Assembly (NCBI RefSeq): GCF_006542275.1
Contig: NZ_CP041217.1
Coordinates: forward strand, 2,713,501 to 2,777,500
Reading direction: 5' to 3'
DNA: 64,000 bases
Source of the DNA: Saccharibacillus brassicae
GTDB lineage: Bacteria; Bacillota; Bacilli; Paenibacillales; Paenibacillaceae
The position numbers and the translations under genes are program-made. The notes under the pieces were generated by a model. It was not told the DNA's origin and made no database searches. It worked only from the letters and a program-made list of their open reading frames with translations. This document shows positions 1 to 64,000 of the stretch, in pieces. Every line of letters starts with the position of its first letter. Position 1 is the first letter of the stretch.

Positions 1-839
1 ACACGGCGGGCATGCGGATCAGCGATGCCGGACAACTCCTTCTTGAGCGTCTGGAACCGGTATTGAAGGAATTGGTAGGATTGTCCAACCTGGAAGAGAA
101 GATTCGCCGTTTCTACGGACTCCAGAAAGTCGTGGTCGTTCCGGGGAACTGCGAAGAATCGCCTCTCTCCAAGCGCGAACTCGGCAAGGCCGGGGCCAAA
201 GCGCTGCTCGGCGTCATGCGGGGCGGAGACGTGGTGGCCGTAACGGGAGGCACGACGCTGGCCGAAATGGCCGAGCAGCTGACCTATCCGGTCAACGGTC
301 CCCTCAAGGGGAGCTGGTTCGTTCCGGCTCGCGGAGGACTGGGCGAGAGCCTGGAAATCCAGGCGAACACGATCGCTTCCAACATGGCCAAGCGCGTCGG
401 CGCCGATTACCGGCTGCTGCACGTACCCGATCTTTTGAGCCGGGAAGCGTACGAATCGCTCGTACACGACCCGAACATCCAGGAAATCGTTCGCGAGATC
501 CGCACCGCCCGCATCATTGTGCACGGGATCGGGAACGCGGTGGATATGGCTAGAAGGCGCAAGCTGGACGAAGCTACCACCGACGGTCTTCGCGATAAGG
601 GAGCGGTAGCCGAATCGTTCGGTTATTACTTCGACGAGAGCGGCAGCGTCGTACATAACATGCTGACGCTCGGACTCAGGCTCGACGATATCAAGGCGGC
701 AGACGTCGTTCTTGGCATTGCGGGCGGCAAATCGAAAGCGAAGGCGATCCACGCGGTGCTGCGGTTCGGCCAGGAAGACATTCTGGTCATCGACGAAGCG
801 GCCGCGATGGAGATTGTCCGGGTGCTGGAGAGCGCCTGA
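1..839 (+). CDS. cggR: Central glycolytic genes regulator CggR, 5'-truncated by the window edge
   Basis: SorC/DeoR-type repressor of the lower-glycolysis operon. In Bacillus it binds fructose-1,6-bisphosphate and then releases its operator upstream of cggR-gapA. The visible 279 codons are the C-terminal effector-binding domain, with a linker (ISDAGQLLLERL) followed by the sugar-isomerase-like core (GDVVAVTGGTTLAEMA, and IVHGIGNAVDMARRR near residue 180). The reading frame is open from base 3; family members are about 340 residues, so the DNA-binding part lies outside the window and the ATG at 12 is internal. The gene ends 105 bp before gap, the classic cggR-gap arrangement. The family call is from known homologues; the product of the missing part is inferred. 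Confidence 0.93.
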   Translation, partial: TAGMRISDAGQLLLERLEPVLKELVGLSNLEEKIRRFYGLQKVVVVPGNCEESPLSKRELGKAGAKALLGVMRGGDVVAVTGGTTLAEMAEQLTYPVNGPLKGSWFVPARGGLGESLEIQANTIASNMAKRVGADYRLLHVPDLLSREAYESLVHDPNIQEIVREIRTARIIVHGIGNAVDMARRRKLDEATTDGLRDKGAVAESFGYYFDESGSVVHNMLTLGLRLDDIKAADVVLGIAGGKSKAKAIHAVLRFGQEDILVIDEAAAMEIVRVLESA

Positions 840-855
840 TGAACTTGTTACTCAT

Positions 856-890
856 GGCGCCGTGTTTTCATCGATATGGAGACACACGCC
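856..890 (+). other. Hairpin in the cggR-gap junction
   Basis: GGCG (856-859) pairs with CGCC (887-890) and GTGT (862-865) with ACAC (882-885). In B. subtilis the cggR-gapA transcript is cleaved between the genes and a 5' stem-loop stabilises the gapA half, so gap is made in excess over CggR. The position here fits that role. The function is inferred by analogy. Confidence 0.4.
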
Positions 891-944
891 TTGAATAAAT
901 GAAAACATTTCTTCAAAAACCATTTTCTTAGGAGGAACTGTTCA

Positions 945-1955
945 ATGACTGTAAAAGTAGGAATTAACGGATTTGGTCGTATCGGACGTTTGGCTTTCCG
1001 CCGTATTCAAGACGTGCAAGGTATCGAGGTTGTCGCAATCAACGACTTGACCGATGCGAAAATGCTCGCACACCTGTTGAAATATGATACAACGCAAGGC
1101 AAGTTCAACGGCGAAGTCGAAGTACACGACGGCTTCTTCAAAGTGAACGGCAAAGAAGTAAAGGTTCTGGCGAACCGCAACCCTGAAGAACTTCCTTGGG
1201 GAGAGCTCGGCGTTGACATCGTGCTGGAATGCACAGGCTTCTTCACAACCAAAGAAGGCGCTGAGAAGCACATCACGGCTGGCGCCAAAAAAGTCGTCAT
1301 CTCCGCTCCGGCAACAGGCGACATGAAAACCATCGTTTACAACGTGAACCACGAGATCCTCGACGGTACGGAAACGGTTATCTCCGGCGCATCTTGCACA
1401 ACGAACTGCCTGGCTCCTATGGCAAAAACGCTGCAAGACCAGTTCGGCGTCGTTCAAGGTCTCATGACTACGATCCACGCTTACACCGGCGACCAAAACA
1501 CGCTGGACGCTCCGCACCCTAAAGGCGACTTCCGTCGTGCCCGTGCAGCAGCGGAAAACATCATTCCTAACACGACTGGCGCTGCAAAAGCAATCGGTCT
1601 GGTTATTCCTGAACTGCAAGGCAAACTTGACGGCGCTGCACAGCGCGTACCGGTTGCTACAGGTTCCCTCACGGAGCTGGTAACGGTTCTCGAGAAGAGC
1701 GTAACGGTTGACGAAGTCAACGCTGCGATGAAAGCTGCAGCCGACCCGGAAACTTACGGTTACACGGAAGACGAAATCGTATCGTCCGACATCAAGGGCA
1801 TGACTTACGGCTCCCTGTTCGACGCTACGCAAACCCGCGTAATGACAGTTGGCGACAAGCAGCTCGTTAAAACGGTAGCTTGGTACGACAACGAAATGTC
1901 CTACACGGCTCAACTCGTTCGCACGCTTGAGTTCTTCGCGAAAAAAGCTCAGTAA
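945..1955 (+). CDS. gap: Glyceraldehyde-3-phosphate dehydrogenase, type I
   Basis: Oxidises glyceraldehyde-3-phosphate with NAD+ and phosphate to 1,3-bisphosphoglycerate in cytoplasmic glycolysis. The 336-residue length is standard. The N-terminal Rossmann motif [14 protein letters not shown] is at residues 7-20, the catalytic cysteine is Cys151 in [12 protein letters not shown], and a conserved WYDNEMSY lies near the C-terminus. The ATG at 945 follows AGGAGGA (930-936) at 8 bp. The gene sits behind cggR and ahead of a terminator at 2053, so it can be made at a higher level than pgk-tpiA-gpmI-eno. The codon choice (CGT, GGT, AAC rich) is that of a highly expressed gene. It is the catabolic, NAD-type form by context. 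Confidence 0.97.
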
Positions 1956-2052
1956 TTCCGGACATTTTCGCACGGATTACGGCAAGTAAATAGCAATCTT
2001 TGGGTACGTTGGCCGTGTTCATGGGAACCCGGTCAATGTGCGACATGCGGAT

Positions 2053-2087
2053 AAAGCGGAAACAGGGTAATTTTGTTTCCGCTTTTT
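2053..2087 (+). terminator. Intrinsic terminator between gap and pgk
   Basis: Eleven-bp perfect stem AAAGCGGAAAC / GTTTCCGCTTT (2053-2063 with 2075-2085) followed by T residues. It should separate the cggR-gap transcript from much of the downstream glycolytic transcription. Confidence 0.85.
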
Positions 2088-2163
2088 CTAAGTTGCCGCG
2101 CTGCGAGAGTCGTATTCCTTGGAATCCTGAATTCTAAATTTGAGGGCATGGGGGATTTAATTT

Positions 2164-3348
2164 ATGAATAAGAAAAGTGTACGTGACGTAGAAGTAAGCG
2201 GCAAAGTCGTGTTTGTGCGCGTCGATTTTAACGTTCCGCTCGAAGACGGAAAGATTACGGACGATACGCGTATCCGTGCAACGATTCCGACGATCGAATA
2301 TTTGACCGAAAAAGGCGCGAAAGTGCTGCTGGCGAGCCATATGGGACGTCCGAAGGGCGAAGTTGTCGAGTCGATGAGACTGACTTCCGCCGCAGAACGC
2401 CTGTCCGAGCTGCTGGGCAAACCGGTTGCCAAAACGGACGAGTCGATCGGAGAGACGGTCAAGGCTAAAATCGCCGAGCTCAAAGACGGAGACGTGTTGG
2501 TACTTGAAAACGTGCGTTTCCACAAAGGCGAAGAGAAAAACGATCCGGAACTCGCCAAAGAGTTCGCTTCGCTCGCCGATCTGTTCGTAAACGACGCCTT
2601 CGGCGCCGCTCACCGCGCACATGCTTCGACAGAAGGCATCGCGCACCACCTGCCGGCCGTTTCCGGCCTGCTGATGGAAAAAGAACTCGACGTGCTCGGC
2701 AAAGCGCTGCTGAACCCGGAACGCCCGTTCACGGCGATCGTCGGCGGCTCCAAAGTCAAAGACAAGATCGACGTGATCGACAACCTGCTGAACATCGCCG
2801 ACAACGTGCTGATCGGCGGCGGCCTGGCGTATACCTTCTTCAAAGCCCAAGGCTATGAAATCGGTCAATCGCTGCTGGACGACAGCAAATTCGACGTAGC
2901 GCTCGGCTTTATCGAAAAAGCCAAAAAGCTCGGCAAGAACTTCATGCTGCCGGTCGACATCGTGATCTCCGACGACTTCAGCGCTTCGGCCAACACGAAG
3001 ATCATCAACGTTGAAGAAGGCATCCCTTCCGATTGGGAAGGCATCGACATCGGTCCGAAGACGCGTGCCCTGTACGCGGACGTCATCGCAAAATCCAAAC
3101 TGGTCGTTTGGAACGGACCGATGGGCGTATTCGAAATCGAGCCTTTCTCCCACGGTACGCGTGCCGTAGGCGAAGCCTGCGCGAACACGGAAGGCTACAC
3201 GATCATCGGCGGCGGCGACTCCGCTGCGGCTACCGAGAAATTCGGTCTGGCCGAAAAAATGAACCATATCTCCACGGGCGGCGGCGCTTCCCTGGAATTC
3301 ATGGAAGGCAAAGCCCTCCCGGGCGTTGTCGCTCTCAACGATAAGTAA
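2164..3348 (+). CDS. pgk: Phosphoglycerate kinase
   Basis: Transfers the acyl phosphate of 1,3-bisphosphoglycerate to ADP, giving 3-phosphoglycerate and ATP. At 394 residues it has the normal bacterial length. The N-terminal substrate-binding motif [16 protein letters not shown] starts at residue 15, [12 protein letters not shown] follows near residue 56, and the C-terminal nucleotide motif [16 protein letters not shown] and the [10 protein letters not shown] end are intact. The ATG at 2164 follows a GGGGGA site about 7 bp upstream. It is third in the glycolytic cluster, with a terminator before it (2053) and another after it (3376), so it may be transcribed partly on its own. Confidence 0.97.
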
Positions 3349-3375
3349 GATTCCCGTCTTCCCACCAAGAGCCGA

Positions 3376-3408
3376 GCGGGATCGCGTCAACCGATCCCGC
3401 CGCCTTTT
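3376..3408 (+). terminator. Hairpin terminator after pgk
   Basis: Perfect 9-bp stem GCGGGATCG / CGATCCCGC (3376-3384 with 3392-3400), loop CGTCAAC, followed by CGCCTTTTCC. The T run is short, so termination may be partial, as expected inside a cluster whose next gene is tpiA. Confidence 0.6.
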
Positions 3409-3515
3409 CCTGCGAAGCGAGTGTTAAAGCGATTTTGAAAAATGATTCAAGTTCGGCATGCGCTTCGGAGCAGCGGAGAGTGATAGAGAGCCGAAGAAAC
3501 GAAGTGGTCGCCTTT

Positions 3516-3565
3516 GAAATTCGATTTCAACCTCTGTTAGGCTTCAATTACAGAAATCGAATTTC
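3516..3565. repeat. Perfect 13-bp inverted repeat in the pgk-tpiA spacer
   Basis: GAAATTCGATTTC (3516-3528) and its exact reverse complement GAAATCGAATTTC (3553-3565) are separated by 24 bases. It lies in a 319-bp gene-free spacer (3349-3667) that also holds the pgk terminator and CTTCGG...CCGAAG near 3460-3500. No open frame with a ribosome site is visible. It could be a leader hairpin of tpiA or a dispersed intergenic repeat; I cannot tell which from one copy. Confidence 0.6.
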
Positions 3566-3667
3566 AACACGCGATCGTAGGCCTCTATTACTCGAAGCGC
3601 CTCCCGACCGCAAACGCCAGCCGGAAAGTCTTTTTCAAAGAAGTCATTAAAAGGAGTGGATTATTTC

Positions 3668-4420
3668 GTGAGAACCCCAATCATCGCCGGCAACTGGAAA
3701 ATGTTCAAAACCGTATCCGAAACGCTGGCCTTTGCCGAAGCGGTAAAAGGCAGCGCAGTCGTGGAAGGCGTGGAAACCGTCATCTGCGCACCGTTCACCA
3801 ACCTTCCTGCCCTGACCGAAGCGGTCAAAGGCACCGGAATCAAAGTAGGCGCGCAAAACCTTCACTTCGAAGACAACGGCGCGTTCACGGGCGAAATCAG
3901 CGGCGTTATGCTCAAAGAGCTCGGCGTGGACTACGTCATCATCGGTCACTCGGAACGCCGCCAGTACTTCGGCGAGACCGACGAGATCGTAAACAAAAAA
4001 GTCGTGGCGGCTTTCCGCAACGACCTGACTCCGATCGTATGCGTAGGCGAAAAGCTCGAAGAGCGCGAAGCCGACCAAACCAAAGAAGTCTGCAAAGTTC
4101 AAACGGTAGGCGCGTTCCAGGGCCTGTCCAAAGAACAAGCGGCTGAAGTGGTTGTAGCGTACGAGCCGATCTGGGCGATCGGCACGGGCAAATCGTCGAC
4201 ATCGGCGGACGCGAACGAAGTGACGGCTTACATCCGCACCGTTCTGGCCGACCTGTACGACCAAGCGACAGCCGACGTGATCCGTATCCAATACGGCGGC
4301 AGCGTGAAGCCCGAGAACGTAACGGAATACCTCGGCCAAAGCGATATCGACGGAGCACTCGTCGGCGGCGCAAGCCTGCAGCCCGACTCCTTCACGGCCC
4401 TGGTTGAGGGGGCGAAGTAA
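3668..4420 (+). CDS. tpiA: Triosephosphate isomerase
   Basis: Interconverts dihydroxyacetone phosphate and glyceraldehyde-3-phosphate. I place the start at GTG 3668, not GTG 3656: AAAGGAGTGG (3650-3659) is the ribosome site and needs the downstream codon, and this gives the family-standard 250 residues beginning [11 protein letters not shown]. Visible active-site elements are the Asn-Lys of GNWKM, the histidine of IIGHSERR, the glutamate of [12 protein letters not shown] and the phosphate-binding YGGSVKPEN. The stop codon overlaps the start of gpmI by one base (TAATG), so the two are translationally coupled. Confidence 0.96.
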
Positions 4421-5970
4421 TGACAGCTCCAAAACCGGTAGCATTGATCATCATGGACGGCTTCGGTCTGCGCGAAGGCGTGGAAGGCAACGCGGTTGCC
4501 CAAGCCAAAAAGCCGAACTACGAGCGCTTTTGGAACAAGTATCCGCACACGACGCTGACGGCATGCGGCGAAGCCGTAGGCCTGCCGGAAGGCCAGATGG
4601 GCAACTCCGAAGTCGGCCACCTGAACATCGGCGCGGGGCGTATCGTGTATCAGGATCTGACCCGGATTTCCAAATCGATCCGCGAAGGCGATTTCTTCGA
4701 AAACGCGACGCTGGTCGGTGCCGTTCAATCCGCCAAAGACAGCGGCAAAGCGCTGCACGTGCTTGGCCTGCTGTCGGACGGCGGCGTGCACAGCCATATC
4801 GAGCATCTGTACGCTACGCTCGAACTGTGCAAAAAGCTGGACTTCCATAACGTATACATCCATGCCTTCATGGACGGACGCGACGTCGCTCCGGACAGCG
4901 GCAAGAAGTATATGGAACAGCTCGTGGCCAAGATCGCCGAAATCGGCGTAGGCGAAATCGCGACCGTACAAGGCCGCTATTACGCGATGGACCGCGACAA
5001 GAGATGGGAACGCGTCGAACTGGCTTACCGCGCCCTGGTCTACGGAACAGGCGAGATGGCCGACAGCGCGCTGGAAGCGGTGGAGAACTCCTACGCCAAA
5101 AACGTGATGGACGAATTCGTTCTGCCGACCGTGATTGCCAAAAACGGACAGCCGACCGCGAAGATCCAAACGGGCGACTCGATCATCTTCATCAACTTCC
5201 GTCCCGACCGCGCGATCCAGCTCTCCGAAGCGCTGACCGCTCCGGGCTTCGCCGGTTTCGATCGCGGAGACGCGCAGCCGGAAACGCTGAGCTTCGTCTC
5301 GTTCACGACATACAGCGTGAACGTGCAGGGCAGCGTGGCTTACTCGCCGAAGAACCTGAACAACACGCTCGGCGAAGTTCTCGTGCAGAACGGCAAATCG
5401 CAGCTGCGTATTGCCGAGACCGAGAAATACCCGCACGTGACGTTCTTCTTCAGCGGCGGACGCGACGTGGAACTGGAAGGCGAAACGCGCATCCTTATCA
5501 ACTCGCCGAAGGTCGCCACTTACGACCTTCAGCCCGAGATGAGCGCGCGCGAAGTGGCCGACGCCTGCATCGCCGAGATCGAAGCGGAGAGACAGGACTG
5601 CATTATTCTGAACTTCGCCAATCCGGACATGGTCGGACACTCCGGCATGATGGAGCCGACGATCAAAGCGGTCGAGACGACCGACGAGTGCGTAGGCCGC
5701 GTCGTGGACGCGATCCTCGCCAAAGGCGGAGTCGCGCTGATCACGGCCGACCACGGCAATGCCGAGACCGAGATCGACGAATTCGGACGCCCGCAGACGG
5801 CGCACACGACCAACCCGGTTCCGTTCATCGTAACCAGCGAAGAAGTGACGCTGCGCGAAGGCGGCATCCTGGCCGACATCGCGCCGACGATTCTCGACCT
5901 GATGCAGGTCGTCCAACCGGCGGACATGACCGGACAATCCGTCATTTCCGCACGCAAAACTTCTCATTAA
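4420..5970 (+). CDS. gpmI: 2,3-bisphosphoglycerate-independent phosphoglycerate mutase
   Basis: Converts 3-phosphoglycerate to 2-phosphoglycerate by a phosphoserine intermediate that needs Mn2+. The 516-residue protein starts with the alkaline-phosphatase-superfamily metal motif ALIIMDGFG; the phosphorylated serine is Ser63 in [12 protein letters not shown]; the C-terminal metal motif TADHGNAE and the histidine of MVGHSGM are present. The ATG overlaps the tpiA stop by one base and is preceded by GAGGGGG at about 4406. Manganese dependence makes this family pH-sensitive in sporulating Bacilli (known of the family). Eno follows after 56 bp without a terminator. Confidence 0.97.
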
Positions 5971-5999
5971 GCCTCGAATGTGGCATAGTTAACTTATAA

Positions 6000-7325
<1,326 letters not shown>

Positions 7326-7329
7326 GAGG

Positions 7330-7396
7330 TTCGGCCGATCGGCCGAAATCGATCTTGTGGACCGCTGACGGCTTCGATCCCGGGACGCCGGGATCG
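7330..7396. other. Two perfect hairpins directly after eno
   Basis: TTCGGCCGATCGGCCGAA (7330-7347) is an 18-bp palindrome starting four bases after the eno stop. A second perfect stem, CGATCCCGG / CCGGGATCG with a GACG tetraloop, spans 7375-7396. Neither has a T run, so they are more likely 3' stabilisers than terminators. Confidence 0.55.
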
Positions 7397-7409
7397 AAAG
7401 ACGCAGCAC

Positions 7410-7443
7410 AAAAAAGAGACGCCGGACGCGGCGTCTCTTTTTT
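7410..7443. terminator. Strong bidirectional terminator after eno
   Basis: A perfect 15-bp stem (7410-7424 with 7429-7443) with a GACG tetraloop. The arm begins with six A and ends with six T, so it works on both strands. Confidence 0.92.
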
Positions 7444-7463
7444 GTTGTTCGCTCTCGTATAGC

Positions 7464-7502
7464 AAAAGCCCGGCCGACAGGGAATCTGTCGGCCGGGCTT
7501 TT
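7464..7502. terminator. Second bidirectional terminator between eno and the MFS gene
   Basis: A perfect 17-bp stem AAAAGCCCGGCCGACAG / CTGTCGGCCGGGCTTTT (7464-7480 with 7486-7502). It lies 37 bp beyond the minus-strand MFS stop and so also ends that convergent transcript. Confidence 0.92.
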
Positions 7503-7538
7503 CGGATTCACTGCCGTTTGTAAAGGAGAGGCGAAGAA

Positions 7539-8750
7539 TCAATCTCCGCCCAACGTCGGCTCAAGCTTCGAACCGGCCTGTTTGCCGTGTCCTTCCGGAC
7601 GGCGGGAAGACGGTTTGCGGTACAGCGTGTAGATCGCCACGGCGAAGGCCAGTACGACGATGCCGCCGCCGATCCACGCATTGAACGTCACGGCCGGCGT
7701 GTTGTCGATCACGACGCCGCCGATCGCCGAGCCGGCTGCGATGCCGAGCTGCAGGGCGGAGAAGTTGAAGCTCTGCTGGATCTCGGACGTTTCCGGTGCG
7801 GCGTCGATCAGGTAGCTCTGCTGCGCCGGCGAGAGCGCCCAGCTCAGCGCGCCCCAGACGAAGACGAGAATCGCGAACAGCGGCACGAACGAAGCCGAGA
7901 ACGGCAGCAGGAACATGGTGAGCGCAAAAGCGCCGACGACGATCATGATGCTTCTTCTGGCGCCGAGGCTGTCGGACATGAATCCGCCGATCATGCCGCC
8001 GGCTACGGCCGCGAGGCCGAAGAAGAAGTAGACGATGCTGATCCACGAAGCGCCAAGGTTCATGACGTTCTCAAGGAACGGCGTGAAGTAGGCATACAGC
8101 GTGTAATGGCCGGCCAGCATGAGCGCCGTCACGAGATGGGCGCCGACGACGCGGAAGCTTTTGAGCGAAGCCAGCTGCGTTCGGAGCGGGATCGCCTGCT
8201 GCGGAGCGACAGGCTCCATGAACTTGTAGACGACGAACATGGCCAGCAGCGCGAAGATCGCGATGAACAGGAACAGGATGCGCCAGCCGAATTGGTCGGC
8301 GGCCAGCACGCCGAGCGGAACGCCCAGCACGATCGACGAGCTAATGCCCATCGAGATGATGCCGATGACGCGCGCGCGGTGGCTTTCCGGCACGACTTTG
8401 ACGGCCAGCGTCAGCGACAGCGTCGTGATCAGCGAGCCGCTCGCCGCCGTGACAAAGCGTGAGATCAGCAGCACGCCGAAGTTCGGGCTCCAGTAAGCGA
8501 GCAGGCTGCCGAGGATAAACACGACGAGCGACCACAGGTACAGCTTGCGGCGTTCGAAGCGGGCGGTGAACGCCAGCAGCGTCGGCCCCGATACGGCGTA
8601 GACGAGTGCGTACGCGGTAATCAGCTGGCCCGCCGTGCTGACGGACACGCCCAGATCGCCGGCGATCAGCGGCAGGACGCCGCCAATGATAAGTTCGACG
8701 AGGCCTACGGTAAACGCGGCGATCGTCAGAACGAGAACTTTCAGATTCAT
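7539..8750 (-). CDS. pbuE: MFS transporter, probable PbuE-type purine efflux pump
   Basis: A 403-residue, 12-helix major facilitator of the drug:H+ antiporter-1 group. The start is ATG at 8750, not the longer in-frame open region to 8894, because AAAAGGAGAC lies about 10 bp upstream and the extra N-terminus would run over the riboswitch terminator. The protein opens with a helix (VLVLTIAAFTVGLVELIIGG), and the motif-A-like RFERRKLYLW follows near residue 70. The gene is preceded by a purine riboswitch with the layout known from B. subtilis pbuE, which exports purine bases. That context, rather than the protein alone, gives the substrate; other DHA1 exporters are possible. Confidence 0.8.
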   Translation of the reverse strand: MNLKVLVLTIAAFTVGLVELIIGGVLPLIAGDLGVSVSTAGQLITAYALVYAVSGPTLLAFTARFERRKLYLWSLVVFILGSLLAYWSPNFGVLLISRFVTAASGSLITTLSLTLAVKVVPESHRARVIGIISMGISSSIVLGVPLGVLAADQFGWRILFLFIAIFALLAMFVVYKFMEPVAPQQAIPLRTQLASLKSFRVVGAHLVTALMLAGHYTLYAYFTPFLENVMNLGASWISIVYFFFGLAAVAGGMIGGFMSDSLGARRSIMIVVGAFALTMFLLPFSASFVPLFAILVFVWGALSWALSPAQQSYLIDAAPETSEIQQSFNFSALQLGIAAGSAIGGVVIDNTPAVTFNAWIGGGIVVLAFAVAIYTLYRKPSSRRPEGHGKQAGSKLEPTLGGD

Positions 8751-8818
8751 CTTGATTCGGGTCTCCTTTTTTCCTTGAAAGTGCGGCGCGAAAGGAGTGC
8801 GGAAGTGTGCGAAAACGC

Positions 8819-8921
8819 AAAAACTCCCGACTGCAAAGGCGCCTTCGGCGCGACTTTGTAGTCGGGAGATATGGTTCCCGGTAGATACCCTCAAACCGTC
8901 TTATTGAGGTTATACAATGTC
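8819..8921 (-). promoter_or_regulatory. Purine riboswitch with terminator (ON-switch layout, guanine-type C)
   Basis: Read on the minus strand. P1 is GACATTGTA (8921-8913) with TACAAAGTC (8860-8852), one mismatch; P2 is CCTCAA/TTGAGG; the conserved TATCTACC junction and P3 (CGGGA/TCCCG) follow, then J3/1 as ACTAC. The terminator stem (8869-8824, ending in five T at 8823-8819) uses the P3 and P1 3' strands as its 5' arm, so a folded aptamer and the terminator exclude each other. That is the arrangement of B. subtilis pbuE, where ligand binding turns the gene on. The specificity base (position 74) is C at 8861, as in guanine/hypoxanthine aptamers, whereas pbuE has U for adenine. Confidence 0.92.
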
Positions 8922-8931
8922 AACTCGTCTT

Positions 8932-8960
8932 ACTCTAAAGGATCGGACGCGAAAGATCAA
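8932..8960 (-). promoter_or_regulatory. Promoter of the purine riboswitch/pbuE transcript
   Basis: On the minus strand, -35 TTGATC (8960-8955), 17-bp spacer, -10 TAGAGT (8937-8932). It would start transcription just ahead of P1. Both boxes are four of six, so the assignment is moderate. Confidence 0.5.
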
Positions 8961-9102
8961 GAGGGAAGTTCCGGAATTCGCAAAAATTTGGCCTTCGGCC
9001 GCGCGGCGTTTATGATAAGGGAAAATAAACCCCGGCGAGCCGATCGCGGCAGGCCGGATCAACCGCGCCGACGGTTCGGCGCAGGCGGGAGGACCGACCG
9101 AA

Positions 9103-10086
9103 ATGACGACATACGCAGGCATCGACGCGGGAGGCACGCTGATCAAGATCGCTTATGTGGACGAGGATTCAGAGGGGGAGAACACTGCGCAGCGTCAGGT
9201 GCCGACAGCCCGGCAGGAAGGGGCGGAAGCTTCCGCCCTTGCGCCGAAGCTGCTGAAGTTCACGACGTCGCGTATCGAAGAGGCGGCCGCCTGGATCGCG
9301 GCGCATCTGCCGCCCGGCACGCGGATCGGCTGTACCGGCGGGCAGGCGGAGAGGCTGCGCCGCCTGCTGCCGCAGCATGCGAACTTCGCGGACGTGCCGG
9401 AATTCGAAGCGACGGCCGAAGGCGCCGTGCGGATTCTGGAGGCAGAGAGCCGCGGTTCCGGCGGCCGGGCTTCCGGCGGCGCGGCAGGCGAAGGCGCCTC
9501 GTCCGGCGCGGCAGCGCCGGACAGCTCTGCCCCCGATAGCGGGGCCGAACGCTTCGTGCTCGTCAACGTCGGCACCGGGACGTCGTTCTATGTGATTGAC
9601 GGGGCCGAGCGGCCGAGGATCGGCGGGATCGGTCTGGGCGGAGGCACGATCGTCGGTCTGACGGGCCTGCTGTGCGGGGTGCGCGATTACGCGGAAATCG
9701 CGCGGCTGGCCCCGCTGGGCGACCGGGAGGCGGTCGATCTGACGGTGGGGCAGATCTATGCCCCGGCGCAGCCGCCGATTGCCGGCGACCTGACAGCCGC
9801 GAATTTTTCGCGGCCTCTGCCGCCCGAAGGCGGCGCACGGCCGCAGGATTATGCGGCGGCGGTGATCGGCATGGTGGCGGAGATCGTCACGACGGTAGGC
9901 GTGCAGCACGCCAAGCTGCACGGAGCGCGCCGGGTCGTGTACGTCGGTTCGTCGTACGAGCACAACGCGCTGCTGCGCGAGCTGACCGTGCGGTTTACGG
10001 CGATGCTCGGCTCCGAGGCCGTCATCCCCGAGGCCGGCCCTTACAGCGGCGCGCTGGGCGCCCTGTATGCGGCGATGAGGCGGTGA
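9103..10086 (+). CDS. coaW: Type II pantothenate kinase
   Basis: Phosphorylates pantothenate in the first step of coenzyme A synthesis; type II enzymes are refractory to CoA feedback (known of the family). The N-terminal GIDAGGTLIKIAY is the acetate/sugar-kinase phosphate-1 loop, VLVNVGTGTSFYVI is the phosphate-2 region, followed by IGGIGLGGGTIVGL. At 327 residues it is longer than the usual 260-280; the surplus includes a Gly/Ala/Ser-rich insert around residues 115-145 and a Gln/Glu-rich stretch near residue 25-45. The ATG at 9103 follows GGGAGGA (9088-9094). It is a single-gene unit between the divergent pbuE gene and a repeat element. Confidence 0.87.
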   Translation: MTTYAGIDAGGTLIKIAYVDEDSEGENTAQRQVPTARQEGAEASALAPKLLKFTTSRIEEAAAWIAAHLPPGTRIGCTGGQAERLRRLLPQHANFADVPEFEATAEGAVRILEAESRGSGGRASGGAAGEGASSGAAAPDSSAPDSGAERFVLVNVGTGTSFYVIDGAERPRIGGIGLGGGTIVGLTGLLCGVRDYAEIARLAPLGDREAVDLTVGQIYAPAQPPIAGDLTAANFSRPLPPEGGARPQDYAAAVIGMVAEIVTTVGVQHAKLHGARRVVYVGSSYEHNALLRELTVRFTAMLGSEAVIPEAGPYSGALGALYAAMRR

Positions 10087-10233
10087 ACCTGACGCTTGGC
10101 CCGCTGCACGCCTGGGCAATCTGCGAGCCCTACAAGAGCGTCCAGCGGGCTTGTACGTCTCGCGGGCGAATACGCACGCGTGCCCCTGGCCGGTAGGCGT
10201 GCCGATAAGCGGGAAGCATGAGACAGCCGAATT

Positions 10234-10417
10234 CTAACGAATCGTCATAACGTTAAATCGGCTTTTAGAGACAATCCCGTGTTTTAACGAATTCTCATAT
10301 CGCTATTTCGTGCGTAGAGGCTGCAAAAGGCGCTTTACACGCAATTAGCGTGATGACGATTCGTTAGATTTGAAAAAAGGTCCAAAACGCGCCTATAGCG
10401 TGATCAGGATTCGTTAG
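10234..10417. repeat. Four-arm intergenic repeat, copy 1
   Basis: Four about 22-bp arms in 184 bp. Forward arms (form CTAACGAATCGTCATAACG) lie at 10234-10255 and 10284-10306; reverse-complement arms (form CGTGATGACGATTCGTTAG) at 10344-10367 and 10395-10417. Arm starts are 50 bp apart on the left and arm ends 50 bp apart on the right. The arms are conserved between copies but the spacers are not. The same layout recurs at 48263 and 52633. It fills most of the 460-bp gap between coaW and the next gene; no open frame is evident in it. Confidence 0.9.
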
Positions 10418-10450
10418 CCAAGCGCGGCGGCCGCGAGCATAATCCACTTT

Positions 10451-10520
10451 GGAAGTGGAAGTGGAAGTGGAAGTGGAAGTGGAAGTGGAAGTGGAAGTGG
10501 AAGTGGAAGTGGAAGTGGAA
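10451..10520 (+). repeat. GGAAGT hexanucleotide tandem repeat
   Basis: Eleven perfect copies of GGAAGT plus GGAA. It ends 27 bp before the start codon of the following gene, so copy-number change would alter the distance to any promoter upstream without shifting the frame. It starts 33 bp after four-arm repeat copy 1. Confidence 0.95.
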
Positions 10521-10547
10521 ATTAGAAATGGAAAAGGAGGGCTCCCG

Positions 10548-11816
10548 ATGAAGCCCGTGCAGCCCGCAGATTCGACACGTTCGTTAAATCCAACAAAACC
10601 GACAAAACCGGCACATCCATCAAATCCAGATAATCCGACGCATCTCACAAATCCGGCACAGCCGACAAACTCATCAAATCCATCACATTCGACAAATCCA
10701 ACAAATCCGGCGCATCCAGATAATCCGGCACGGCCAGAACAACCAGCAAATCCGAAAAACCCGCCACAGCCACATCCAGCATATCCAGCGCGACCAGCAT
10801 ATCCAGCGCGACCAGCAAATCCGACAAACCCGCATCAGCCACCCGCGGCTTCCCGTCCGCAAGCCACCTCCAGCCAAGCCTTCCTCCAAGCCACTCACCA
10901 ATCCGTGCTCCAAGCCTCCTCCCAATCCGTCCATAACGCTGCTAGCCAAGCCACTCACCAATCCGCGCTCCAACCCCCCGCCAGCCAAGCAGCCTTCCAA
11001 GCCACCCGCCAATCCGCGCTCCAAGCCTCCGCCCTCCAAGAGGCCCATCATGCGGCCGCAAGCATACGCGAGGCGCTGGGAGCCTGCGTGACCGGCCTCT
11101 ACCTGCACGGTTCGCTGGCGATCGGCGGCTTCAATCCGGCGTCGAGCGATATCGATCTGCTGGTCGTCGTGCGAGAACGGCCGGAGTCGGAGCGGCTGTA
11201 TGCGCTGACGCGCAGTACGCTGGAGACGCACGCCCGTTTTCCGGCCGGCCGCGACCTGGAATTCAGCGTCGTGGAAGAGGATGTTCTCCGTCAATTCAGG
11301 CATCCGGCGCCGTGCGTCTATCATTATTCCGGGGCGCACCGCGAACGGTACGCTTCCGATCCGCACTATTTGTGCGCGGACTACGCGGATGACGATCTGG
11401 CCGCGCAGGTCACCGTCGCCTACGAGCGCGGCGTCGCTTTGTACGGTCCGCCGCTGCGCGATTCGTATCCGCCGGTGCCCAAGCATGCTTATCTGGAGTC
11501 GGTCTGGAGCGACGTGCGCGGCGCCGAAGCGGAGATTACGGACAATCCGGTCTATCTGACGCTTAATTTGTGCCGGGTGCTGATGTTCCTGAAGACCGGG
11601 ACGGTCGCTTCGAAAAAAGAAGGCGGAGAATGGGCAGCTTCGGCGCTCCCGGAATGGACGGACGTGGTGCGGCCCGCGCTTGAGGATTACGCAGGAGACA
11701 TCCGAAGTGCCCCGGCGGTGTCGGAAGCCCGGCTGACGGCTTTTGCGCAGGACATGCTGCGGGCGATCGCCGAGCAGGCGGCTTTTCATGGCGTTTCCCT
11801 GCGGGGAGGGCTATAA
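10548..11816 (+). CDS. Aminoglycoside-adenylyltransferase-like nucleotidyltransferase with repeat-derived N-terminus
   Basis: The C-terminal 250 residues of this 422-residue protein form a nucleotidyltransferase of the ANT/AadA type with a DUF4111-like helical domain: LYLHGSLAIGGFNPASSDID contains the GS...DxD signature (about residues 185-205). Such enzymes adenylylate aminoglycosides, but many homologues have unknown substrates. The first about 165 residues are low complexity: Asn-Pro-x-x units for about 100 residues, then Ser/Gln/Ala-rich repeats. The start is ATG 10548, which has AAAAGGAGGG 8 bp upstream; an earlier in-frame ATG at 10449 would translate the GGAAGT repeat and lacks a ribosome site. 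No methionine lies between the tail and the catalytic domain, so the tail is probably translated. Confidence 0.75.
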   Translation: MKPVQPADSTRSLNPTKPTKPAHPSNPDNPTHLTNPAQPTNSSNPSHSTNPTNPAHPDNPARPEQPANPKNPPQPHPAYPARPAYPARPANPTNPHQPPAASRPQATSSQAFLQATHQSVLQASSQSVHNAASQATHQSALQPPASQAAFQATRQSALQASALQEAHHAAASIREALGACVTGLYLHGSLAIGGFNPASSDIDLLVVVRERPESERLYALTRSTLETHARFPAGRDLEFSVVEEDVLRQFRHPAPCVYHYSGAHRERYASDPHYLCADYADDDLAAQVTVAYERGVALYGPPLRDSYPPVPKHAYLESVWSDVRGAEAEITDNPVYLTLNLCRVLMFLKTGTVASKKEGGEWAASALPEWTDVVRPALEDYAGDIRSAPAVSEARLTAFAQDMLRAIAEQAAFHGVSLRGGL

Positions 11817-11890
11817 TAAGAGGCTGAAGAGACTCGACCGACGAGGCTCCACCAATGAGACCAAATCAACGAAACGGCAGGGGAAGCAGC

Positions 11891-12664
11891 ATGAGCATCG
11901 CTTTTTTTGACTCGGGGATCGGAGGGCTGACCGTGATGCGCGAAGCGGCCCGCAGCCTTCCGAACGAGGACTTTATTTTTTTCGCGGATACGCTGCATGT
12001 CCCTTACGGGCCGAAGACCAAAGAACAGGTGACGGAATACGTCTGCGAAGCGGCGGAGCGCATTTTGGGCCAAAGCGTCAAAGCACTCGTCATCGCGTGC
12101 AATACGGCGACCAGCGTAGCGGCGACCGAGCTGCGGCGCACCTACGACGTGCCCGTGATCGGGATGGAACCGGCGGTCAAGCCGGCCGTCGAGATGAACG
12201 GGGCGAGCGGGCGGCGCGTGCTGGTGCTGGCGACCGAACTGACGCTCAGCCAGGCCAAATACCGGGATCTGGTGTCGCGCGTGGACGATCTGGGGATCGT
12301 CGATTCGCTGCCGATGCCGGAACTCGTGGAATACTGCGAAGCGCTGAAGTTTGATCCGGCCGAGCTCGGTCCTTACTTTTTGCGCAAATTCGACCGGTTC
12401 GACCTAAGCCGCTACGGCACGCTGGTGCTCGGCTGCACGCATTACCCGTATTATGCGGAGCTGCTGGAACAGATTCTGCCGCCGCATATCCGGGTCATCG
12501 ACGGAAGCGCCGGCACGGTGCGGAGAGTGGCGCGCGTTCTCGAAGAGCGCGGGCTGGCCGGCGGCGGAAGCGGGCGCGTGCGGTTCATGAACTCCGCGGA
12601 CGATCCGGCCTATCAGGCCAAGCTTGAGCGCGCGTGGGCAATTTTGAACGGCGTAATGCTTTGA
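11891..12664 (+). CDS. murI: Glutamate racemase
   Basis: Interconverts L- and D-glutamate for peptidoglycan synthesis. The 257-residue protein carries IAFFDSGIGGLTVM at residues 3-16, the first catalytic cysteine in VIACNTATSVAA and the second in LVLGCTHYPYY, with the neighbouring Asp and His in place. The start is ATG 11891 (AGGGGAAG about 6 bp upstream) rather than ATG 11855, which would add 12 residues not found in the family. It stands alone, with its terminator 110 bp downstream. Confidence 0.94.
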   Translation: MSIAFFDSGIGGLTVMREAARSLPNEDFIFFADTLHVPYGPKTKEQVTEYVCEAAERILGQSVKALVIACNTATSVAATELRRTYDVPVIGMEPAVKPAVEMNGASGRRVLVLATELTLSQAKYRDLVSRVDDLGIVDSLPMPELVEYCEALKFDPAELGPYFLRKFDRFDLSRYGTLVLGCTHYPYYAELLEQILPPHIRVIDGSAGTVRRVARVLEERGLAGGGSGRVRFMNSADDPAYQAKLERAWAILNGVML

Positions 12665-12773
12665 GATTTGAATAGGAAAAGAACCCGAAAGAATCAATAA
12701 AAAGCTCCCGCCGCGTACGGTCGGAGCCTTCACGGAAGCTGCGCGGACTTGCGATCCGCCTTTCCGATCTTCG

Positions 12774-12801
12774 AAGCCTGCGACTCGTCTCAGGCTTTTT
12801 T
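12774..12801 (+). terminator. Terminator after murI
   Basis: AAGCCTG (12774-12780) pairs with CAGGCTT (12791-12797) across a 10-base loop and runs into TTTT. The 12665-13279 stretch holds this hairpin, a possible promoter at 13092-13121 and otherwise nothing I can assign. Confidence 0.7.
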
Positions 12802-13091
12802 CTCGCGCCCGCGCAGGGCAAATCCCGCTCCGAACGAACGTCCCGCAAGGCCGGGCAGGATGCACAAAACGACTTCGTTTCCGCATATGAAAACGGTAAC
12901 AAAATCCGCTTTTCGACCTAAACGGCCCATCAAGCTCCGGCAAAGTGCCGCAGGCTGCTTTTTCAGCCGCATTTTCAGAGCTAAATCGAGCAAACGGGAG
13001 GTTTTCCGCGAAAAGGAAAGATCCGGCTTCGTGGGAGATTCCAATGTCAGCTTTTAACGCCCAAACCCGCAAAAAACGCTCAGGTTCATCC

Positions 13092-13121
13092 TTTACACGA
13101 GGTGTCAGAAGGGGTTAAGAT
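13092..13121 (+). promoter_or_regulatory. Possible promoter of the c-di-AMP riboswitch transcript
   Basis: TTTACA (13092-13097), 18-bp spacer, TAAGAT (13116-13121). It is the best sigma-A-like match between murI and the riboswitch and would give a leader of about 390 bases. The boxes are imperfect. Confidence 0.35.
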
Positions 13122-13279
13122 ACGGTTCATAAAAGCAGCATATCACCGCGCGAGGCGCGGGAAAATTGCCGCTTCTTCCCGGACTTTCGAAGCTTGGCAC
13201 ATCGAACGTTCCGGCATGCCGCCCACTTTTCGGAAAGGATGATGAGATTCGTCACTCGAACACGAAGACCCAGATTAGA

Positions 13280-13450
13280 CTGCTGAATTTTTCGATAAAA
13301 ACGGGGGAACCGATCGAGACGCCGCGCAGGCGCTCATGGGGTGAAGCCTGACGCTCTCCGGTACGCCGGATCTGCGGCAGGCGGGGCGACTCTTGCGTCC
13401 CAATCCGTCAGCTAACCTCGTAAGCAGAGCAGGAGAGGTGACCTTTTTCG
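13280..13450 (+). promoter_or_regulatory. Cyclic di-AMP riboswitch (ydaO/yuaA class)
   Basis: Class-defining blocks appear in order: ACGGGGGAACC (about 13301-13311), TGGGGTGAAGCC (about 13337-13348), a variable hairpin, GGGGCGACT...GTCCCAA, then CCGTCAGCTAACCTCGTAAGC (13406-13426) and AGGAGAGG (13431-13438). The last block is nearly invariant in this class. The class normally turns genes off when c-di-AMP is high, mostly cell-wall hydrolases and potassium/osmolyte transporters. AGGTGACCTTTTT right after it may be part of the terminator. Exact ends are approximate. Confidence 0.9.
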
Positions 13451-13517
13451 CATCTTTCGAAAACCAGGCCATTCTCACACGTCACACCGGAGCCACATCA
13501 GCAGAGGAGGAAAAAGC

Positions 13518-13625
13518 ATGTCGGATGCCATGATCATCATGGCCATTCTGGTCCTTACGGCCGTATCCGCGGGATACATTCTCTGGACCGACCGTACGGT
13601 TCAAGCCAAAGAGCAGCGCCGTTAA
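13518..13625 (+). CDS. 35-residue single-pass membrane peptide under c-di-AMP riboswitch control
   Basis: ATG 13518 follows AGAGGAGG (13503-13510) with 7-bp spacing, a strong site. The peptide begins MSDAMIIMAILVLTAVSAGY, which forms one transmembrane helix, followed by a polar basic tail (DRTVQAKEQRR). It is the only open frame between the riboswitch and the terminator at 13672, so the riboswitch appears dedicated to it. I do not recognise a family. Small potassium-channel accessory peptides such as KdpF are similar in size and would fit c-di-AMP control, but no sequence signature shows this. Confidence 0.75.
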   Translation: MSDAMIIMAILVLTAVSAGYILWTDRTVQAKEQRR

Positions 13626-13671
13626 GCGCGAGCTTGTCAGGGCCGTACGTCCCCATACCGTCAAATGAACC

Positions 13672-13712
13672 GAAGCCGCGCCGCGGGAGATCCAGCCGCC
13701 GCGCGGCTTCTT
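13672..13712 (+). terminator. Terminator after the membrane peptide gene
   Basis: GAAGCCGCGC and GCGCGGCTTC arms with an additional CGG/CCG inner stem; short T run. It isolates the riboswitch unit from secG. Confidence 0.7.
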
Positions 13713-13769
13713 AATGTCCGCTTGCAGGGATCGCCCATTCTTTTCCGCATCCGGTCTGCCCTTGGTCGA

Positions 13770-13798
13770 TTGTCAAATACCGAGAACTATGGTAGACT
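13770..13798 (+). promoter_or_regulatory. secG promoter
   Basis: TTGTCA (13770-13775), 17-bp spacer, TAGACT (13793-13798), about 80 bp before the secG start. Confidence 0.65.
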
Positions 13799-13877
13799 AA
13801 AAATGCTGTTTTCCATTTTAGAAACTCTGATTCAATCGATACAGGATACGCGGCTTACGCTTAGGAGGTTAAACGAC

Positions 13878-14111
13878 ATGGAAATCTTTCTGAAGGTAGT
13901 TCTCTTGATCTTTGCTGTCGGTGTGATCACGGTCGTACTGCTGCAAAAAGGCAAAAGCGCAGGCTTGGCCGGCGCAATTTCCGGCGGTGCGGAGCATCTG
14001 TTCGGCAAAAGCAAAGCTCGCGGCATGGACTTGGTGCTTGAGCGCACGACCGTCGTACTGGGTGCCGGATTCGTAATCATGGCGTTGTTGACTACGGCTC
14101 TGACCAACTAA
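13878..14111 (+). CDS. secG: Preprotein translocase subunit SecG
   Basis: Small membrane subunit of the SecYEG channel that aids SecA-driven export. The 77-residue protein has two transmembrane helices (residues 3-21 and 52-73) joined by a cytoplasmic loop with the family signature LLQKGKSAGLAGAISGGAE. The start is ATG 13878, 8 bp after TAGGAGGTT; the open frame extending back to 13665 crosses a terminator and is not coding. As in Bacillus, it precedes rnr and smpB. Confidence 0.95.
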   Translation: MEIFLKVVLLIFAVGVITVVLLQKGKSAGLAGAISGGAEHLFGKSKARGMDLVLERTTVVLGAGFVIMALLTTALTN

Positions 14112-14142
14112 CCCGGCGATCGGGGCGGTTGGACTGCCCGGG

Positions 14143-14189
14143 AAGCCTTCGTTGATCCTTGGATTCAAGGGAGACGAGGGCTTTTTTTT
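14143..14189 (+). terminator. Terminator after secG
   Basis: Stem AAGCC...TCGT paired with ACGA...GGCTT, with an inner CCTT/AAGG stem, followed by eight T (14182-14189). Confidence 0.8.
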
Positions 14190-14357
14190 GTATATATTCA
14201 AATAAATGCGTACGAAAAAGCAAGCAAGGATTAAGCATGCGCCAGCGCGGGTACTTTTAACGTATAATAGAGAATGTAGAAGAAAAAATCGAGCATTCGC
14301 GATCTGCAGCCGATCGGGCGGTCTGTAGGCAGCCGGAGCCATTTTGAGGTGATAACC

Positions 14358-17300
14358 ATGATAACGGAAGATATGCTGCTGGGCTTTATGCGCGAGAGCG
14401 CCTACAAGCCGATGACGCACCAGGAACTGGAGCAACATTTCGGCATCGACGATGCGGAACAGTTTCGGGAGTTTATGAACATGCTCAACGGACTTGAAGA
14501 AGAAGGCAAGATCGTACTGACGCGTACCCAGTGCTATGGCGTACCGGAACGTATGGATTTGCTGCGCGGACGTTTGCAAACGCATGCCAAGGGCTTCGGT
14601 TTCCTGATTCCCGAGGATCGCGAACACGCGGACGTATACATTAACGCGAACGACATGCTGAGCGCGATGAACGGCGATACGGTGCTGATTCGCATCGCGT
14701 CGCGCCGTTCTTCGAACGGACGCATGGAAGGCGAAGTGGTGCGGGTCGTCAAGCGCGCCGTGACGCAGATCGTCGGCACGTACCAGGACGAGGAATCGTT
14801 CGGCTTCGTGCTTCCGGACGACAAGCGCATCACGCGCGACATCTTTATCCCGGCCGGACGGTCCGGAAGCGCGCTGAACGGCCAGAAGGTCGTCGTGAGC
14901 ATTATCGCCTACCCGGAAGGCCGCGCGGCGGCCCAGGGCGAAGTTATCGAAGTGCTGGGCTATAACAGCGACCCGGGCGTCGACATCCTGTCGATCATCC
15001 GCAAGCACCAGCTGCCGGAGTCTTTCCCGGACGAAGTGCTCGAAGAAGCGGAGCAGGCGCCGGAGACGATCTCCGACGAAGAGATCAACAGCCAGGGCCG
15101 GCGCGACCTGCGCGGCAAGCAGATCGTCACGATCGACGGCGAAGACGCCAAAGACCTGGACGACGCGGTCAACGTGGAACGCCTTGAGAACGGCAACTAC
15201 GTACTCGGCGTGCATATCGCGGACGTCGGCTATTATGTCAAAGAAAACTCCCAGCTCGATCAGGAAGCGTATAACCGGGGCAGCAGCGTGTATTTGGTGG
15301 ACCGGGTCATTCCGATGCTGCCGCCGCGCCTGTCCAACGGCATCTGCAGTCTGAATCCGCGCGTGGACCGTCTGACGCTGTCGTGCGAGATGGAATTCGA
15401 CGCGTCGATGAAGCTGGTTCGCTACGATATTTTCAAAAGCGTGATCAAGACGGTCGAGCGCATGACGTACAAAAACGTGCGCCGCATGCTCGAAGAAGAA
15501 GATCCGGAACTGCAGGAGCGCTACGGCTATCTGGCCGACACGTTCCGCACGATGCAGGAGCTGGCGCTCAAGCTGAACGGACGCCGCATGAAGCGCGGCG
15601 CGGTCGATTTCGACTTCGAAGAAGCCAAAGTGCTGCTCGACGACCAGGGCAAAGCGATCGACATCGTGACGCGCGAGCGCTCGATTGCCGAACGTATCAT
15701 CGAAGAGTTCATGCTGGCGGCGAACGAGACGGTGGCGGAGCATTTCAGCAAAGCCAAAGTTCCGTTCCTGTACCGCATCCACGAAGACCCGGATCAGGAG
15801 CGTCTGGAATTGTTCGCGGCCTTCGCCGCCAATCTGGGCTATCAGGTCAAAGGCACGCGCGGAGGCACCATCCAGCCGAGCGAGCTGCAATCGCTGCTGG
15901 AAGAAGTGCAGGATACGCCGGAGCAAAAAGCGATCAGCACGCTGCTGCTGCGCTCGATGAAGCAGGCGAAATACGATTCGGCCAATCTCGGCCACTTCGG
16001 CCTGGCGGCCGAATATTATACGCACTTTACGTCGCCGATCCGCCGCTATCCCGATTTGGTCATCCACCGGGTGATCGGGGAAGTGCTGGACCACGGCGGC
16101 AAGCTGTCGCAGTCGCGCGAGGAATACCTCAATATCCGCATGCCGGACATCGCGCAGCAGTCGTCGATTCGCGAGCGCGTGGCGGTCGATGCGGAGCGCG
16201 ATACGGCCCAGCTCAAAAAAGCCGAGTACATGCTGGACAAAGTCGGCGAGACGTTCGAAGGCGTGATCGGCAGCGTAACGAGCTTCGGTCTGTTCGTGGA
16301 GCTTGAGAACACGATCGAAGGCCTGATCCATATCAGCAACCTGACCGACGATTATTACCACTACGACGAGTCCCGCCTGACGCTGGTCGGCGAGCGCACG
16401 TCGCGCATCTTCCGCATCGGCGACCTGGTCGAGATCCGCGTGTCCAAGGTCAGCATGGAAGAGCATACGATCGATTTCGAGCTGGTGGATATGAAAAAGA
16501 GCGCGTTCCGCGGCGGCCGTGGAGGCCGCGGCGACGGTGCGCCGAGCGGCGCGCCAAGAGGCGGACGCGGCGACAAGACCGGCAAAGAAAAGTTCGGCAA
16601 AGATAAAGGCAAAGGCAAGAAAAAAGGCAAAAAGCAGGGCGATGTCTTCCGTCCGAACGGAGCGGCAGCTTCCGCTCCGGCGGCGGGCACCGCACCTGCG
16701 GCGGCCGGCAGCGGCACGGCGGAAGCCGGCGCTCCGACCAAAAGCAAGCGTACCCGCAAGCGCAAAGGCAAAGGCGGCGGTGCCGCCCTGCCTGAAGGCA
16801 CGACGGTGATCGCGCCTGCGGCGCAAGTACCGGGTGCGGGCGACGAAGCCGGCGCTCCGGGCGGCGGCAAGCGCAGACGCAAAGGCGGCGGCGTGCCGGA
16901 AGCAACCGGCAGCGGCGAAGCCGGCGCAGGCGCACAGCCACGCCAAGGCAAAGGCGGCCAGGATGGCGGCTGGACCTTCGGCGGCGTGCCGACCGGAGAC
17001 GGCGGTACGGGCGCAGGCGCGGGTCAGGGCGCTCCGAGAGGCGAAGCCGGTTCCGAGCCGCGCAAGCCTGCGCGCACAGGCGGCATTCAGATCGAAGCCG
17101 GCCAGGGCGGCGCAGATGCGTACAACGGCTCGCCGGGCGAAGCCGGCGAGCGGGGCAGTCGTCCGCCGGCTTCGGGCGGACGCGGCGGTGCCCGTCCGGG
17201 CCGCCCTGACGGCTCGAACGGCGCAGCGGGCAGTTCCGCGGGCGCAGCGAGCGGGGCAGGCGCGCCGGAAGGCGCGCGCGAACCGGGCAAAGGCAAATTT

Positions 17301-17450
17301 GCCTTCGGTTCCGGCACGGGCGGCTACGGCGGCGAGACGGCTACGTTCTCGCGCAACGGCAACGAACGGCCGAACAAAGGCGGCCGTTCCGGCGGCGGAG
17401 GCCGTCCGGGTTCGACAGGCGGCAGCCGTCCGCCGCGCAAAGACAAGTAA
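14358..17450 (+). CDS. rnr: Ribonuclease R with a very long low-complexity tail
   Basis: Processive 3'-5' exoribonuclease that degrades structured RNA and works with SmpB-tmRNA on stalled messages. Domains in order: winged helix (about 5-65), cold-shock OB folds (75-240), RNB catalytic domain (about 250-580, with IDGEDAKDLDDAV supplying acidic metal ligands), S1 domain (about 630-715, SVTSFGLFVE). The family usually ends near 750-820 residues; this one is 1030. After the S1 domain there is a Lys-rich stretch, then about 250 residues rich in Gly, Ala, Arg and Pro. The start is ATG 14358, six bases after GAGGTG; the GTG at 14349 overlaps that site. A TATAAT box lies at 14263-14268 with no good -35. 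Confidence 0.95.
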   Translation: MITEDMLLGFMRESAYKPMTHQELEQHFGIDDAEQFREFMNMLNGLEEEGKIVLTRTQCYGVPERMDLLRGRLQTHAKGFGFLIPEDREHADVYINANDMLSAMNGDTVLIRIASRRSSNGRMEGEVVRVVKRAVTQIVGTYQDEESFGFVLPDDKRITRDIFIPAGRSGSALNGQKVVVSIIAYPEGRAAAQGEVIEVLGYNSDPGVDILSIIRKHQLPESFPDEVLEEAEQAPETISDEEINSQGRRDLRGKQIVTIDGEDAKDLDDAVNVERLENGNYVLGVHIADVGYYVKENSQLDQEAYNRGSSVYLVDRVIPMLPPRLSNGICSLNPRVDRLTLSCEMEFDASMKLVRYDIFKSVIKTVERMTYKNVRRMLEEEDPELQERYGYLADTFRTMQELALKLNGRRMKRGAVDFDFEEAKVLLDDQGKAIDIVTRERSIAERIIEEFMLAANETVAEHFSKAKVPFLYRIHEDPDQERLELFAAFAANLGYQVKGTRGGTIQPSELQSLLEEVQDTPEQKAISTLLLRSMKQAKYDSANLGHFGLAAEYYTHFTSPIRRYPDLVIHRVIGEVLDHGGKLSQSREEYLNIRMPDIAQQSSIRERVAVDAERDTAQLKKAEYMLDKVGETFEGVIGSVTSFGLFVELENTIEGLIHISNLTDDYYHYDESRLTLVGERTSRIFRIGDLVEIRVSKVSMEEHTIDFELVDMKKSAFRGGRGGRGDGAPSGAPRGGRGDKTGKEKFGKDKGKGKKKGKKQGDVFRPNGAAASAPAAGTAPAAAGSGTAEAGAPTKSKRTRKRKGKGGGAALPEGTTVIAPAAQVPGAGDEAGAPGGGKRRRKGGGVPEATGSGEAGAGAQPRQGKGGQDGGWTFGGVPTGDGGTGAGAGQGAPRGEAGSEPRKPARTGGIQIEAGQGGADAYNGSPGEAGERGSRPPASGGRGGARPGRPDGSNGAAGSSAGAASGAGAPEGAREPGKGKFAFGSGTGGYGGETATFSRNGNERPNKGGRSGGGGRPGSTGGSRPPRKDK

Positions 17451-17491
17451 AAAGGTTCGGAGCGGCGGCTAGGCCGCATGGAAGGTCATAC

Positions 17492-17526
17492 AGCGGCGGC
17501 GGCTCGAGGATCGATCCGCCGCCGCT
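17492..17526 (+). terminator. GC-rich hairpin after rnr
   Basis: AGCGGCGGCGG (17492-17502) pairs with CCGCCGCCGCT (17516-17526). Only GTTG follows, so it acts more as a 3' barrier than as a complete terminator; the next hairpin supplies the T run. Confidence 0.55.
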
Positions 17527-17570
17527 GTTGAAGCCCGAGAGCATGTCTTCGGCTGGGCAACCGCGGTTCC

Positions 17571-17608
17571 GGCCGCTAACGGATTGCATATCCGTTAGCG
17601 GCCTTTTT
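17571..17608 (+). terminator. Terminator between rnr and smpB
   Basis: Perfect 14-bp stem GGCCGCTAACGGAT / ATCCGTTAGCGGCC with a TGCAT loop, then five T (17604-17608). Confidence 0.92.
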
Positions 17609-17683
17609 GCGGCATGAACCGGCGAGCCAAACGATCTCTCGACCCGTTAACGTATCTTCCTCGATCGCCCGCCGCTCCTTTTC

Positions 17684-17713
17684 TTGCCTTTTCCAAAGAC
17701 GGCTTGTTACAAT
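17684..17713 (+). promoter_or_regulatory. Probable smpB promoter
   Basis: TTGCCT (17684-17689), 18-bp spacer, TACAAT (17708-17713), about 45 bp before the smpB start and after the rnr terminator. Confidence 0.5.
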
Positions 17714-17757
17714 TCAATATAGAAGCGTTAAATAAAGAAGCAGAGGAGGTGCAAGAC

Positions 17758-18231
17758 ATGCCTAAAAATACGGAGCAGGGCAAAGTGCTCGCGCAGAACA
17801 AAAAAGCGTCCCACGATTATTTCATCGAGGATACGTACGAAGCGGGACTCGTGCTCACCGGCACGGAGATCAAATCGCTGCGCAAAGCCAAAGCGAATAT
17901 CGGCGACGCGTTCGCGACGATCCGCGGCGGCGAAGCGTTCGTCCACAACATGCACATCAGCCCGTTCGAGCAGGGCAACCGCAACAACCCGGAAGATCCG
18001 ACGCGCACGCGCAAGCTGCTGCTGCACAAAGTGCAGATCCGCAAGCTGATCGGCCAGGCCAAGCAGGAAGGCTACACGATCGTGCCGCTCAAAGTCTACG
18101 TGCGCAACGGCTACGCCAAGCTGCTGATCGGCCTCGGCCGAGGCAAGAAGCAGCACGACAAGCGCGACACGGCCGCCAAGCGCGACGCGCAGCGGGACAT
18201 CCAGCGGGCGCTCAAATCCCGTCAGCGTTAA
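17758..18231 (+). CDS. smpB: SsrA-binding protein SmpB
   Basis: RNA-binding partner of tmRNA in trans-translation; it mimics the anticodon arm in the ribosomal decoding centre. The 157 residues show the OB-fold core ([20 protein letters not shown]), the [14 protein letters not shown] helix region and a Lys/Arg-rich C-terminal tail beginning [15 protein letters not shown] 17758 is preceded by AGAGGAGGT (17742-17750); the open frame back to 17614 runs through the promoter. It lies 350 bp before ssrA, its functional partner. Confidence 0.96.
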
Positions 18232-18374
18232 GCGGTACAGTCGGGCGTTCGACGGTCTGCCAAAGCCGGTGAGGCTGCGCGGCGAACGCGAGATCAGCCG
18301 AAAAGCGGCCGAAACGGCATTTTCCGGTTTTACGGTCGAGCGAGCAGGGTAATCTACCTTTACACCACGAAATG

Positions 18375-18383
18375 TGGTATAAT
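18375..18383 (+). promoter_or_regulatory. Extended -10 promoter in the smpB-ssrA spacer
   Basis: TGTGGTATAAT ends at 18383, giving TATAAT at 18378-18383 with the TG extension. No convincing -35 is seen, which extended -10 promoters tolerate. It should start RNA near 18390. Confidence 0.6.
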
Positions 18384-18388
18384 CAAAG

Positions 18389-18576
18389 TCTGTGGGAAGT
18401 GCTTGCACTCCCGCGAACGGTTCTTTCTTTTATGGAGGGAAAGACACCGTGCGAACTTAAGGAACATACGGCTCGTGCCGGAACCTAGCGGTTCCAAGAA
18501 CACGGCCCTTTAATCCGGAAGTTCCCTTTTATGAAAAATGCGCGCCGGCTTCGATCTTCGAAGGGCGACCTTTTTC
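18389..18576 (+). ncRNA. Candidate structured RNA upstream of ssrA
   Basis: Downstream of the extended -10 box the sequence forms successive hairpins: GGGAAGTGC/GCACTCCC, CTTTC/GGAAAG inside ACGG/CCGT (near 18416-18452), GGCTCGTGCC, GGAACCTAGCGGTTCC (18480-18495) and the outer GAACTT/AAGTTC pair. CTTCGA-TCT-TCGAAG (18549-18563) followed by five T at 18571-18575 may end it just ahead of tmRNA. There is no open frame with a ribosome site. It may be the 5' leader removed from pre-tmRNA or a separate small RNA; I do not recognise a known family. Confidence 0.45.
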
Positions 18577-18582
18577 CGACCA

Positions 18583-18948
18583 GGGGGCGTTTATGGATTC
18601 GACGGGGGTAGTTCGGGCATGGGTAGCGGGTAGTGGGGACGCGTCCGCTTTATCAACGCTAAAGCCTATTAAATGGCAAACAACAAACCAACTACGCTTT
18701 CGCAGCCTAAGAAACTGTGATGCGTGCTCTCGCCCGGCATCGCCTATGTGCCGGGATGAGGGCCCAACCCAATTAGTAGGCTACGCCGTCTAGTCTCCGC
18801 CTGGGGGTAGACGGAAGAAGACAATCAGGCTGACCCAACGCAGAGCCGGTTACGGGGCGCTGCTCGGGTGACATCAAAACTGTGACTACACCCGTAGAAG
18901 CCTATGCTGCGTTGCCTTCGGACAGGGGTTCGACTCCCCTCGCCTCCA
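18583..18948 (+). ncRNA. ssrA: Transfer-messenger RNA
   Basis: Rescues stalled ribosomes with SmpB. The acceptor stem is GGGGGCG (18583-18589) with CGCCTCC (18941-18947) and A at 18948; CCA is not encoded. The 5' end continues as the conserved TTTATGGATTCGACGGGG, the T-arm is GGACAGGGGTTCGACTCCCC. The tag frame runs 18675-18710 and reads GKQQTNYAFAA followed by TAA, so with the tmRNA-borne alanine the tag ends in the protease-recognised AA. The 3' end is also an integration site: a second, altered copy lies at 20316-20404. Confidence 0.96.
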
Positions 18949-18954
18949 TATGTA
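18869..18954 (+). repeat. Left attachment repeat (ssrA 3' end)
   Basis: From TGACATCAA to TCCATATGTA this stretch matches 20316-20404, with the central 33 bases TGCCTTCGGACAGGGG...CTCCCCTC identical. It is the intact functional 3' end of tmRNA. Confidence 0.85.
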
Positions 18955-18959
18955 CGAAG

Positions 18960-18988
18960 AAAAGACACCTAACTCAGGTGTCTTTTTT
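18960..18988 (+). terminator. Terminator after ssrA
   Basis: Perfect 11-bp stem AAAAGACACCT / AGGTGTCTTTT (18960-18970 with 18976-18986) with an AACTC loop and a T run. Confidence 0.9.
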
Positions 18989-19135
18989 TACATTATATCA
19001 ACCATCTTTTCTTCTTCTTGTTTTTCACAGGATGAGCTGCGACAGAGTATCTGTATTATACAGGGCTCTCTGTAGTATGATTAAAGATCAAACTAACAAA
19101 GCTAAAAAGTATTGTAAAACAAAAAAACCAACTCT

Positions 19136-19209
19136 GCTAACGAAGCGGAGGAGGTTCTTTTTTTGAGTATAGTCAGCTCTAGCTAGCGAAGCGGAGAAGG
19201 CTATACTCA
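19136..19209. repeat. Short direct and inverted repeats in the left part of the island
   Basis: GCTAACGAAGCGGAGGAGG (from 19136) and GCTAGCGAAGCGGAGAAGG (19182-19200) are near-identical direct repeats, and GAGTATAG (19165-19172) is inverted at CTATACTC (19201-19208). Together they occupy the gene-free 350 bp before the DUF3800 gene. Role unknown; a TATAAT box lies at 19225-19230. Confidence 0.6.
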
Positions 19210-19298
19210 TCCGTATTATTTCTATATAATTATGATAGTATTTATATGGAAGAAAGTCAAGACTGACGTTATAATTTTGATTGTTTAGGAAGTGTCCA

Positions 19299-20246
19299 AT
19301 GATCTATAATATCTATTTCGATGAAGCAAATAAAATTGATCAGCCAGGAAAAGAAAATTCATATTACGGTGCTTATGGCGGCAGTGAACAGACAATGACG
19401 AACATAACGCAGACGATACAACGTATGTATGAAGAAATGAGCACTAAGAGCGAATTACATTTTAGGGAATACAATCATGACCAGTATCTGAAGAAATACT
19501 TCAAGGTTCTTCACTACATCATCAATCAGAATGTGAATATTAATATTTTCATTGTCGATAATACAAAAGCTCACAGCATTGCTCAAGAACTAAATCTTAC
19601 AATGATGGAGCTACGAAATCTGTTCTATATCAAAATTCCCGAGAGGTTGTTCTACGGAGTTACACGTCACTTGAGTGGTCAAATAGAGGTGAATATTAAA
19701 ATTGACCGAAACGATGAGTACGATTCATTACGACTTCATTCCAAAATTAAAGAGCAGATGAATGCTCATTCTGTATATCGGAGCAAAACGTATAAGATTG
19801 CATCTGTCGAGTCGGAAGAGTCTCATGAATCTATTCCTCTGCAAATTATTGATACGTTCATGGGAATTGTGGTGTTTCTGATGGAACAGAGTTACATGGG
19901 AGATTCAAATACAACATTGATTAAGAGTGATTTAATATATCGCTTTTTGTCTGAAGGTAGTAACATAAATCGGTTCCTAAAACAGATCAAATTGTACTCA
20001 TGGAACGGTAATGAAAATCTGTCAGAACTGTCTATAGGTGATTACGTATCTCAATTTATGGTGTACAAGTCTCGTTATGATGTTTCAGAAATAGCCAAGC
20101 TTCAGGCGATCATGTGGAGAAATCCCGATCTATCAGCAAAAGAGTATCGTAAGCTGATGGGGTATCCGAATACATTGGTTCGCATGTTGCTGGGATACAA
20201 GGATGAAGTTGAAGGAAGAGGACGGAATTATTCCTTAATTGATTGA
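19299..20246 (+). CDS. DUF3800 domain protein, sole cargo of the ssrA island
   Basis: A 315-residue protein whose N-terminus IYNIYFDEANK and C-terminal-half motif IPLQIIDTFMGIV match the two conserved acidic blocks of DUF3800 (usually a D-E near the start and QxxDxxxG later). The family is found widely in mobile elements and is of unknown biochemistry; a nuclease-like fold has been suggested, which I treat as unproven. The start is ATG 19299, with TTAGGAAG about 6 bp upstream, not the TTG at 19281. Codons are AT-rich, unlike all neighbours, so the gene was acquired with the island. Confidence 0.75.
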   Translation: MIYNIYFDEANKIDQPGKENSYYGAYGGSEQTMTNITQTIQRMYEEMSTKSELHFREYNHDQYLKKYFKVLHYIINQNVNINIFIVDNTKAHSIAQELNLTMMELRNLFYIKIPERLFYGVTRHLSGQIEVNIKIDRNDEYDSLRLHSKIKEQMNAHSVYRSKTYKIASVESEESHESIPLQIIDTFMGIVVFLMEQSYMGDSNTTLIKSDLIYRFLSEGSNINRFLKQIKLYSWNGNENLSELSIGDYVSQFMVYKSRYDVSEIAKLQAIMWRNPDLSAKEYRKLMGYPNTLVRMLLGYKDEVEGRGRNYSLID

Positions 20247-20315
20247 TGGCTGACAGGCCAGAGTTAAAATAGTAGTATTCTCGTATTTCTCAACTTGGAT
20301 CGCTTACACTTGGTT

Positions 20316-20404
20316 TGACATCAAGACCTTGACTTCACCCAGCGAAGCTAGGCTATGCCACTTGCCTTCGGACAGGGGTTCGACTCCCCTCACTTCCATA
20401 TGTA
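20316..20404 (+). repeat. Right attachment repeat, displaced ssrA 3' end
   Basis: Diverged copy of 18869-18954. The T-arm half is identical; the upstream half and acceptor strand have drifted. It is best read as the original chromosomal 3' end of ssrA pushed away when the element inserted and supplied its own copy, though the reverse polarity cannot be excluded. Confidence 0.8.
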
Positions 20405-20406
20405 AT

Positions 20407-20442
20407 AAAAAAAGCGGATCCCATTAGGAATCCGCTTTTTTT
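20407..20442. terminator. Terminator beyond the right attachment repeat
   Basis: AAAAAAAGCGGAT and ATCCGCTTTTTTT arms with an inner CC/GG pair; works on both strands. It may be the former ssrA terminator. Confidence 0.85.
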
Positions 20443-20515
20443 CTCGTCTCAAAATATCAATAAGCTGCGCTATGCCCCACCTGCACGACTGTATTAATAG
20501 ACCTTACATAAATTC

Positions 20516-20542
20516 TTGTCATATCTATTTTTTTCTTATAAT
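20516..20542 (+). promoter_or_regulatory. Promoter of the secreted-protein gene
   Basis: TTGTCA (20516-20521), 15-bp spacer, TATAAT (20537-20542), 31 bp before the start codon. Both boxes are strong although the spacing is short. Confidence 0.55.
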
Positions 20543-20572
20543 ATGATGAAAAACAGTTAGGGAGTTGGCAAA

Positions 20573-21664
20573 ATGAAAAAATTATTGATTATGTTTTGTG
20601 CTTTGTTTTTGCTGTTAACCAATGTTGCAATCGCAGAACCCGGTGAAAATTCGAACGCGGATTTGATTCCCAAAATGACGGCTTCCGATGCGCCAAGCGG
20701 GAAAGTGACGTCATCAAGCGATACTTGGTCTGCCGCCCAAAATTATTATGCTTTCGATGACATAAATAAGGACGAGGCCAATTCTCCTTGGATAGCCAAC
20801 AGCTTGCCGGCCTGGTTGGCTTACGAGTTTCAGGCTCCGACGGTAGTAAATACATATTCGATTACCGGCCAGATGTTCAGCAATATGACTTCTTCCGATA
20901 ATATTATGAGAAGACATCCGAAAGACTGGACTTTTGAAGGGTATGACGAGTCGACTGGCAAATGGGTAACGCTTGATACTCAGTCCAACGTGACTTCTTG
21001 GACTATCGGACAGAAAAAAGAGTTTGCTTTTTCCAATTTAAAAGCCTACAAAAATTATCGCATTTACATCACCGCAATCATCGGACCAAATACCACAACG
21101 GGTGTCTATTGGACAGGGATCGGCGAATTGGAAATGATGAACAAAAAAGCGGCCAACGAAAATAACGCTATCTTGCTAACCGCAACTCCGGGCAATAAGG
21201 TTGTTACGCTCAACTGGACGAATGTCGGCATTTCCAAAAGTTACGTAGTTAAACGATCTACCAAGCCCGGAGGTCCGTATACGACACTTGTATCGGATGC
21301 AGCAGCCGTCTCTTATACCGACAACGACGTCGTGAATGGTACCGAATACTATTACGTTGTTACTGCAACGGATACCGATAGTACGTCTAACGAAGTAAGT
21401 GCCATCCCATTCGGCACGGACAGCAATGGTGGAAGAGCCCTTCTTACTGTTTACATTTTGGGAGGTCAAATCAAGGAATATGATCTTTCGATTTCCGAAG
21501 TAAACGCATTTATCGAATGGTACGATACCAAGGATAGCGGCGTAGGTCCTGCCAAATATAAGTTCGTCAAGACCTGGAATCCGGGGCCGTTCAAAAGCCG
21601 CAGCGAATACGTCATTTTCGATAAAATCCTTACGTTTGATGTAGATGAGTACGACGTCAAATAG
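20573..21664 (+). CDS. Secreted protein with discoidin-like and fibronectin type III domains
   Basis: A 363-residue exported protein. The signal peptide is KKLLIMFCALFLLLTNVAIA (residues 2-21). Residues about 35-195 look like an F5/8-type-C (discoidin) carbohydrate- or surface-binding domain (WIANSLPAWLAYEFQAP, HPKDWTFEGYDESTGKW). Residues about 200-280 form a Fn3 domain (VVTLNWTNVGISKSYVVKR, GTEYYYVVTATD). A C-terminal about 70-residue module (EVNAFIEWYDTKDSG, YVIFDKILTFDVDEY) appears to be a recurrent end piece of Paenibacillaceae secreted proteins, from memory. Codon use is less GC-rich than the surrounding genes, so recent acquisition is possible. No enzymatic domain is seen. Confidence 0.75.
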   Translation: MKKLLIMFCALFLLLTNVAIAEPGENSNADLIPKMTASDAPSGKVTSSSDTWSAAQNYYAFDDINKDEANSPWIANSLPAWLAYEFQAPTVVNTYSITGQMFSNMTSSDNIMRRHPKDWTFEGYDESTGKWVTLDTQSNVTSWTIGQKKEFAFSNLKAYKNYRIYITAIIGPNTTTGVYWTGIGELEMMNKKAANENNAILLTATPGNKVVTLNWTNVGISKSYVVKRSTKPGGPYTTLVSDAAAVSYTDNDVVNGTEYYYVVTATDTDSTSNEVSAIPFGTDSNGGRALLTVYILGGQIKEYDLSISEVNAFIEWYDTKDSGVGPAKYKFVKTWNPGPFKSRSEYVIFDKILTFDVDEYDVK

Positions 21665-21695
21665 TGAATCGAGAGAAGCGATTTACGTATCCATG

Positions 21696-21719
21696 ACCCG
21701 CTCAAGCGAGCGGGTTTTT
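21696..21719 (+). terminator. Terminator after the secreted-protein gene
   Basis: ACCCGCTC / GAGCGGGT stem with an AAGC tetraloop (21696-21715) and T run. Confidence 0.88.
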
Positions 21720-21889
21720 GCTTTTTTTCATCGCCCAATTCTCCTCAAACGTCCCCTTATACCCATCCCCTATAACCAGCCATACCTTCTTCGTCTACTC
21801 CACCCCCCTTGCACCCGTGCTACAATAACCACACATAATCAACCGAGTGCTTTGGCACAAATCATACACATCCAAGGAGGCACATCCCC

Positions 21890-23050
21890 ATGACCGATAA
21901 ATTTCAAATCGTAGGCAGCCTGCTGCGCCCTTCCGAGCTGCTTGAATACAAGACGCAGATCGAGCATCGCGACGATATCCAGTACCCGTTCTACCAGGAG
22001 TTCGACGGCTACGAGCAGTGCGAAGCGAAGGCGATCGACTCCGTCGTGCAGGACCAGATCAAGCACGATCTCTCGATCATCACGGACGGCGAATATTCCA
22101 AATCGATGTGGCATCTGGACTTTGTGTGGGGCTTCCAGGGGATTGAGCGGTATATTGCGGATCACGGGTACTTTTTCCGCGATACGGACGGCAGTTCCAA
22201 ATACGAGACGCGCAAAGACATCGGGCTGCGCATCACGGGCGAACTCGGCGCGAAGAACCACCACTTCCTCAAATCGTTCGAGCAGCTCAAAAATAGTGCC
22301 GGCGACCGCGAGACGAAGCTGTGCGTGCCGTCCCCGTCCCATATCTTCGGCGAGCTGTCGTGGTCGGACAATATCGGCGGCACGGACTCCGTATACAAGG
22401 ACGCCAAAGAGCTCAAAGCCGGTCTCGTCAAAGCGTACAAAGACTTCGTGCAGGACTTCGCGGACGCGGGCGGCGAGATTCTCCAGTTCGACGACTGCCT
22501 GTGGGAGCTGTTCGCGGACGATAACCCGAACTCCCCGTACACGGGCGAGAACATCGATCAGGAGCAGGTGCAGGCGCTGGCGGCCGAGTTTATCGACATC
22601 AACAACACGGTGATCGACTTCGGGCACGAGCTGGGTCTGAAAATGTGGACGCACAACTGCCGCGGCAACTACGATTCGCGGAACATGGGCGGCGGTTCGT
22701 ACGTGAAGATCGCGAACCTGTTCCTCAAGCAGCTCAAATACGATCGGTTCTTCCTCGAATGGGACGACGACCGCGCGGGTTCGCTCGAAGCGCTGGAAGT
22801 GTTCCGGGACAAGCCGGACACGGAGATCGTTCTCGGCCTGCTGTCTTCCAAGACGAACACGCTCGATGACGAAGAACGCGTGCTGCGCCTGCTGGACGAA
22901 GCTTCGAGCATCATCGACAAAGACCGTCTGCTGCTGTCCCACCAATGCGGCTTTGCTTCCTGCGACGGCGGCAACGAGCTGACTCAGGCGGAGCAGTGGG
23001 CGAAGATCCATCAGGGCCAGAAAATCGCACAGCAGTACTGGGAGAGATAA
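21890..23050 (+). CDS. Cobalamin-independent methionine synthase family protein (YxjG/YxjH-like)
   Basis: A 386-residue single-barrel relative of the MetE catalytic domain. The zinc-binding pattern is visible as H in MWTHNCRGN and Cys residues in LLSHQCGFASCDGG; the N-terminus begins with the IVGSLLRPSELLEY motif common to the YxjG/YxjH group. These short proteins lack the folate-binding half of MetE and are thought to methylate homocysteine using another donor, but the exact reaction is not settled. Unlike B. subtilis yxjG/yxjH there is no S-box leader in the 170 bp upstream. ATG 21890 follows CAAGGAGGC. Confidence 0.82.
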   Translation: MTDKFQIVGSLLRPSELLEYKTQIEHRDDIQYPFYQEFDGYEQCEAKAIDSVVQDQIKHDLSIITDGEYSKSMWHLDFVWGFQGIERYIADHGYFFRDTDGSSKYETRKDIGLRITGELGAKNHHFLKSFEQLKNSAGDRETKLCVPSPSHIFGELSWSDNIGGTDSVYKDAKELKAGLVKAYKDFVQDFADAGGEILQFDDCLWELFADDNPNSPYTGENIDQEQVQALAAEFIDINNTVIDFGHELGLKMWTHNCRGNYDSRNMGGGSYVKIANLFLKQLKYDRFFLEWDDDRAGSLEALEVFRDKPDTEIVLGLLSSKTNTLDDEERVLRLLDEASSIIDKDRLLLSHQCGFASCDGGNELTQAEQWAKIHQGQKIAQQYWER

Positions 23051-23136
23051 GAGCCGCTTTCGGTACAGGGATTAACGTTTTCGATCTCTCTGGGTAACGT
23101 TACCTTTTACGCTCACAAGGTACCGGGGATCAAGCC

Positions 23137-23189
23137 TATATAAGCAAAACCAGCCTCCAAGCCGTGGAGAGCTGGTTTTTGCTTATATA
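23137..23189. terminator. Long hairpin terminator after the MetE-like gene
   Basis: TATATAAGCAAAACCAGC (23137-23154) pairs with GCTGGTTTTTGCTTATATA (23171-23189) with an extra inner CTCCA/TGGAG stem. The T tract is within the 3' arm. A 12-bp palindrome GGTAACGTTACC sits upstream at 23093-23104. Confidence 0.75.
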
Positions 23190-23232
23190 TAATCAGGCTA
23201 ATGATACTACAGGGCATATAGACAACGGAGGG

Positions 23233-23353
23233 ATGGATAGGGCGATAAGCCGGGAACAGCTGATGGAGCGGGTAAATCAGATAGAATAAGATGATCTATT
23301 GTGTGGATAAAGTACCGGAATGGTCGGAGAACCTTATTAAGCGGTATCGTTAA
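23233..23353 (+). other. Two tiny open frames of uncertain coding status
   Basis: ATG 23233-23289 encodes 18 residues (MDRAISREQLMERVNQIE) and follows CGGAGGG; ATG 23291-23353 encodes 20 residues (MIYCVDKVPEWSENLIKRYR) and starts one base after the first stop. Either they are small coupled genes, or they are what remains of a longer gene broken by a frameshift. Nothing else occupies 23190-23377. Confidence 0.3.
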
Positions 23354-23377
23354 ACGCGCTGCTTTCTGTGTCCGACT

Positions 23378-23407
23378 TTGATTCCGCCCCTCCCTATCCT
23401 TTATAAT
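23378..23407 (+). promoter_or_regulatory. Promoter of the MscS-family gene
   Basis: TTGATT (23378-23383), 18-bp spacer, TATAAT (23402-23407), 42 bp before the chosen start codon. Confidence 0.6.
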
Positions 23408-23449
23408 AAAGGCTTGTTCGATTATGCATCACCGGGCTGGGAGGGACTC

Positions 23450-24724
23450 ATGAACTTTATCCGAAATCAACTGGAAGGCTACGGCATGAGCGAGACGATG
23501 ATTGTGTACGTATCGAACATCGTCATGGTGCTGTTCATCGCGGCCATTTCCATTATTGCCAATCTGATTACGAAAAAAATCGTGCTGACCGTGATCTCGC
23601 GGGTAGTCAGCAAGTATCGGCACAACTGGAGCCAGATCGTGCTGGAGAAAAACGTGCTGCATCGGCTGTCGCATCTCGTGCCGGCGATCATCATTTATTT
23701 TTCCGCGTGGTCGTTTCCGATCTATCAGGTCTTGATCGAGCGATTGGCGGCGGTGTACATGATCGCGGTCACCATTATGGTGATCAATGCGCTGCTGAAC
23801 GCTTTTGACGAAATTTACCGGTCGTTCGAAGTGTCGAAAGTGCGTCCGATCAAAGGCTATATCCAGGTTATGAAAATCGTGCTGTTCATCATCGGCGGCA
23901 TTCTGATCGTGGCGGGATTGATCGGGCAGAACCCGTTGATTATCCTCAGCGGTCTCGGCGCGCTGTCGGCGGTGCTGATGCTCGTATTCAAAGACTCCAT
24001 TCTGGGGTTGGTGGCGGGCATTCAGCTGTCGTCCAACGACATGGTGCGCGTCGGCGACTGGATCGAGATGCCGAATTACAACGCGGACGGCGACGTGGTT
24101 GACATTACGCTCAACACGGTCAAAGTCATGAATTTCGACAAAACGATTACGATGATCCCGAGTTACGCGCTGATCTCGGACTCTTTCCGCAACTGGAGAA
24201 GCATGCAGCTGTCGGGCGGCCGGCGGATCAAGCGCAGCGTTCAGGTCGATACGACGAGTATCGGGTTCTGCACGGACGAGATGATCGCCGAATTCAAAAA
24301 GATCCATTACCTGTCCGATTACGTCACGAGCCGGCTGCAGGAGATCGAAGACTATAACCGCGAACACCGGATCGACCGGGGCAGCAAAGTCAACGGACGC
24401 AGCCTCACCAACGTCGGCGTATTCCGCGAGTATATCCATCAGTATTTGCGGCATCATCCGAAGATCCACCAGGAGATGACGCTGATCGTCAGGCAGCTGG
24501 CACCGGGCGACAACGGGCTTCCGCTCGAAATTTACGCGTTCAGCAACGACACGGCGTGGGCGGTGTACGAATCGGTGCAGGCGGACATTTTCGACCATAT
24601 TTTCGCCGTCGCTCCGATGTTCGGTCTGCGTCTGTTCCAGAACCCGACGGGCCACGACATTACGCGTCTGCAAGAACTCGAAGAGCGCCCGGCCGCGGCC
24701 GGCACCGAATCGAGGATCGGTTAG
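23450..24724 (+). CDS. MscS-family mechanosensitive channel (YbdG-like)
   Basis: A 424-residue membrane channel of the small-conductance mechanosensitive family, similar in size and layout to E. coli YbdG, which opens on osmotic downshock. Four to five transmembrane segments fill residues about 15-180; the pore-lining helix and MscS beta domain follow (ILSGLGALSAVLMLVFKDSILG, VGDWIEMPNYNADGDVVDI). The long soluble C-terminal domain with an inserted helical stretch (about 280-350) is typical of the YbdG group. The start is ATG 23450 after TGGGAGGG; the open frame back to TTG 23378 begins in the promoter. Confidence 0.87.
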   Translation: MNFIRNQLEGYGMSETMIVYVSNIVMVLFIAAISIIANLITKKIVLTVISRVVSKYRHNWSQIVLEKNVLHRLSHLVPAIIIYFSAWSFPIYQVLIERLAAVYMIAVTIMVINALLNAFDEIYRSFEVSKVRPIKGYIQVMKIVLFIIGGILIVAGLIGQNPLIILSGLGALSAVLMLVFKDSILGLVAGIQLSSNDMVRVGDWIEMPNYNADGDVVDITLNTVKVMNFDKTITMIPSYALISDSFRNWRSMQLSGGRRIKRSVQVDTTSIGFCTDEMIAEFKKIHYLSDYVTSRLQEIEDYNREHRIDRGSKVNGRSLTNVGVFREYIHQYLRHHPKIHQEMTLIVRQLAPGDNGLPLEIYAFSNDTAWAVYESVQADIFDHIFAVAPMFGLRLFQNPTGHDITRLQELEERPAAAGTESRIG

Positions 24725-24760
24725 AAGATTAACCCAAACGAAGCGAAGGGGCGATTCTCC

Positions 24761-25222
24761 ATGAACGAGTACGAAACGAATGCCGATCAGGTCGAGATTA
24801 TGCAAGCTTTGCCCGAGCATTTCCCGCAGTTGGCGCAGCTCTGGCTCGATACGTCGCTCGCGGCGCATGCTTTTATCGATTCCGCGCATTGGACGACGAA
24901 CAAGCAGGCGATGGAAGAGCGGTACCTGCCCGAATCGGACGTCCAGATGTGCCTGGAAAACGGCGAGATCGTCGGTTTTGCGGCCGTGAAGGAGAACCGC
25001 TTGGCGGCGCTGTTCATCGACGAATCGCGTCAGGGCCGGGGATACGGACGGAGACTGCTTGATCGGGTAAAAGAAGGCCGGGATACAGTCACGTTGAACG
25101 TATACGCGCAAAATGCGCAGGCCGGCGAATTCTACCGCAAGCAGGGCTTTAAGCTTGAACGCGAGCAGGTCGATGCTGCCACGAACGAACGCGAATACGC
25201 GATGGTGTGGAACCGGGACTGA
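24761..25222 (+). CDS. GNAT-family N-acetyltransferase
   Basis: A 153-residue acetyltransferase. The acetyl-CoA pyrophosphate-binding motif is ESRQGRGYGRRLLDRV (about residues 87-102), preceded by the beta-4 strand RLAALFIDE and followed by TLNVYAQNAQAGEFYRKQGF, the typical motif B. The substrate is unknown; size and pattern resemble YjaB-type enzymes. It lies 36 bp after the MscS gene and may be cotranscribed. GAAGGGGCG precedes ATG 24761. Confidence 0.82.
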   Translation: MNEYETNADQVEIMQALPEHFPQLAQLWLDTSLAAHAFIDSAHWTTNKQAMEERYLPESDVQMCLENGEIVGFAAVKENRLAALFIDESRQGRGYGRRLLDRVKEGRDTVTLNVYAQNAQAGEFYRKQGFKLEREQVDAATNEREYAMVWNRD

Positions 25223-25236
25223 ATTTTTCCGCTTTG

Positions 25237-25264
25237 AAGGCGCTCCTTCCCGGAGCGCCTTTTT
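25237..25264. terminator. Terminator after the GNAT gene
   Basis: Perfect 10-bp stem AAGGCGCTCC / GGAGCGCCTT with a TTCCC loop, followed by TTT. Confidence 0.9.
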
Positions 25265-25415
25265 GCCGTGCAGCCGAATGACCAAGCCGAAAAAACAGGC
25301 ATGTTGGCAATTTGCCCTGTATGCGTATTCAAAAATGTGTCATATTGAAGAGGTGGGCGGATAGATCCGCTTCCTTAACCGGCTTGACCTACCCCGTATT
25401 CAGGAGGAATTTGGT

Positions 25416-26702
25416 ATGACGAATGAAACTAACCCGGCTGTTCTGCACACGCCGGAGATGATCTCCGCTTTGACCGCGCTGTACGGCGCAGCCAAGCTTG
25501 ACGAACAAACGGTGCGCTACCAAAAAGTGCTGGACGCGTACGCCGACACCTACGGACCGGAAGCGGTGCGGCTGTTCAGCGCGCCGGGACGGACCGAGAT
25601 CGGCGGCAACCATACCGACCATAACCACGGCAAAGTGCTGACCGGCAGTATCGATCTCGATACGATCGCCGCGGCGGCGAAGACGGAAGAGAACGTCATT
25701 ACGCTGCGTTCGGAAGGCTACGAGCGGCAGTACGCCATTGATCTAGATCAGTTGGAGATCAACGCCGAAGACGACGGGACGGCGGGCTTGATCCGCGGCA
25801 TCGTCGCCGGCTTCGCCGAACAGGGCTACCGGACCGGCGGATTCCGCGCCTACGTCTCGAGCAGCGTGTACAGCGCTTCGGGGCTCAGCTCGTCCGCTTC
25901 GTTCGAGATGCTGATCTGCACGATCCTCAGCGAGTTCTATAATGAAGGAAGCTTGGACGCGGTGCAGATCGGCAAGATCGGCAAATACGCGGAAAATAAA
26001 TTTTGGAACAAGCCGTCCGGCCTGCTGGACCAGATCGCCTGCGCGCACGGCGGCCTGATCTCGATCGACTTCGAGAATCCGGACGAGCCGGTGATCGAGC
26101 CGGTTACGTACCGTTTCGATCAGGACGGGTATGCGCTCGTGATCGTAAATACCGGCGGCAACCATGCGGATCTGACCGAGGACTACGCAGCCGTTCCGCG
26201 GGAAATGTTCGCGGTGGCGGAGCTGCTCGGAACCGAGTTCTGCCGCGGCACGTCGGCGGACGAACTGTACGCGCGCCTGCCGGAAATCCGGGAAAAAGCC
26301 GGCGACCGTGCCGTGCTTCGCGCGCTGCACTTTTTCGAAGAAAACGAGCGCGTAGACGGCATGCTGGAAGCGCTGCGCCGCGAAGATCTGCAGGCGTTCC
26401 TGCCGCTGATTACGGAATCGGGCAATTCGTCGTGGAAATGGCTGCAGAACGTCTATCGTCCCGCAGCGACGAGCGGACAGGAAGTGGCGATCGCGCTGGC
26501 GATCACAGAGCGCTATATCAAGCAGCTCGGAGCGGGCGCGTGCCGCGTACACGGCGGCGGATTTGCGGGCGTGATTCTGGCCGTGCTGCCGCAGGATGCG
26601 GTCACGGCGTATCAAGATCTGATCCAGCGCACGCTGGGCACGGAGTCGCTTGAGATCCAGGTCCGCGCGCACGGCGCCGTCTGCCTGGATCGAGTGAAGT
26701 AG
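25416..26702 (+). CDS. galK: Galactokinase (GHMP kinase family)
   Basis: Phosphorylates galactose at C1 in the Leloir pathway. The 428-residue protein has the galactokinase signature APGRTEIGGNHTDHNHGKVL (about residues 54-73), the ATP-binding GHMP loop SSSVYSASGLSSSASFEM, an Asp in the PSGLLDQIACAHGG block and the C-terminal motif GAGACRVHGGGFAGVIL. It is longer than the E. coli enzyme (382), with an N-terminal extension of about 25 residues. ATG 25416 follows CAGGAGGA. It stands alone; galE and galT are not in the window. Confidence 0.88.
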   Translation: MTNETNPAVLHTPEMISALTALYGAAKLDEQTVRYQKVLDAYADTYGPEAVRLFSAPGRTEIGGNHTDHNHGKVLTGSIDLDTIAAAAKTEENVITLRSEGYERQYAIDLDQLEINAEDDGTAGLIRGIVAGFAEQGYRTGGFRAYVSSSVYSASGLSSSASFEMLICTILSEFYNEGSLDAVQIGKIGKYAENKFWNKPSGLLDQIACAHGGLISIDFENPDEPVIEPVTYRFDQDGYALVIVNTGGNHADLTEDYAAVPREMFAVAELLGTEFCRGTSADELYARLPEIREKAGDRAVLRALHFFEENERVDGMLEALRREDLQAFLPLITESGNSSWKWLQNVYRPAATSGQEVAIALAITERYIKQLGAGACRVHGGGFAGVILAVLPQDAVTAYQDLIQRTLGTESLEIQVRAHGAVCLDRVK

Positions 26703-26724
26703 CCTTCAATACACGCTAAAAAAG

Positions 26725-26762
26725 AAACGAGCCGCCGAAGAGATTCGGGAGGCTCGTTTTTT
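26725..26762. terminator. Bidirectional terminator between galK and the ABC permease gene
   Basis: AAACGAGCC pairs with GGCTCGTTT (26725-26733 with 26751-26759); an A run precedes and a T run follows, so it serves both convergent genes. Confidence 0.85.
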
Positions 26763-26784
26763 ACATTCCGTCTTGTCCGTCGAA

Positions 26785-27495
26785 TTACCGCTGGTCCGCT
26801 CGTTTCCACCAAGATATCGTCCCGAACGCACCAAGCTCAAATACCAGGATCAGAATCACATAACTGGCTGTACCCAGCGGAAACAGCGTCAAGCCGCTCA
26901 TCGACAGATGCAGTGCCGGAATCGACCAGGGCAGATAAGGGCCGAGTGCGGTCGGTCCTGCAGTCAGGGCGACCATCAGCGTGGTGAACGCGTAAGCGAT
27001 CGGAACCAGATAACCGCGCGAGATGCTGGCCAGCAGCGCGATCGGCGAACAGAGCAGCAGATGAAACACGGCTATCAGCAGCAGTTCGACGAACTGATGG
27101 GCGATAATAGGCCAGGAAAAACCGGGAACGCCGATGAACAAGCCGATCAGCAGCGAGAAAGCGAAGATCGTCAGCGCGGCGACCAGCCACCAGAACGCGA
27201 TAACGACAGCCTTGGCGATCACAAGGGTGGTGCGCGAGACTGGCAGGGCCAGCAGATCTTTCACGGTCCGGTCCGTATATTCCCTCCCGAAGGTCCAGGC
27301 GGTAATCGTCCCGAACCCCATCAGACCGAATACGGAAGCGAACAAGAAGGTCATGCTTCCCAAATGCTCGTTCCAGTCCGCTCCGCCGGAGCGAATGCCG
27401 GTCACGAACAACAGGAAGACCAACATCCCCCACAATACCGGTGAACGGCTCAATTTTCGATTTTCCACGTAAACGGCATTCCCTAATAATCTCAT
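26785..27495 (-). CDS. ABC-2 type transporter permease (BcrB-like)
   Basis: A 236-residue integral membrane protein with six predicted helices; the region VFGLMGFGTITAWTFGREYT followed by DLLALPVSR is typical of ABC-2 permeases that export bacitracin, lantibiotics or other small molecules. The start is ATG 27495, which has GGGAGG 8 bp upstream; ATG 27519 would overlap the stop of the ATPase gene. It ends 24 bp after the ATPase gene in the same operon. The substrate is unknown. Confidence 0.83.
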   Translation of the reverse strand: MRLLGNAVYVENRKLSRSPVLWGMLVFLLFVTGIRSGGADWNEHLGSMTFLFASVFGLMGFGTITAWTFGREYTDRTVKDLLALPVSRTTLVIAKAVVIAFWWLVAALTIFAFSLLIGLFIGVPGFSWPIIAHQFVELLLIAVFHLLLCSPIALLASISRGYLVPIAYAFTTLMVALTAGPTALGPYLPWSIPALHLSMSGLTLFPLGTASYVILILVFELGAFGTISWWKRADQR

Positions 27496-27518
27496 ATTGG
27501 ATATCCTCCCTACAGCCA

Positions 27519-28433
27519 TTATTCGCTTACCCGCTGTAAAAAATACGATTCAAGCCCTTCTTCTTCAACCGTCAGCCCGGCCAGTGAAAGGTTGGCGTCC
27601 ACCAGCAGCCTGGCTACCCGTTCCGGCTGCCGGATCGCCTGTTCGTCCGCAATCTCGATACTGCCTTCAGCCGAGATTTGCGCACGGTAACCGGCTTCCA
27701 GCAGCAGTCGATTCGCGGTTTCCCCATGATCTTGAACCTTAACCATCAGCCGTTTACGCCGAAGCTGCTCGAATTCCTGCGAGCTGATCTCTTGAATCAG
27801 TGTGCCGCCGTGAATGATGCCGATCCGCGATGCCAGCTTGGACATCTCTTCCAAAATGTGGCTGGAAATAAATACGGTCATCCCTTCCTCCCTGGCCAAG
27901 CGGCGCAGAAGTTCGCGAACCTGAACGATGCCTGCCGGGTCGAGCGCATTGGTGGGTTCGTCCAGAATCAGAACGGAGGGGTTATGGATCAAGGCTTTGG
28001 CCAGGCCAAGCTTCTGGGCATTGCCGAGCGATAGATTTTTGGCTTTGGTATCGGCATAAGGCGTCAGCTGCAATTTTTCGATGACGGATTCGGTCGCGCT
28101 TTTTGCCGGCAGACCCCGCAGTCTGGCGATCAGCCGTAGATTGTCGCGTACCGTAAAATTCGGGTATGCATAAGGTGTCTCCACCATGTAGCCGATCTGT
28201 CGCCACAGATCGGGCTTGGCTTCGATGATGCTTCGACCGTTGATATAGGCGGCTCCGGAAGTCGGCCGAATCATGCCCAGCAGCATACGGATCGTCGTCG
28301 TTTTTCCGGCTCCGTTCAGACCCAGAAATCCGTAAATTTCTCCCCGGTGCACATTCAGCGATACGTCCTGCAGAACCGAATGGGCGCCGTACCGTTTGGT
28401 CAAAGATTCCGTGCGAATGATCTCCTGCATCAT
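27519..28433 (-). CDS. ABC transporter ATP-binding protein (BcrA-like)
   Basis: A 304-residue ATPase that energises the downstream permease. Walker A is GLNGAGKTTT (about residue 40), the signature region is LSLGNAQKLGLAKAL, Walker B with switch is VLILDEPTNALDP, and the H-loop is ISSHIL. The 90-residue C-terminal extension with low similarity is usual in BcrA/LanF-type exporters. Two adjacent ATG codons (28433, 28430) follow AAAGGAGAG; either may be used. The promoter region carries a TetR-type operator (28464-28475). Confidence 0.88.
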   Translation of the reverse strand: MMQEIIRTESLTKRYGAHSVLQDVSLNVHRGEIYGFLGLNGAGKTTTIRMLLGMIRPTSGAAYINGRSIIEAKPDLWRQIGYMVETPYAYPNFTVRDNLRLIARLRGLPAKSATESVIEKLQLTPYADTKAKNLSLGNAQKLGLAKALIHNPSVLILDEPTNALDPAGIVQVRELLRRLAREEGMTVFISSHILEEMSKLASRIGIIHGGTLIQEISSQEFEQLRRKRLMVKVQDHGETANRLLLEAGYRAQISAEGSIEIADEQAIRQPERVARLLVDANLSLAGLTVEEEGLESYFLQRVSE

Positions 28434-28463
28434 CAACTCTCCTTTTTTTTATTTCATTTACCG

Positions 28464-28475
28464 AACGTTCGTTGA
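28464..28475. promoter_or_regulatory. TetR-type operator upstream of the ABC operon
   Basis: AACGTTCGTTGA, within the 10-bp palindrome CGAACGTTCG (28462-28471). The identical 12-mer recurs upstream of the neighbouring tetR gene. Confidence 0.7.
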
Positions 28476-28511
28476 GTCAAATTGTCAAAAAAAGAAGCAC
28501 CGAAGTGCCGC

Positions 28512-29156
28512 TTATTCGCTGATCGGTTTGGCCCACAACTCCATGTAGAATTGCGATAATGTCCGGGCTTCCTCCTGCTCCATGCGGTTTCCCCTCAACA
28601 GCTGCTGGATCACGGTAAACACGATATGCGCCAAAAACTGCGAGGAAGCGAGCGAGAAATCCATGTACCGAATATCGCCCTGCTCCGCGCGCTGCGACAG
28701 ATAATCGGACATCGCTTCGAACGGAAGACGGGTGACGCTGTCGAGCGCTTCTTTCTGTTCGTCGCTCAGCAGAGAGCGCTCGCGAAGCAGAATCTGGAAG
28801 TAGGCTTGGTCTTCCGTCAATTTCTGCGCCAGTCCGACAATCAGTTCCGTTAATACATGGGACAGGGGCAGATCGGTTTTTGCAAAAATCTTTTGAAAAA
28901 ACAAAACGATGCCGCCGATCCGTTCTTCCTGCGCCGTTTGCAGCACGGTGGTCAGAATTTCGAATTTGCCGCCGGGAAAATAGTGATACGTCAGGGCATC
29001 CGCCATGCCGATCGCTTTATTCAGCTCGCGCATCGATACGGCATGATACCCTTTGCTCGCAAAAAGTTGCTTGGCCGTCTGGAGGATCTGCTGTCTGCGA
29101 TGTACAGCTTGAAGATCTCGACTTGTCATACGTTTGCCGGGCTGTTTCGATTCCAT
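28512..29156 (-). CDS. TetR-family transcriptional regulator
   Basis: A 214-residue repressor. The N-terminal DNA-binding domain spans about 18-65, with helix-turn-helix residues MRELNKAIGMADALTYHYFP; the rest is the helical effector domain. It lies directly upstream of, and in the same direction as, the ABC exporter genes. Matching operators in front of its own gene and in front of the ABC operon indicate that it represses both and is relieved by a ligand, probably the exported compound. GAGGAACGG precedes ATG 29156. Confidence 0.88.
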   Translation of the reverse strand: MESKQPGKRMTSRDLQAVHRRQQILQTAKQLFASKGYHAVSMRELNKAIGMADALTYHYFPGGKFEILTTVLQTAQEERIGGIVLFFQKIFAKTDLPLSHVLTELIVGLAQKLTEDQAYFQILLRERSLLSDEQKEALDSVTRLPFEAMSDYLSQRAEQGDIRYMDFSLASSQFLAHIVFTVIQQLLRGNRMEQEEARTLSQFYMELWAKPISE

Positions 29157-29176
29157 AACCGTTCCTCATTTCACTA

Positions 29177-29188
29177 AACGTTCGTTGA
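29177..29188. promoter_or_regulatory. TetR-type operator upstream of tetR
   Basis: AACGTTCGTTGA, 20 bp before the tetR start codon, identical to 28464-28475. Its placement fits autorepression. Confidence 0.7.
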
Positions 29189-29228
29189 ACCAATAATAAG
29201 CGCGTTTGCCGGCAAAGTCAAATCCAAA

Positions 29229-29263
29229 GCAAAAACAAGCCGGACGTTGAACCGCCGGCTTGT
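29229..29263 (-). terminator. Terminator after the ferredoxin-NADP reductase gene
   Basis: On the minus strand ACAAGCCGG / CCGGCTTGT (29263-29255 with 29243-29235) followed by TTTTTG. Confidence 0.85.
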
Positions 29264-29277
29264 GCATTGGAATGAAA

Positions 29278-30303
29278 TCACAGAGGCTTCGATGCCGCCA
29301 ACGCCCGGTTCAACTCGCGGAACCGGTCATGATGCGACGACACGCCGGCCATTTTGCTGGCGTTCGGATCGAGGTACAGCTTGGCGTGGTTGACCGCCAG
29401 CACGGCGTCGTTGAATGCACCGGCGATCAGGCGCACCTTCGTGCCGAAGGTGACGAAGTCGCCCGCGCCGAACACGCCCGGAATCGACGTGGCCATGCTG
29501 TTGTCGACCGTCACGCCGTAATCCTGCCGCTCCAATCCCCATTCGAGCAGATGTCCGTAATTGCGGCTGAAGCCGTGGTTGACGAGAATTTCGTCCGCTT
29601 CGATCCGCATTTCGGCGCCGGTCTCGGCATCGGACAGCTCGACGGCATGGATCCGGTCGCCTTCGCCGATCAGGCGGGAGACGTTGAACGGCGTGCGCAC
29701 TTCGGCGCTTGCGTACATACGCGTTACCTGGCGCTCCAGCGCGTCGAACTCGCGGCGCCGGTGGACGACGGTGACATGCGAAGCATAGTCCGCAAGTTCG
29801 ACGGCCCAATCGACCGCGGAATTGCCGCCGCCGGTCACCAGCACTTTTTTGCCGCGAAAATGTTCCAGATCGGTGATCGTATAATGCAGATTCGCCAGTT
29901 CGTAGCGGTCGGCGCCTTCGACGGCAAGCTTCTGGATCTGCGTGATGCCGCGTCCGGCGCACATCAGGAGCGTGCGCGTGAGATGCAGCTCGCCCGTATC
30001 GGAAGTCAGCATCAGCACGCCGTCTTCCCGCCGCTGCAGGCCGCGAATCTCCTGTCCGAACACGATCGTCGGATCGAAAGTCCGCGCCTGCCGCTCCAGA
30101 TCGAGGATCAGCTGCTCGCAGCGGATCGGGTTGACCCCGCCCACGTCCCAGATCATCTTCTCCGGGTACATGCGCATGAATCCGCCGAGCTCGTGCTTGG
30201 CCTCGATCAGCTTGGTGCGCATCTCGCGCATGCCGGCATAGAAAGAAGCATACATGCCCGCCGGGCCGCCGCCCACGATCGTCAGGTCATAAATATCGGT
30301 CAT
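29278..30303 (-). CDS. Ferredoxin--NADP+ reductase, thioredoxin-reductase-like type
   Basis: A 341-residue FAD enzyme that passes electrons between NADPH and ferredoxin or flavodoxin. The FAD motif is LTIVGGGPAGMYASFYAG, the NADPH motif is VLVTGGGNSAVDWAVEL, and the ATG-like GVFGAGDFVTF lies near the C-terminus. No CxxC redox pair is present, so it is not a thioredoxin reductase; it matches the YumC/YcgT group. The start is ATG 30303 with AGGAGAG 10 bp upstream; GTG 30312 overlaps that site. It follows the siderophore-binding protein gene by 37 bp, so it may supply reductant for iron release (inference). Confidence 0.88.
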   Translation of the reverse strand: MTDIYDLTIVGGGPAGMYASFYAGMREMRTKLIEAKHELGGFMRMYPEKMIWDVGGVNPIRCEQLILDLERQARTFDPTIVFGQEIRGLQRREDGVLMLTSDTGELHLTRTLLMCAGRGITQIQKLAVEGADRYELANLHYTITDLEHFRGKKVLVTGGGNSAVDWAVELADYASHVTVVHRRREFDALERQVTRMYASAEVRTPFNVSRLIGEGDRIHAVELSDAETGAEMRIEADEILVNHGFSRNYGHLLEWGLERQDYGVTVDNSMATSIPGVFGAGDFVTFGTKVRLIAGAFNDAVLAVNHAKLYLDPNASKMAGVSSHHDRFRELNRALAASKPL

Positions 30304-30340
30304 TGCGTTCACTCTCCTATTCGGCCGCGGAAGCGTGCCG

Positions 30341-31393
30341 TCATTGTAGGGCCGTCAGCCGCTTTACCAGTTCGTCCGTGAAGTTGGCGTACCCGATCGG
30401 GCCTTCGCCCTGCACCAGATCCTGCGTCGTGACCGGAATGACATGGCCTTCCTTGACCGCGCGCAGGCCTTTCCACAGGCTGCTCTTCATGAGCTGGTCG
30501 TAAAATTCGGTGCCGTCTTCGCCGTCGACGACCCGCTGCTCCAGCAGGATGTAGTCGGGATCGATCTCCGGCAGAAATTCGAGCGAGAACGGGGTGAACC
30601 AGTCTTCGGCGCCGGCAATCGCCGGCGGCACGTTCAGGCCGAGATCGTGATACAGCAGCTTGATCGCGCCGCCCCGCTGCTCGTCGTCGCCCAGATAGCG
30701 GTACTGCTTGGCTTCGACGCGCAGCACGAGCACGGTCCGGTCGCCGAGCGCCTGCTCCAACTGCGAAGCCGCTTCGGCGGTCTTCGCGTGGTAGGCGGCC
30801 ATCTCGGCGTCGCTCTCGCTCTGCTTGTCGAACAGCTGCGCAAGCTTCGGCATCGATTCTTCCATGCCGACGGTCGAATCGAGCGCGACGGTCGGAGCGA
30901 TCTTGGTCATCTGCTCGTACGTGCTCTCGTCGACCGAGATGCCCGGCGCGACGATCAGGTCGGGAGCCAGCGACAGCAGCAGCTCGAAGTTGTGTTCGTA
31001 CTGCGGATATTCGATGATCTCGACGCCCTGCTCCTGCAAATACTGCGTGCGGTATTCCGGCTCGACGCTGCTCGTGTACAGCACCATGTCCGGCGCTTCG
31101 CCCATCGAAGCCAGGTATTCGGCGTAGCGCGAACTCGTCACGAGCACGCGCTGCGGATCGGCCGGAATACTCACTTCGCCGTACAGATCCGTATAGGCGC
31201 GGGGCGAAGCTTCCTGCGCGGGCTTCGCTGCGGCTTTGTCGGCGGAGACTGTATGGGCCGGCGGCGCGGCTGCGTCCGGAGAAGCCGCGTCCGCGGAAGC
31301 GGAAGGCGACGCCGGACTTGCATCGGTCGAGCAGGCGGCAAGCGTAACGGCCAGGAACAACGTTCCGAGCAGGGGAATCAAGCGTTGGGACAT
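30341..31393 (-). CDS. Iron-siderophore ABC transporter substrate-binding lipoprotein
   Basis: A 350-residue periplasmic-binding-type protein anchored to the membrane. The lipobox is LTLAAC at the end of the signal peptide (Cys about 20), followed by a Ser/Ala/Pro-rich linker to residue about 60 and the two-lobed FhuD/BtuF domain (VLVTSSRYAEYLASMG, LAPDLIVAPG). The start is ATG 31393 after GAGGAGAG; the longer open frame begins in the Fur box. A Fur box upstream indicates iron repression. The matching permease and ATPase genes are not in the window, so the protein must work with a transporter encoded elsewhere or beyond. Confidence 0.9.
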   Translation of the reverse strand: MSQRLIPLLGTLFLAVTLAACSTDASPASPSASADAASPDAAAPPAHTVSADKAAAKPAQEASPRAYTDLYGEVSIPADPQRVLVTSSRYAEYLASMGEAPDMVLYTSSVEPEYRTQYLQEQGVEIIEYPQYEHNFELLLSLAPDLIVAPGISVDESTYEQMTKIAPTVALDSTVGMEESMPKLAQLFDKQSESDAEMAAYHAKTAEAASQLEQALGDRTVLVLRVEAKQYRYLGDDEQRGGAIKLLYHDLGLNVPPAIAGAEDWFTPFSLEFLPEIDPDYILLEQRVVDGEDGTEFYDQLMKSSLWKGLRAVKEGHVIPVTTQDLVQGEGPIGYANFTDELVKRLTALQ

Positions 31394-31421
31394 AGGGAAT
31401 CTCTCCTCGTCTTCTGTGTAA

Positions 31422-31440
31422 TAATGATAATCATTGTCAT
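31422..31440. promoter_or_regulatory. Fur box
   Basis: TAATGATAATCATTGTCAT; the 7-1-7 core TGATAATCATTGTCA (31425-31439) differs from the Bacillus consensus at one base. It lies 29 bp before the binding-protein start. Confidence 0.85.
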
Positions 31441-31516
31441 TTACACAGCATAGCAAAGAGAAGGAGAGGGCTCCATAGTCGAACGTGCGAAAAGAATAGG
31501 ACGATTGTGCGCGGGC

Positions 31517-33169
31517 TCAAGACTGCGCATGCGCGCTGCCGGTCAGGCAGGCGACGACGTAAGCGATCAGGGCGGCATGTCCGGTCGTGCCGAGCCCCGC
31601 GGCCCACAGCCGCGTATCCGCGTCGTAGACCCGGCCGCGGCGAACGGCGGTCAGCTGCGGCCAGAAGGAGCTGCCGAGCAGGCGCTCCATGTTCTCGTCC
31701 GCGGCGCCGGCTTCCGTCAGGCGATTCTCGACGAACAGGTAATCCGGATCGAGCCTGGCGAGCCGCTCCGGCGCCACCGGATTGAACCAGGCCTGCCCGG
31801 CGTCGAGGGCGGCAGGCAGGGACAAGCCGAGTTCGCGGTACAGCACGCGCGAAGCGCCGCTCGAATGCGCGCCGAGATAGCGGCAGCCCGTGCGTTCGAC
31901 GCGCAGCACCATGACGGAGGCGCCCGGTTCGAGCGCTGCGGCGAGTTCCTGCCGGGCCTGCGCGGCTTCGGCATCCATCTGCCGCAGCCGTTCGGCCGCT
32001 GCGGCTTCCCGGCCGAACAGGGCGGCGAGCCGCTCGACCGTGCCGACGAGGTCGGGCGAGATCCGCACGAGGGCGGGCGCGAGCGCGCGGAGCCGATGGA
32101 GCGTATAGTCGTCCGTCGGTCCGCAGAGCAGCAGTTCCGGCCGGGCTTCGCGGATCGCATCGATCTGCAGCGAATGCTGCGGGGAGCGGATCACGCGCAC
32201 GCCGTGCCGCTCGAACCGCTCAAGCTGCGCGGCGGGAACAAGCTCCGGGGTGAGCGCCACGCTGTGGGGCGTCACGCCGAGATCGAGCAGAATCTCGGCG
32301 CCGCGGGCGGACGTGACGCAGATGCGGCGGGAAGAGACCGTGCCCGCGTAGTCGCGCGGCGCACAGCGGGCGAATTGTTTGAAGCGGCGGCTGAAGTACG
32401 ACGCGTCTTCGAAGCCGACCCGCGCCGCGATCTCGCGGGTGGGCAGGCTGGAAGACAGCAGATGTTCCTGCGCGCGGTAGATGCGGTACGCGGACAAATA
32501 GTCTAGCGGCGGCTGTCCGGCATAGTCGCGGAATTTGCGCGAGTAATGCCACGGGCTGAGACCCGCGATGTCCGCAAGCGTCTCGCGGGTCAGATTGCGG
32601 GCGTAATGCTGGCGGATATGGGCCATCGAGCGGCGCAGCCCTTCTTCGGTGCCGTCTGCGCCCGCGCGGTTCTCCGGCCGGTAGAACGATTCGATCAGCG
32701 TCAGCAGCAGCCGCTGCCGGCGGATCGCCTGCCCGGCGCTGCCTCCTTGGCCGCGCCGCAGTTCGCCGCTCAGCTCGGCGAGCGTCTCCGCCGGCACGGA
32801 AGACAGCTGGAAGCTGTCGCCGGAAGGCAGCTCCCAGAAGCGCGGATGCAGCTCCGGCGCTCCGCCTTCGTCGCCGCGCAGCCCGTACAGGCGCACCGCG
32901 ATGACCCAGCCTTCGGCGCCTTCCGCCGCGCTCGAAGGCGCTTCGATCCGCACGCCTTCGAGCGCGGCGAGAGCTTCGCCGGAGCGCAGCGTCACGGAGC
33001 GGCCTTCGATGCTCCAGGCCATCGCGCCCGTGCCCAGCAGAAACAGGAAGTTCGTATCCAGGTTGCGCGCCTGCGGCGCTTCCGCCAGCCAATCGGACAG
33101 CCGCCAGCAGCCGATCCATTGAAACTGCACCGGAACCGATGCTTCGCCGTATTCCAAAAAATTCGTCAT
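31517..33169 (-). CDS. btr: Btr-like AraC regulator fused to a siderophore-binding domain
   Basis: A 550-residue protein with the layout of B. subtilis Btr (529 residues): an N-terminal cupin-like part, a double helix-turn-helix AraC domain in the middle (about 185-285, LADIAGLSPWHYSRKF and IAARVGFEDASYFSRRFKQF), and a C-terminal siderophore-binding domain (about 290-545) homologous to the neighbouring lipoprotein. Btr senses ferric bacillibactin and activates its uptake genes. Here the target is presumably the next gene downstream, the Fur-controlled binding protein. GGAGGAAGG precedes ATG 33169. The ligand is not shown by sequence. Confidence 0.87.
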   Translation of the reverse strand: MTNFLEYGEASVPVQFQWIGCWRLSDWLAEAPQARNLDTNFLFLLGTGAMAWSIEGRSVTLRSGEALAALEGVRIEAPSSAAEGAEGWVIAVRLYGLRGDEGGAPELHPRFWELPSGDSFQLSSVPAETLAELSGELRRGQGGSAGQAIRRQRLLLTLIESFYRPENRAGADGTEEGLRRSMAHIRQHYARNLTRETLADIAGLSPWHYSRKFRDYAGQPPLDYLSAYRIYRAQEHLLSSSLPTREIAARVGFEDASYFSRRFKQFARCAPRDYAGTVSSRRICVTSARGAEILLDLGVTPHSVALTPELVPAAQLERFERHGVRVIRSPQHSLQIDAIREARPELLLCGPTDDYTLHRLRALAPALVRISPDLVGTVERLAALFGREAAAAERLRQMDAEAAQARQELAAALEPGASVMVLRVERTGCRYLGAHSSGASRVLYRELGLSLPAALDAGQAWFNPVAPERLARLDPDYLFVENRLTEAGAADENMERLLGSSFWPQLTAVRRGRVYDADTRLWAAGLGTTGHAALIAYVVACLTGSAHAQS

Positions 33170-33287
33170 GGAACCTTCCTCCTGTCCGGGCTTTAGCCTG
33201 CCGCGGCGACGGGCATGTTCCGGCCCGGCTGCGGCATTTCGATCTTTTTATCATAAAGGCGCATACGCTCCAGGCCAAGCACCGATT

Positions 33288-33316
33288 TTGATCGCCGCGC
33301 CCAAAAGTGCTATCGT
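33288..33316 (+). promoter_or_regulatory. Promoter of the aldo/keto reductase gene
   Basis: TTGATC (33288-33293), 17-bp spacer, TATCGT (33311-33316), 28 bp before the start codon. Confidence 0.55.
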
Positions 33317-33343
33317 AGAACCATACGAGAGGAGGGCTTTTTC

Positions 33344-34192
33344 ATGTCAACGCATATTCCGAACATCCGCCTGAACGACGGTCTCGACATCCCCGCGATC
33401 GGGCTCGGTACGTACTCGCTGAACGGCTTTTCCGGCGTCGAATCGGTCAAAAGCGGTATCGAAGCCGGCTTCAGGCTGATCGATTCGGCTTTTAACTACG
33501 AAAACGAAGGAGCGGTCGGCCGCGCGGTGCGCGAAGCTTCCGTTCCCCGCGAACAGCTGCGCATCTGCTCCAAGCTGCCGGGCCGCCACCACGCGTACGA
33601 CAAAGCGCTGCGCACGATCGAAGAATCGCTGCTGCGTACCGGGCTCGACTACTTCGACCTCTACATCATCCACTGGCCGAACCCGAAGCAGGGCAAATAC
33701 GTGGAAGCGTGGCAGGCGCTGATCGAAGCGCGCAAGCGCGGTTACGTCCGTTCGATCGGCGTGAGCAACTTCCTGCCGGAGCATAACGAACGTATCATCC
33801 GGGAGACGGGCGTCGCGCCGAGCCTCAACCAGGTCGAGCTGCACCCGTACTTCGAACAAGCGCATCAGCGCGCGGAAGACGCCAAGCACGGCATCGTCAC
33901 CGAATCGTGGAGCCCGCTCGGCCGCGGCAAAGGCGACGGCGTGCTGGAAGACTCGGCGGTGCGCGCGATCGCGCAGGCGCACGGCAAGACGCCGACGCAG
34001 ATCGTACTGCGCTGGCATACGCAGCTGGGCGCCGTTCCGATTCCCAAAGCCGGCTCGCGGGAACATCAGCAGGAGAACCTCGACATTTTCGATTTCGAGC
34101 TGAACAAGGAGCAGATGGCCGTCATCTCCGCGTTCAGCCAGGGCAACAAGCGGTTGTGGGATCAGGACCCGGCGGAATATGAAGAGTTTTGA
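33344..34192 (+). CDS. Aldo/keto reductase
   Basis: A 282-residue NADPH-dependent carbonyl reductase of the (beta/alpha)8 type. The first signature is GFRLIDSAFNYENEGAVG, with catalytic Asp and Tyr; the catalytic Lys is in ICSKLPG and the His in LYIIHWPNP. The coenzyme-binding C-terminus has VPIPKAGSREHQQENLDIF. It resembles the YtbE/2,5-diketogluconate reductase group; the physiological substrate is unknown. GAGAGGAGGG precedes ATG 33344. It is transcribed divergently from the btr-like gene. Confidence 0.9.
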   Translation: MSTHIPNIRLNDGLDIPAIGLGTYSLNGFSGVESVKSGIEAGFRLIDSAFNYENEGAVGRAVREASVPREQLRICSKLPGRHHAYDKALRTIEESLLRTGLDYFDLYIIHWPNPKQGKYVEAWQALIEARKRGYVRSIGVSNFLPEHNERIIRETGVAPSLNQVELHPYFEQAHQRAEDAKHGIVTESWSPLGRGKGDGVLEDSAVRAIAQAHGKTPTQIVLRWHTQLGAVPIPKAGSREHQQENLDIFDFELNKEQMAVISAFSQGNKRLWDQDPAEYEEF

Positions 34193-34213
34193 ACGGAATC
34201 TTGGCGTGTCCGC

Positions 34214-34248
34214 AAACCCTGCTCTCCTCTTGGAGAGTCGGGTTTCTT
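34214..34248 (+). terminator. Terminator after the aldo/keto reductase gene
   Basis: AAACCC...GCTCTCC pairs with GGAGAG...GGGTTT around a TCTT loop (34214-34243), followed by CTTTG. Confidence 0.75.
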
Positions 34249-34376
34249 TGTTGAAGGGCGGAGCCGGTTTGCTCTTTTTACCGAGAGGCAGGCCCGGAAG
34301 TGTAACCCAATCCCCCGACCCGCCGTATAACCCCTAACGATTTCATACACGACACAAAACCTAAGGGGAATGACCA

Positions 34377-36812
34377 ATGAGTTCGACATCCGTAACTGTA
34401 GACCCGGCCGAGCCGATCGATCCGATCGAGCGTCGGGCCAAAGAAGCGTACCGCAGGGCGGAACGGCGCGCGGCGGAATATCTGGAAGAGCTGATCGCGA
34501 GCGTGCGGGGGAAAACGTACGCGGCGGCGCTGACGGAAGATTTTCGCATGTGGAAAAAGAAGCACGTCCGCCCGTGGCCGGCGCGTCTGCTGCGCGGCGG
34601 CGGGAGTCCGGACAACCGCGATTACGACCGCTACCTTCACTGGATGGAGACGGCGGGCAAGCTGGACGATTACCTGGAGCGCAGCGTGTCGTATCTGTAT
34701 ATGCGCGATCTCGGCCGGGCGCTGAACGATCCGGATACGCAGCGGCGGGTGCGCCATACGGCGGCCGGACTCAAGCGCTCGCTGCTCAGCGGCGGCGATC
34801 CGCAGGAAGGCATGCCGACGGACGGTTTCGACACGGCGGCGCTGTACCGATGGGGGCAGCAGGAAGGAATCGAAGACGCGGTGATCTGGATGATCGCCAA
34901 GATGAAGCGGGTATCGGAGAACATTCCGGAAGGGCTCAGCGCGGAACACGCCCAGCGCAAGCTACTCAAGATCATCGCCGGCGTCGTGCTGCATACGCGC
35001 GAAGAAATGGACGAGCGGACGCCGAAGGCCGAACGCTCGCGCCGGCTGGACGAAGCGGTACGGCTCGGCTATTCGTACGGGCTGACGTATCCGTTCGTCG
35101 ACGACCTGCTCGATTCGACGCTGCTGACGGACGAAGAGAAAGAGCGGTATTCGGACCTGATCCGCGGCGCGCTGCTGAGCGGGGCGGTGCCGAAATGGGA
35201 CGAGTGGAACCATGCTTTCGAGAGCGACGGCGGACGCAATCTCGACCTGATCCGGTATATCCACAGCGAACTTGGCGAAGCGTTTTTGTATATCAAAAGC
35301 CGGCAGGCGGACGGGCTTGGCAGTTTGTTTTTCGAGCAGGCGTACGTCTTTTTCGAAGCGCAGGACACGGATCGGCGAAAAGTGCTGGCGCATGACGGTT
35401 ACGACAGCCGCCAGCTCTACGTCCCGGTCATCTTGAAGTCGTCCGGTTCGCGCCTTATCGCGCGTTCGGTCGGTCAGGAAGGCGAAGACGGGGGATTCGA
35501 GCGGCGCACGTTTTTCTACGGCATCTACAACCAGCTCGCCGACGACTTCGCGGATCTGTTCGACGATCTGGAAGCGGGCGCGGTGACGCCGTACACGTAT
35601 TATTGGAAGCATCGCGGCCAACGGCCCGATCTGCAAAGCCCGTTCGAGATGTATTGGGGCGTTATCGCCTACCTGATCCGCGACGTATACGACGGCGACG
35701 CGTATACGCGCGAAGTGCTGCTGGACCGGGCGATCAACGGACTCAAGCGGGCGCGCCAGCGCCTCGGCATTCCCCGCTACGAAGAGCTGATGAACGTGCT
35801 GGCTGCCGGCATGCCGGAGCTGAACGCCGTCATTCAGAACATGGTGCGCCGGGCGGAAGACGTCGAGTTTTTCGACAAGCTGCTGCGCGACCGGATGCTG
35901 ACCGAGATGAAGCGGGACCGCGAAGACCGCGAACGCTTCCGTACGCTGCTGAGCGAAGTGCGCGCGGAGATCGACGCCTCGCTGCCGATCCCGTCCGACT
36001 CGAACGTTCCCCACGTCGGCGACTCGCTGATCGACGCGGCCAACTACAGCCTGGCGGGTTCCGGCAAAAGGCTGCGTCCGGTGCTGGCGCATCTCGTAGC
36101 GACGGAAGGCTACGGCCTGGAAGCGGCCAAGCTGCGCCCGCTGCTCAAATCGCTGGAATATCTGCATACCGCGTCCCTGATCTTCGACGATCTGCCTTCG
36201 CAGGACGACGCGGATACCCGGCGCGGCCGGCAGACGCTGCATACGCGCTACGACGGCGCGACCGCCGAGCTGTCCGGGCTGCTGCTGATCCAGCAGGGCG
36301 TGCGCGAACAATCGCGCCTGCAGGGCTTCAAGGCGGAGACGGTGCTTGAGCTGATGCACTATTCGGCGCACAAAGCGGAAGAACTGTGCATGGGCCAGGC
36401 GCTGGACCTGAAGTCGCGGGGGCGGAAGCTGACGCTGGAACGGCTGAACGAGATCTGTTTTTACAAAACGGGGGTCGCGTTCGAAGCGTGCCTTATCATG
36501 CCGGCGATGCTGGCGAACGCGCCGCAGGATCAGCTCAAGCTGCTGGAGAAGTTCGCGTATCACGCGGGCATCGCGTTCCAGATCCGGGACGACCTGCTCG
36601 ACGCCGAAGGCGAAGCGCTGCTGCTCGGCAAGCCTGCCGGACAGGACGCCGCCAACGGCAGTTCGACGTTCGTGACCGTACTCGGCCTCGGCGGGGCGAA
36701 GCGCGCGATGTGGGATCACTACTGCGACGCCGCGGATGCCGTGCGGGAGCTGCCGGAAAGCCTGCGGTTCCTGAAGCATCTGCTGGATTATTTGGTGCAG
36801 CGGGAACGGTAA
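34377..36812 (+). CDS. Two-domain class I prenyl synthase: divergent N-terminal domain fused to a polyprenyl diphosphate synthase
   Basis: An 811-residue cytoplasmic protein. Residues about 545-811 are a complete polyprenyl synthase: GKRLRP (562), the first Asp-rich motif LIFDDLPSQDDADTRRG (about 601), EELCMGQALDL, and the second Asp-rich motif FQIRDDLLDAEG (about 731), so it should condense isopentenyl diphosphate. Residues 1-520 are unlike usual synthases but contain helix-plus-aspartate motifs of the same superfamily: GLTYPFVDDLLDST (about 233) and IYNQLADDFADLFDDL (about 380). No first Asp-rich DDxxD with its RRG partner is evident there. The N-terminal half may be a terpene cyclase or a regulatory partner. 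AAGGGGAA precedes ATG 34377. Product unknown. Confidence 0.72.
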   Translation: MSSTSVTVDPAEPIDPIERRAKEAYRRAERRAAEYLEELIASVRGKTYAAALTEDFRMWKKKHVRPWPARLLRGGGSPDNRDYDRYLHWMETAGKLDDYLERSVSYLYMRDLGRALNDPDTQRRVRHTAAGLKRSLLSGGDPQEGMPTDGFDTAALYRWGQQEGIEDAVIWMIAKMKRVSENIPEGLSAEHAQRKLLKIIAGVVLHTREEMDERTPKAERSRRLDEAVRLGYSYGLTYPFVDDLLDSTLLTDEEKERYSDLIRGALLSGAVPKWDEWNHAFESDGGRNLDLIRYIHSELGEAFLYIKSRQADGLGSLFFEQAYVFFEAQDTDRRKVLAHDGYDSRQLYVPVILKSSGSRLIARSVGQEGEDGGFERRTFFYGIYNQLADDFADLFDDLEAGAVTPYTYYWKHRGQRPDLQSPFEMYWGVIAYLIRDVYDGDAYTREVLLDRAINGLKRARQRLGIPRYEELMNVLAAGMPELNAVIQNMVRRAEDVEFFDKLLRDRMLTEMKRDREDRERFRTLLSEVRAEIDASLPIPSDSNVPHVGDSLIDAANYSLAGSGKRLRPVLAHLVATEGYGLEAAKLRPLLKSLEYLHTASLIFDDLPSQDDADTRRGRQTLHTRYDGATAELSGLLLIQQGVREQSRLQGFKAETVLELMHYSAHKAEELCMGQALDLKSRGRKLTLERLNEICFYKTGVAFEACLIMPAMLANAPQDQLKLLEKFAYHAGIAFQIRDDLLDAEGEALLLGKPAGQDAANGSSTFVTVLGLGGAKRAMWDHYCDAADAVRELPESLRFLKHLLDYLVQRER

Positions 36813-36913
36813 GGCCGGGCGGGGCTGGACGAGATGAAGCGAGCCGGGCCGGGTCGGTTCGCATTGGATCGGATGAGAAAAGAGTACAAAGAAGCGTAGA
36901 TCAAAAGACATGG

Positions 36914-36952
36914 AAAAAGCCGTTTGGTCCCGGGACCGGGCGGCTTTTTTTG
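36914..36952. terminator. Terminator after the prenyl synthase gene
   Basis: AAAAAGCCG pairs with CGGCTTTTT around an inner palindrome GGTCCCGGGACC. The rest of the 36813-37197 gap is AT-rich upstream sequence with a TATAAT at 37142-37147 and no clear -35. Confidence 0.85.
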
Positions 36953-37197
36953 TGCGTTTTGCCTATTCACCGATACTCGCTGCCGCAAACCCGTTCGAAC
37001 ATCCGCTTTTTTTGCCGAAAAAAAGGTCCAAATCGGATAATTCAGGGAAAAAATCGGTTTCCGGGACGAAATTTTTCTATTTTTTGTCGGAAAATAAGGT
37101 TTAAGCGCGGAATTGTTCAGAAATTGTATAGTCTTGTCCATTATAATGACCAAGCAACTGGATAGACACATTTTATCGGCGGAGGGGACTTGGCAGG

Positions 37198-40100
37198 GTG
37201 AAGGCAGCGGGAGTAGGCAAGAGGGGAATTACGGGAAGAACAGGCAAAAGAACGACAGCCGCATTGCTTGCGCTGTTGTTGGCGGCAGGTCCGGTATGGC
37301 CGAACATGCCTCACGCATCGGCGGAGACGCTGGGCGCGACGTCGTTTAACGATATCGACACCTGGAACGGAGACGTCGTGGGAACAGGCGTGCCGACCGG
37401 TGCCGAGATGCAGCTCGATTACGACAAAGGCATCGGCAAGCGGATCAGCAACGGATACGTGGACAGCACGACCAAAACCGCGCTGTATCCGATCGAATCG
37501 AAAATCGACGGCGTGGCCCAGGCTCCGCGGGAGAGCGCGTATCTGCTGATGCGGGCGTTCGACGTGGACGAATACGACGGAAGCAGCGGCACGGGAGAAT
37601 GGGATCGGGTCTACCTGTCCGAAGATCCGGCGCTGCTCCGTCTGGGCAATCCGTATACGGCGTGGCCGACGTCGGGCACTTTCTGGTCCAACAAAACGGC
37701 CGATTACAAAAAAGAATTTCCGCAGCAGACTTACGTCGGCGCGCTTTCGGGCAATAACGAAAAGTGGAACACGACCGTCATGAAGCTGGATGCGTCCAAG
37801 ATCCAAGCGGACGAACCTTATTATTACGGCGTATCGACGCATCATTACGTCAATGCCGCTTCGAGCGGCTCCACCCCGAACTGGGAAGTTATCGTCGATT
37901 GGGCGCAGCTCATCGTCGACGGCGGAGCCAAAGAAAGCGGAGCGATCGACAAAGGCGACATTTCGGTCGAAAAAGGCGGAATCACCGTCGATACGAGCTT
38001 CGTACCCAAGCAAAACGGCAGCTTCGCGATGGAAGTCAGCGTCGTGAAGCCGGCGGCGAGCAAAACGGAAGTCGACCAGAACCTGGACACGAAAAAGAAA
38101 CTGTTCAGCGGCGCCGAAGCGAACGTGCCACAGCCGTGGAGCGGCGTGCAGCTGGTCGATCCGAGTATCGATCCGGCCAAAGAGTACGACGTCAACGTGA
38201 TCTTGTTCGACGATCGGGGCGACGGCAAGGTCGGGGAGAGCTACACCAATCCCGGCAAAGCGCAGCATATATATACGGTATCGACGTTCGATCCCAAGCT
38301 GCGCGACTTCGCGACCTCGGTCGCGCAGTACGACGCGACGGCGCTCGATCCGAACGAGTTCAAGGAAAATTACCTCAAAATCAACGGAGCCGCGAACGGC
38401 GCCCATCTGGACAAAGTTCGTATCGTGACGCTTCCGGATTCTTCCGCGGGACGTCTGGTGCTCCAGAGCGCAAGCGGCGTTACGACCGATATTGCGGCCG
38501 GCAGCGAGATTGCGGCCGCCGATCTGCCGAAGCTGAAGTTCGTTCCGGCCGAAGGTGGCTTCGACGGCTCGGCCAGCTTCGAATGGAACGGTTATGACGG
38601 CGACGAATACGCCGTCTATCCGGGCAAGGTCATGCTGACGGCCAACCACGCGCCGCGGCTCGACCCGATCCTGATCGAAGCGAACAAAGGCGAGACCGTG
38701 CCGCTGCCGCAGTCGATCTTCGATGCGGCTTACAGCGACGGCAAATCCGGCCCGCCGAGCAAGCTGCGGTTCGATACGCTGCCCGATCCGTCCAAAGGCC
38801 GTTTGGTGCTGGACGGAGGAAGCAGCAGCGCTCCGATCGACGTGCAGCCCGGCGGCGAGCTTGACGCTTCCGAGCTGTCGGCGCTGAGATTCGTGCCGGC
38901 GGAAGGGTTCACCGGCACGGAAGAGTTCCGCTGGAACGGCTACGACGGCACCCAATACGCGCTCAAAGCGGGCAGCCTGACGATTCGCGTGAACGCGCCG
39001 CCTGCGGCGGGACATGTGGGCAAGTCGGGTTCCGCCGGCGAAGCGGTGTCGTTCGGCCGGGACGACTTTTCGTTGAAGCCGGCCTATGCGGACCCGGAGA
39101 ACGACAAGTTAACGAAGATTCGGATCACGCTGCCCGAAGATTTCGGCGCCAAGCAGGGCGAACTCTCGTACACCACGGTGACGGGGAATGTGTATCTGCC
39201 AAGCGGTACACGGACCGAAATCGCGGCAGGCGAGCTGGACACGCTGCGCTTCACGCCTTCGGCGGGCCTGCCTAACGGCGGAACGGCGATGTTCGCTTGG
39301 GAAGCGTACGACGGCAAGATGTACTCCGAAATTCCGGGTACGGTCTCGATCGCCTACAGCGGCGTTCCGAGCGGAGACGCGGTAGGCGTCGGCGCGGAAG
39401 AAGGCGCCGCGTCCATTCCGGTCACGCTGCGCGGCAGCGATCCGGAAACGGTCACCGGGCTCGTGTACGGCATTGCGAGCCAGCCGCTCAAAGGAGTGCT
39501 TACGCCGGCCGATCCCGCCGATCCGAACGGAGGGAATTGGACCTACGTGCCGAATCCCGACTTCATCGGCGGCACGGATACGTTCATGTATACCGTAAAA
39601 GACGCAGACGGCCAGGAAAGCGCTCCGGCGACCGTGACCGTCCGTATCGATCGGACGCTCGACGGATGGCCGGGCGACAAGGAAAGAGGCGATACCCGTC
39701 CCGCGAAAGCGATCCCGGGCCAATCGCTGAAGCTGTCGGCCGTCAGTTCGCTGCTGGCCGAAGGCGTAAGCGCGACGGTGGGCGGCGAGGAAGTGCCGCT
39801 GCTGCTGGCCAACGCTTCGACGTTCGCGCAGGACGGCTACAAGCAGTGGGAAAAATCGACGTATGCGCTGGACGCCCGCACCCTTCCCGGCCGCTACGCG
39901 GTCGCCTATACGGCCTTGGGGTCGGAAGGCATGATCCTGCCGGCGGAACCGGAAACGCGTCTGGCCGATAACGGATTTGAAGTGTTGGCGGTCGATCTGA
40001 CGCTGACCGCCGATCCCGCCGCCATCGTCGGCGACGGCACGTCGCGGACCGAACTGACGGCGCTGTTGAAAGACGCGGAAGGCGTCCCTGTCCAGGGCGT

Positions 40101-42294
40101 GGAAGTGTCGTTCGATTCGGGCGGCATCGGCTCGTTCCCGAACGGCGATCGCGCCGTGACGGGCGCGGACGGCAAAGCGACCCTGACGTATCAATCGGCG
40201 AATATTACCGGCGTCGAGGAGCAGTCGTTCCCCGTCACGGCGACCGTAAACGATCCGGTCCGCGGCTTGTGGGGACAAAAAGAGATCCGCGTCGTCTTCC
40301 TGCCCGCATCCGTAAAAGGCGTGCTGACGGAAGGCAAAAACAATACGCCTGTCGTCGGAGCCACTGTCCGTATCACGCTTGACGTGGACGGTAACGGCTC
40401 GATCGAGCCGGGCGTCGACTTCGACCGCACGGTGAACACCGACACGCACGGCGCTTACTCGGTGCCGGTTCCGTTCGGCGGACGCGAATACACGCTGACG
40501 GTGACCCGCCTGATCGAAGTCGGCGGCGTTCCGACGCCGGTGACGTACGAGCAGAAAGCCCAGGTCGGCATGGCCGGCACGACGGAAGAAGAAGTCTACG
40601 AATCGCAAAAGACCGCGGCCGGCATCGTCATGTTCAAACGGCCCGACGGCAGCAGTTCGTTGATCGACAACGCGTTCATCGCGCATACGTCGGTCTACCT
40701 GCAGGACGCTTCCGGCCACTATGTGACCGAAAACGGCAGTCCGAAGTCGTTCTCGCTCGGCAAGCAGGGCGTATTCAGCGCCCCGGGCTTGACGATCGGC
40801 GATTACAAGCTTGAGATCCGCTACGAGCTTGAACCGGGCAAGGCGATCACGATCGGGACGAGCACCGTCCACGTGCAGGCCAACGGGGAGATGAATATTT
40901 CCCAGGAACTGGTCGATCCGTACGGCACGATTCGCGACGCTTCGACCAAAGCGCTGATCGAAGGAGCCACCGTGACGCTGTATTACGCGGATACCGCCAA
41001 AAATCGCGGCAGCGGCGTCGCTCCGAACACCAAAGTCGTTCTGCCGGCCATTCCGGGCTTCGCTCCGAACGACAATGCGAGCCCGGTCCAGCTGAGCGAC
41101 GTGAACGGCTTCTACGCCTACATGGTCTACCCGGAGACGGATTACTACCTGATCGTCACGCAAAAAGGGTACGATACGTACACAAGCCCGACCCTGTCGG
41201 TCGGTCAGGAGATCGTGCGGCACGACCTTGAACTGACGCCGCAGCGCTCCGGCAGCCCGGCCGCGGTCGCGACGACGGAGCCGGTACAGGCGCCGCAGCT
41301 TGAACTGAAGCTGACGGTCGACCGCAATCCGGTCGAAGAAGGCGGACAATCGACGATCAAGGTCGATTACAAGAACGTGTCGGGCGTAACGCTCGGCGAA
41401 GGCACGATTCGCGTCGCCCTTCCCGCGGGAGCGGAAGTGATCGACGCGGCGGGCGGAACCCGCAGCGGCGGTAGCCTGGTATGGACCGTCCGCAATCTGG
41501 ACGGAGGCAAGTCCGGCAGCTACAATATCGTGCTGAAATGGCCGATGCAGCAGGGGCCGGAAAGCAGCTACCCGGTGACGGGCAGCTTCTCGGCCGGCGC
41601 TTCGCAGGCAGGCGTACAGGCGGCGGCGCAGTCCAACGTCAACGTCCGCGTCCTGTCGCCGCGCTTCGAAGAACTGCGCCATCAGCGCTACATTCTCGGT
41701 TATCCCGACGGCGAGTTCAAGCCGGACCGTTCGCTGACCCGCGCCGAACTCGCGGCGATCGTCGCGCGCCTGACCGAAAACGTCAACCTTAACGATCCGA
41801 TCGGATTCCGCGACGTGCCGACTTCGCATTGGGCGGCCAATTATATCCGCATCGCCGTCAAGCACGACTATTTCGACGGGTTCCAAGACGGGACGTTCAA
41901 GCCGGAAAGCCAGGTGACCCGTGCCGAACTGGCCGCCGTCGCCGTCCGCTTCCTCGGACTGGAAGGTTCGGCCGCGAGCGGTTCGACCTTCACGGACACG
42001 AAGGGACACTGGGCGTCCTCGGCGATCGAGCGGTTGAGCCAAGACGGCTTTATCGCCGGCTACCCGGACGGATCGTTCCGTCCGAACCAGGTGCTCAAGC
42101 GTTCCGAAGCGGTAACGCTGATCAACCGCATGCTGTCCCGCGGTCCGCTGACCGGACTGAAGCCGCAGTTCCCCGACATGCCGCAGACGCATTGGGCGTT
42201 CGGCGACGTGCAGGAAGCGACGATTTCGCACACCGCGAAACGCGGCGCTTCCGGCGAGATCTGGACGGGAACTTTGGCAGACGACGTGCAGTAA
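37198..42294 (+). CDS. Large cell-surface protein with SLH anchor
   Basis: A 1698-residue exported protein. A signal peptide ends near residue 42 (AALLALLLAAGPVW, then HASA). Residues about 43-370 have no recognised fold; about 390-800 carry repeated cadherin-like modules built on VPAEGxxGxxxFxWNGYDG and DPEN/DPET units; about 930-1020 is a Big_1/invasin-type Ig domain; about 1035-1130 and 1240-1330 are CnaB/carboxypeptidase-regulatory-like modules; about 1360-1460 is a DUF11-like repeat; and about 1490-1675 hold three SLH domains (GYPDGEFKPDRSLTRAELAA) that bind pyruvylated wall polymer. GTG 37198 follows GGAGGGG at 10 bp. It is probably an adhesin or structural surface protein; no catalytic domain is seen. 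Confidence 0.88.
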   Translation: MKAAGVGKRGITGRTGKRTTAALLALLLAAGPVWPNMPHASAETLGATSFNDIDTWNGDVVGTGVPTGAEMQLDYDKGIGKRISNGYVDSTTKTALYPIESKIDGVAQAPRESAYLLMRAFDVDEYDGSSGTGEWDRVYLSEDPALLRLGNPYTAWPTSGTFWSNKTADYKKEFPQQTYVGALSGNNEKWNTTVMKLDASKIQADEPYYYGVSTHHYVNAASSGSTPNWEVIVDWAQLIVDGGAKESGAIDKGDISVEKGGITVDTSFVPKQNGSFAMEVSVVKPAASKTEVDQNLDTKKKLFSGAEANVPQPWSGVQLVDPSIDPAKEYDVNVILFDDRGDGKVGESYTNPGKAQHIYTVSTFDPKLRDFATSVAQYDATALDPNEFKENYLKINGAANGAHLDKVRIVTLPDSSAGRLVLQSASGVTTDIAAGSEIAAADLPKLKFVPAEGGFDGSASFEWNGYDGDEYAVYPGKVMLTANHAPRLDPILIEANKGETVPLPQSIFDAAYSDGKSGPPSKLRFDTLPDPSKGRLVLDGGSSSAPIDVQPGGELDASELSALRFVPAEGFTGTEEFRWNGYDGTQYALKAGSLTIRVNAPPAAGHVGKSGSAGEAVSFGRDDFSLKPAYADPENDKLTKIRITLPEDFGAKQGELSYTTVTGNVYLPSGTRTEIAAGELDTLRFTPSAGLPNGGTAMFAWEAYDGKMYSEIPGTVSIAYSGVPSGDAVGVGAEEGAASIPVTLRGSDPETVTGLVYGIASQPLKGVLTPADPADPNGGNWTYVPNPDFIGGTDTFMYTVKDADGQESAPATVTVRIDRTLDGWPGDKERGDTRPAKAIPGQSLKLSAVSSLLAEGVSATVGGEEVPLLLANASTFAQDGYKQWEKSTYALDARTLPGRYAVAYTALGSEGMILPAEPETRLADNGFEVLAVDLTLTADPAAIVGDGTSRTELTALLKDAEGVPVQGVEVSFDSGGIGSFPNGDRAVTGADGKATLTYQSANITGVEEQSFPVTATVNDPVRGLWGQKEIRVVFLPASVKGVLTEGKNNTPVVGATVRITLDVDGNGSIEPGVDFDRTVNTDTHGAYSVPVPFGGREYTLTVTRLIEVGGVPTPVTYEQKAQVGMAGTTEEEVYESQKTAAGIVMFKRPDGSSSLIDNAFIAHTSVYLQDASGHYVTENGSPKSFSLGKQGVFSAPGLTIGDYKLEIRYELEPGKAITIGTSTVHVQANGEMNISQELVDPYGTIRDASTKALIEGATVTLYYADTAKNRGSGVAPNTKVVLPAIPGFAPNDNASPVQLSDVNGFYAYMVYPETDYYLIVTQKGYDTYTSPTLSVGQEIVRHDLELTPQRSGSPAAVATTEPVQAPQLELKLTVDRNPVEEGGQSTIKVDYKNVSGVTLGEGTIRVALPAGAEVIDAAGGTRSGGSLVWTVRNLDGGKSGSYNIVLKWPMQQGPESSYPVTGSFSAGASQAGVQAAAQSNVNVRVLSPRFEELRHQRYILGYPDGEFKPDRSLTRAELAAIVARLTENVNLNDPIGFRDVPTSHWAANYIRIAVKHDYFDGFQDGTFKPESQVTRAELAAVAVRFLGLEGSAASGSTFTDTKGHWASSAIERLSQDGFIAGYPDGSFRPNQVLKRSEAVTLINRMLSRGPLTGLKPQFPDMPQTHWAFGDVQEATISHTAKRGASGEIWTGTLADDVQ

Positions 42295-42332
42295 AATCAA
42301 ACGAAGTCCGCTTCGCGGACAAGAAGAAAAAC

Positions 42333-42366
42333 GGACGCCGATCACACATCGGCGTCCTTTTTTTTG
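42333..42366. terminator. Terminator after the SLH-protein gene
   Basis: Perfect 10-bp stem GGACGCCGAT / ATCGGCGTCC with a CACAC loop and nine T. A smaller hairpin GTCCGCTTCGCGGAC precedes it (42306-42320). Confidence 0.93.
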
Positions 42367-42508
42367 CGTGCGTAAGGGAAGAGGGTTCTTTTTCATGACT
42401 CCTTTTTTTGAACCCCACGATAGAATCCCTTTATTCCCTTCGTAGTATACAATGTCGGTACGGATTCGAACGGGGTCGGTACTTGGAACGGAAGGAGGGA
42501 CGAGCGGG

Positions 42509-43084
42509 ATGGAGCAGGAGTCGGAAGACAGGCAGCAGAAGGAAAAAGAATTGGTCGACCGTATTCGCCGCCGGGACGAACGGGCGCTGCGCGAGCTGAT
42601 CGACCTGCACGGTGCGCTGCTGAAAGCGATCGTGTATCGGCATTTGCCCGGCAGTCGGCAGGACCGCGAGGAATGCCTCGACGACGTGCTGCTGGCGATC
42701 TGGACCCATATCGGGTCGTTCGACGCGGAGCGCAATACGCTGCGGCAGTGGTCGGCGGCCGTCGCCAAATACAGGGCGATCGACTATCGGCGCAGAGAGC
42801 TGCGCGAACGCGGGCGCCGAGCCGGCGGAGAGCTGGACCCGGAGCGGCTGCCCGGGACGGACAGCGATCGCGTGGCGGCGAAGTCGAGCGTGGAAGACGT
42901 GCTGGAGCAGCTGCCGGAAGACGAGCGCAGGCTGTTCGAACGCTACTATCTGGAAGGCGTTCCGGCGAGAGAGATTGCGGCGGGACTGAACGTGCGGGAA
43001 TCGTGGATTCATAACAAGCTGTCGCGCGGCCGGCGGAAGTTGAAAAATAGTTGGATTTCGCGAAACGGGGTGCAGGAGAAATGA
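42509..43084 (+). CDS. Sigma-70 family RNA polymerase sigma factor (ECF-like)
   Basis: A 191-residue two-domain sigma factor. Region 2 covers about 10-90 (DRIRRRDERALRELIDLHG, DDVLLAIWTHIGSFD, WSAAVAKYRAIDYRR) and region 4 about 125-180 (EDVLEQLPEDERRLFERYYL, REIAAGLNVRESWIHNKLSRG). The start is ATG 42509 after GGAAGGAGGG, not the frame extension to 42452. Its stop overlaps the next start (ATGA), so it is translated together with a membrane anti-sigma-type protein; such pairs respond to envelope signals. No target promoter is evident. Confidence 0.9.
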   Translation: MEQESEDRQQKEKELVDRIRRRDERALRELIDLHGALLKAIVYRHLPGSRQDREECLDDVLLAIWTHIGSFDAERNTLRQWSAAVAKYRAIDYRRRELRERGRRAGGELDPERLPGTDSDRVAAKSSVEDVLEQLPEDERRLFERYYLEGVPAREIAAGLNVRESWIHNKLSRGRRKLKNSWISRNGVQEK

Positions 43085-44166
43085 GCGTGTACGACGATTT
43101 GAACGAATGGAAGCTGGATGCCGCGGATTACGAAGAAGAAGCGTTAAGCGAGGCGGAGCGGCGCGAGTGGACGCAGCGAGTAGGCAGCAGGCTGCCCGGC
43201 GGCTTGCAGTCGACGGGGGGCGTCCGGCAGCGCGGTAGAAACCGAAAAGCCAAAGGGTTGATGTCTGCCGCCGCCGTTCTGCTGCTCGCCGGAGCGGCAT
43301 GGACGTACAGCCCGCAGGCGCTGGCCGAGATGCCCTGGGTAGCGGGACTGATCGAGAATTTCGGCAGCACGTCGGGAGGCGAAGCGGCGGATTACTCGTC
43401 GTACAAAACGCAGATCGGACAGACGGCGGAGAACGAATACGGGAAGCTCACGCTGAACGAAGTGCTGTTCGACACGGACCGGCTTCTAATCAGTGCCACG
43501 TTCGAGCCGACCGCCCAAGCCGACTTCGATTACCGGACGTTTTTGTCGGCTGCGGTCGCGATCGACGGGCGAGACGACCTTCAACTGACGACGGGCACCC
43601 AATCGATCGAAGAAAAGGACGGCACGTATACGATCTACGGCGAAGTGAACCTGAGCGAACTTCCGAATGACGGTCCGATGAATCTGTCCATCATCTACGA
43701 CGAGATCAGGCACGGTCAGACCTGGCTATCGGACTCGTCGATCATCGAACCGAAGCGGCCGTGGACGTTCGATATTCAAGCTTCGGCCGGAGAACTTGTG
43801 GCGGACACGCAGACGATCGAACTGGAACGGAGCATGAAGCTGGCTACAGGCGAAGAGATTCGGGTAGAAAAAGCGATCGTGAGTCCGGTATCGACGCTGC
43901 TGTATTATCGCGTGCTTAACGAGAGCGAATTTGCGAATCCCGAGACGCCGCGAATGACCGCTTTTCTTCTGCAGGACGAGCACGGCACGGAGATTCCTTT
44001 TATCGAGGCAGGCAGCCGTGAAGCGTCGGGCCGTTCCGGAGAAGCCTGGCATTATGCCCGTTATGCGACCATAGATCCGGCTGCCCATGCGTACACGCTG
44101 ACGCCGTATCAGCATTTTGACGGTGAACCGCATGCGGTCGGGGAATCTTTTGCGCTGGAAAAATAG
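43081..44166 (+). CDS. Membrane protein with DUF4179, probable anti-sigma factor
   Basis: A 361-residue single-pass membrane protein. A cytoplasmic N-terminus of about 60 residues (YDDLNEWKLDAADYEEEALS) precedes one transmembrane helix (LMSAAAVLLLAGAAWTY), then a large extracytoplasmic domain with the DUF4179 start SYKTQIGQTAENEYGKLTLNEV. ATG 43081 overlaps the sigma-factor stop by four bases and has GCAGGAG upstream. By the known pairing of DUF4179 genes with ECF-type sigma genes, the cytoplasmic part likely holds the sigma factor inactive; the outer domain would sense the signal. Confidence 0.82.
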   Translation: MSVYDDLNEWKLDAADYEEEALSEAERREWTQRVGSRLPGGLQSTGGVRQRGRNRKAKGLMSAAAVLLLAGAAWTYSPQALAEMPWVAGLIENFGSTSGGEAADYSSYKTQIGQTAENEYGKLTLNEVLFDTDRLLISATFEPTAQADFDYRTFLSAAVAIDGRDDLQLTTGTQSIEEKDGTYTIYGEVNLSELPNDGPMNLSIIYDEIRHGQTWLSDSSIIEPKRPWTFDIQASAGELVADTQTIELERSMKLATGEEIRVEKAIVSPVSTLLYYRVLNESEFANPETPRMTAFLLQDEHGTEIPFIEAGSREASGRSGEAWHYARYATIDPAAHAYTLTPYQHFDGEPHAVGESFALEK

Positions 44167-44234
44167 AACGTTTCTATGGAAAGCCCGCTGTTTCGGCACA
44201 ATCGGCCGCGTATGGAGGAAGGAGGAAGGTTCGG

Positions 44235-44266
44235 ACAGACCCGGCCGCGGCGGCCCGGGTCTGTTT
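44235..44266 (+). terminator. Terminator after the anti-sigma-type gene
   Basis: Perfect 10-bp stem ACAGACCCGG / CCGGGTCTGT (44235-44244 with 44255-44264), short T tail. Confidence 0.7.
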
Positions 44267-44310
44267 AGGCGGACCGGAGTGCTTCCCCGTCTTTTTTCAC
44301 AGATAAAGCT

Positions 44311-44339
44311 TTGCTTCTTGGGGCGGAATTCTTTATAGT
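44311..44339 (+). promoter_or_regulatory. Promoter of the GH3 gene
   Basis: TTGCTT (44311-44316), 17-bp spacer, TATAGT (44334-44339). It leaves a leader of about 145 bases before the TTG start of the GH3 gene; nothing structured is apparent in that leader. Confidence 0.6.
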
Positions 44340-44488
44340 GGAGGGAGATGCGCGGCGTGTTTCCGGCATTTACGAAACTGTTTTCGGAAAGCGCGATCAT
44401 GCAATCGGAAAACATTCGGCAGCCGACCGGAAAGCGCAGGGAACGTACGCGCACGTGCAGCATTCACACAGAATCGGGAGGGAAAGCT

Positions 44489-47275
44489 TTGAATAAAGTA
44501 ATGGGTGCAGGACCTCTAAAAGGCTTCGCGGAATTCAGCAGAACGGTGGCCGCTCAAGGTGCCGTATTGATTCAGAACGAAGGACAGGCACTGCCGATCC
44601 GGGAAAACGAGAACGTGGCGATTTTCGGACGGGTACAGCTCAACTATTACCGCAGCGGTACGGGATCGGGCGGCAGCGTGCATGTGTCGCATACGACGAA
44701 CCTGCTGGACGGACTGCGGAGCAAGCCTTCCGTCACGGTCAACGAAGAGTTGGCGTCGGTGTACACGAAATGGATCGAAGAAAATCCGTTCGATAACGGC
44801 GGAGGCGGCTGGGCGGCGGAACCGTGGCACCAGGCGGAAATGCCGTTGAGCGACGAACTGGTCGCAGGCGCGCGCGACGCATCGTCCAAAGCGATCGTCG
44901 TCATCGGCCGGACGGCCGGCGAAGACCAGGACAACGCCGACGCACCGGGCAGCTACCGCCTGACGCCGGAAGAACTGGATATGCTGACGCAGGTCACGAA
45001 CCATTTCGAGCAGACGATCGTCGTGCTTAACGTGTCGAACATCGTGGACATGAGCTGGGTCAAAGACGCGGCGCACAAACATCCGATCGCGGCCGTCATC
45101 TATGCGTGGCACGGCGGGATGGAAGGCGGCAACGCTATCGCGGACGTGCTGTCCGGCGACGTGACGCCAAGCGGCAAATTGACCGACACCATCGCCTACT
45201 CGATCGACGATTATCCGTCCACGAGCAACTACGGCAATGAGTTCAAGAGTGTGTATGAGGAAGACGTATACGTCGGATACCGGTATTTCGAAACGTTTCG
45301 ACCGGAAAAAGTGCAGTACGAATTCGGTTTCGGCCTGTCGTACACCACTTTTGAGCATGCACCGGAACCCGCCCAAACGCTGCAAAAAGACGGCGCGGAA
45401 TGGATCGAAGTCGGCGTAACCGTGACGAATACGGGCGATACGTTCGAAGGCAAGGAAGTCGTGCAGGTCTACGTGGAAGCGCCTCAGGGCAGACTCGGCC
45501 AGCCGTATAAAAAGCTCGTGGCATTCGGCAAAACGAAGTCGCTTCAACCGGGCGAATCGCAGCGTATTACGGTCGGTTTCCCGATCGACAAGCTCGCTTC
45601 GTACGACGACGCCGGCACGACCGGACACGCGCACGCCTACGTGCTCGAAGAAGGTACGTACCTGCTGCACGTCGGATCGAGCGTCAAGCAGACCTCGGTC
45701 GTGCAGGTGGACGGAGCCGGCGGTTACATCGTGAACGAACTGCGCGTCGTGGCCCAGTTTGAAGAAGCGATGGCGCCGGTCGAAGCTTTCAACCGCCTCA
45801 AGCCGGGCGCCCGCCAAGCGGACGGTTCGTACGAGATGGACAGCGAGATCGTGCCGACCCGCAGCGTCGACATGGCGCGTCGTATCCAGGACCGTATGCC
45901 GCAATCGCTGGCGGAGACCGGAGATCAGGGCATCAAGCTGCAGGACGTCAAAGCCGGCAAAGCTTCGCTGGACGCTTTCGTGGCGCAGCTCAGCAACGAC
46001 GAACTGGCGACGCTCGTGCGCGGCGAAGGCATGAGCAGCCCGCTTGCGACGCCGGGTACGGCATCCGTGTTCGGCGGAGTCAGCGACACGCTGCTCGGCT
46101 ACGGCATTCCGGTCGCCTGTACGGCGGACGGCCCTTCGGGCATCCGGATGGACAGCGGCCAACAGGCGACCCAGGTGTCGATCGGCACGCTGCTCGCAGC
46201 GACCTGGGACAAAGATCTGGTCGAAGAACTGTACGTGCTGGAAGGACAGGAGCTGGTGCTCAACGAAGTGGATACGCTGCTCGGACCGGGCCTCAACATC
46301 CGCCGCAGCCCGCTGAACGGCCGTAACTTCGAGTATTTCTCCGAAGATCCGATCGTGTCGGGCGAATTCGCGGCAGCCTGCGTGCGCGGTATCGCCAAAG
46401 GCGGTTCCAACGCGACGCTCAAGCACTTTGCCTGCAACAACCAGGAGCAGTACCGCAGCAAAGTGAACGCGGTCGTATCCGAACGCGCGCTGCGCGAGAT
46501 CTACCTCAAAGGCTTCGAGATCGCGGTCCGCGAAGGCGGCGCCAAATCGATCATGACTTCGTACAATCCGATCAACGGCCACTGGGCGGCGTCGAATTAC
46601 GATCTCAATACGACGATCCTGCGCGGCGAGTGGAACTTTGACGGCATCGTCATGACCGACTGGTGGGCGATCATGAACGATTCGGCCAACGGCGGCGAAG
46701 CGGATCGCAAGAACACGAACTTCATGATTCGCGCGCAAAACGATCTGTACATGGTCGTGATGAACTACGGCGCCGAGACCAACATCTGGGGCGACAACAC
46801 GATCGAATCGCTGGCGGACGGCACGTTAACCCGCGGCGAGCTTCAGCGCAGCGCCAAAAACATCTGCCAGTTCATCATGGACGCGCCGGTGTTCGGAAGA
46901 GAACGCAAAACGGACGAGTCGTTCGAGAAATTCGCAGCGGCAGGCGTCACCCAACTGGACAGCGCGCAGGCGTTGGCCGGCCAGGGAGACATTCAGCCTT
47001 CCGTCGATTCGCCGGTCTACCTCAAAGTCGAGCAGCCGGGCGTGTACCGCGTAGCGGTCAACGTCATGTCGCCGGAGCCGGAACTTTCGCAAAGCGCCTG
47101 CAACCTGCTGCTCAACGGCAAGATCATGACGACCGTGCAGATGAACGGCACCCAGGGCCGCTGGCTCAAGCAGCGCCTCGTGTCGATCGAGCTGGAAAAA
47201 GGCACGTACAAGCTCGAAGTCGAATTCACGAAACCGGGCCTGCAGCTCGGTACGGTGGAGTTTAGAGCGGTTTAA
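44489..47275 (+). CDS. Glycoside hydrolase family 3, permuted domain order
   Basis: A 928-residue cytoplasmic glycosidase (no signal peptide). The order is reversed from normal GH3: the alpha/beta sandwich C-domain comes first (about 5-310, AAQGAVLIQNEG, AGEDQDNADAPGSYRL), then a Fn3-like domain (about 330-450, VGVTVTNTGDTFEGKEVVQVY), then the catalytic TIM barrel (about 540-860, LKHFACNNQEQYR, and the nucleophile Asp about 724 in IVMTDWWA), then a small C-terminal beta domain. Reversed GH3 enzymes are known from Ruminococcus and Butyrivibrio. The substrate is probably a beta-glucoside or xyloside. The start is TTG 44489, about 6 bp after GGGAGGGAA; the frame back to 44348 lacks a ribosome site and ATG 44501 is too far from it. 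Confidence 0.87.
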   Translation: MNKVMGAGPLKGFAEFSRTVAAQGAVLIQNEGQALPIRENENVAIFGRVQLNYYRSGTGSGGSVHVSHTTNLLDGLRSKPSVTVNEELASVYTKWIEENPFDNGGGGWAAEPWHQAEMPLSDELVAGARDASSKAIVVIGRTAGEDQDNADAPGSYRLTPEELDMLTQVTNHFEQTIVVLNVSNIVDMSWVKDAAHKHPIAAVIYAWHGGMEGGNAIADVLSGDVTPSGKLTDTIAYSIDDYPSTSNYGNEFKSVYEEDVYVGYRYFETFRPEKVQYEFGFGLSYTTFEHAPEPAQTLQKDGAEWIEVGVTVTNTGDTFEGKEVVQVYVEAPQGRLGQPYKKLVAFGKTKSLQPGESQRITVGFPIDKLASYDDAGTTGHAHAYVLEEGTYLLHVGSSVKQTSVVQVDGAGGYIVNELRVVAQFEEAMAPVEAFNRLKPGARQADGSYEMDSEIVPTRSVDMARRIQDRMPQSLAETGDQGIKLQDVKAGKASLDAFVAQLSNDELATLVRGEGMSSPLATPGTASVFGGVSDTLLGYGIPVACTADGPSGIRMDSGQQATQVSIGTLLAATWDKDLVEELYVLEGQELVLNEVDTLLGPGLNIRRSPLNGRNFEYFSEDPIVSGEFAAACVRGIAKGGSNATLKHFACNNQEQYRSKVNAVVSERALREIYLKGFEIAVREGGAKSIMTSYNPINGHWAASNYDLNTTILRGEWNFDGIVMTDWWAIMNDSANGGEADRKNTNFMIRAQNDLYMVVMNYGAETNIWGDNTIESLADGTLTRGELQRSAKNICQFIMDAPVFGRERKTDESFEKFAAAGVTQLDSAQALAGQGDIQPSVDSPVYLKVEQPGVYRVAVNVMSPEPELSQSACNLLLNGKIMTTVQMNGTQGRWLKQRLVSIELEKGTYKLEVEFTKPGLQLGTVEFRAV

Positions 47276-47308
47276 GAGCTTGGAGCAGGTTAAGAGCTTG
47301 GAGCAGGT
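47273..47308 (+). repeat. 18-bp tandem duplication just after the GH3 stop
   Basis: TTAAGAGCTTGGAGCAGG occurs twice head to tail (47273-47290, 47291-47308), followed by a decayed third unit TTAAGAGTTAGAGCG. The first copy includes the GH3 stop codon. Confidence 0.85.
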
Positions 47309-47436
47309 TAAGAGTTAGAGCGATTTAAGATTGCAAAGTGTGGGGAGTTCGGTCGCCCCGCGTTTGTAAGGCGAACGGCACTTGCCTCTTTTCGCGTTCT
47401 TTTCTACACTTGATGCCATACGGACGCGAAGCACGC

Positions 47437-47472
47437 GCCGCTTTAATCCTTCGGGGTTGAAGCGGCTTTTTT
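47437..47472 (+). terminator. Terminator between GH3 and the nuclease-like gene
   Basis: GCCGCTT...ATCC pairs with GG...AAGCGGC around a TTCG loop, followed by six T (47467-47472). The next gene starts 41 bp beyond. Confidence 0.85.
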
Positions 47473-47512
47473 GCGTGCTCGCGCGTCTCGGGAGAAGGAG
47501 GGAGAGGCTGTA

Positions 47513-48166
47513 ATGACGGAGTTTGCAAAAGAATACGCCGGTTGGATAGACGCCCAACTTGCGGCCGAGCCGAATCCGAGAAGAAGAGAGCGGCTCGAAG
47601 CGGGATTGGGGCACGGGAGCGTGGAGTTTTTGCGTTCGATCTGGCTGCCCGCGCTCAAACATTTCGACCATCTGCATGCCGAATGGGAAGTGCGCGATCT
47701 GAACGGGGGATACCGGTATATCGACTTCGCGTACCGGCCCGGCGGCGCGAAAGGCGCGATCGAAATCCAGGGCTACGGTCCGCATGCCCGGGATTTGGAT
47801 GTGCGGCGGTTCAAGGATCTGTGCTGGAGGCACAGCCTGCTCGCTCTGGACGACTGGACGCTGCTGCCGATCGCGTATCCGTCGATTGCGGAAGAGCCGG
47901 GCCGCTGCCGCCAGCTGATCCTTGCTTTTGCCGGGAAATTCACCGCTTCGGCTGCCGAACCGTCTCTATCCTGGTTGGAGGCGGAGCTGCTGCGGTTTGC
48001 TCGCACGACGCCGATCCCGTTTACGGCGGCGCGCCTTGCGGAGCATCTGCGAATCAGCAGCCAGCACGCCAGGCGCCTGCTGCATGCGTCCGTATCAAGC
48101 GGACATCTCGTCGTGGCGAGCGGCAAAGAAAGATTCCGAACGTACCGGCTGCCGGAGTGGAAATGA
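47513..48166 (+). CDS. Predicted PD-(D/E)XK-like protein with C-terminal winged helix
   Basis: A 217-residue protein I do not recognise by name. Residues about 60-85 read YRYIDFAY...GAIEIQGYG, the spacing D-(about 12)-ExQ seen in restriction-endonuclease-fold proteins (Vsr/DUF559 type), followed by a helix DVRRFKDLCWRHSLLALD with conserved Arg and His. Residues about 165-217 form a winged helix-turn-helix (ARLAEHLRISSQHARRLLHASV). This could be a small DNA-binding nuclease or a regulator with a dead nuclease fold. ATG 47513 follows GGAGGGAGAGG. Four-arm repeat copy 2 lies 97 bp after its stop. Confidence 0.6.
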   Translation: MTEFAKEYAGWIDAQLAAEPNPRRRERLEAGLGHGSVEFLRSIWLPALKHFDHLHAEWEVRDLNGGYRYIDFAYRPGGAKGAIEIQGYGPHARDLDVRRFKDLCWRHSLLALDDWTLLPIAYPSIAEEPGRCRQLILAFAGKFTASAAEPSLSWLEAELLRFARTTPIPFTAARLAEHLRISSQHARRLLHASVSSGHLVVASGKERFRTYRLPEWK

Positions 48167-48262
48167 GGGTTTGGGGAGATGGGATAGGTGGCAGAACGAC
48201 AAAACGACAAAACGGCTCGCACAACGACCCGCAGACGGGTTTCGCCGGCTCTCGGGTAAAAG

Positions 48263-48446
48263 CTAACGAATCCGTATAACGCTACATTGGCGAAAACGGG
48301 GATTTTGAAAATCTAACGAATCGTAGTCACGCTATAGGAACAAAAACGTGCGAAATGTGCGATATGGGGCCGAATAGCGTTACGACGATTCGTTAACATT
48401 CGGAAAACGGCTTTTTTTCCGGAATAGCGTTATGAGGGTTCGTTAG
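48263..48446. repeat. Four-arm intergenic repeat, copy 2
   Basis: Forward arms at 48263-48284 and 48313-48335, reverse arms at 48374-48396 and 48424-48446, each beginning or ending in CTAACGAATC / GATTCGTTAG-type sequence. The total length of 184 bp and the 50-bp pitch are identical to copy 1 at 10234. It occupies much of the gene-free 48167-48661 gap. Confidence 0.92.
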
Positions 48447-48456
48447 CTGCATCATT

Positions 48457-48533
48457 GGGACGGGGGACGGGGGACGGGGGACGGGGGACGGGGGACGGGG
48501 GACGGAGAACGGGGAACGGGGAACGGGGAACGG
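48457..48533 (+). repeat. Heptanucleotide tandem repeat
   Basis: Seven copies of GGGACGG, one AGAACGG, then three GGAACGG. It begins 10 bp after four-arm repeat copy 2 and ends just before the GH51 promoter. Confidence 0.95.
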
Positions 48534-48550
48534 GGATTCCCCGACCCGAC

Positions 48551-48579
48551 TTGAAGTTGTACGTACAACAGGGTATGAT
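48551..48579 (+). promoter_or_regulatory. GH51 promoter containing an AraR-type operator
   Basis: -35 TTGAAG (48551-48556), 17-bp spacer, -10 TATGAT (48574-48579). The spacer holds the perfect 14-bp palindrome GTTGTACGTACAAC (48556-48569), which matches the TTGTACGTACAA core of B. subtilis AraR operators. Bound AraR would block the promoter until arabinose is present. Confidence 0.85.
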
Positions 48580-48661
48580 AAGCATATAACGCATATCTAT
48601 TACTAATTAACAATTATATTAATTAAATTAAGAAATCCATTAACGATAGGAGAATTCATCC

Positions 48662-51600
48662 ATGACTTCAACGCCAATCCCTAATCCAGCCCAGGCTTCG
48701 TTCCGCGATCGCCTTCTTGCCCACTATACGTTCGATGACGCTGCCGATATCGGGCGGGACGCTTCCGGGCACGGGCGAGACGCTCGCGCCGCCGGCAGCG
48801 TGCTGCCGCGGATCTCGCAGGAGACCGGCAGGCCGGCGGTCACGTTCGGCGGAGGGCGCAGCGGCACCTCTTACCTCGAACTGCCGTCCGATCTGCTGCA
48901 AGATGTAAGCGATCGCAGCGGTGTGACGGTGACGGCCTGGGTGCGTTTTGACGCGGGCACGAGCGTGTGGGAACGCATTTTCGATTTTGGCCAAAATGAA
49001 GGCGGACCGTCGCTGTTCCTGACCCGCAGCCTGCGCGGCACGCTGTCAGGGGGCGGCGACCTCGTCGTCGATCCGGGCCGAGGGTTCGTGCGCGGCGAAT
49101 GGATGCATGTCGCGCTGAGCGTGGTCGGCACGCAGGGCGGAACGCTGAGCAGCGCGGGCCCGGTCGCGTACGTCAACGGCGAACCGGTCGCCGACGGCAC
49201 GATCAGCCAGACGTCGAGCGGCCATTACGCGCAGCTGCGCCGCTGGTTCGAGACGTTCGTCGAAGAGGGCAGCTACAGCCGCAATTTCATCGGCCGTTCG
49301 CAGTACGCCGCAGACGACGATTTTGCCGGCTCGATCTCGGACTTCCGCGTCTACGCGGCGGGCCTGTCGGCCGACGACGTGATCGAGGTGCTGTGCGAAT
49401 CGCTGACGGACGAAGAGATCGTGCGGCTGGCGGCGGACAAATATTTGTCTTTTCCGACGAGCATTTTGACGGGCGACGTCAGTCTGCCTACTTCGCTGAT
49501 GGGCGGCAAAGTCCGCGTGAACTGGACATCCAGCCGTCCGGAATTCGTGTCGGGCGACGGACGGATCTGGCCGGACACCGGCGCGCGCACGCAGGAAGCG
49601 GGCGGCGGGGCGGCTTCGAATTCTCCGTCCTCCGCACCGCGCAGCCCGCAGGCCGCGACACTCACCGCAGCGCTTGAGGTCGGCGGCAGCGAAGTACGGC
49701 GCAGCTTCGACGTCTCCGTTCTTCCGCCGGAACTGCCTCCGTATACGGTGACGATCCACGGCGAAGAGACGCTGGACGGCGTAGTCGACGTCAGCGAAGT
49801 GATGTACGGGCTCTTTTACGAAGACATCAACAATGCGGCCGACGGCGGCATCTATGCGGAGATGGTGCAGAACCGCTCGTTCGAAGCGTTCGAGTTCGAT
49901 ACGTATTCGCACGCGTCCGGCGAATGCGGCTGCTCGACCGGCCGCAACCGTCAGCCGCTGCTGTGGTGGTACGGCGATATCGACAAGATGACGCCGCGCA
50001 GCACCGATACGCTGGGACAATTCCTCGGTTCCTCCGATCCCGACGTGAACGGGTATTACGTCACCGTCGCGGACGGCGCGACCGTGTACAACCGCGGCTT
50101 CAACGACACGAACGGCGGGTGCGCGATGCCTATTCGGGAAGGCGCCGCGTACGATTTTACCGTGTGGGCCAAAGCGGCGCAGGCAGGCTCCGTCACGCTT
50201 CAGCTGCAAGGGCCGGACGGCGAAGCGGCGAGCGACGTCGTCACGTTCGCGGTCGAAGGCGGCGATACGTGGCAAAAATACGGCGTGCCTTACCCGGCGG
50301 ACGGCAGCGCGCTGTCGACGCTCGTGCTCACCGGCTCCCGGAACGTGCTCGGCCAGCTCTCGCTGACGTTCGACGGCGACATTTCGATCGAACTCGTGTC
50401 GCTCGTGCCGCGCGGCGTATGGGGTGCGGCAGAAGAAGCGGGTTCGCCTTCGGCGCGCGCCAACTATCTCGGCAACCCGAATTACCGGCTGCGCCGGGAT
50501 CTGGTGGAAGCGCTGGCGGGGATGCATCCGAAGTTTTTGCGGTTCCCGGGCGGCTGCATTTCGGAAGGTTCTTTTATCTGGGACAATGTGTACGATTGGA
50601 AAGATTCGGTCAACGACATCGAGCTGCGTAAAGAAAACTTCAACGTGTGGGGCTACATGATGACGATGGGCCTCGGTTATATGGAATATTTCCAGCTGGC
50701 CGAAGACCTGAACGCGACCCCGCTGCCGGTCATGGCGTGCGGCGTGCTGTGCCAGGCCCGTTCCGACTACGCGCATCCGGCCGGCGGCGAACTGCGCGAC
50801 CAGTACATCCGCAATTTCACGGATCTGATCGATTTCGCGATCGGCATGGACTTCGAGCATAACGAATGGGCGGCGATGCGGCGGAAAATGGGGCACGAAG
50901 CTCCGTTCGACCTGCGCTATCTGGGCGTGGGCAACGAGAACTGGGGCACGGAGTTTTTTGCCAACTTCGAAGTGTTCAAAGCCCGGATCGACGAGTACAT
51001 GGCCGAGCATTATCCGGACCGCGAGCTGCACATCATCTCCACGGTGGGCGCGCAGGCGGACGACGACGCGTACCAACAGGGCTGGAAGTTCCTGAGCGGC
51101 GGCCTGGAAGGTTCGGCGGACGTGCAGTTCGCGGATCGGGATCGGGTCATCTCGGAAAAAGTGTCCTGGTACGCCAAGCAGCCGAACTATATGGACACGA
51201 TCGCGGACGAACATTACTATCGGTCGAACGAATATTTGCTGGAAAACGCGGACCGCTACAATTATTATTTCCGCGCCTACAACGAAGACGGCAGCCTCGA
51301 CTGGCCGGCCACGTCCAAAGTGTTCGTCGGCGAATACGCGTCCACGGACAAAAACACGCTGGCGGGCGCCGTGGCGGAAGCCGCGGTGATGACCGGATTC
51401 GAGAACAATGCCGACGTCGTGCGGCTGGCCGCCTATGCGCCGCTGTTCAACAAAGTGCTTACCGACGGCACCTACCGATGGACGCCGGACTGCATCTGGT
51501 TCGACGACGAGAGCGTCTGGTTCACGCCGAACTATTACGTGCAGCAGATGTTCGCCAAATATTTGGGCGACCGCGTGCTGCCGACTTCGTTCTCGACGTA

Positions 51601-52609
51601 CCGCGGCGGCCAGCCGGTCGACCTTATTCCGCGCGGCGGTATCCACGTCGCGGCGGGTCGGGCGGAAGTGACGGTAAGCCGCGTCACGGTGACGTCAAGC
51701 GACAGCGGCGAGGTGCTGCTGGAGACGGACTTTACGCAGGCGGCGGAACTCGATCCGGTCTGGCAGGTCATCCCGGGCTCGGCCGGCTATGCGCTTGAAG
51801 CGGGGCGCGGCCTCGTGCTCAAGCCGCAAAGCAGCGGCCTGAACGGCCTGTACGTGCCGAGCGGAGAGTGGACCGGGTATACGGTCGAAGTGATCGCCTC
51901 CAAAGCTTCGGGCGAAGACGGCTTCTACGTCGGCGTCGGCCTGACCGACATCTCGCCGGATCGCAAAGACGTGCTGGAGTACGCGATCGGCTACGGCGGT
52001 TCCGCGACCGGCCTCAAAGTGCACAAGCAGGGCGTGGAAGGCTATACGCTCGGCGATTATTCGTCCAGTACGGCGGCAGGCAACCTGCGGGCGGCGAACT
52101 ACGAAGGGCTTGAAGACGGGCGTCCGTATGCGATCACCGTCGATTTCGGCGGCCCGCGCGGCCGGAACCTGATCTGCTCGTACGCCGATCCGGCCGGCGG
52201 ATGGCGCAGCAAAGTGCTGGATTACAAGCTGGAAGCCTACAACCGCGACGTATTCCATTCCGTGACGGCGGATGCCGGGCACGTCTACGTCAAGCTGGTC
52301 AACGCCGACGGCGTGGACAAAAACACGCGTCTGAACCTCGACGGTCTGGAAGTCGCGGCGGAAGCCAAACTCGTGACGCTGACGGGCGATCCGGCACTGC
52401 TGCACGTGCCGAACGTGAACAAAAAAAGCGGAGAGCCGGTCGTGCCGGTCGAGAGTGTCTTCGCGCTAGAAGACGGCACGGGCGTGGACGGCTTCGCTTC
52501 CGGCCAAGCCGCAGGAGGTACGGGCGGGACAGGCCGAACGGGCCGCACGGCGGTGCTGAAGCTGCCGGCGAACTCGGTGAGCGTCGTCGTGCTGGAACGA
52601 CGGGTGTAG
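48662..52609 (+). CDS. Alpha-L-arabinofuranosidase, GH51, with LamG-type N-terminal domain
   Basis: A 1315-residue enzyme that releases terminal arabinofuranose from arabinan or arabinoxylan fragments. Residues about 15-240 are a LamG/concanavalin-like domain (LLAHYTFDDAADIG, GSISDFRVYAAGL); about 250-350 is a degenerate bacterial Ig-like domain; about 360-990 is GH51, with the CBM-like insert near 480-580, the acid/base Glu in YLGVGNENWG (about 758) and the nucleophile Glu in VFVGEYAST (about 890); about 1010-1190 is a second lectin-like domain. No signal peptide or lipobox is present, so it is predicted cytoplasmic although LamG modules are mostly extracellular. Transcription is AraR-type controlled. 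ATG 48662 follows ATAGGAGAA. Confidence 0.9.
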   Translation: MTSTPIPNPAQASFRDRLLAHYTFDDAADIGRDASGHGRDARAAGSVLPRISQETGRPAVTFGGGRSGTSYLELPSDLLQDVSDRSGVTVTAWVRFDAGTSVWERIFDFGQNEGGPSLFLTRSLRGTLSGGGDLVVDPGRGFVRGEWMHVALSVVGTQGGTLSSAGPVAYVNGEPVADGTISQTSSGHYAQLRRWFETFVEEGSYSRNFIGRSQYAADDDFAGSISDFRVYAAGLSADDVIEVLCESLTDEEIVRLAADKYLSFPTSILTGDVSLPTSLMGGKVRVNWTSSRPEFVSGDGRIWPDTGARTQEAGGGAASNSPSSAPRSPQAATLTAALEVGGSEVRRSFDVSVLPPELPPYTVTIHGEETLDGVVDVSEVMYGLFYEDINNAADGGIYAEMVQNRSFEAFEFDTYSHASGECGCSTGRNRQPLLWWYGDIDKMTPRSTDTLGQFLGSSDPDVNGYYVTVADGATVYNRGFNDTNGGCAMPIREGAAYDFTVWAKAAQAGSVTLQLQGPDGEAASDVVTFAVEGGDTWQKYGVPYPADGSALSTLVLTGSRNVLGQLSLTFDGDISIELVSLVPRGVWGAAEEAGSPSARANYLGNPNYRLRRDLVEALAGMHPKFLRFPGGCISEGSFIWDNVYDWKDSVNDIELRKENFNVWGYMMTMGLGYMEYFQLAEDLNATPLPVMACGVLCQARSDYAHPAGGELRDQYIRNFTDLIDFAIGMDFEHNEWAAMRRKMGHEAPFDLRYLGVGNENWGTEFFANFEVFKARIDEYMAEHYPDRELHIISTVGAQADDDAYQQGWKFLSGGLEGSADVQFADRDRVISEKVSWYAKQPNYMDTIADEHYYRSNEYLLENADRYNYYFRAYNEDGSLDWPATSKVFVGEYASTDKNTLAGAVAEAAVMTGFENNADVVRLAAYAPLFNKVLTDGTYRWTPDCIWFDDESVWFTPNYYVQQMFAKYLGDRVLPTSFSTYRGGQPVDLIPRGGIHVAAGRAEVTVSRVTVTSSDSGEVLLETDFTQAAELDPVWQVIPGSAGYALEAGRGLVLKPQSSGLNGLYVPSGEWTGYTVEVIASKASGEDGFYVGVGLTDISPDRKDVLEYAIGYGGSATGLKVHKQGVEGYTLGDYSSSTAAGNLRAANYEGLEDGRPYAITVDFGGPRGRNLICSYADPAGGWRSKVLDYKLEAYNRDVFHSVTADAGHVYVKLVNADGVDKNTRLNLDGLEVAAEAKLVTLTGDPALLHVPNVNKKSGEPVVPVESVFALEDGTGVDGFASGQAAGGTGGTGRTGRTAVLKLPANSVSVVVLERRV

Positions 52610-52632
52610 CGTTTGGCGGGGCGGTGGTCACG

Positions 52633-52817
52633 CTAACGAATCCTGCACACGCTATATTGCGCCTCAGCGCGCTTTTATCCAAACTAACGAATCGTCATCA
52701 CGCTATCGGCTCGAATTCGTCCCAAAACGGCCTGTTAGCGCTCAATAAGGATATGACGATTCGTTAGATAGCGGAAAAAGCGGAAAATGGACAAATAGCG
52801 GTATGAGGATTCGTTAC
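52633..52817. repeat. Four-arm intergenic repeat, copy 3
   Basis: Forward arms at 52633-52655 and 52684-52706, reverse arms at 52735-52767 and 52795-52817; total 185 bp. Arm 3 contains extra bases (CTCAATAAGGAT) between TTAGCG and ATGACGATTCGTTAG, and arm 4 ends CGTTAC instead of CGTTAG. Starts 24 bp after the GH51 stop. Confidence 0.88.
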
Positions 52818-52880
52818 GATTCGCTTCCTTCGCACACGGGGCGGGAGAGACGCAGGAACGGAGTTGGAAAGGTGCGAAAA

Positions 52881-52924
52881 GCGCCAAAAAGGAGACGGGG
52901 AAATCCCCGTCTCCTTTTTGGCGC
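52881..52924. terminator. Very strong bidirectional terminator after GH51
   Basis: Perfect 20-bp stem (52881-52900 with 52905-52924; arm GCGCCAAAAAGGAGACGGGG) with an AAAT loop and internal A5/T5 tracts. Confidence 0.85.
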
Positions 52925-52990
52925 GTGCGCAGCATGGAGCGGCCAGGCATTGGCTATACCCGCCGGGTCGCCCGCACCCCGCTAGCCCCG

Positions 52991-53099
52991 CCTCGGCCGC
53001 CCTGCGCCTTGCCCGCCTGGCCGCGAACCCGCCCCGCGCCCTGCTTGCCCGCGTCTCGGCCGCCCGCGCCTTGTCCGCCTACCCGCGAACCCGCCCCGC
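52991..53099. repeat. GC-rich direct repeat downstream of the M50-like gene
   Basis: About 46-bp imperfect repeats at 52991-53037 and 53054-53099; both start CTCGGCCGCC and end GCGAACCCGCCCCGC. The second abuts the stop codon of the minus-strand gene. No gene is supported in 52925-53099. Confidence 0.75.
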
Positions 53100-53825
53100 T
53101 CACTCCTCCCCGTCCCCGCGGCCCGGCCGACCCGGCGGCGCTTCCGAATCCGGATTCGGAGGCTCGGCAGGCTTCTTTTTCCGCCCGACCGGAATGCCGA
53201 TCCGATTCGCCGTCTCCATGCGCCGCAGGCGCCGATCTCTTTTTCGCTGTAGAAGAGGATCTTCTTTGGCCAGTTCCTCATACTGCTCCATCTGCTCCCG
53301 GTAATGCTGCTCGGTCTCGCTCGTCGAAGGCAGGAACGGTTCGTGATTGTATCCGGTCCGTCTGCCGTAGCGCAGCATCTCGTAGATGATCATGCCGTTG
53401 TTCGGCTTGCCGTTCGTCGTGCGCATCGGGATGACGTCGAACAGGGCGTAATAGAAAGCGTAAAAAATAAGCCGTTCCCAAAAGGTCTGCTGCGAATCGA
53501 TGATCCCGTTCGCCAGCAGGGCGTTGAGGACGAAAGCGAGCGCCAGATTGACCAGAATCGGCCCGGCGTACAGGCAGGCGTAAGCACCCCGGCTCTCGCG
53601 CCTGATCTCGTCGTAGGAGAACCAGCTGTACAGATGGTAATGGCGGCGCACGTCCAACACCCCGAGCTTGAACAGACGCGGCCCCGACCCCAACGTGATA
53701 CGCGGATTGCGCACGCCGAACAGCAGGCTGCCGAGCAGGTAACCCGATTCGCGTAGAAAAACGACGACGGGCAAAATGATAAATGCCGATATGATCAGCG
53801 AGACCAGATCCGCAAAACCGAACAT
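53100..53825 (-). CDS. Membrane protein resembling an inactive M50 (site-2) protease
   Basis: A 241-residue protein with four to five transmembrane helices. Three landmarks of M50 peptidases appear in order but altered: VVVFLRESGYLLGSLLFG where HExGH would be (about residue 20-35; both metal His are missing), YAGPILVNLALAFVLN like the conserved AGPxxN helix, and FDVIPMRTTNGKPNNGMI in place of the NxxPxxxLDGG motif. I infer a pseudoprotease. The C-terminal 70 residues are charged and Pro-rich. The start is ATG 53825 with AAAGGAGCGG upstream; the frame extension to 53987 has no ribosome site. It is divergent from the GH43 gene. Confidence 0.65.
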   Translation of the reverse strand: MFGFADLVSLIISAFIILPVVVFLRESGYLLGSLLFGVRNPRITLGSGPRLFKLGVLDVRRHYHLYSWFSYDEIRRESRGAYACLYAGPILVNLALAFVLNALLANGIIDSQQTFWERLIFYAFYYALFDVIPMRTTNGKPNNGMIIYEMLRYGRRTGYNHEPFLPSTSETEQHYREQMEQYEELAKEDPLLQRKRDRRLRRMETANRIGIPVGRKKKPAEPPNPDSEAPPGRPGRGDGEE

Positions 53826-53973
53826 GGAATCCGCTCCTTTTGCTTTTTTGCCTAATTGCATGTCTATACAAATGTTTTTCGGTCTCTCTACTAATACCCG
53901 TGTGGAAAAAGGCTGAACAAACGACAAGCCGCAGAAGGTAAAGAATAAAGTGAAACGAAGACTCATAAAATAC

Positions 53974-54084
53974 GTTTTCGAATACAAAAAAGTTAATCTA
54001 AAGCAAGTTATATCGCAAAATAGAGTGCAAAACTAAATGTTTAGGCTTATTTAGTTAATGTTTTTGTTATTTATTTTCGAAAAC
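53974..54084. promoter_or_regulatory. AT-rich divergent control region of the M50-like and GH43 genes
   Basis: The 53826-54182 gap holds two nested inverted repeats: GTTTTCGAA (53974-53982) with TTCGAAAAC (54076-54084), and inside it AACTAAAT (54031-54038) with ATTTAGTT (54049-54056). They are probable operator or looping sites. I see no AraR or cre match here. Confidence 0.45.
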
Positions 54085-54182
54085 AAGAAGGATACCGGCA
54101 AAGAACGGCGAAAAGGTTAAAAGTATCTTCATGCAACCGCTATCATTCTTGAATCCCACATCCGAAGGAGGAACATACGTAC

Positions 54183-56720
54183 ATGAAAAGCAACAAGTTT
54201 ACCCGAAGTTCCGTACTGCTGCTGTCGCTCGCCCTGCTGGTGCCGGTCTCCGCCGGCTGCGGCCCCGATATGCGCGCCTCGGCGGCAGGGACGTCGTCCG
54301 ACACGCCTCCGACGTTCTCGAACGTCTCCGTGCACGATCCTTCCATCGTCAAGGACGGCGACACGTTCTACGTCTTCGGTTCGCATATCGATGCGGCGAA
54401 GTCGACCGACCTGATGCATTGGACTTCTTTTGCAAACGGTTACAAAACGCCGGGCAACGCCATCTACGGCGATCTGTCCAAAAACCTGGCGGGTTCGTTC
54501 GCATGGGCCGGAGAGAACGATTCGGACAGCAAAGGCGGCTTCTCGGTCTGGGCGCCGGACGTGTTCTGGAACAAGGACTACGTGAACAAAGACGGCTCCA
54601 AAGGCGCGTACATGACCTATTACAGCGCGTCTTCGACCTATATCCGCTCGGCGCTCGGCTTTGCGGTATCCAAGCAGATCGAAGGTCCGTACGAGTACGG
54701 CGGCACCGTCGTCTACTCCGGCTTTACGGAGAACGAAGCGTACGACAAAGACAGCAAAGTGAACAAAAAGTGGACCAGCACGCATATCGACGAACTGATC
54801 GGGGCAGGCAAGCTTGCCGGCGAGAAAGACGACTGGTTCAATGCGGACGGTTCGTACAACAACCAACAGTATCCGAACGCGATCGACGCCGCTCTTTCCT
54901 ACGATAGCCAAGGCAAGCTGTGGATGACGTACGGTTCGTGGTCGGGCGGCATTTTCCTGCTGGAGATCGATCCGAAGACCGGCCAGCCTATTTTCCCGGG
55001 CAAAGACGGCACGACCAAGGACGGACGCCCGATCGACCGCTACTTCGGCACGAAGATCGCGGGCGGGTACGGCAAATCGGGCGAAGGCCCGTACATCGAA
55101 TATAACAAAAGCACGCGCCAGTATTATCTGTACGTGACCTACGGCTGGCTGGGCGCGGACGGCGGCTATAATATGCGCGTATTCCGCTCCAAGAACATCG
55201 ACGGCCCGTACACCGACTCGCTCGGTCAGAACGCGGTGCTGCCGGCGGCCACGGAGAATACCGAGATCGGCAACAAGCTGATCGGCAACTTCCTGTTCGA
55301 ACGCGAAGCGGGCGATCCGGGCACGGGCGCCGGTTACGGATACGTCTCGGCGGGACACAACTCCGTCTACACGGACAAGAACGGGCAGATGTTCCTCGTG
55401 TTCCATACCCGTTTCCCGCAGCAGGGCGAACTGCACGAGCTGCGTATCCACCAGATGTTCATGAACAAGGACGGCTGGCCGGTCGTGGCGCCGTACCGGT
55501 ATGGCGGAGAAACGCTGGACAAGGTGAAAAAAGACGGGATCGCCGGCGATTACCGCTACGTGAACCACGGCAAAGCCTATTCCGGCGCGATCGAGGAACC
55601 GGAGTCGATCACGCTCAATGACGACGGCACGGTCACGGGCGCGCTTGAAGGCAAATGGCGCAAAAACGCCGACAACAAAGCCAAGCTGACGCTCAGCGGC
55701 GAAGAATTCGACGGCGTCTTCCTGCGCCAGTGGGACCCGGTATCGCAAACGAACGTCATGACGTTCACCGCGGTATCGGAGTCGGGCGAATCGGCGTGGG
55801 GCACGCGCCTGGCCGATCTGAACGACGAGCAGGTCGTGGCGAACGTGGCGGCAGGTCTGACGCTCGGCGATACGAGCCGGGTCACCGCGGACCTGAAGCT
55901 GCCGACCGTCGGCAGCCGCGGCACGTCGATCTCGTGGAGCAGTTCCGAAGAAGGCGTCGTCTCTTCGACGGGCAAAGTGACGCGTCCGGCCGAAGGCGAA
56001 CCGGCCGGCCAGGCCGTGCTGACCGCGACGATCGTCAAAGGCAGCGTGAGCAGGGCGGTCACGTTCGACATTACCGTCGTGCCGTATGCCAATGCCGCCT
56101 TGACGGCTTCCTATTCGTTCGAGAACAACCTGTCCGACGGCCAGGGCGCGTTCGCGGCCGGCACCGTCATCGGCGACCGGATCGGCAAAGAAGGCGGCCG
56201 CGTCAGCTACGCGGACGGCGCCGCCGGACAAGCGCTCGTGCTGGACGGCGCTTCGGGCGTGAGCCTGCCAAGCAACCTGATCGAGAGCGCGTCGTATTCC
56301 GTCTCGCTCTGGGTGAAGCCGGAGCAGCTGACGTCCTTCACGCCGACGTTCTTTGGCGCCAAAGACGAGACGCATTGGCTGAGCCTGCTGCCCAAAGGCT
56401 CGGTCGGCGACCAGACGATGCTCTGGTCCGGCAGCGCCAGCTGGTACGACGGCGTGACCGGCACGAAGATTCCGGCCGGCACCTGGTCGCATCTGGCGTT
56501 CTCGGTCGACAAAGGCACGCTGACCGTGTACGTGGACGGCGAGCGCAAGTTTTCCGGCACCGGCTTCCCGGACCTGTTCACGGAAGGCGCGAACCGCACG
56601 TTCGCCCTCGGTGTAAACTGGTGGGATGCCGCGTTCAAAGGCCAACTGGACGAATTGAACGTGTACGCAGGCGCGCTGACGCCGGAGCAGGCGGCAGCTT
56701 TGGCCCAGCCGGCGAAGTAA
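54183..56720 (+). CDS. Endo-alpha-1,5-L-arabinanase-like lipoprotein, GH43
   Basis: An 845-residue surface enzyme that cleaves the arabinan backbone. The lipobox VSAGC puts the anchor at Cys26. The five-bladed GH43 domain spans about 45-390: base Asp52 in VHDPSIVKDG, the pKa-modulating Asp in YPNAIDAALSYD, acid Glu in GKSGEGPYIEY. A beta-sandwich partner domain follows (about 400-530), as in B. subtilis Abn2. Then come a bacterial Ig-like domain (about 540-635) and a LamG-like lectin domain (about 640-835, LTASYSFENNLSDGQG), probably for holding the polymer. ATG 54183 follows GAAGGAGGAAC. Its products would feed the cytoplasmic GH51 enzyme. Confidence 0.9.
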   Translation: MKSNKFTRSSVLLLSLALLVPVSAGCGPDMRASAAGTSSDTPPTFSNVSVHDPSIVKDGDTFYVFGSHIDAAKSTDLMHWTSFANGYKTPGNAIYGDLSKNLAGSFAWAGENDSDSKGGFSVWAPDVFWNKDYVNKDGSKGAYMTYYSASSTYIRSALGFAVSKQIEGPYEYGGTVVYSGFTENEAYDKDSKVNKKWTSTHIDELIGAGKLAGEKDDWFNADGSYNNQQYPNAIDAALSYDSQGKLWMTYGSWSGGIFLLEIDPKTGQPIFPGKDGTTKDGRPIDRYFGTKIAGGYGKSGEGPYIEYNKSTRQYYLYVTYGWLGADGGYNMRVFRSKNIDGPYTDSLGQNAVLPAATENTEIGNKLIGNFLFEREAGDPGTGAGYGYVSAGHNSVYTDKNGQMFLVFHTRFPQQGELHELRIHQMFMNKDGWPVVAPYRYGGETLDKVKKDGIAGDYRYVNHGKAYSGAIEEPESITLNDDGTVTGALEGKWRKNADNKAKLTLSGEEFDGVFLRQWDPVSQTNVMTFTAVSESGESAWGTRLADLNDEQVVANVAAGLTLGDTSRVTADLKLPTVGSRGTSISWSSSEEGVVSSTGKVTRPAEGEPAGQAVLTATIVKGSVSRAVTFDITVVPYANAALTASYSFENNLSDGQGAFAAGTVIGDRIGKEGGRVSYADGAAGQALVLDGASGVSLPSNLIESASYSVSLWVKPEQLTSFTPTFFGAKDETHWLSLLPKGSVGDQTMLWSGSASWYDGVTGTKIPAGTWSHLAFSVDKGTLTVYVDGERKFSGTGFPDLFTEGANRTFALGVNWWDAAFKGQLDELNVYAGALTPEQAAALAQPAK

Positions 56721-56786
56721 ATCGTAAAGGGAACGCCGCCGGAACACTTGGGAAGCTTGAGCTTTCGGTACAGGAACGCGAACGGA

Positions 56787-56827
56787 AACAGGAAGAAGCG
56801 GGCTGCCGTTCCTTCCTGTTTTTTTAT
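56787..56827 (+). terminator. Terminator after the GH43 gene
   Basis: AAACAGGAAG (56787-56796) pairs with CTTCCTGTTT around a GC-rich loop and runs into seven T. Confidence 0.85.
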
Positions 56828-56851
56828 TTAACCCTTTAGATCGCCGCAGTG

Positions 56852-56860
56852 TGGTATAAT
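56852..56860 (+). promoter_or_regulatory. Extended -10 promoter of the small HTH gene
   Basis: TGGTATAAT, a TGn-extended TATAAT (56855-56860), without a clear -35, about 50 bp before the start codon. Confidence 0.55.
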
Positions 56861-56912
56861 AGAGAGATTCATACCCGAGCGTTCACATTTTCCTAAACAG
56901 GAGGTCGATCTA

Positions 56913-57140
56913 TTGAGTACATTCCAGGATTGGAATCTAAAGGTCAAAAAGACGTTCAATGCGACAAGCAACGAACAGGTGCTGACGGTTACGGAAGCGG
57001 GCAGCCTGCTTGGCCTGACCAAGGATCAGATGAAAGTGTATGTGGACAAAAACAAGCTGACCAAGGTGCCGATCATGCGCAGTACCCATCGTTATCTCGT
57101 GCTTGAACAGGAAATTAACGAGATTCTCAAAAAAGTTTAA
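56913..57140 (+). CDS. Small helix-turn-helix DNA-binding protein
   Basis: A 75-residue protein with an excisionase/MerR-like helix-turn-helix in residues about 23-70 (VLTVTEAGSLLGLTKDQMKVYV, then the wing KVPIMRSTHRYLVLEQE). The start is TTG 56913, preceded by AACAGGAGGTC at 8 bp; there is no upstream ATG. It has its own promoter and sits just before tRNA-Leu. No recombinase or toxin partner is nearby, so a stand-alone regulator is more likely than an excisionase. Confidence 0.8.
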   Translation: MSTFQDWNLKVKKTFNATSNEQVLTVTEAGSLLGLTKDQMKVYVDKNKLTKVPIMRSTHRYLVLEQEINEILKKV

Positions 57141-57149
57141 CAAGAATGC

Positions 57150-57178
57150 TTGTCAACTTCTTCGGATCGTGATATATT
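57150..57178 (+). promoter_or_regulatory. tRNA-Leu promoter
   Basis: TTGTCA (57150-57155), 17-bp spacer, TATATT (57173-57178). The 12 bases ending the -10 box (TCGTGATATATT) are identical to those of the MATE leader promoter at 58207-58218. Confidence 0.75.
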
Positions 57179-57218
57179 ATTTCTTGTGCTCGCGAGGTAA
57201 TCGCAGCCATCAAGATAT

Positions 57219-57302
<84 letters not shown>

Positions 57303-57313
57303 TCCCTTTTAAG

Positions 57314-57362
57314 AAAAGGTCCGAATTTTCGATGGATAATCGAAGGTTCGGGCCTTTTTTTG
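57314..57362 (+). terminator. Terminator after tRNA-Leu
   Basis: AAAGGTCCGAA pairs with TTCGGGCCTTT with an inner TCGA/TCGA stem, followed by a run of T. Confidence 0.88.
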
Positions 57363-57405
57363 CGTGGTCAGACGTTTGACAGTCAGATCCCCGACGGTTA
57401 TAGTC

Positions 57406-57435
57406 TTGACATAGTTAGCCTTCTAACAGTATGAG
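57406..57435 (+). promoter_or_regulatory. MarR-gene promoter with internal operator
   Basis: TTGACA (57406-57411), 18-bp spacer, TATGAG (57430-57435). The spacer contains the inverted repeat GTTAG-CCTT-CTAAC (57414-57427), where a bound dimer would block polymerase. Confidence 0.6.
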
Positions 57436-57496
57436 GATCTACAGTATAGGGATCTAACCTTACAATCCGCAAGCACCCGGGAAGGGGCGATCGAGC

Positions 57497-58141
57497 ATGA
57501 GCGACAAAGACGGACCTTCGAAAAAGACGAAAAAGTCCAAAAGCGAGAAAAACGCCGCCAAAGCGAAAAAAGCCAAACAGGCGGAGCTGGCCGCTCTGGA
57601 AAAGGCCGGCGGCGCAGGTTCTCCGGATGGGAGCGATCCCGCGGCAGAGCCGTCTGCGGCGCATTCGCCGGAGCCGGCGGGACGGGCGGACGAATCCGGC
57701 CGGGAAACGGGCGATGGAGCGGAAGCGGCGACGCCGGTGTCGGATCTGCTGCGCGAGATCGGGACGAAGCTCAAGTCGGCATCGGACGGCAGGCTGGCCG
57801 AGCTCGGCATGAACGCGCAGCAGGGGCAGATGCTCGGCCACATCTACCGGTTCCGGGAAGACGGCATCATCCAGAACGAGCTGGCCAAGCATTTTAACCG
57901 GACCGGCGCAAGCGTCAGCAGCATGCTGCAGGGGCTGGAGAAGAAAGGGTACGTGAAGCGGATCGTGCCCGAAGGCAACGAGCGCCAGAAAAAGGTGTAC
58001 GTGACGAAGAAAGCGAAAGCGCTGATCCCGGAATTCGACCGTATGTTCGTCGAACTCGAACAGCGGATCACGGCAGGGCTGAAGCCGGAAGAAACGGAAG
58101 CGCTGCATGCGCTGCTGGAGCAGGTCAAATCGAGGCTGTAA
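57497..58141 (+). CDS. MarR-family transcriptional regulator with a lysine-rich N-terminal tail
   Basis: A 214-residue protein. The MarR winged-helix domain covers about 85-214 (LNAQQGQMLGHIYRF-type helix, EDGIIQNELAKHFNRTGASVSSMLQGLEKKGYVKR as recognition helix and wing). The first 80 residues are unusual: a Lys/Ala-rich stretch (KKTKKSKSEKNAAKAKKAKQ) followed by a Gly/Ser/Pro/Glu linker; most MarR proteins lack this. The tail might add non-specific DNA affinity. It precedes a MATE exporter gene, its probable target, and an inverted repeat in its own promoter suggests autoregulation. GAAGGGGCG precedes ATG 57497. Confidence 0.87.
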   Translation: MSDKDGPSKKTKKSKSEKNAAKAKKAKQAELAALEKAGGAGSPDGSDPAAEPSAAHSPEPAGRADESGRETGDGAEAATPVSDLLREIGTKLKSASDGRLAELGMNAQQGQMLGHIYRFREDGIIQNELAKHFNRTGASVSSMLQGLEKKGYVKRIVPEGNERQKKVYVTKKAKALIPEFDRMFVELEQRITAGLKPEETEALHALLEQVKSRL

Positions 58142-58189
58142 CCCGCGCCTCGCAAGCGGATAGCGGAGATTTCCGCGTGTCCGAACGCC

Positions 58190-58218
58190 TTGTCCTTTGC
58201 GCGGAATCGTGATATATT
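58190..58218 (+). promoter_or_regulatory. Promoter of the MATE leader
   Basis: TTGTCC (58190-58195), 17-bp spacer, TATATT (58213-58218) preceded by TG. It should start RNA close to 58225. Confidence 0.7.
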
Positions 58219-58225
58219 TGCACAC

Positions 58226-58366
58226 GTGGCGGAACTGACCCAGGGTCGCACGCGGCTTGCTGCAAGCCGATTTCGCGGGCGGGATGCCGCTTCGGCATCC
58301 GCAAGGAACGATTACGAGAAGTCAGTCACGCCCTACGGCCGCATCGGCGAGCAGGGCGTTTTTTTG
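58226..58366 (+). promoter_or_regulatory. Structured leader with terminator before the MATE gene, riboswitch candidate
   Basis: A closing helix joins ACTGAC (58234-58239) to GTCAGT (58321-58326), extended by GGCG (58228-58231) with CGCC (58329-58332). Inside are two strong hairpins, CGGCTTG-CTG-CAAGCCG (58253-58269) and GGATGCCG-CTT-CGGCATCC (58282-58300). A terminator follows: ACGCCCT (58328-58334) with AGGGCGT (58353-58359) and seven T. The closing helix and terminator share bases 58329-58332, so they compete. No class I know fits the conserved positions. Confidence 0.6.
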
Positions 58367-58413
58367 TTTGGCACAAGCAAGCGGTCAAAATACGTGAAAA
58401 AGAAGGGTTGGAG

Positions 58414-59805
58414 ATGGCGGAAAGCGGCATACGAACGGGATGGGGCGTCAGGCTTCTGGAGAAATATTTGTCGGGCCGGTCGATCGATTACAGGCAGATC
58501 ATCGGGCTGTTCGTCCCGCTGCTCGTCGATCAGGTGTTTATCGTCGGGCTGCATATGATCAACACGGCGATGATCAGTTCGGCGGGAGTGGACGCGATCA
58601 GCGCGGTCAACATGGTCGATTCGCTGAACATTTTCCTGCTCAGCATCTTCGTGGCGGTCGCCACGGGCGGGACGGTCGTCGTCGCGCAGTACAAAGGCAG
58701 CGGCAATTCGATCATGGTGTCCAAAGCGACGGCCGGAGCGGCTTCGGTCGTCTCGGTCCTCGCGCTGTTTATCGGCTTGTTCATGATCGTCTTCCACAAT
58801 CCGCTGCTGAACCTGCTGTTCGGCTCGGCGGAACCGGCGGTCAAGGAACTGGCGCGTATCTATATGATCGGCAGCGGGTTTTCGTATATGGGCCTTGCGT
58901 TTGTGGAAGCGGTCTGCGGCGCGCTGCGCGGCATCGGGCGTTCCCGGGCTTCGCTCGCCCTGTCGCTCGTCATGAACCTGCCGTATGTCGGCTTGAACCT
59001 GCTGTTCATCAACGTGCTCGATATGGGCGTGTTCGGCATGACGCTGTCGGTTAACATCTCGCGCTACCTGGCGGCGGCCTGCGCGGTCTATTACCTGATC
59101 CGGATCGACGCCGAACTGCGGCTGCGTATCCGGGATTTTTTCCACGTCGGGCTCGATATGTTCAAAAAAGTGCTGGGCATCGGCATGCCGTTCGCGGCGG
59201 AACAGATGTTTTTCAACGGCGGCAAAATCCTGACCCAAATCTTCATCGTCAGCATGGGCACGTACGCGATCGCGACCAACGCGATCAGCGGTTCGCTGGC
59301 CGGCGTGATGCAGATTCCGGCCAACGCGCTGTCGCTGACGCTGATCACGGTCGTCGGACAGTGTATCGGGCGGCGGGATTTGAAGGATGCGAAAAAGCTG
59401 ACCAAATCGTTCGTCGCGCTCGGCTCCGTTTTTTACGTCCTGATGACCGTGCTCGTGATGGCGCTGTTCTATCCGCTCGTCGGGTTGTTCAATCCGCCGG
59501 CAGAGATCGTGGACGACATCTTCCTGATCGTGCTCGTCAACGCGCTCGCGCAGATTCCGCTGTGGTCGATCAGCTTCATGATTCCGTCGGCGCTGCGCGC
59601 GGCGGGAGACGCCAAGTTCACCTCGCTCGTGTCCATGCTGTCGATGTGGCTGTTCCGCGTCGTGCTGGGCTACATTCTCGGCATCGTGCTGGACATGGGC
59701 ATCCTCGGCGTCTGGATTGCGATGAACGCCGAATGGGCGATTCGCGGCGGCGTGTTCGTCTGGCGGTTCATGGGCAACAAATGGTATCGGCATAAGCTGA
59801 TCTAG
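58414..59805 (+). CDS. MATE-family multidrug efflux transporter
   Basis: A 463-residue, 12-helix cation-coupled exporter (DinF/NorM superfamily) that expels drugs or metabolites. Features include IIGLFVPLLVDQVFIVGLHMIN in helix 1, GTVVVAQYKGSGN in the helix 2-3 region, VCGALRGIGRSRASL and the repeat-half start GIGMPFAAEQMFFNGGK. The start is ATG 58414 in preference to TTG 58408, which is too close to AGAAGGG. It is behind the MarR regulator and the structured leader, suggesting two layers of control. Substrate unknown. Confidence 0.88.
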   Translation: MAESGIRTGWGVRLLEKYLSGRSIDYRQIIGLFVPLLVDQVFIVGLHMINTAMISSAGVDAISAVNMVDSLNIFLLSIFVAVATGGTVVVAQYKGSGNSIMVSKATAGAASVVSVLALFIGLFMIVFHNPLLNLLFGSAEPAVKELARIYMIGSGFSYMGLAFVEAVCGALRGIGRSRASLALSLVMNLPYVGLNLLFINVLDMGVFGMTLSVNISRYLAAACAVYYLIRIDAELRLRIRDFFHVGLDMFKKVLGIGMPFAAEQMFFNGGKILTQIFIVSMGTYAIATNAISGSLAGVMQIPANALSLTLITVVGQCIGRRDLKDAKKLTKSFVALGSVFYVLMTVLVMALFYPLVGLFNPPAEIVDDIFLIVLVNALAQIPLWSISFMIPSALRAAGDAKFTSLVSMLSMWLFRVVLGYILGIVLDMGILGVWIAMNAEWAIRGGVFVWRFMGNKWYRHKLI

Positions 59806-59894
59806 TGCGTTGTCCACGTACCGGGTCGGATACAGGGGCCGAAGCCGGAATAAGGCAGACCCCGGCATTCGGCTTGAATGAATCCCGAACGGCA

Positions 59895-59946
59895 GAAGAA
59901 CCGTGCAGCTGCGGACGTGCAAACGTCGGGGCGCGCGGTTCTTTTT
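59895..59946 (+). terminator. Terminator after the MATE gene
   Basis: AAGAACCG and CGGTTCTT arms close a GC-rich 30-base interior with ACGT repeats; followed by TTT. Confidence 0.7.
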
Positions 59947-60016
59947 ACATACGTGTGATACAATCAGGCCAGCGCAAGACAGGAACGATACACGGTATAC
60001 GAGAGGAGAGAAGCAG

Positions 60017-60652
60017 ATGACGCAGAAAATAACGGCGCCCCGCCTTCGGGAGGAGCAGCTGGAAGCGGAGACGGACGTGTATGTGGAGTCCCGGGCCGAA
60101 ATCGCGGACCGGTTGATCGAGCAGGCGGAATGGACCGGGTTCGACGCCGATCGGGCTTCGTTCGACCGGGTGATTTTCAGACAGATGACGATCTCCGAAT
60201 CCGCGCTGCGCGAAACGGAATTCACCGACGTCCTGTTCGACCGCTGCGATTTTTCCAACGTGAACTTCGCGGATATTTTTCTCAACCGGGTAGAATTCCG
60301 CGACTGCCGGCTGATCGGCAGCGACTTCGGCGGCGGCCGGATGCAGCACGTCGTGTTCGCCGACTGCATCGCGGACTACGCCAACTTCCGCCTCGTCAAG
60401 TTCAAGTCCGTCCGCTTCGAAGACTGCTCCCTGATCGGCAGCGACTACTACGCCGCGTCCGTGCAGCACTTTCAATGGGAACGGTGCAAGCTCGATCAGG
60501 CCAACCTGTCCGAAGTCAAACTGAGCGGCACCGACCTGAGCAGCTCCACGTTCGACTCGCTGACCGTCAACCCGGAAGACCTGGCCGGCTGCCGGATCTC
60601 GTCTTCCCAGGCTTCGGTGTTTGTGGGGCTGCTGGGGTTGATTGTGGACTGA
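60017..60652 (+). CDS. Pentapeptide-repeat protein
   Basis: A 211-residue protein built of A(D/N)LxX-type repeats from about residue 40 to 200 (FTDVLFDRCDFSNVNFADIF, FRDCRLIGSDFGGGR, LDQANLSEVKLSGTDLSS), which fold as a right-handed quadrilateral helix. A few family members (Qnr, MfpA) protect DNA gyrase; most are uncharacterised and this one lacks a proven target. The start is ATG 60017 with GAGAGGAGAG upstream; the frame back to 59903 crosses the MATE terminator. TACAAT (59959-59964) is a possible -10. Confidence 0.85.
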   Translation: MTQKITAPRLREEQLEAETDVYVESRAEIADRLIEQAEWTGFDADRASFDRVIFRQMTISESALRETEFTDVLFDRCDFSNVNFADIFLNRVEFRDCRLIGSDFGGGRMQHVVFADCIADYANFRLVKFKSVRFEDCSLIGSDYYAASVQHFQWERCKLDQANLSEVKLSGTDLSSSTFDSLTVNPEDLAGCRISSSQASVFVGLLGLIVD

Positions 60653-60810
60653 GCGTGGACTGAAGGCGGTGCGTGTTACTTTTTTCTTCCGAATATCGGT
60701 TACACTGGAATGACTTAATGAGCAAATCATCCAAGAGCTTTTTAAAAACATGTCCGAACCAACAAATCATTATCGTCAAAGCGTTAAAAATAATGATACT
60801 GGAGGGTTAT

Positions 60811-61077
60811 ATGGGTCTCGTGGATGAGGAGCGCAAAGAAAGTGGTTCCAAGGAACAGTATGATCTGCTTTGGAGCCAAATTGTGGAGAAGGATGAAGCC
60901 GAGCGGCAAGCCATTATCGAAAAAATGAACTTTTTATTGCTTCCGCGTCATCAGAAAATCAATTTCCGTTTAAAAAAGTTCAAAACCCCTCTGTTATGGA
61001 TCGTTCCCCTTTGTTCCATTTCGATCGTGCTGCTCTTATATGTCGTGTTTATTTTGGCTGCTTTGTGGACGGAATAA
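60811..61077 (+). CDS. Small C-tail-anchored membrane protein of unknown function
   Basis: An 88-residue protein. Residues 1-60 are polar and helical (EERKESGSKEQYDLLWSQIV); residues about 64-85 form one transmembrane helix (LLWIVPLCSISIVLLLYVVF), ending three residues after it. The start is ATG 60811, 6 bp after TGGAGGG. Its codons are less GC-rich than those of the neighbours. I do not recognise a family. Confidence 0.6.
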   Translation: MGLVDEERKESGSKEQYDLLWSQIVEKDEAERQAIIEKMNFLLLPRHQKINFRLKKFKTPLLWIVPLCSISIVLLLYVVFILAALWTE

Positions 61078-61176
61078 AACCGTTTAATAAATCGGGTATC
61101 GTTCCGTAATGCAGGATTCAAGTGAATGGATTTACCTTTACGGATATTACCGGGCAGCGGAAGGAGGAACTTTCGG

Positions 61177-61905
61177 ATGTACAGTTTTATTTTCGATATT
61201 GACGATACCGTCTACGACCAGATGCTGCCGTTCAGGCAGGCGTTCGAGCGGAATTTTGCCGAGCATGGGGATTTGCCGCTGCACGATCTGTACCGGCACA
61301 ACCGCAAATTCAGCGACGAGGTGTTCGAGCTTACGGTGCGCGGGGAGATGACGCTTGAGGATATGCAGGTGTACCGGATCACGGAAGCGATGAAGGCGAT
61401 GGGGATCGGGATTACGCGGGTGGAAGCGCTCGGTTTTCAGGACGGTTACGCGGCGGCGCAGCAGGAGCTTCGACTGACGCCCGACATCAGGGAGGCGCTC
61501 GATTACTGCCGCGACCTCGGGATGAAGATCGGGGTCATCACGAACGGCCCGGGCGAGCACCAGCGCGGCAAAGTCGAGCGGCTCGGCGTATACGCCTGGG
61601 TGAAGCCGGAGCATGTGTTCATCTCCGGGGAACTCGGGTGTATGAAGCCGGATCGGCGGATTTTTCGTCATGCGGAGGAGACGCTTGGGCTTGAGCGCGA
61701 GCGGACGTATTACGTCGGCGATTCGTACGCCAACGACATCGTCGGAGCCAAAGGCGCCGGCTGGAAGTCGATCTGGATCGACCGCCGCGGGCAGCGCATA
61801 CCGGAAGGCGGCGCGCAGCCGGACGTCAGGATCGCCGAAGGCGATTCGATCGCGGCGACGATTCGGGGGATTTGCGAGAGCGGGCACGAAGGCGGGCGCG
61901 AGTGA
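61177..61905 (+). CDS. HAD-superfamily hydrolase (YjjG/phosphoglycolate-phosphatase-like)
   Basis: A 242-residue phosphatase. Motif I is FIFDIDDTVYDQ (nucleophile Asp8), motif II is VITNGPG, motif III the lysine in MKPDRRIF, and motif IV YYVGDSYANDIVGAKGAG. The helical C1 cap lies between motifs I and II. Substrates of this subgroup are small phosphomonoesters or nucleotides; the specific one is unknown. The start is ATG 61177 after AAGGAGGAAC. Confidence 0.88.
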   Translation: MYSFIFDIDDTVYDQMLPFRQAFERNFAEHGDLPLHDLYRHNRKFSDEVFELTVRGEMTLEDMQVYRITEAMKAMGIGITRVEALGFQDGYAAAQQELRLTPDIREALDYCRDLGMKIGVITNGPGEHQRGKVERLGVYAWVKPEHVFISGELGCMKPDRRIFRHAEETLGLERERTYYVGDSYANDIVGAKGAGWKSIWIDRRGQRIPEGGAQPDVRIAEGDSIAATIRGICESGHEGGRE

Positions 61906-61979
61906 GCACGAGTAGCGGTTGCACCGCCAAGTATGGAATCAAGACTCGGCATGCCAAAAGCTCCAAAAGGGCTTTATTC

Positions 61980-62015
61980 AAAAGCGGCGCCTCTGTAAAG
62001 AGGTCTGCCGCTTTT
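61980..62015 (+). terminator. Terminator after the HAD gene
   Basis: AAAAGCGGC...CCTCT pairs with AGAGG...GCCGCTTTT around a GTAA loop (61980-62015). Confidence 0.85.
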
Positions 62016-62062
62016 CCATGTCCGAGAGTCTGGAAAGCGTCTTTGGCGATAGGTTCTTGTCT

Positions 62063-62179
62063 CTAACGGGCTGCATGTTTGTTGATCTTCAGCAGCCCGA
62101 TCATCGCCGCTCCGACCAGCCCAATCGTTCCGATCGCCGGGAACTGGCCCGGTAGAATGATGCGGGAGCGAAAATGTGA
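62063..62179 (-). pseudogene. Possible 3' remnant of a membrane-protein gene
   Basis: A 38-codon open stretch on the minus strand with no start codon and no ribosome site, closed upstream by TGA at 62180-62182. It reads RIILPGQFPAIGTIGLVGAA and ends LKINKHAAR, the look of a last transmembrane helix with a basic tail. Its upstream end runs into the repeat at 62171, so the repeat may have replaced the rest of the gene. Confidence 0.3.
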
Positions 62180-62361
62180 TCATTTTGTACGCTTTTTACG
62201 CATATATTCGATCTTTTCGCAAAAATGTGGTCATTAGGGCAACAATTCAGACGTAAAAAGCGGATTTGGAGCCTTATACGGCAAAAATGTGATCAAGAAG
62301 ACAACATTAATGCGGATTAGTTAGAAAAACGAGGAAAATGTGATCAAAAAGACAACATTTG
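62171..62361 (+). repeat. Four-unit direct repeat
   Basis: Units begin AAAATGTG at 62171, 62222, 62284 and 62335, spaced 51, 62 and 51 bp. Units 2-4 share AAAATGTG(A/G)TCA...GACAACATT-type sequence of about 25 bp, which is itself nearly palindromic (AATGTGATC with GACAACATT); unit 1 keeps only the left half. It occupies part of the 610-bp gap between the HAD and GH105 genes. Confidence 0.8.
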
Positions 62362-62445
62362 CGCCGCCCTAAACAGTCATTCGGCTGTTTCGGTAGCGGG
62401 AGGGGCTGTACGGTCCTACGGTCCGTTAAAATCGAAAAACGCAGC

Positions 62446-62489
62446 GAAAAAGCCCGCCAACGGATCGGTGATCCGTTGGCGGGCTTTTC
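62446..62489. terminator. Terminator after the GH105 gene
   Basis: GAAAA(A)GCCCGCCAACGGATC pairs with GATCCGTTGGCGGGCTTTTC around GGT, about 20 bp of stem. On the minus strand it follows the GH105 stop by 25 bp. Confidence 0.88.
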
Positions 62490-62514
62490 GGCGTGCGCGC
62501 CGCGCCGCTTTTCG

Positions 62515-63639
62515 CTAGGCGTCCTCAGCCTGACGCTTACTTCGCTCCGTCTCTTCGCGGATGCTGCCCGCTTCCCGCTCCGCCACATCCCGCCCCGACC
62601 GCCGCGCCTCCGCCTCCGCGTCTTCCAGCGCGGCGGTCAGCAGGGCAAGGGCGAGGCCCTGGCCCCAGCCCTGGGCCCATTTGCGGTCGATGCCGAGGTA
62701 GCCGTCGAGGTCGTTCATGACGGCGGTGCCGCCGGACACGTTCAGGACGCGGCCGGTATCGGAGATGTTGGCGATGACGCCGTCCAGCGCTCGGCGCACG
62801 TATTTGCCGTGCAGCGGGTTGCCCTGCACGATCATCGCGGCGGCGATGCCGGCGGTCGCGGACACTTCGCCGTAGGCGTCCGGACGGTCGAGGATCGTGC
62901 CCCAGAGGCCGTCGTCTTTTTGCAGCTTTTTGATTGCGGCCAGTTGGTCGCGCAGCGAGCTCCAGATGTGCATCATCGGCGGATACAGGTACGCTTCGGG
63001 CAGTCCGCGCGCCGCGCGGGACATCGTGTAGGCGCCCCACGCATTGGCGCGCGCCCAGTGGAGGCCGGACATATGATCCCGATTGACGTTGTTATAGCCG
63101 TGATACCACAGCCCGGAGTCTTCGTCTTGCAAGTAGTTGATATGCCAGAAATATTGGTGCAGCGCGTCGTCGATCAGGTCTTTGCGGTCCAGCATGACGC
63201 CGGCGCGCAGCAGGAAATAAGCGGCCATGAACAGCGTGTCGGCCCAGGCCTGCTCGGGGAAATCGTTTTTGGCGGATACCGTATGCTGAAGCACCCGATC
63301 GCCGAAACGCAGGGCGTCGCGCTCCAGATAATCGATTTTGCTCAAAATCAGATCCAGATACTTCTGCTCCTGCGTCTCGGCGTACAGCGTCAGCAGCATA
63401 TGGCCCATCGCGCAGGCGTTGACCGTCCATACCGGCGGCAGGCCCGCTTCGATGTATTCGTCCACCCACGTCTCCATCCGTTCCAGATACGCTTTGTTGC
63501 CTGTCGCTTCGTACGCCCGGCTGACGCCGTAATAAGCGACGCCGCACGGCCAGTCCCAGGTGAGATCCATGTCGAGGGTGTACGTCGTCACGCGTTCGAT
63601 CAACTCTTTTAAATGTTCGGTCGGGGTGTGCAGTTTCAT
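62515..63639 (-). CDS. Unsaturated rhamnogalacturonyl hydrolase, GH105 (YteR/YesR-like)
   Basis: A 374-residue (alpha/alpha)6-barrel enzyme, the same length as B. subtilis YteR (373). It hydrolyses the unsaturated galacturonate left at the ends of pectin fragments by lyases. The catalytic Asp is in EQAWADTLFMAAYFL, and the substrate-binding HMSGLHWARANAWGAY follows; no signal peptide, so it acts in the cytoplasm. The start is ATG 63639 with CGGAGCG 8 bp upstream; the frame extending to 63939 would overlap the divergent regulator and its promoter. The last 40 residues are charged and look dispensable. Confidence 0.9.
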   Translation of the reverse strand: MKLHTPTEHLKELIERVTTYTLDMDLTWDWPCGVAYYGVSRAYEATGNKAYLERMETWVDEYIEAGLPPVWTVNACAMGHMLLTLYAETQEQKYLDLILSKIDYLERDALRFGDRVLQHTVSAKNDFPEQAWADTLFMAAYFLLRAGVMLDRKDLIDDALHQYFWHINYLQDEDSGLWYHGYNNVNRDHMSGLHWARANAWGAYTMSRAARGLPEAYLYPPMMHIWSSLRDQLAAIKKLQKDDGLWGTILDRPDAYGEVSATAGIAAAMIVQGNPLHGKYVRRALDGVIANISDTGRVLNVSGGTAVMNDLDGYLGIDRKWAQGWGQGLALALLTAALEDAEAEARRSGRDVAEREAGSIREETERSKRQAEDA

Positions 63640-63685
63640 CGGGTTTCGCTCCGTTTCGGTAGATTGGGCAGTCCGCCTACGCTGA

Positions 63686-63699
63686 TGTAAGCGCTCTAT
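63686..63699. promoter_or_regulatory. Candidate cre site upstream of GH105
   Basis: TGTAAGCGCTCTAT matches the CcpA consensus TGNAAGCGNTNNCA at most positions but lacks the final C-A. It lies 47 bp before the GH105 start, where CcpA could block transcription when glucose is present. Confidence 0.35.
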
Positions 63700-63764
63700 A
63701 CGAGTCCATCGTAGCACAACGAACGGTACGTATTTTGCCGATTGATCGGTATTCCTCTTAAATC

Positions 63765-63792
63765 TTGCACACCTGCGACAGGTCGATATAAT
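63765..63792 (+). promoter_or_regulatory. Promoter of the AraC-type gene
   Basis: TTGCAC (63765-63770), 16-bp spacer, TATAAT (63787-63792). The spacer holds the inverted repeat ACCTG-CGA-CAGGT (63771-63783). Confidence 0.7.
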
Positions 63793-63825
63793 GGAGAAAA
63801 GCAGGGGCGAGAGGAGGCACAAGAG

Positions 63826-64000
63826 ATGCGGGAGCTGTATTACGACAACGGCAAAGAAACGTTTCTCGTCCATTATCGCAGCGGGACGAGCTACCAGATG
63901 TTTACGAGCCATTTCCATACGACGTACGAGTTTTTCCATATGCTGTCCGGTCAGCGCAAATTTTTTATCAAAGACCGCACGTTCGTGATCGAAGCCGGGG
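63826..64000 (+). CDS. AraC-family regulator, cut by the window end
   Basis: The first 58 codons are visible. They encode a cupin-type sensing domain: SHFHTTYEFFHMLSGQRKFF with metal- or sugar-binding His positions, and IKDRTFVIEAG, as in AraC regulators. The helix-turn-helix part would lie outside. ATG 63826 follows GAGAGGAGGC. Divergent from the GH105 gene, so it probably activates pectin-fragment use. Confidence 0.78.
   Translation, partial: MRELYYDNGKETFLVHYRSGTSYQMFTSHFHTTYEFFHMLSGQRKFFIKDRTFVIEAG

Follow-up and report, generated by a model that had tools for sequence, protein, structure and literature searches.

Intergenic repeats of approximately 100-200 bases that occur in many copies are represented by the BOX, RUP, RU/ERIC, and bcr repeats. 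To our knowledge, and judged by their descriptions, none of these has four arms in forward-forward-reverse-reverse order (FFRR) or a linked nuclease. Short sites in inverted order, two or more per end, characterize the ends of Tn7-, Mu-, and IS21-type elements as well as MITEs, and in REPINs two REP hairpins are paired that carry a conserved tetranucleotide tag (GTAG).

The RAYT enzyme (TnpA-REP) is described as a HuH enzyme that processes single-stranded REP sequences and co-evolves with the REP repeat (PMC8266576), and REP repeats are also reported from genomes without a RAYT gene, as in E. coli (PMC8049555). For the FFRR elements described here, we favor with moderate confidence a role as DNA sites for a cognate enzyme, a small PD-(D/E)XK nuclease, the gene of which lies beside one of the copies.

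Four-arm elements in the window and on the chromosome

The window (the whole 64-kb stretch of DNA that was analyzed) contains three FFRR elements and, before the second of them, a nuclease gene:

10234-10417: FFRR element 1; forward arms 10234-10256 and 10284-10306, reverse arms 10345-10367 and 10395-10417
48263-48446: FFRR element 2; forward arms 48263-48285 and 48313-48335, reverse arms 48374-48396 and 48424-48446
52633-52817: FFRR element 3; forward arms 52633-52655 and 52684-52706, reverse arms 52745-52767 and 52795-52817
47513-48166, + strand: candidate cognate nuclease gene, 217 aa; predicted PD-(D/E)XK domain (DUF559/Vsr-like) and C-terminal winged helix-turn-helix

The window arms read [C]TAACGAATC-n7-CGCTAT, twice forward and then twice reverse, and the arm consensus of this window family is TAACGAATC-n7-CG[C/T]TA. 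A 20-base arm pattern with up to three mismatches gave 10 matches in the window compared with none in 100 dinucleotide shuffles, and a 22-base gapped pattern matched all 12 window arms at an expectation of 0.42. Together with the positions, both searches bear out the three copies that had been noticed in an earlier inspection of the letters alone (the sequence-only reading). Their location between genes, also claimed there, agrees with the gene model made in this analysis; element 2 starts 97 bases 3' of the nuclease gene, and element 3 is flanked by convergent genes. The pitch between neighboring arms had been given as a constant 50 bp, which holds for elements 1 and 2, but not for element 3 with a first pitch of 51.

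The window's own genome (G000) is that of a Saccharibacillus and consists of a single contig of 5,619,468 bases. Here, the single-arm pattern had 77 + 86 matches on the two strands compared with 2 + 2 for a reversed-pattern control, and pairs of forward arms at 50 bases (FF pairs) numbered 53 + 53 compared with 2 + 1. The chromosome carries at least 55 FFRR elements with a family length of 182 bases, a lower bound obtained from 52 loci at part of the FF-pair places plus the window, and the three window copies are thus far from the only ones. The spacing does not vary freely elsewhere: 38 elements are spaced exactly 50/81/50, 14 have one or two gaps that differ from this by a single base, and in three an outer arm is missing. 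Near-constant spacing in so many copies supports the proposed selection on arm position. The spacers, on the other hand, had been called unconserved and free, and this part fails, as they are partly conserved: the 38 equal-length copies have the common spacer consensus ..CGCTATTTGCCC-TTTT-GGC-TTTTT... Extra reverse arms at the same pitch occur in two loci (L071, FFRRR; L085, FFRRRRRR), and L092 is a tandem pair of elements. A guanidine-I riboswitch match was also noted in the locus with the longer array (L085:1009-1143).

Measured between dyad centers, the four arms lie approximately 50/61/50 bases apart. In oriented elements, the left and right halves are unlike, with left arms ending in ..ATCACGCTAT and right arms in ..CATATC[GC][CT]TAT. 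The only symmetric part of the window-family arm is formed by its outer half-sites, TAACG..CG[CT]TA, and even this dyad is frequently mismatched at position 3/19, which is paired in 8-40%. The autocorrelation of A/T tracts at lags 9/10 reached 0.23/0.18 inside the elements versus 0.02/0.01 in the flanks, while the second period was weak (0.05 at lag 19, -0.04 at lag 20). These tracts and the ten-base spacing steps reported below suggest helical phasing and bending of the element DNA.

With regards to gene context, 29 of the 55 elements by the same gene model lie between convergent genes, 25 in tandem gene pairs, and one between divergent genes. Control gaps of at least 150 bases in the same loci (n = 75) comprised 8 convergent, 48 tandem, and 19 divergent cases, which is equivalent to a convergent enrichment with a Fisher p of 1.8e-7 and a divergent depletion with p = 1.3e-4. 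Elements in tandem gene pairs were oriented with transcription in 10 cases and against it in 10. On a larger scale, the oriented elements (L069-L117) seemingly point mostly in one direction from approximately 3.3 to 4.2 Mb and mostly in the opposite direction from 4.4 to 5.5 Mb.

Simple tandem repeats directly follow elements 1 (10449-10520, GGAAGT) and 2 (48462-48532, GACGGGG-like). Across the own genome, a tandem repeat with a unit of 4-9 bases was found within 120 bases of 5 of the 55 elements versus 1 of 330 control points (p = 2.7e-4), and several TAACGGATC elements of a related genome (G005) directly adjoin such repeats as well. The gene after element 1 (10548-11816) has an Asn/Pro-rich repeat at its N-terminus, followed by a region that resembles, by its motif, a nucleotidyltransferase domain.

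The nuclease gene and its matched repeats

The nuclease gene before element 2 was picked out by a cross-genus comparison of the proteins flanking such elements. It lies outside the intervals covered by the sequence-only reading, which had seen no linked gene. Homologues from P. lupini, P. lignilyticus, P. cisolokensis, and S. qingshengii are 54-82% identical to the window protein and adjoin FFRR elements. The enzyme is present in 42 of 59 searched genomes, including the own one (E <= 1e-5), often as several paralogues. In a phylum-wide sample of 398 genomes with up to seven candidates scored in each, it was found in seven (E <= 1e-15), and since five of these, again including the own genome, belong to the own family, the enzyme looks centered on the order Paenibacillales. 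One strong homologue (L429 in G183; E 1e-77) comes from a 1.6-Mb genome of another family of the phylum, where the sole FFRR-like match was weak and unlike the arms; a transfer or a misassigned contig is possible. Among viral contigs, 99 stretches matched a peptide pattern, none of which codes for a relative of the nuclease.

The DUF559 (PF04480) cut-off of 20.6 bits was passed by two of eight homologues (L292, 26.6; L272, 23.5), and winged-helix cut-offs were passed in the C-terminal part by two others of the eight (L301, L305). The window protein itself gave no Pfam match above the cut-off and no DUF559 match at E <= 1. The fusion of a nuclease and a winged helix is thus proposed from a common alignment, in which different divergent homologues carry either the DUF559 or the winged-helix match. 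In 70 homologues, E58, D70, E83, and H90 (L241 numbering; 59, 71, 84, and 91 if the start Met is counted) are 97-100% conserved, and judged from this alignment the catalytic-type motif of the nuclease is intact.

Linkage was assessed with a de novo detector that is given no arm sequence and seeks FFRR arrangements within 1.3 kb of the gene. The 73 homologue loci included 30 that are the best match of their genome and 40 more chosen from the upper part of a longer match list; five of the 73 (L120, L160, L161, and L216 with two pieces of one gene) had initially come to light through their arms. An FFRR was detected at 56 of the 73 loci (38 of 42 close and 18 of 31 distant homologues), or by subtraction at 51 of 68 without the arm-found entries and at 50 of 67 if the window locus is removed as well. 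It lay downstream of the gene in 52 cases, upstream in 11, and on both sides in seven, and the distance from stop codon to arm ranged from -29 to 365 bases. The background amounted to 1 of 51 other loci, all from Saccharibacillus and the one being a known element, and to 0 of 210 block shuffles (Fisher 1e-18 for the linkage); L309, L326, and L394-L401 were excluded from this background as holding known elements or facing the sites of such elements. At the remaining 17 homologue loci (4 close, 13 distant), no FFRR was detected, and since one paralogue locus (L272/L431) was scored as lacking an FFRR that was detected otherwise, the detector misses some. We consider it very likely that the linkage of nuclease and repeat is real.

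Within approximately 1.5 kb on either side, the nuclease has no further neighbor that recurs from genus to genus, be it a transposase, ATPase, methylase, or immunity gene; the only shared neighbors are those of one paralogue that occupies the same place in six Saccharibacillus genomes. Of the 10 genomes of this genus that have the enzyme, 9 contain three or more FF pairs, compared with none of the 6 that lack it; the pattern at two mismatches also catches TAACGGATC. One genome (G021) has 10 + 11 FF pairs and elements with a center of 91-92, yet no enzyme match; the repeats may have outlasted a lost enzyme there, and a genome with the same genus code (G390) carries both the enzyme and an FFRR with a center of 92 (L428). 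Another genome (G431) has the enzyme with no FFRR detected (L427).

FF pairs with up to two mismatches were found in 29 of the 59 genomes, including the own one; 17 had at least five, and 12 had one to three, which equals the control level. Matches in Parabeggiatoa and endosymbionts are probably due to chance, as three loci contained no FFRR (L137, L189, L121) and a fourth (L146) one low-complexity match unlike the arms.

With the pitch fixed at 50 bases and the center left free, the inner distance from forward to reverse arm outside the fetched own loci (with L054 left in as a single own locus) was 82 in 71 cases, 81 in 22, 92 in 12, and 91 in one, and no distance of 84-90 was among the 40 commonest listed. 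Beside nuclease homologues, 43 TAACG-type elements were measured with a free pitch of 44-61 and a free center, after exclusion of the 13 of 56 entries without the TAACG register. The center measured 81-83 in 32 of them, 91-92 in eight, and 80, 84, and 124 in a single element apiece, where the value of 124 (L245) probably reflects a misread tandem; the pitch was 49-52, compared with 61 in one of the excluded entries (L291). The center is thus nearly always 81-83 or 91-92, and this ten-base step fits DNA helical phasing. Five of the eight long centers belong to one enzyme clade (L255, L257, L265, L266, L278), the sixth member of which has 82 (L267), two sit elsewhere on the enzyme tree (L248, L286), and one lies at a gene fragment that is absent from the tree (L271).

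The arm sequence also changes with the enzyme: TAACGAA, TAACGGA, TAGGGAACA, AAATAACTGC, ACTTTGTACA, and others are found in different clades. When the AA and GA arm classes were placed on the enzyme tree (n = 37, with loci of other arm classes excluded), five changes were needed, while 100 shuffles needed 10.9 on average and never fewer than seven, which means that arm type co-varies with enzyme subfamily. In 13 of the 56 entries, the arm consensus is clearly palindromic, best so in distant homologues such as L292 (AAATAGGGAACA-n4-TGTTCCCTATTT), which suggests dimer sites.

Several such pairs occur side by side. Two genomes (G002, G008) have both the TAACGAATC and the TAACGGATC family together with both paralogues, and two more (G005, G015) have the TAACGGATC family and its paralogue among the matches listed. 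In the own genome, a AAATAACTGC four-arm family gave 73 + 71 FF pairs compared with 0 + 0 in the control, with places that include C1:811848, 865469, 2097552, and many more; these arms are near-palindromic and can therefore be counted on both strands. One copy lies approximately 360 bases from a nuclease paralogue at C1:3820848, and these two FFRR families alone give the own genome well over a hundred arm pairs. Other genomes gave 27 + 19 (G002; control 1 + 0) and 4 + 5 (G022; control 1 + 1) FF pairs of the AAATAACTGC type, and the enzyme-free G001 and G003 gave one and none. The TAACGGATC-type paralogue also seems to be present in the own genome in a disrupted form: a nuclease gene fragment with a TAACGGATC-like FFRR directly behind it was noted in L271 (G000 C1:3165800-3169100).

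Inheritance, proposed mechanism, and rival explanations

The enzyme gene lies approximately 4 kb before an arabinofuranosidase gene in four genomes (G000, G002, G007, G008), from which we conclude that it is vertically inherited there. The elements, in turn, come and go between genomes. At one site, the flanking gene is present in all 16 Saccharibacillus genomes and a complete FFRR in two, with a three-arm remnant in G002; at another, the gene is present in 15 of 16 and a complete FFRR in one. To compare sites directly, 20 loci of G005 were fetched, 11 were probed, and 10 pairs with G015 were compared, six of them base by base. The element was common to both genomes in six pairs, and a larger, untidy difference separated the other four, with no clean empty site among them. 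Paenibacillus sp. YN15 contains nine similar copies in different surroundings, the 36 pairs of which are 90-95% identical with varying ends. No target duplication was seen in the G005/G015 and YN15 copies compared, where a usable empty site was missing. Eight of the YN15 copies (L140, L150, L166, L169, L183, L199, L203, L205) have common extra flanks that often start with GGCTGTCCGAAAA, and the far flank of two copies holds its reverse complement, whole or partial; perhaps these flanks are a second repeat riding along.

Where elements were retained, the arms are preserved and the remainder drifts. Eight orthologous pairs were taken, three of which were dropped because a complete four-arm element was missing from the partner locus, and each partner was represented by the element, in the orientation, that matched best. 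At the remaining five sites, identity was 261/280 (93%) in the arm half-sites, 93/140 in the arm middles, and 256/420 (61%) in the spacers. The identity of the 9-base core (169/180) is partly ascertained because detection demands two or fewer mismatches in it, and the second half-site, which is free of this effect, is identical at 92 of 100 positions.

We propose the following mechanism, in which binding of the arms by the nuclease is, judged from these comparisons, likely and mobilization of the elements an even call. Each arm would be a site for the winged helix at the C-terminus of the enzyme, which probably binds as a dimer, with two half-sites per arm. Spaced approximately 50/61/50 bases apart, with A/T tracts about every ten bases, the four sites would bring the bound proteins close to a single face of the element, a bent segment of 182 bases, and one complex would gather the left and right halves. 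That the arms are protein sites near one helix face had been one suggestion of the sequence-only reading, and it is the probable one. The nuclease might then nick or cut near the element, and repair would copy or maintain it, so that a non-autonomous repeat population would be tied to one vertically inherited nuclease gene.

The other suggestion, a structured RNA with nested stems of arms 1/4 and 2/3, can practically be dismissed. Two window copies do fold well (z -5.6 and -6.7), which is a consequence of having arms in inverted order. In the 38 equal-length elements, however, paired cells amounted to 79.2% compared with 82.4% in shuffles, all 500 of which were at least as high, and the would-be partner arms of 52 oriented elements showed no covariation (z -2.0 for the outer and +0.4 for the inner pair; +1.7 and +2.1 for neighbors, -0.9 and -3.1 for cross pairs). 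Rfam gave no match to the element in a search with the element and nine other loci, the even split of orientations in tandem gene pairs shows no bias relative to transcription, and a center that moves in ten-base steps is likewise at odds with stems, which were rejected. A use by the host, which we consider unlikely as a full explanation but treat as the main rival, deserves more weight. A domesticated DNA-binding protein would act on architectural sites that serve as roadblocks, terminators, or supercoiling points between convergent genes, with little present mobility. The enrichment between convergent genes and near absence between divergent ones, half-sites conserved at orthologous places while spacers drift, A/T periodicity that is absent from the flanks, and the six of ten elements common to G005 and G015 all agree with it. 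Yet avoidance of promoters is equally expected of tolerated insertions, 6 of 16 Saccharibacillus genomes do without an enzyme match and have 0-2 FF pairs, and the two sites with near-universal flanking genes rarely hold a complete element. Several paralogue/arm pairs per genome and a retained nuclease motif fit poorly as well. Host use at convergent gene ends and nuclease-maintained repeats are compatible and need not exclude each other.

A miniature transposon that consists of just the ends of a classical element (IS21-, Tn7-, or Mu-like, each end with two transposase sites), with the nuclease as a TnsA-like helper, would also suit the two arms at each end and their inverted order, the differences between the left and right halves, and the dispersed YN15 copies of high identity. 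We regard this as improbable, given that in flanks of approximately 1.5 kb neither a transposase nor any other gene accompanies the nuclease from genus to genus, that no target duplication was seen in the copies compared, and that the center length is held to approximately ten-base steps, which ends-only elements would not need. Even less probable is a self-limiting cutter, where the elements would be decoy or marking sites that restrain the nuclease or aim it at invading DNA in the manner of defense or addiction. The predicted fusion to a DNA-binding domain, the many genomic sites, and the patchy distribution are in line with such a role; against it, the PADLOC matches of the four proteins searched were confined to the helix-turn-helix region at the C-terminus, conserved neighbors include neither a methylase nor an immunity gene, and a nuclease that cuts the sites it maintains in its own genome would do harm if left unchecked.

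Comparison with known enzyme and repeat systems

Returning to the nuclease-maintained repeats that we favor, the broader proposal is that in Paenibacillales chromosomes a population of four-site repeats is driven and maintained by its PD-(D/E)XK nuclease in place of a transposase. Each enzyme lineage would have its own arm sequence and spacing, with several pairs side by side per genome, as an independent invention of the REPIN/RAYT lifestyle. This proposal is tentative, and we would place it slightly short of an even chance. If this is true, REPIN-like sequence populations depend on neither RAYTs nor transposases and can be run by an unrelated enzyme. The matched enzyme/site pairs would offer a natural set for studying DNA choice by winged-helix nucleases as well as helical-turn spacing and complex assembly, and nuclease-linked repeats may explain many interspersed intergenic repeats in Paenibacillaceae.

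Among titles and abstract openings listed for the open-licence literature with preprints excluded, we found no description of this four-arm repeat or of a repeat-linked DUF559 nuclease, which agrees with the earlier impression that no family of this form had been described. We assign the system to no known family: the enzyme is not of the RAYT class, Tn7 partner genes were not found, and neither was RNA covariation. It looks like a new kind of enzyme-plus-repeat system in bacterial genomes.

The nuclease domain is shared with DUF559 (PF04480) and Vsr-like nucleases, with two of eight homologues above the Pfam cut-off, but the FFRR-linked enzyme has a fused winged helix and a four-arm repeat beside its gene. 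Unlike MITEs and Tn7-, Mu-, or IS21-type ends, FFRR elements have no transposase partner among the conserved flanking genes, no target duplication was found in the copies compared, and the center length is fixed; unlike TnsA in Tn7, the nuclease has no partner transposase or ATPase gene conserved in flanks of approximately 1.5 kb. A close parallel is REPIN/RAYT. As that literature describes it, both systems link a nuclease gene to extragenic repeats at dispersed sites, with further repeats in enzyme-free genomes and with co-variation of enzyme and repeat, and the nuclease gene is accompanied by its cognate repeat at 56 of 73 homologue loci in the way of RAYT genes. In contrast to the HuH (Y1) enzyme described there, the window enzyme is predicted to combine PD-(D/E)XK and a winged helix, based on conserved E/D/E/H residues and DUF559 matches in divergent members, and instead of a hairpin pair, the FFRR element has four arms at 50/81/50 with a window-family dyad often mismatched at 3/19. 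By this comparison, the FFRR/nuclease system appears REPIN/RAYT-like in its logic, with an enzyme and an architecture that seem unrelated.
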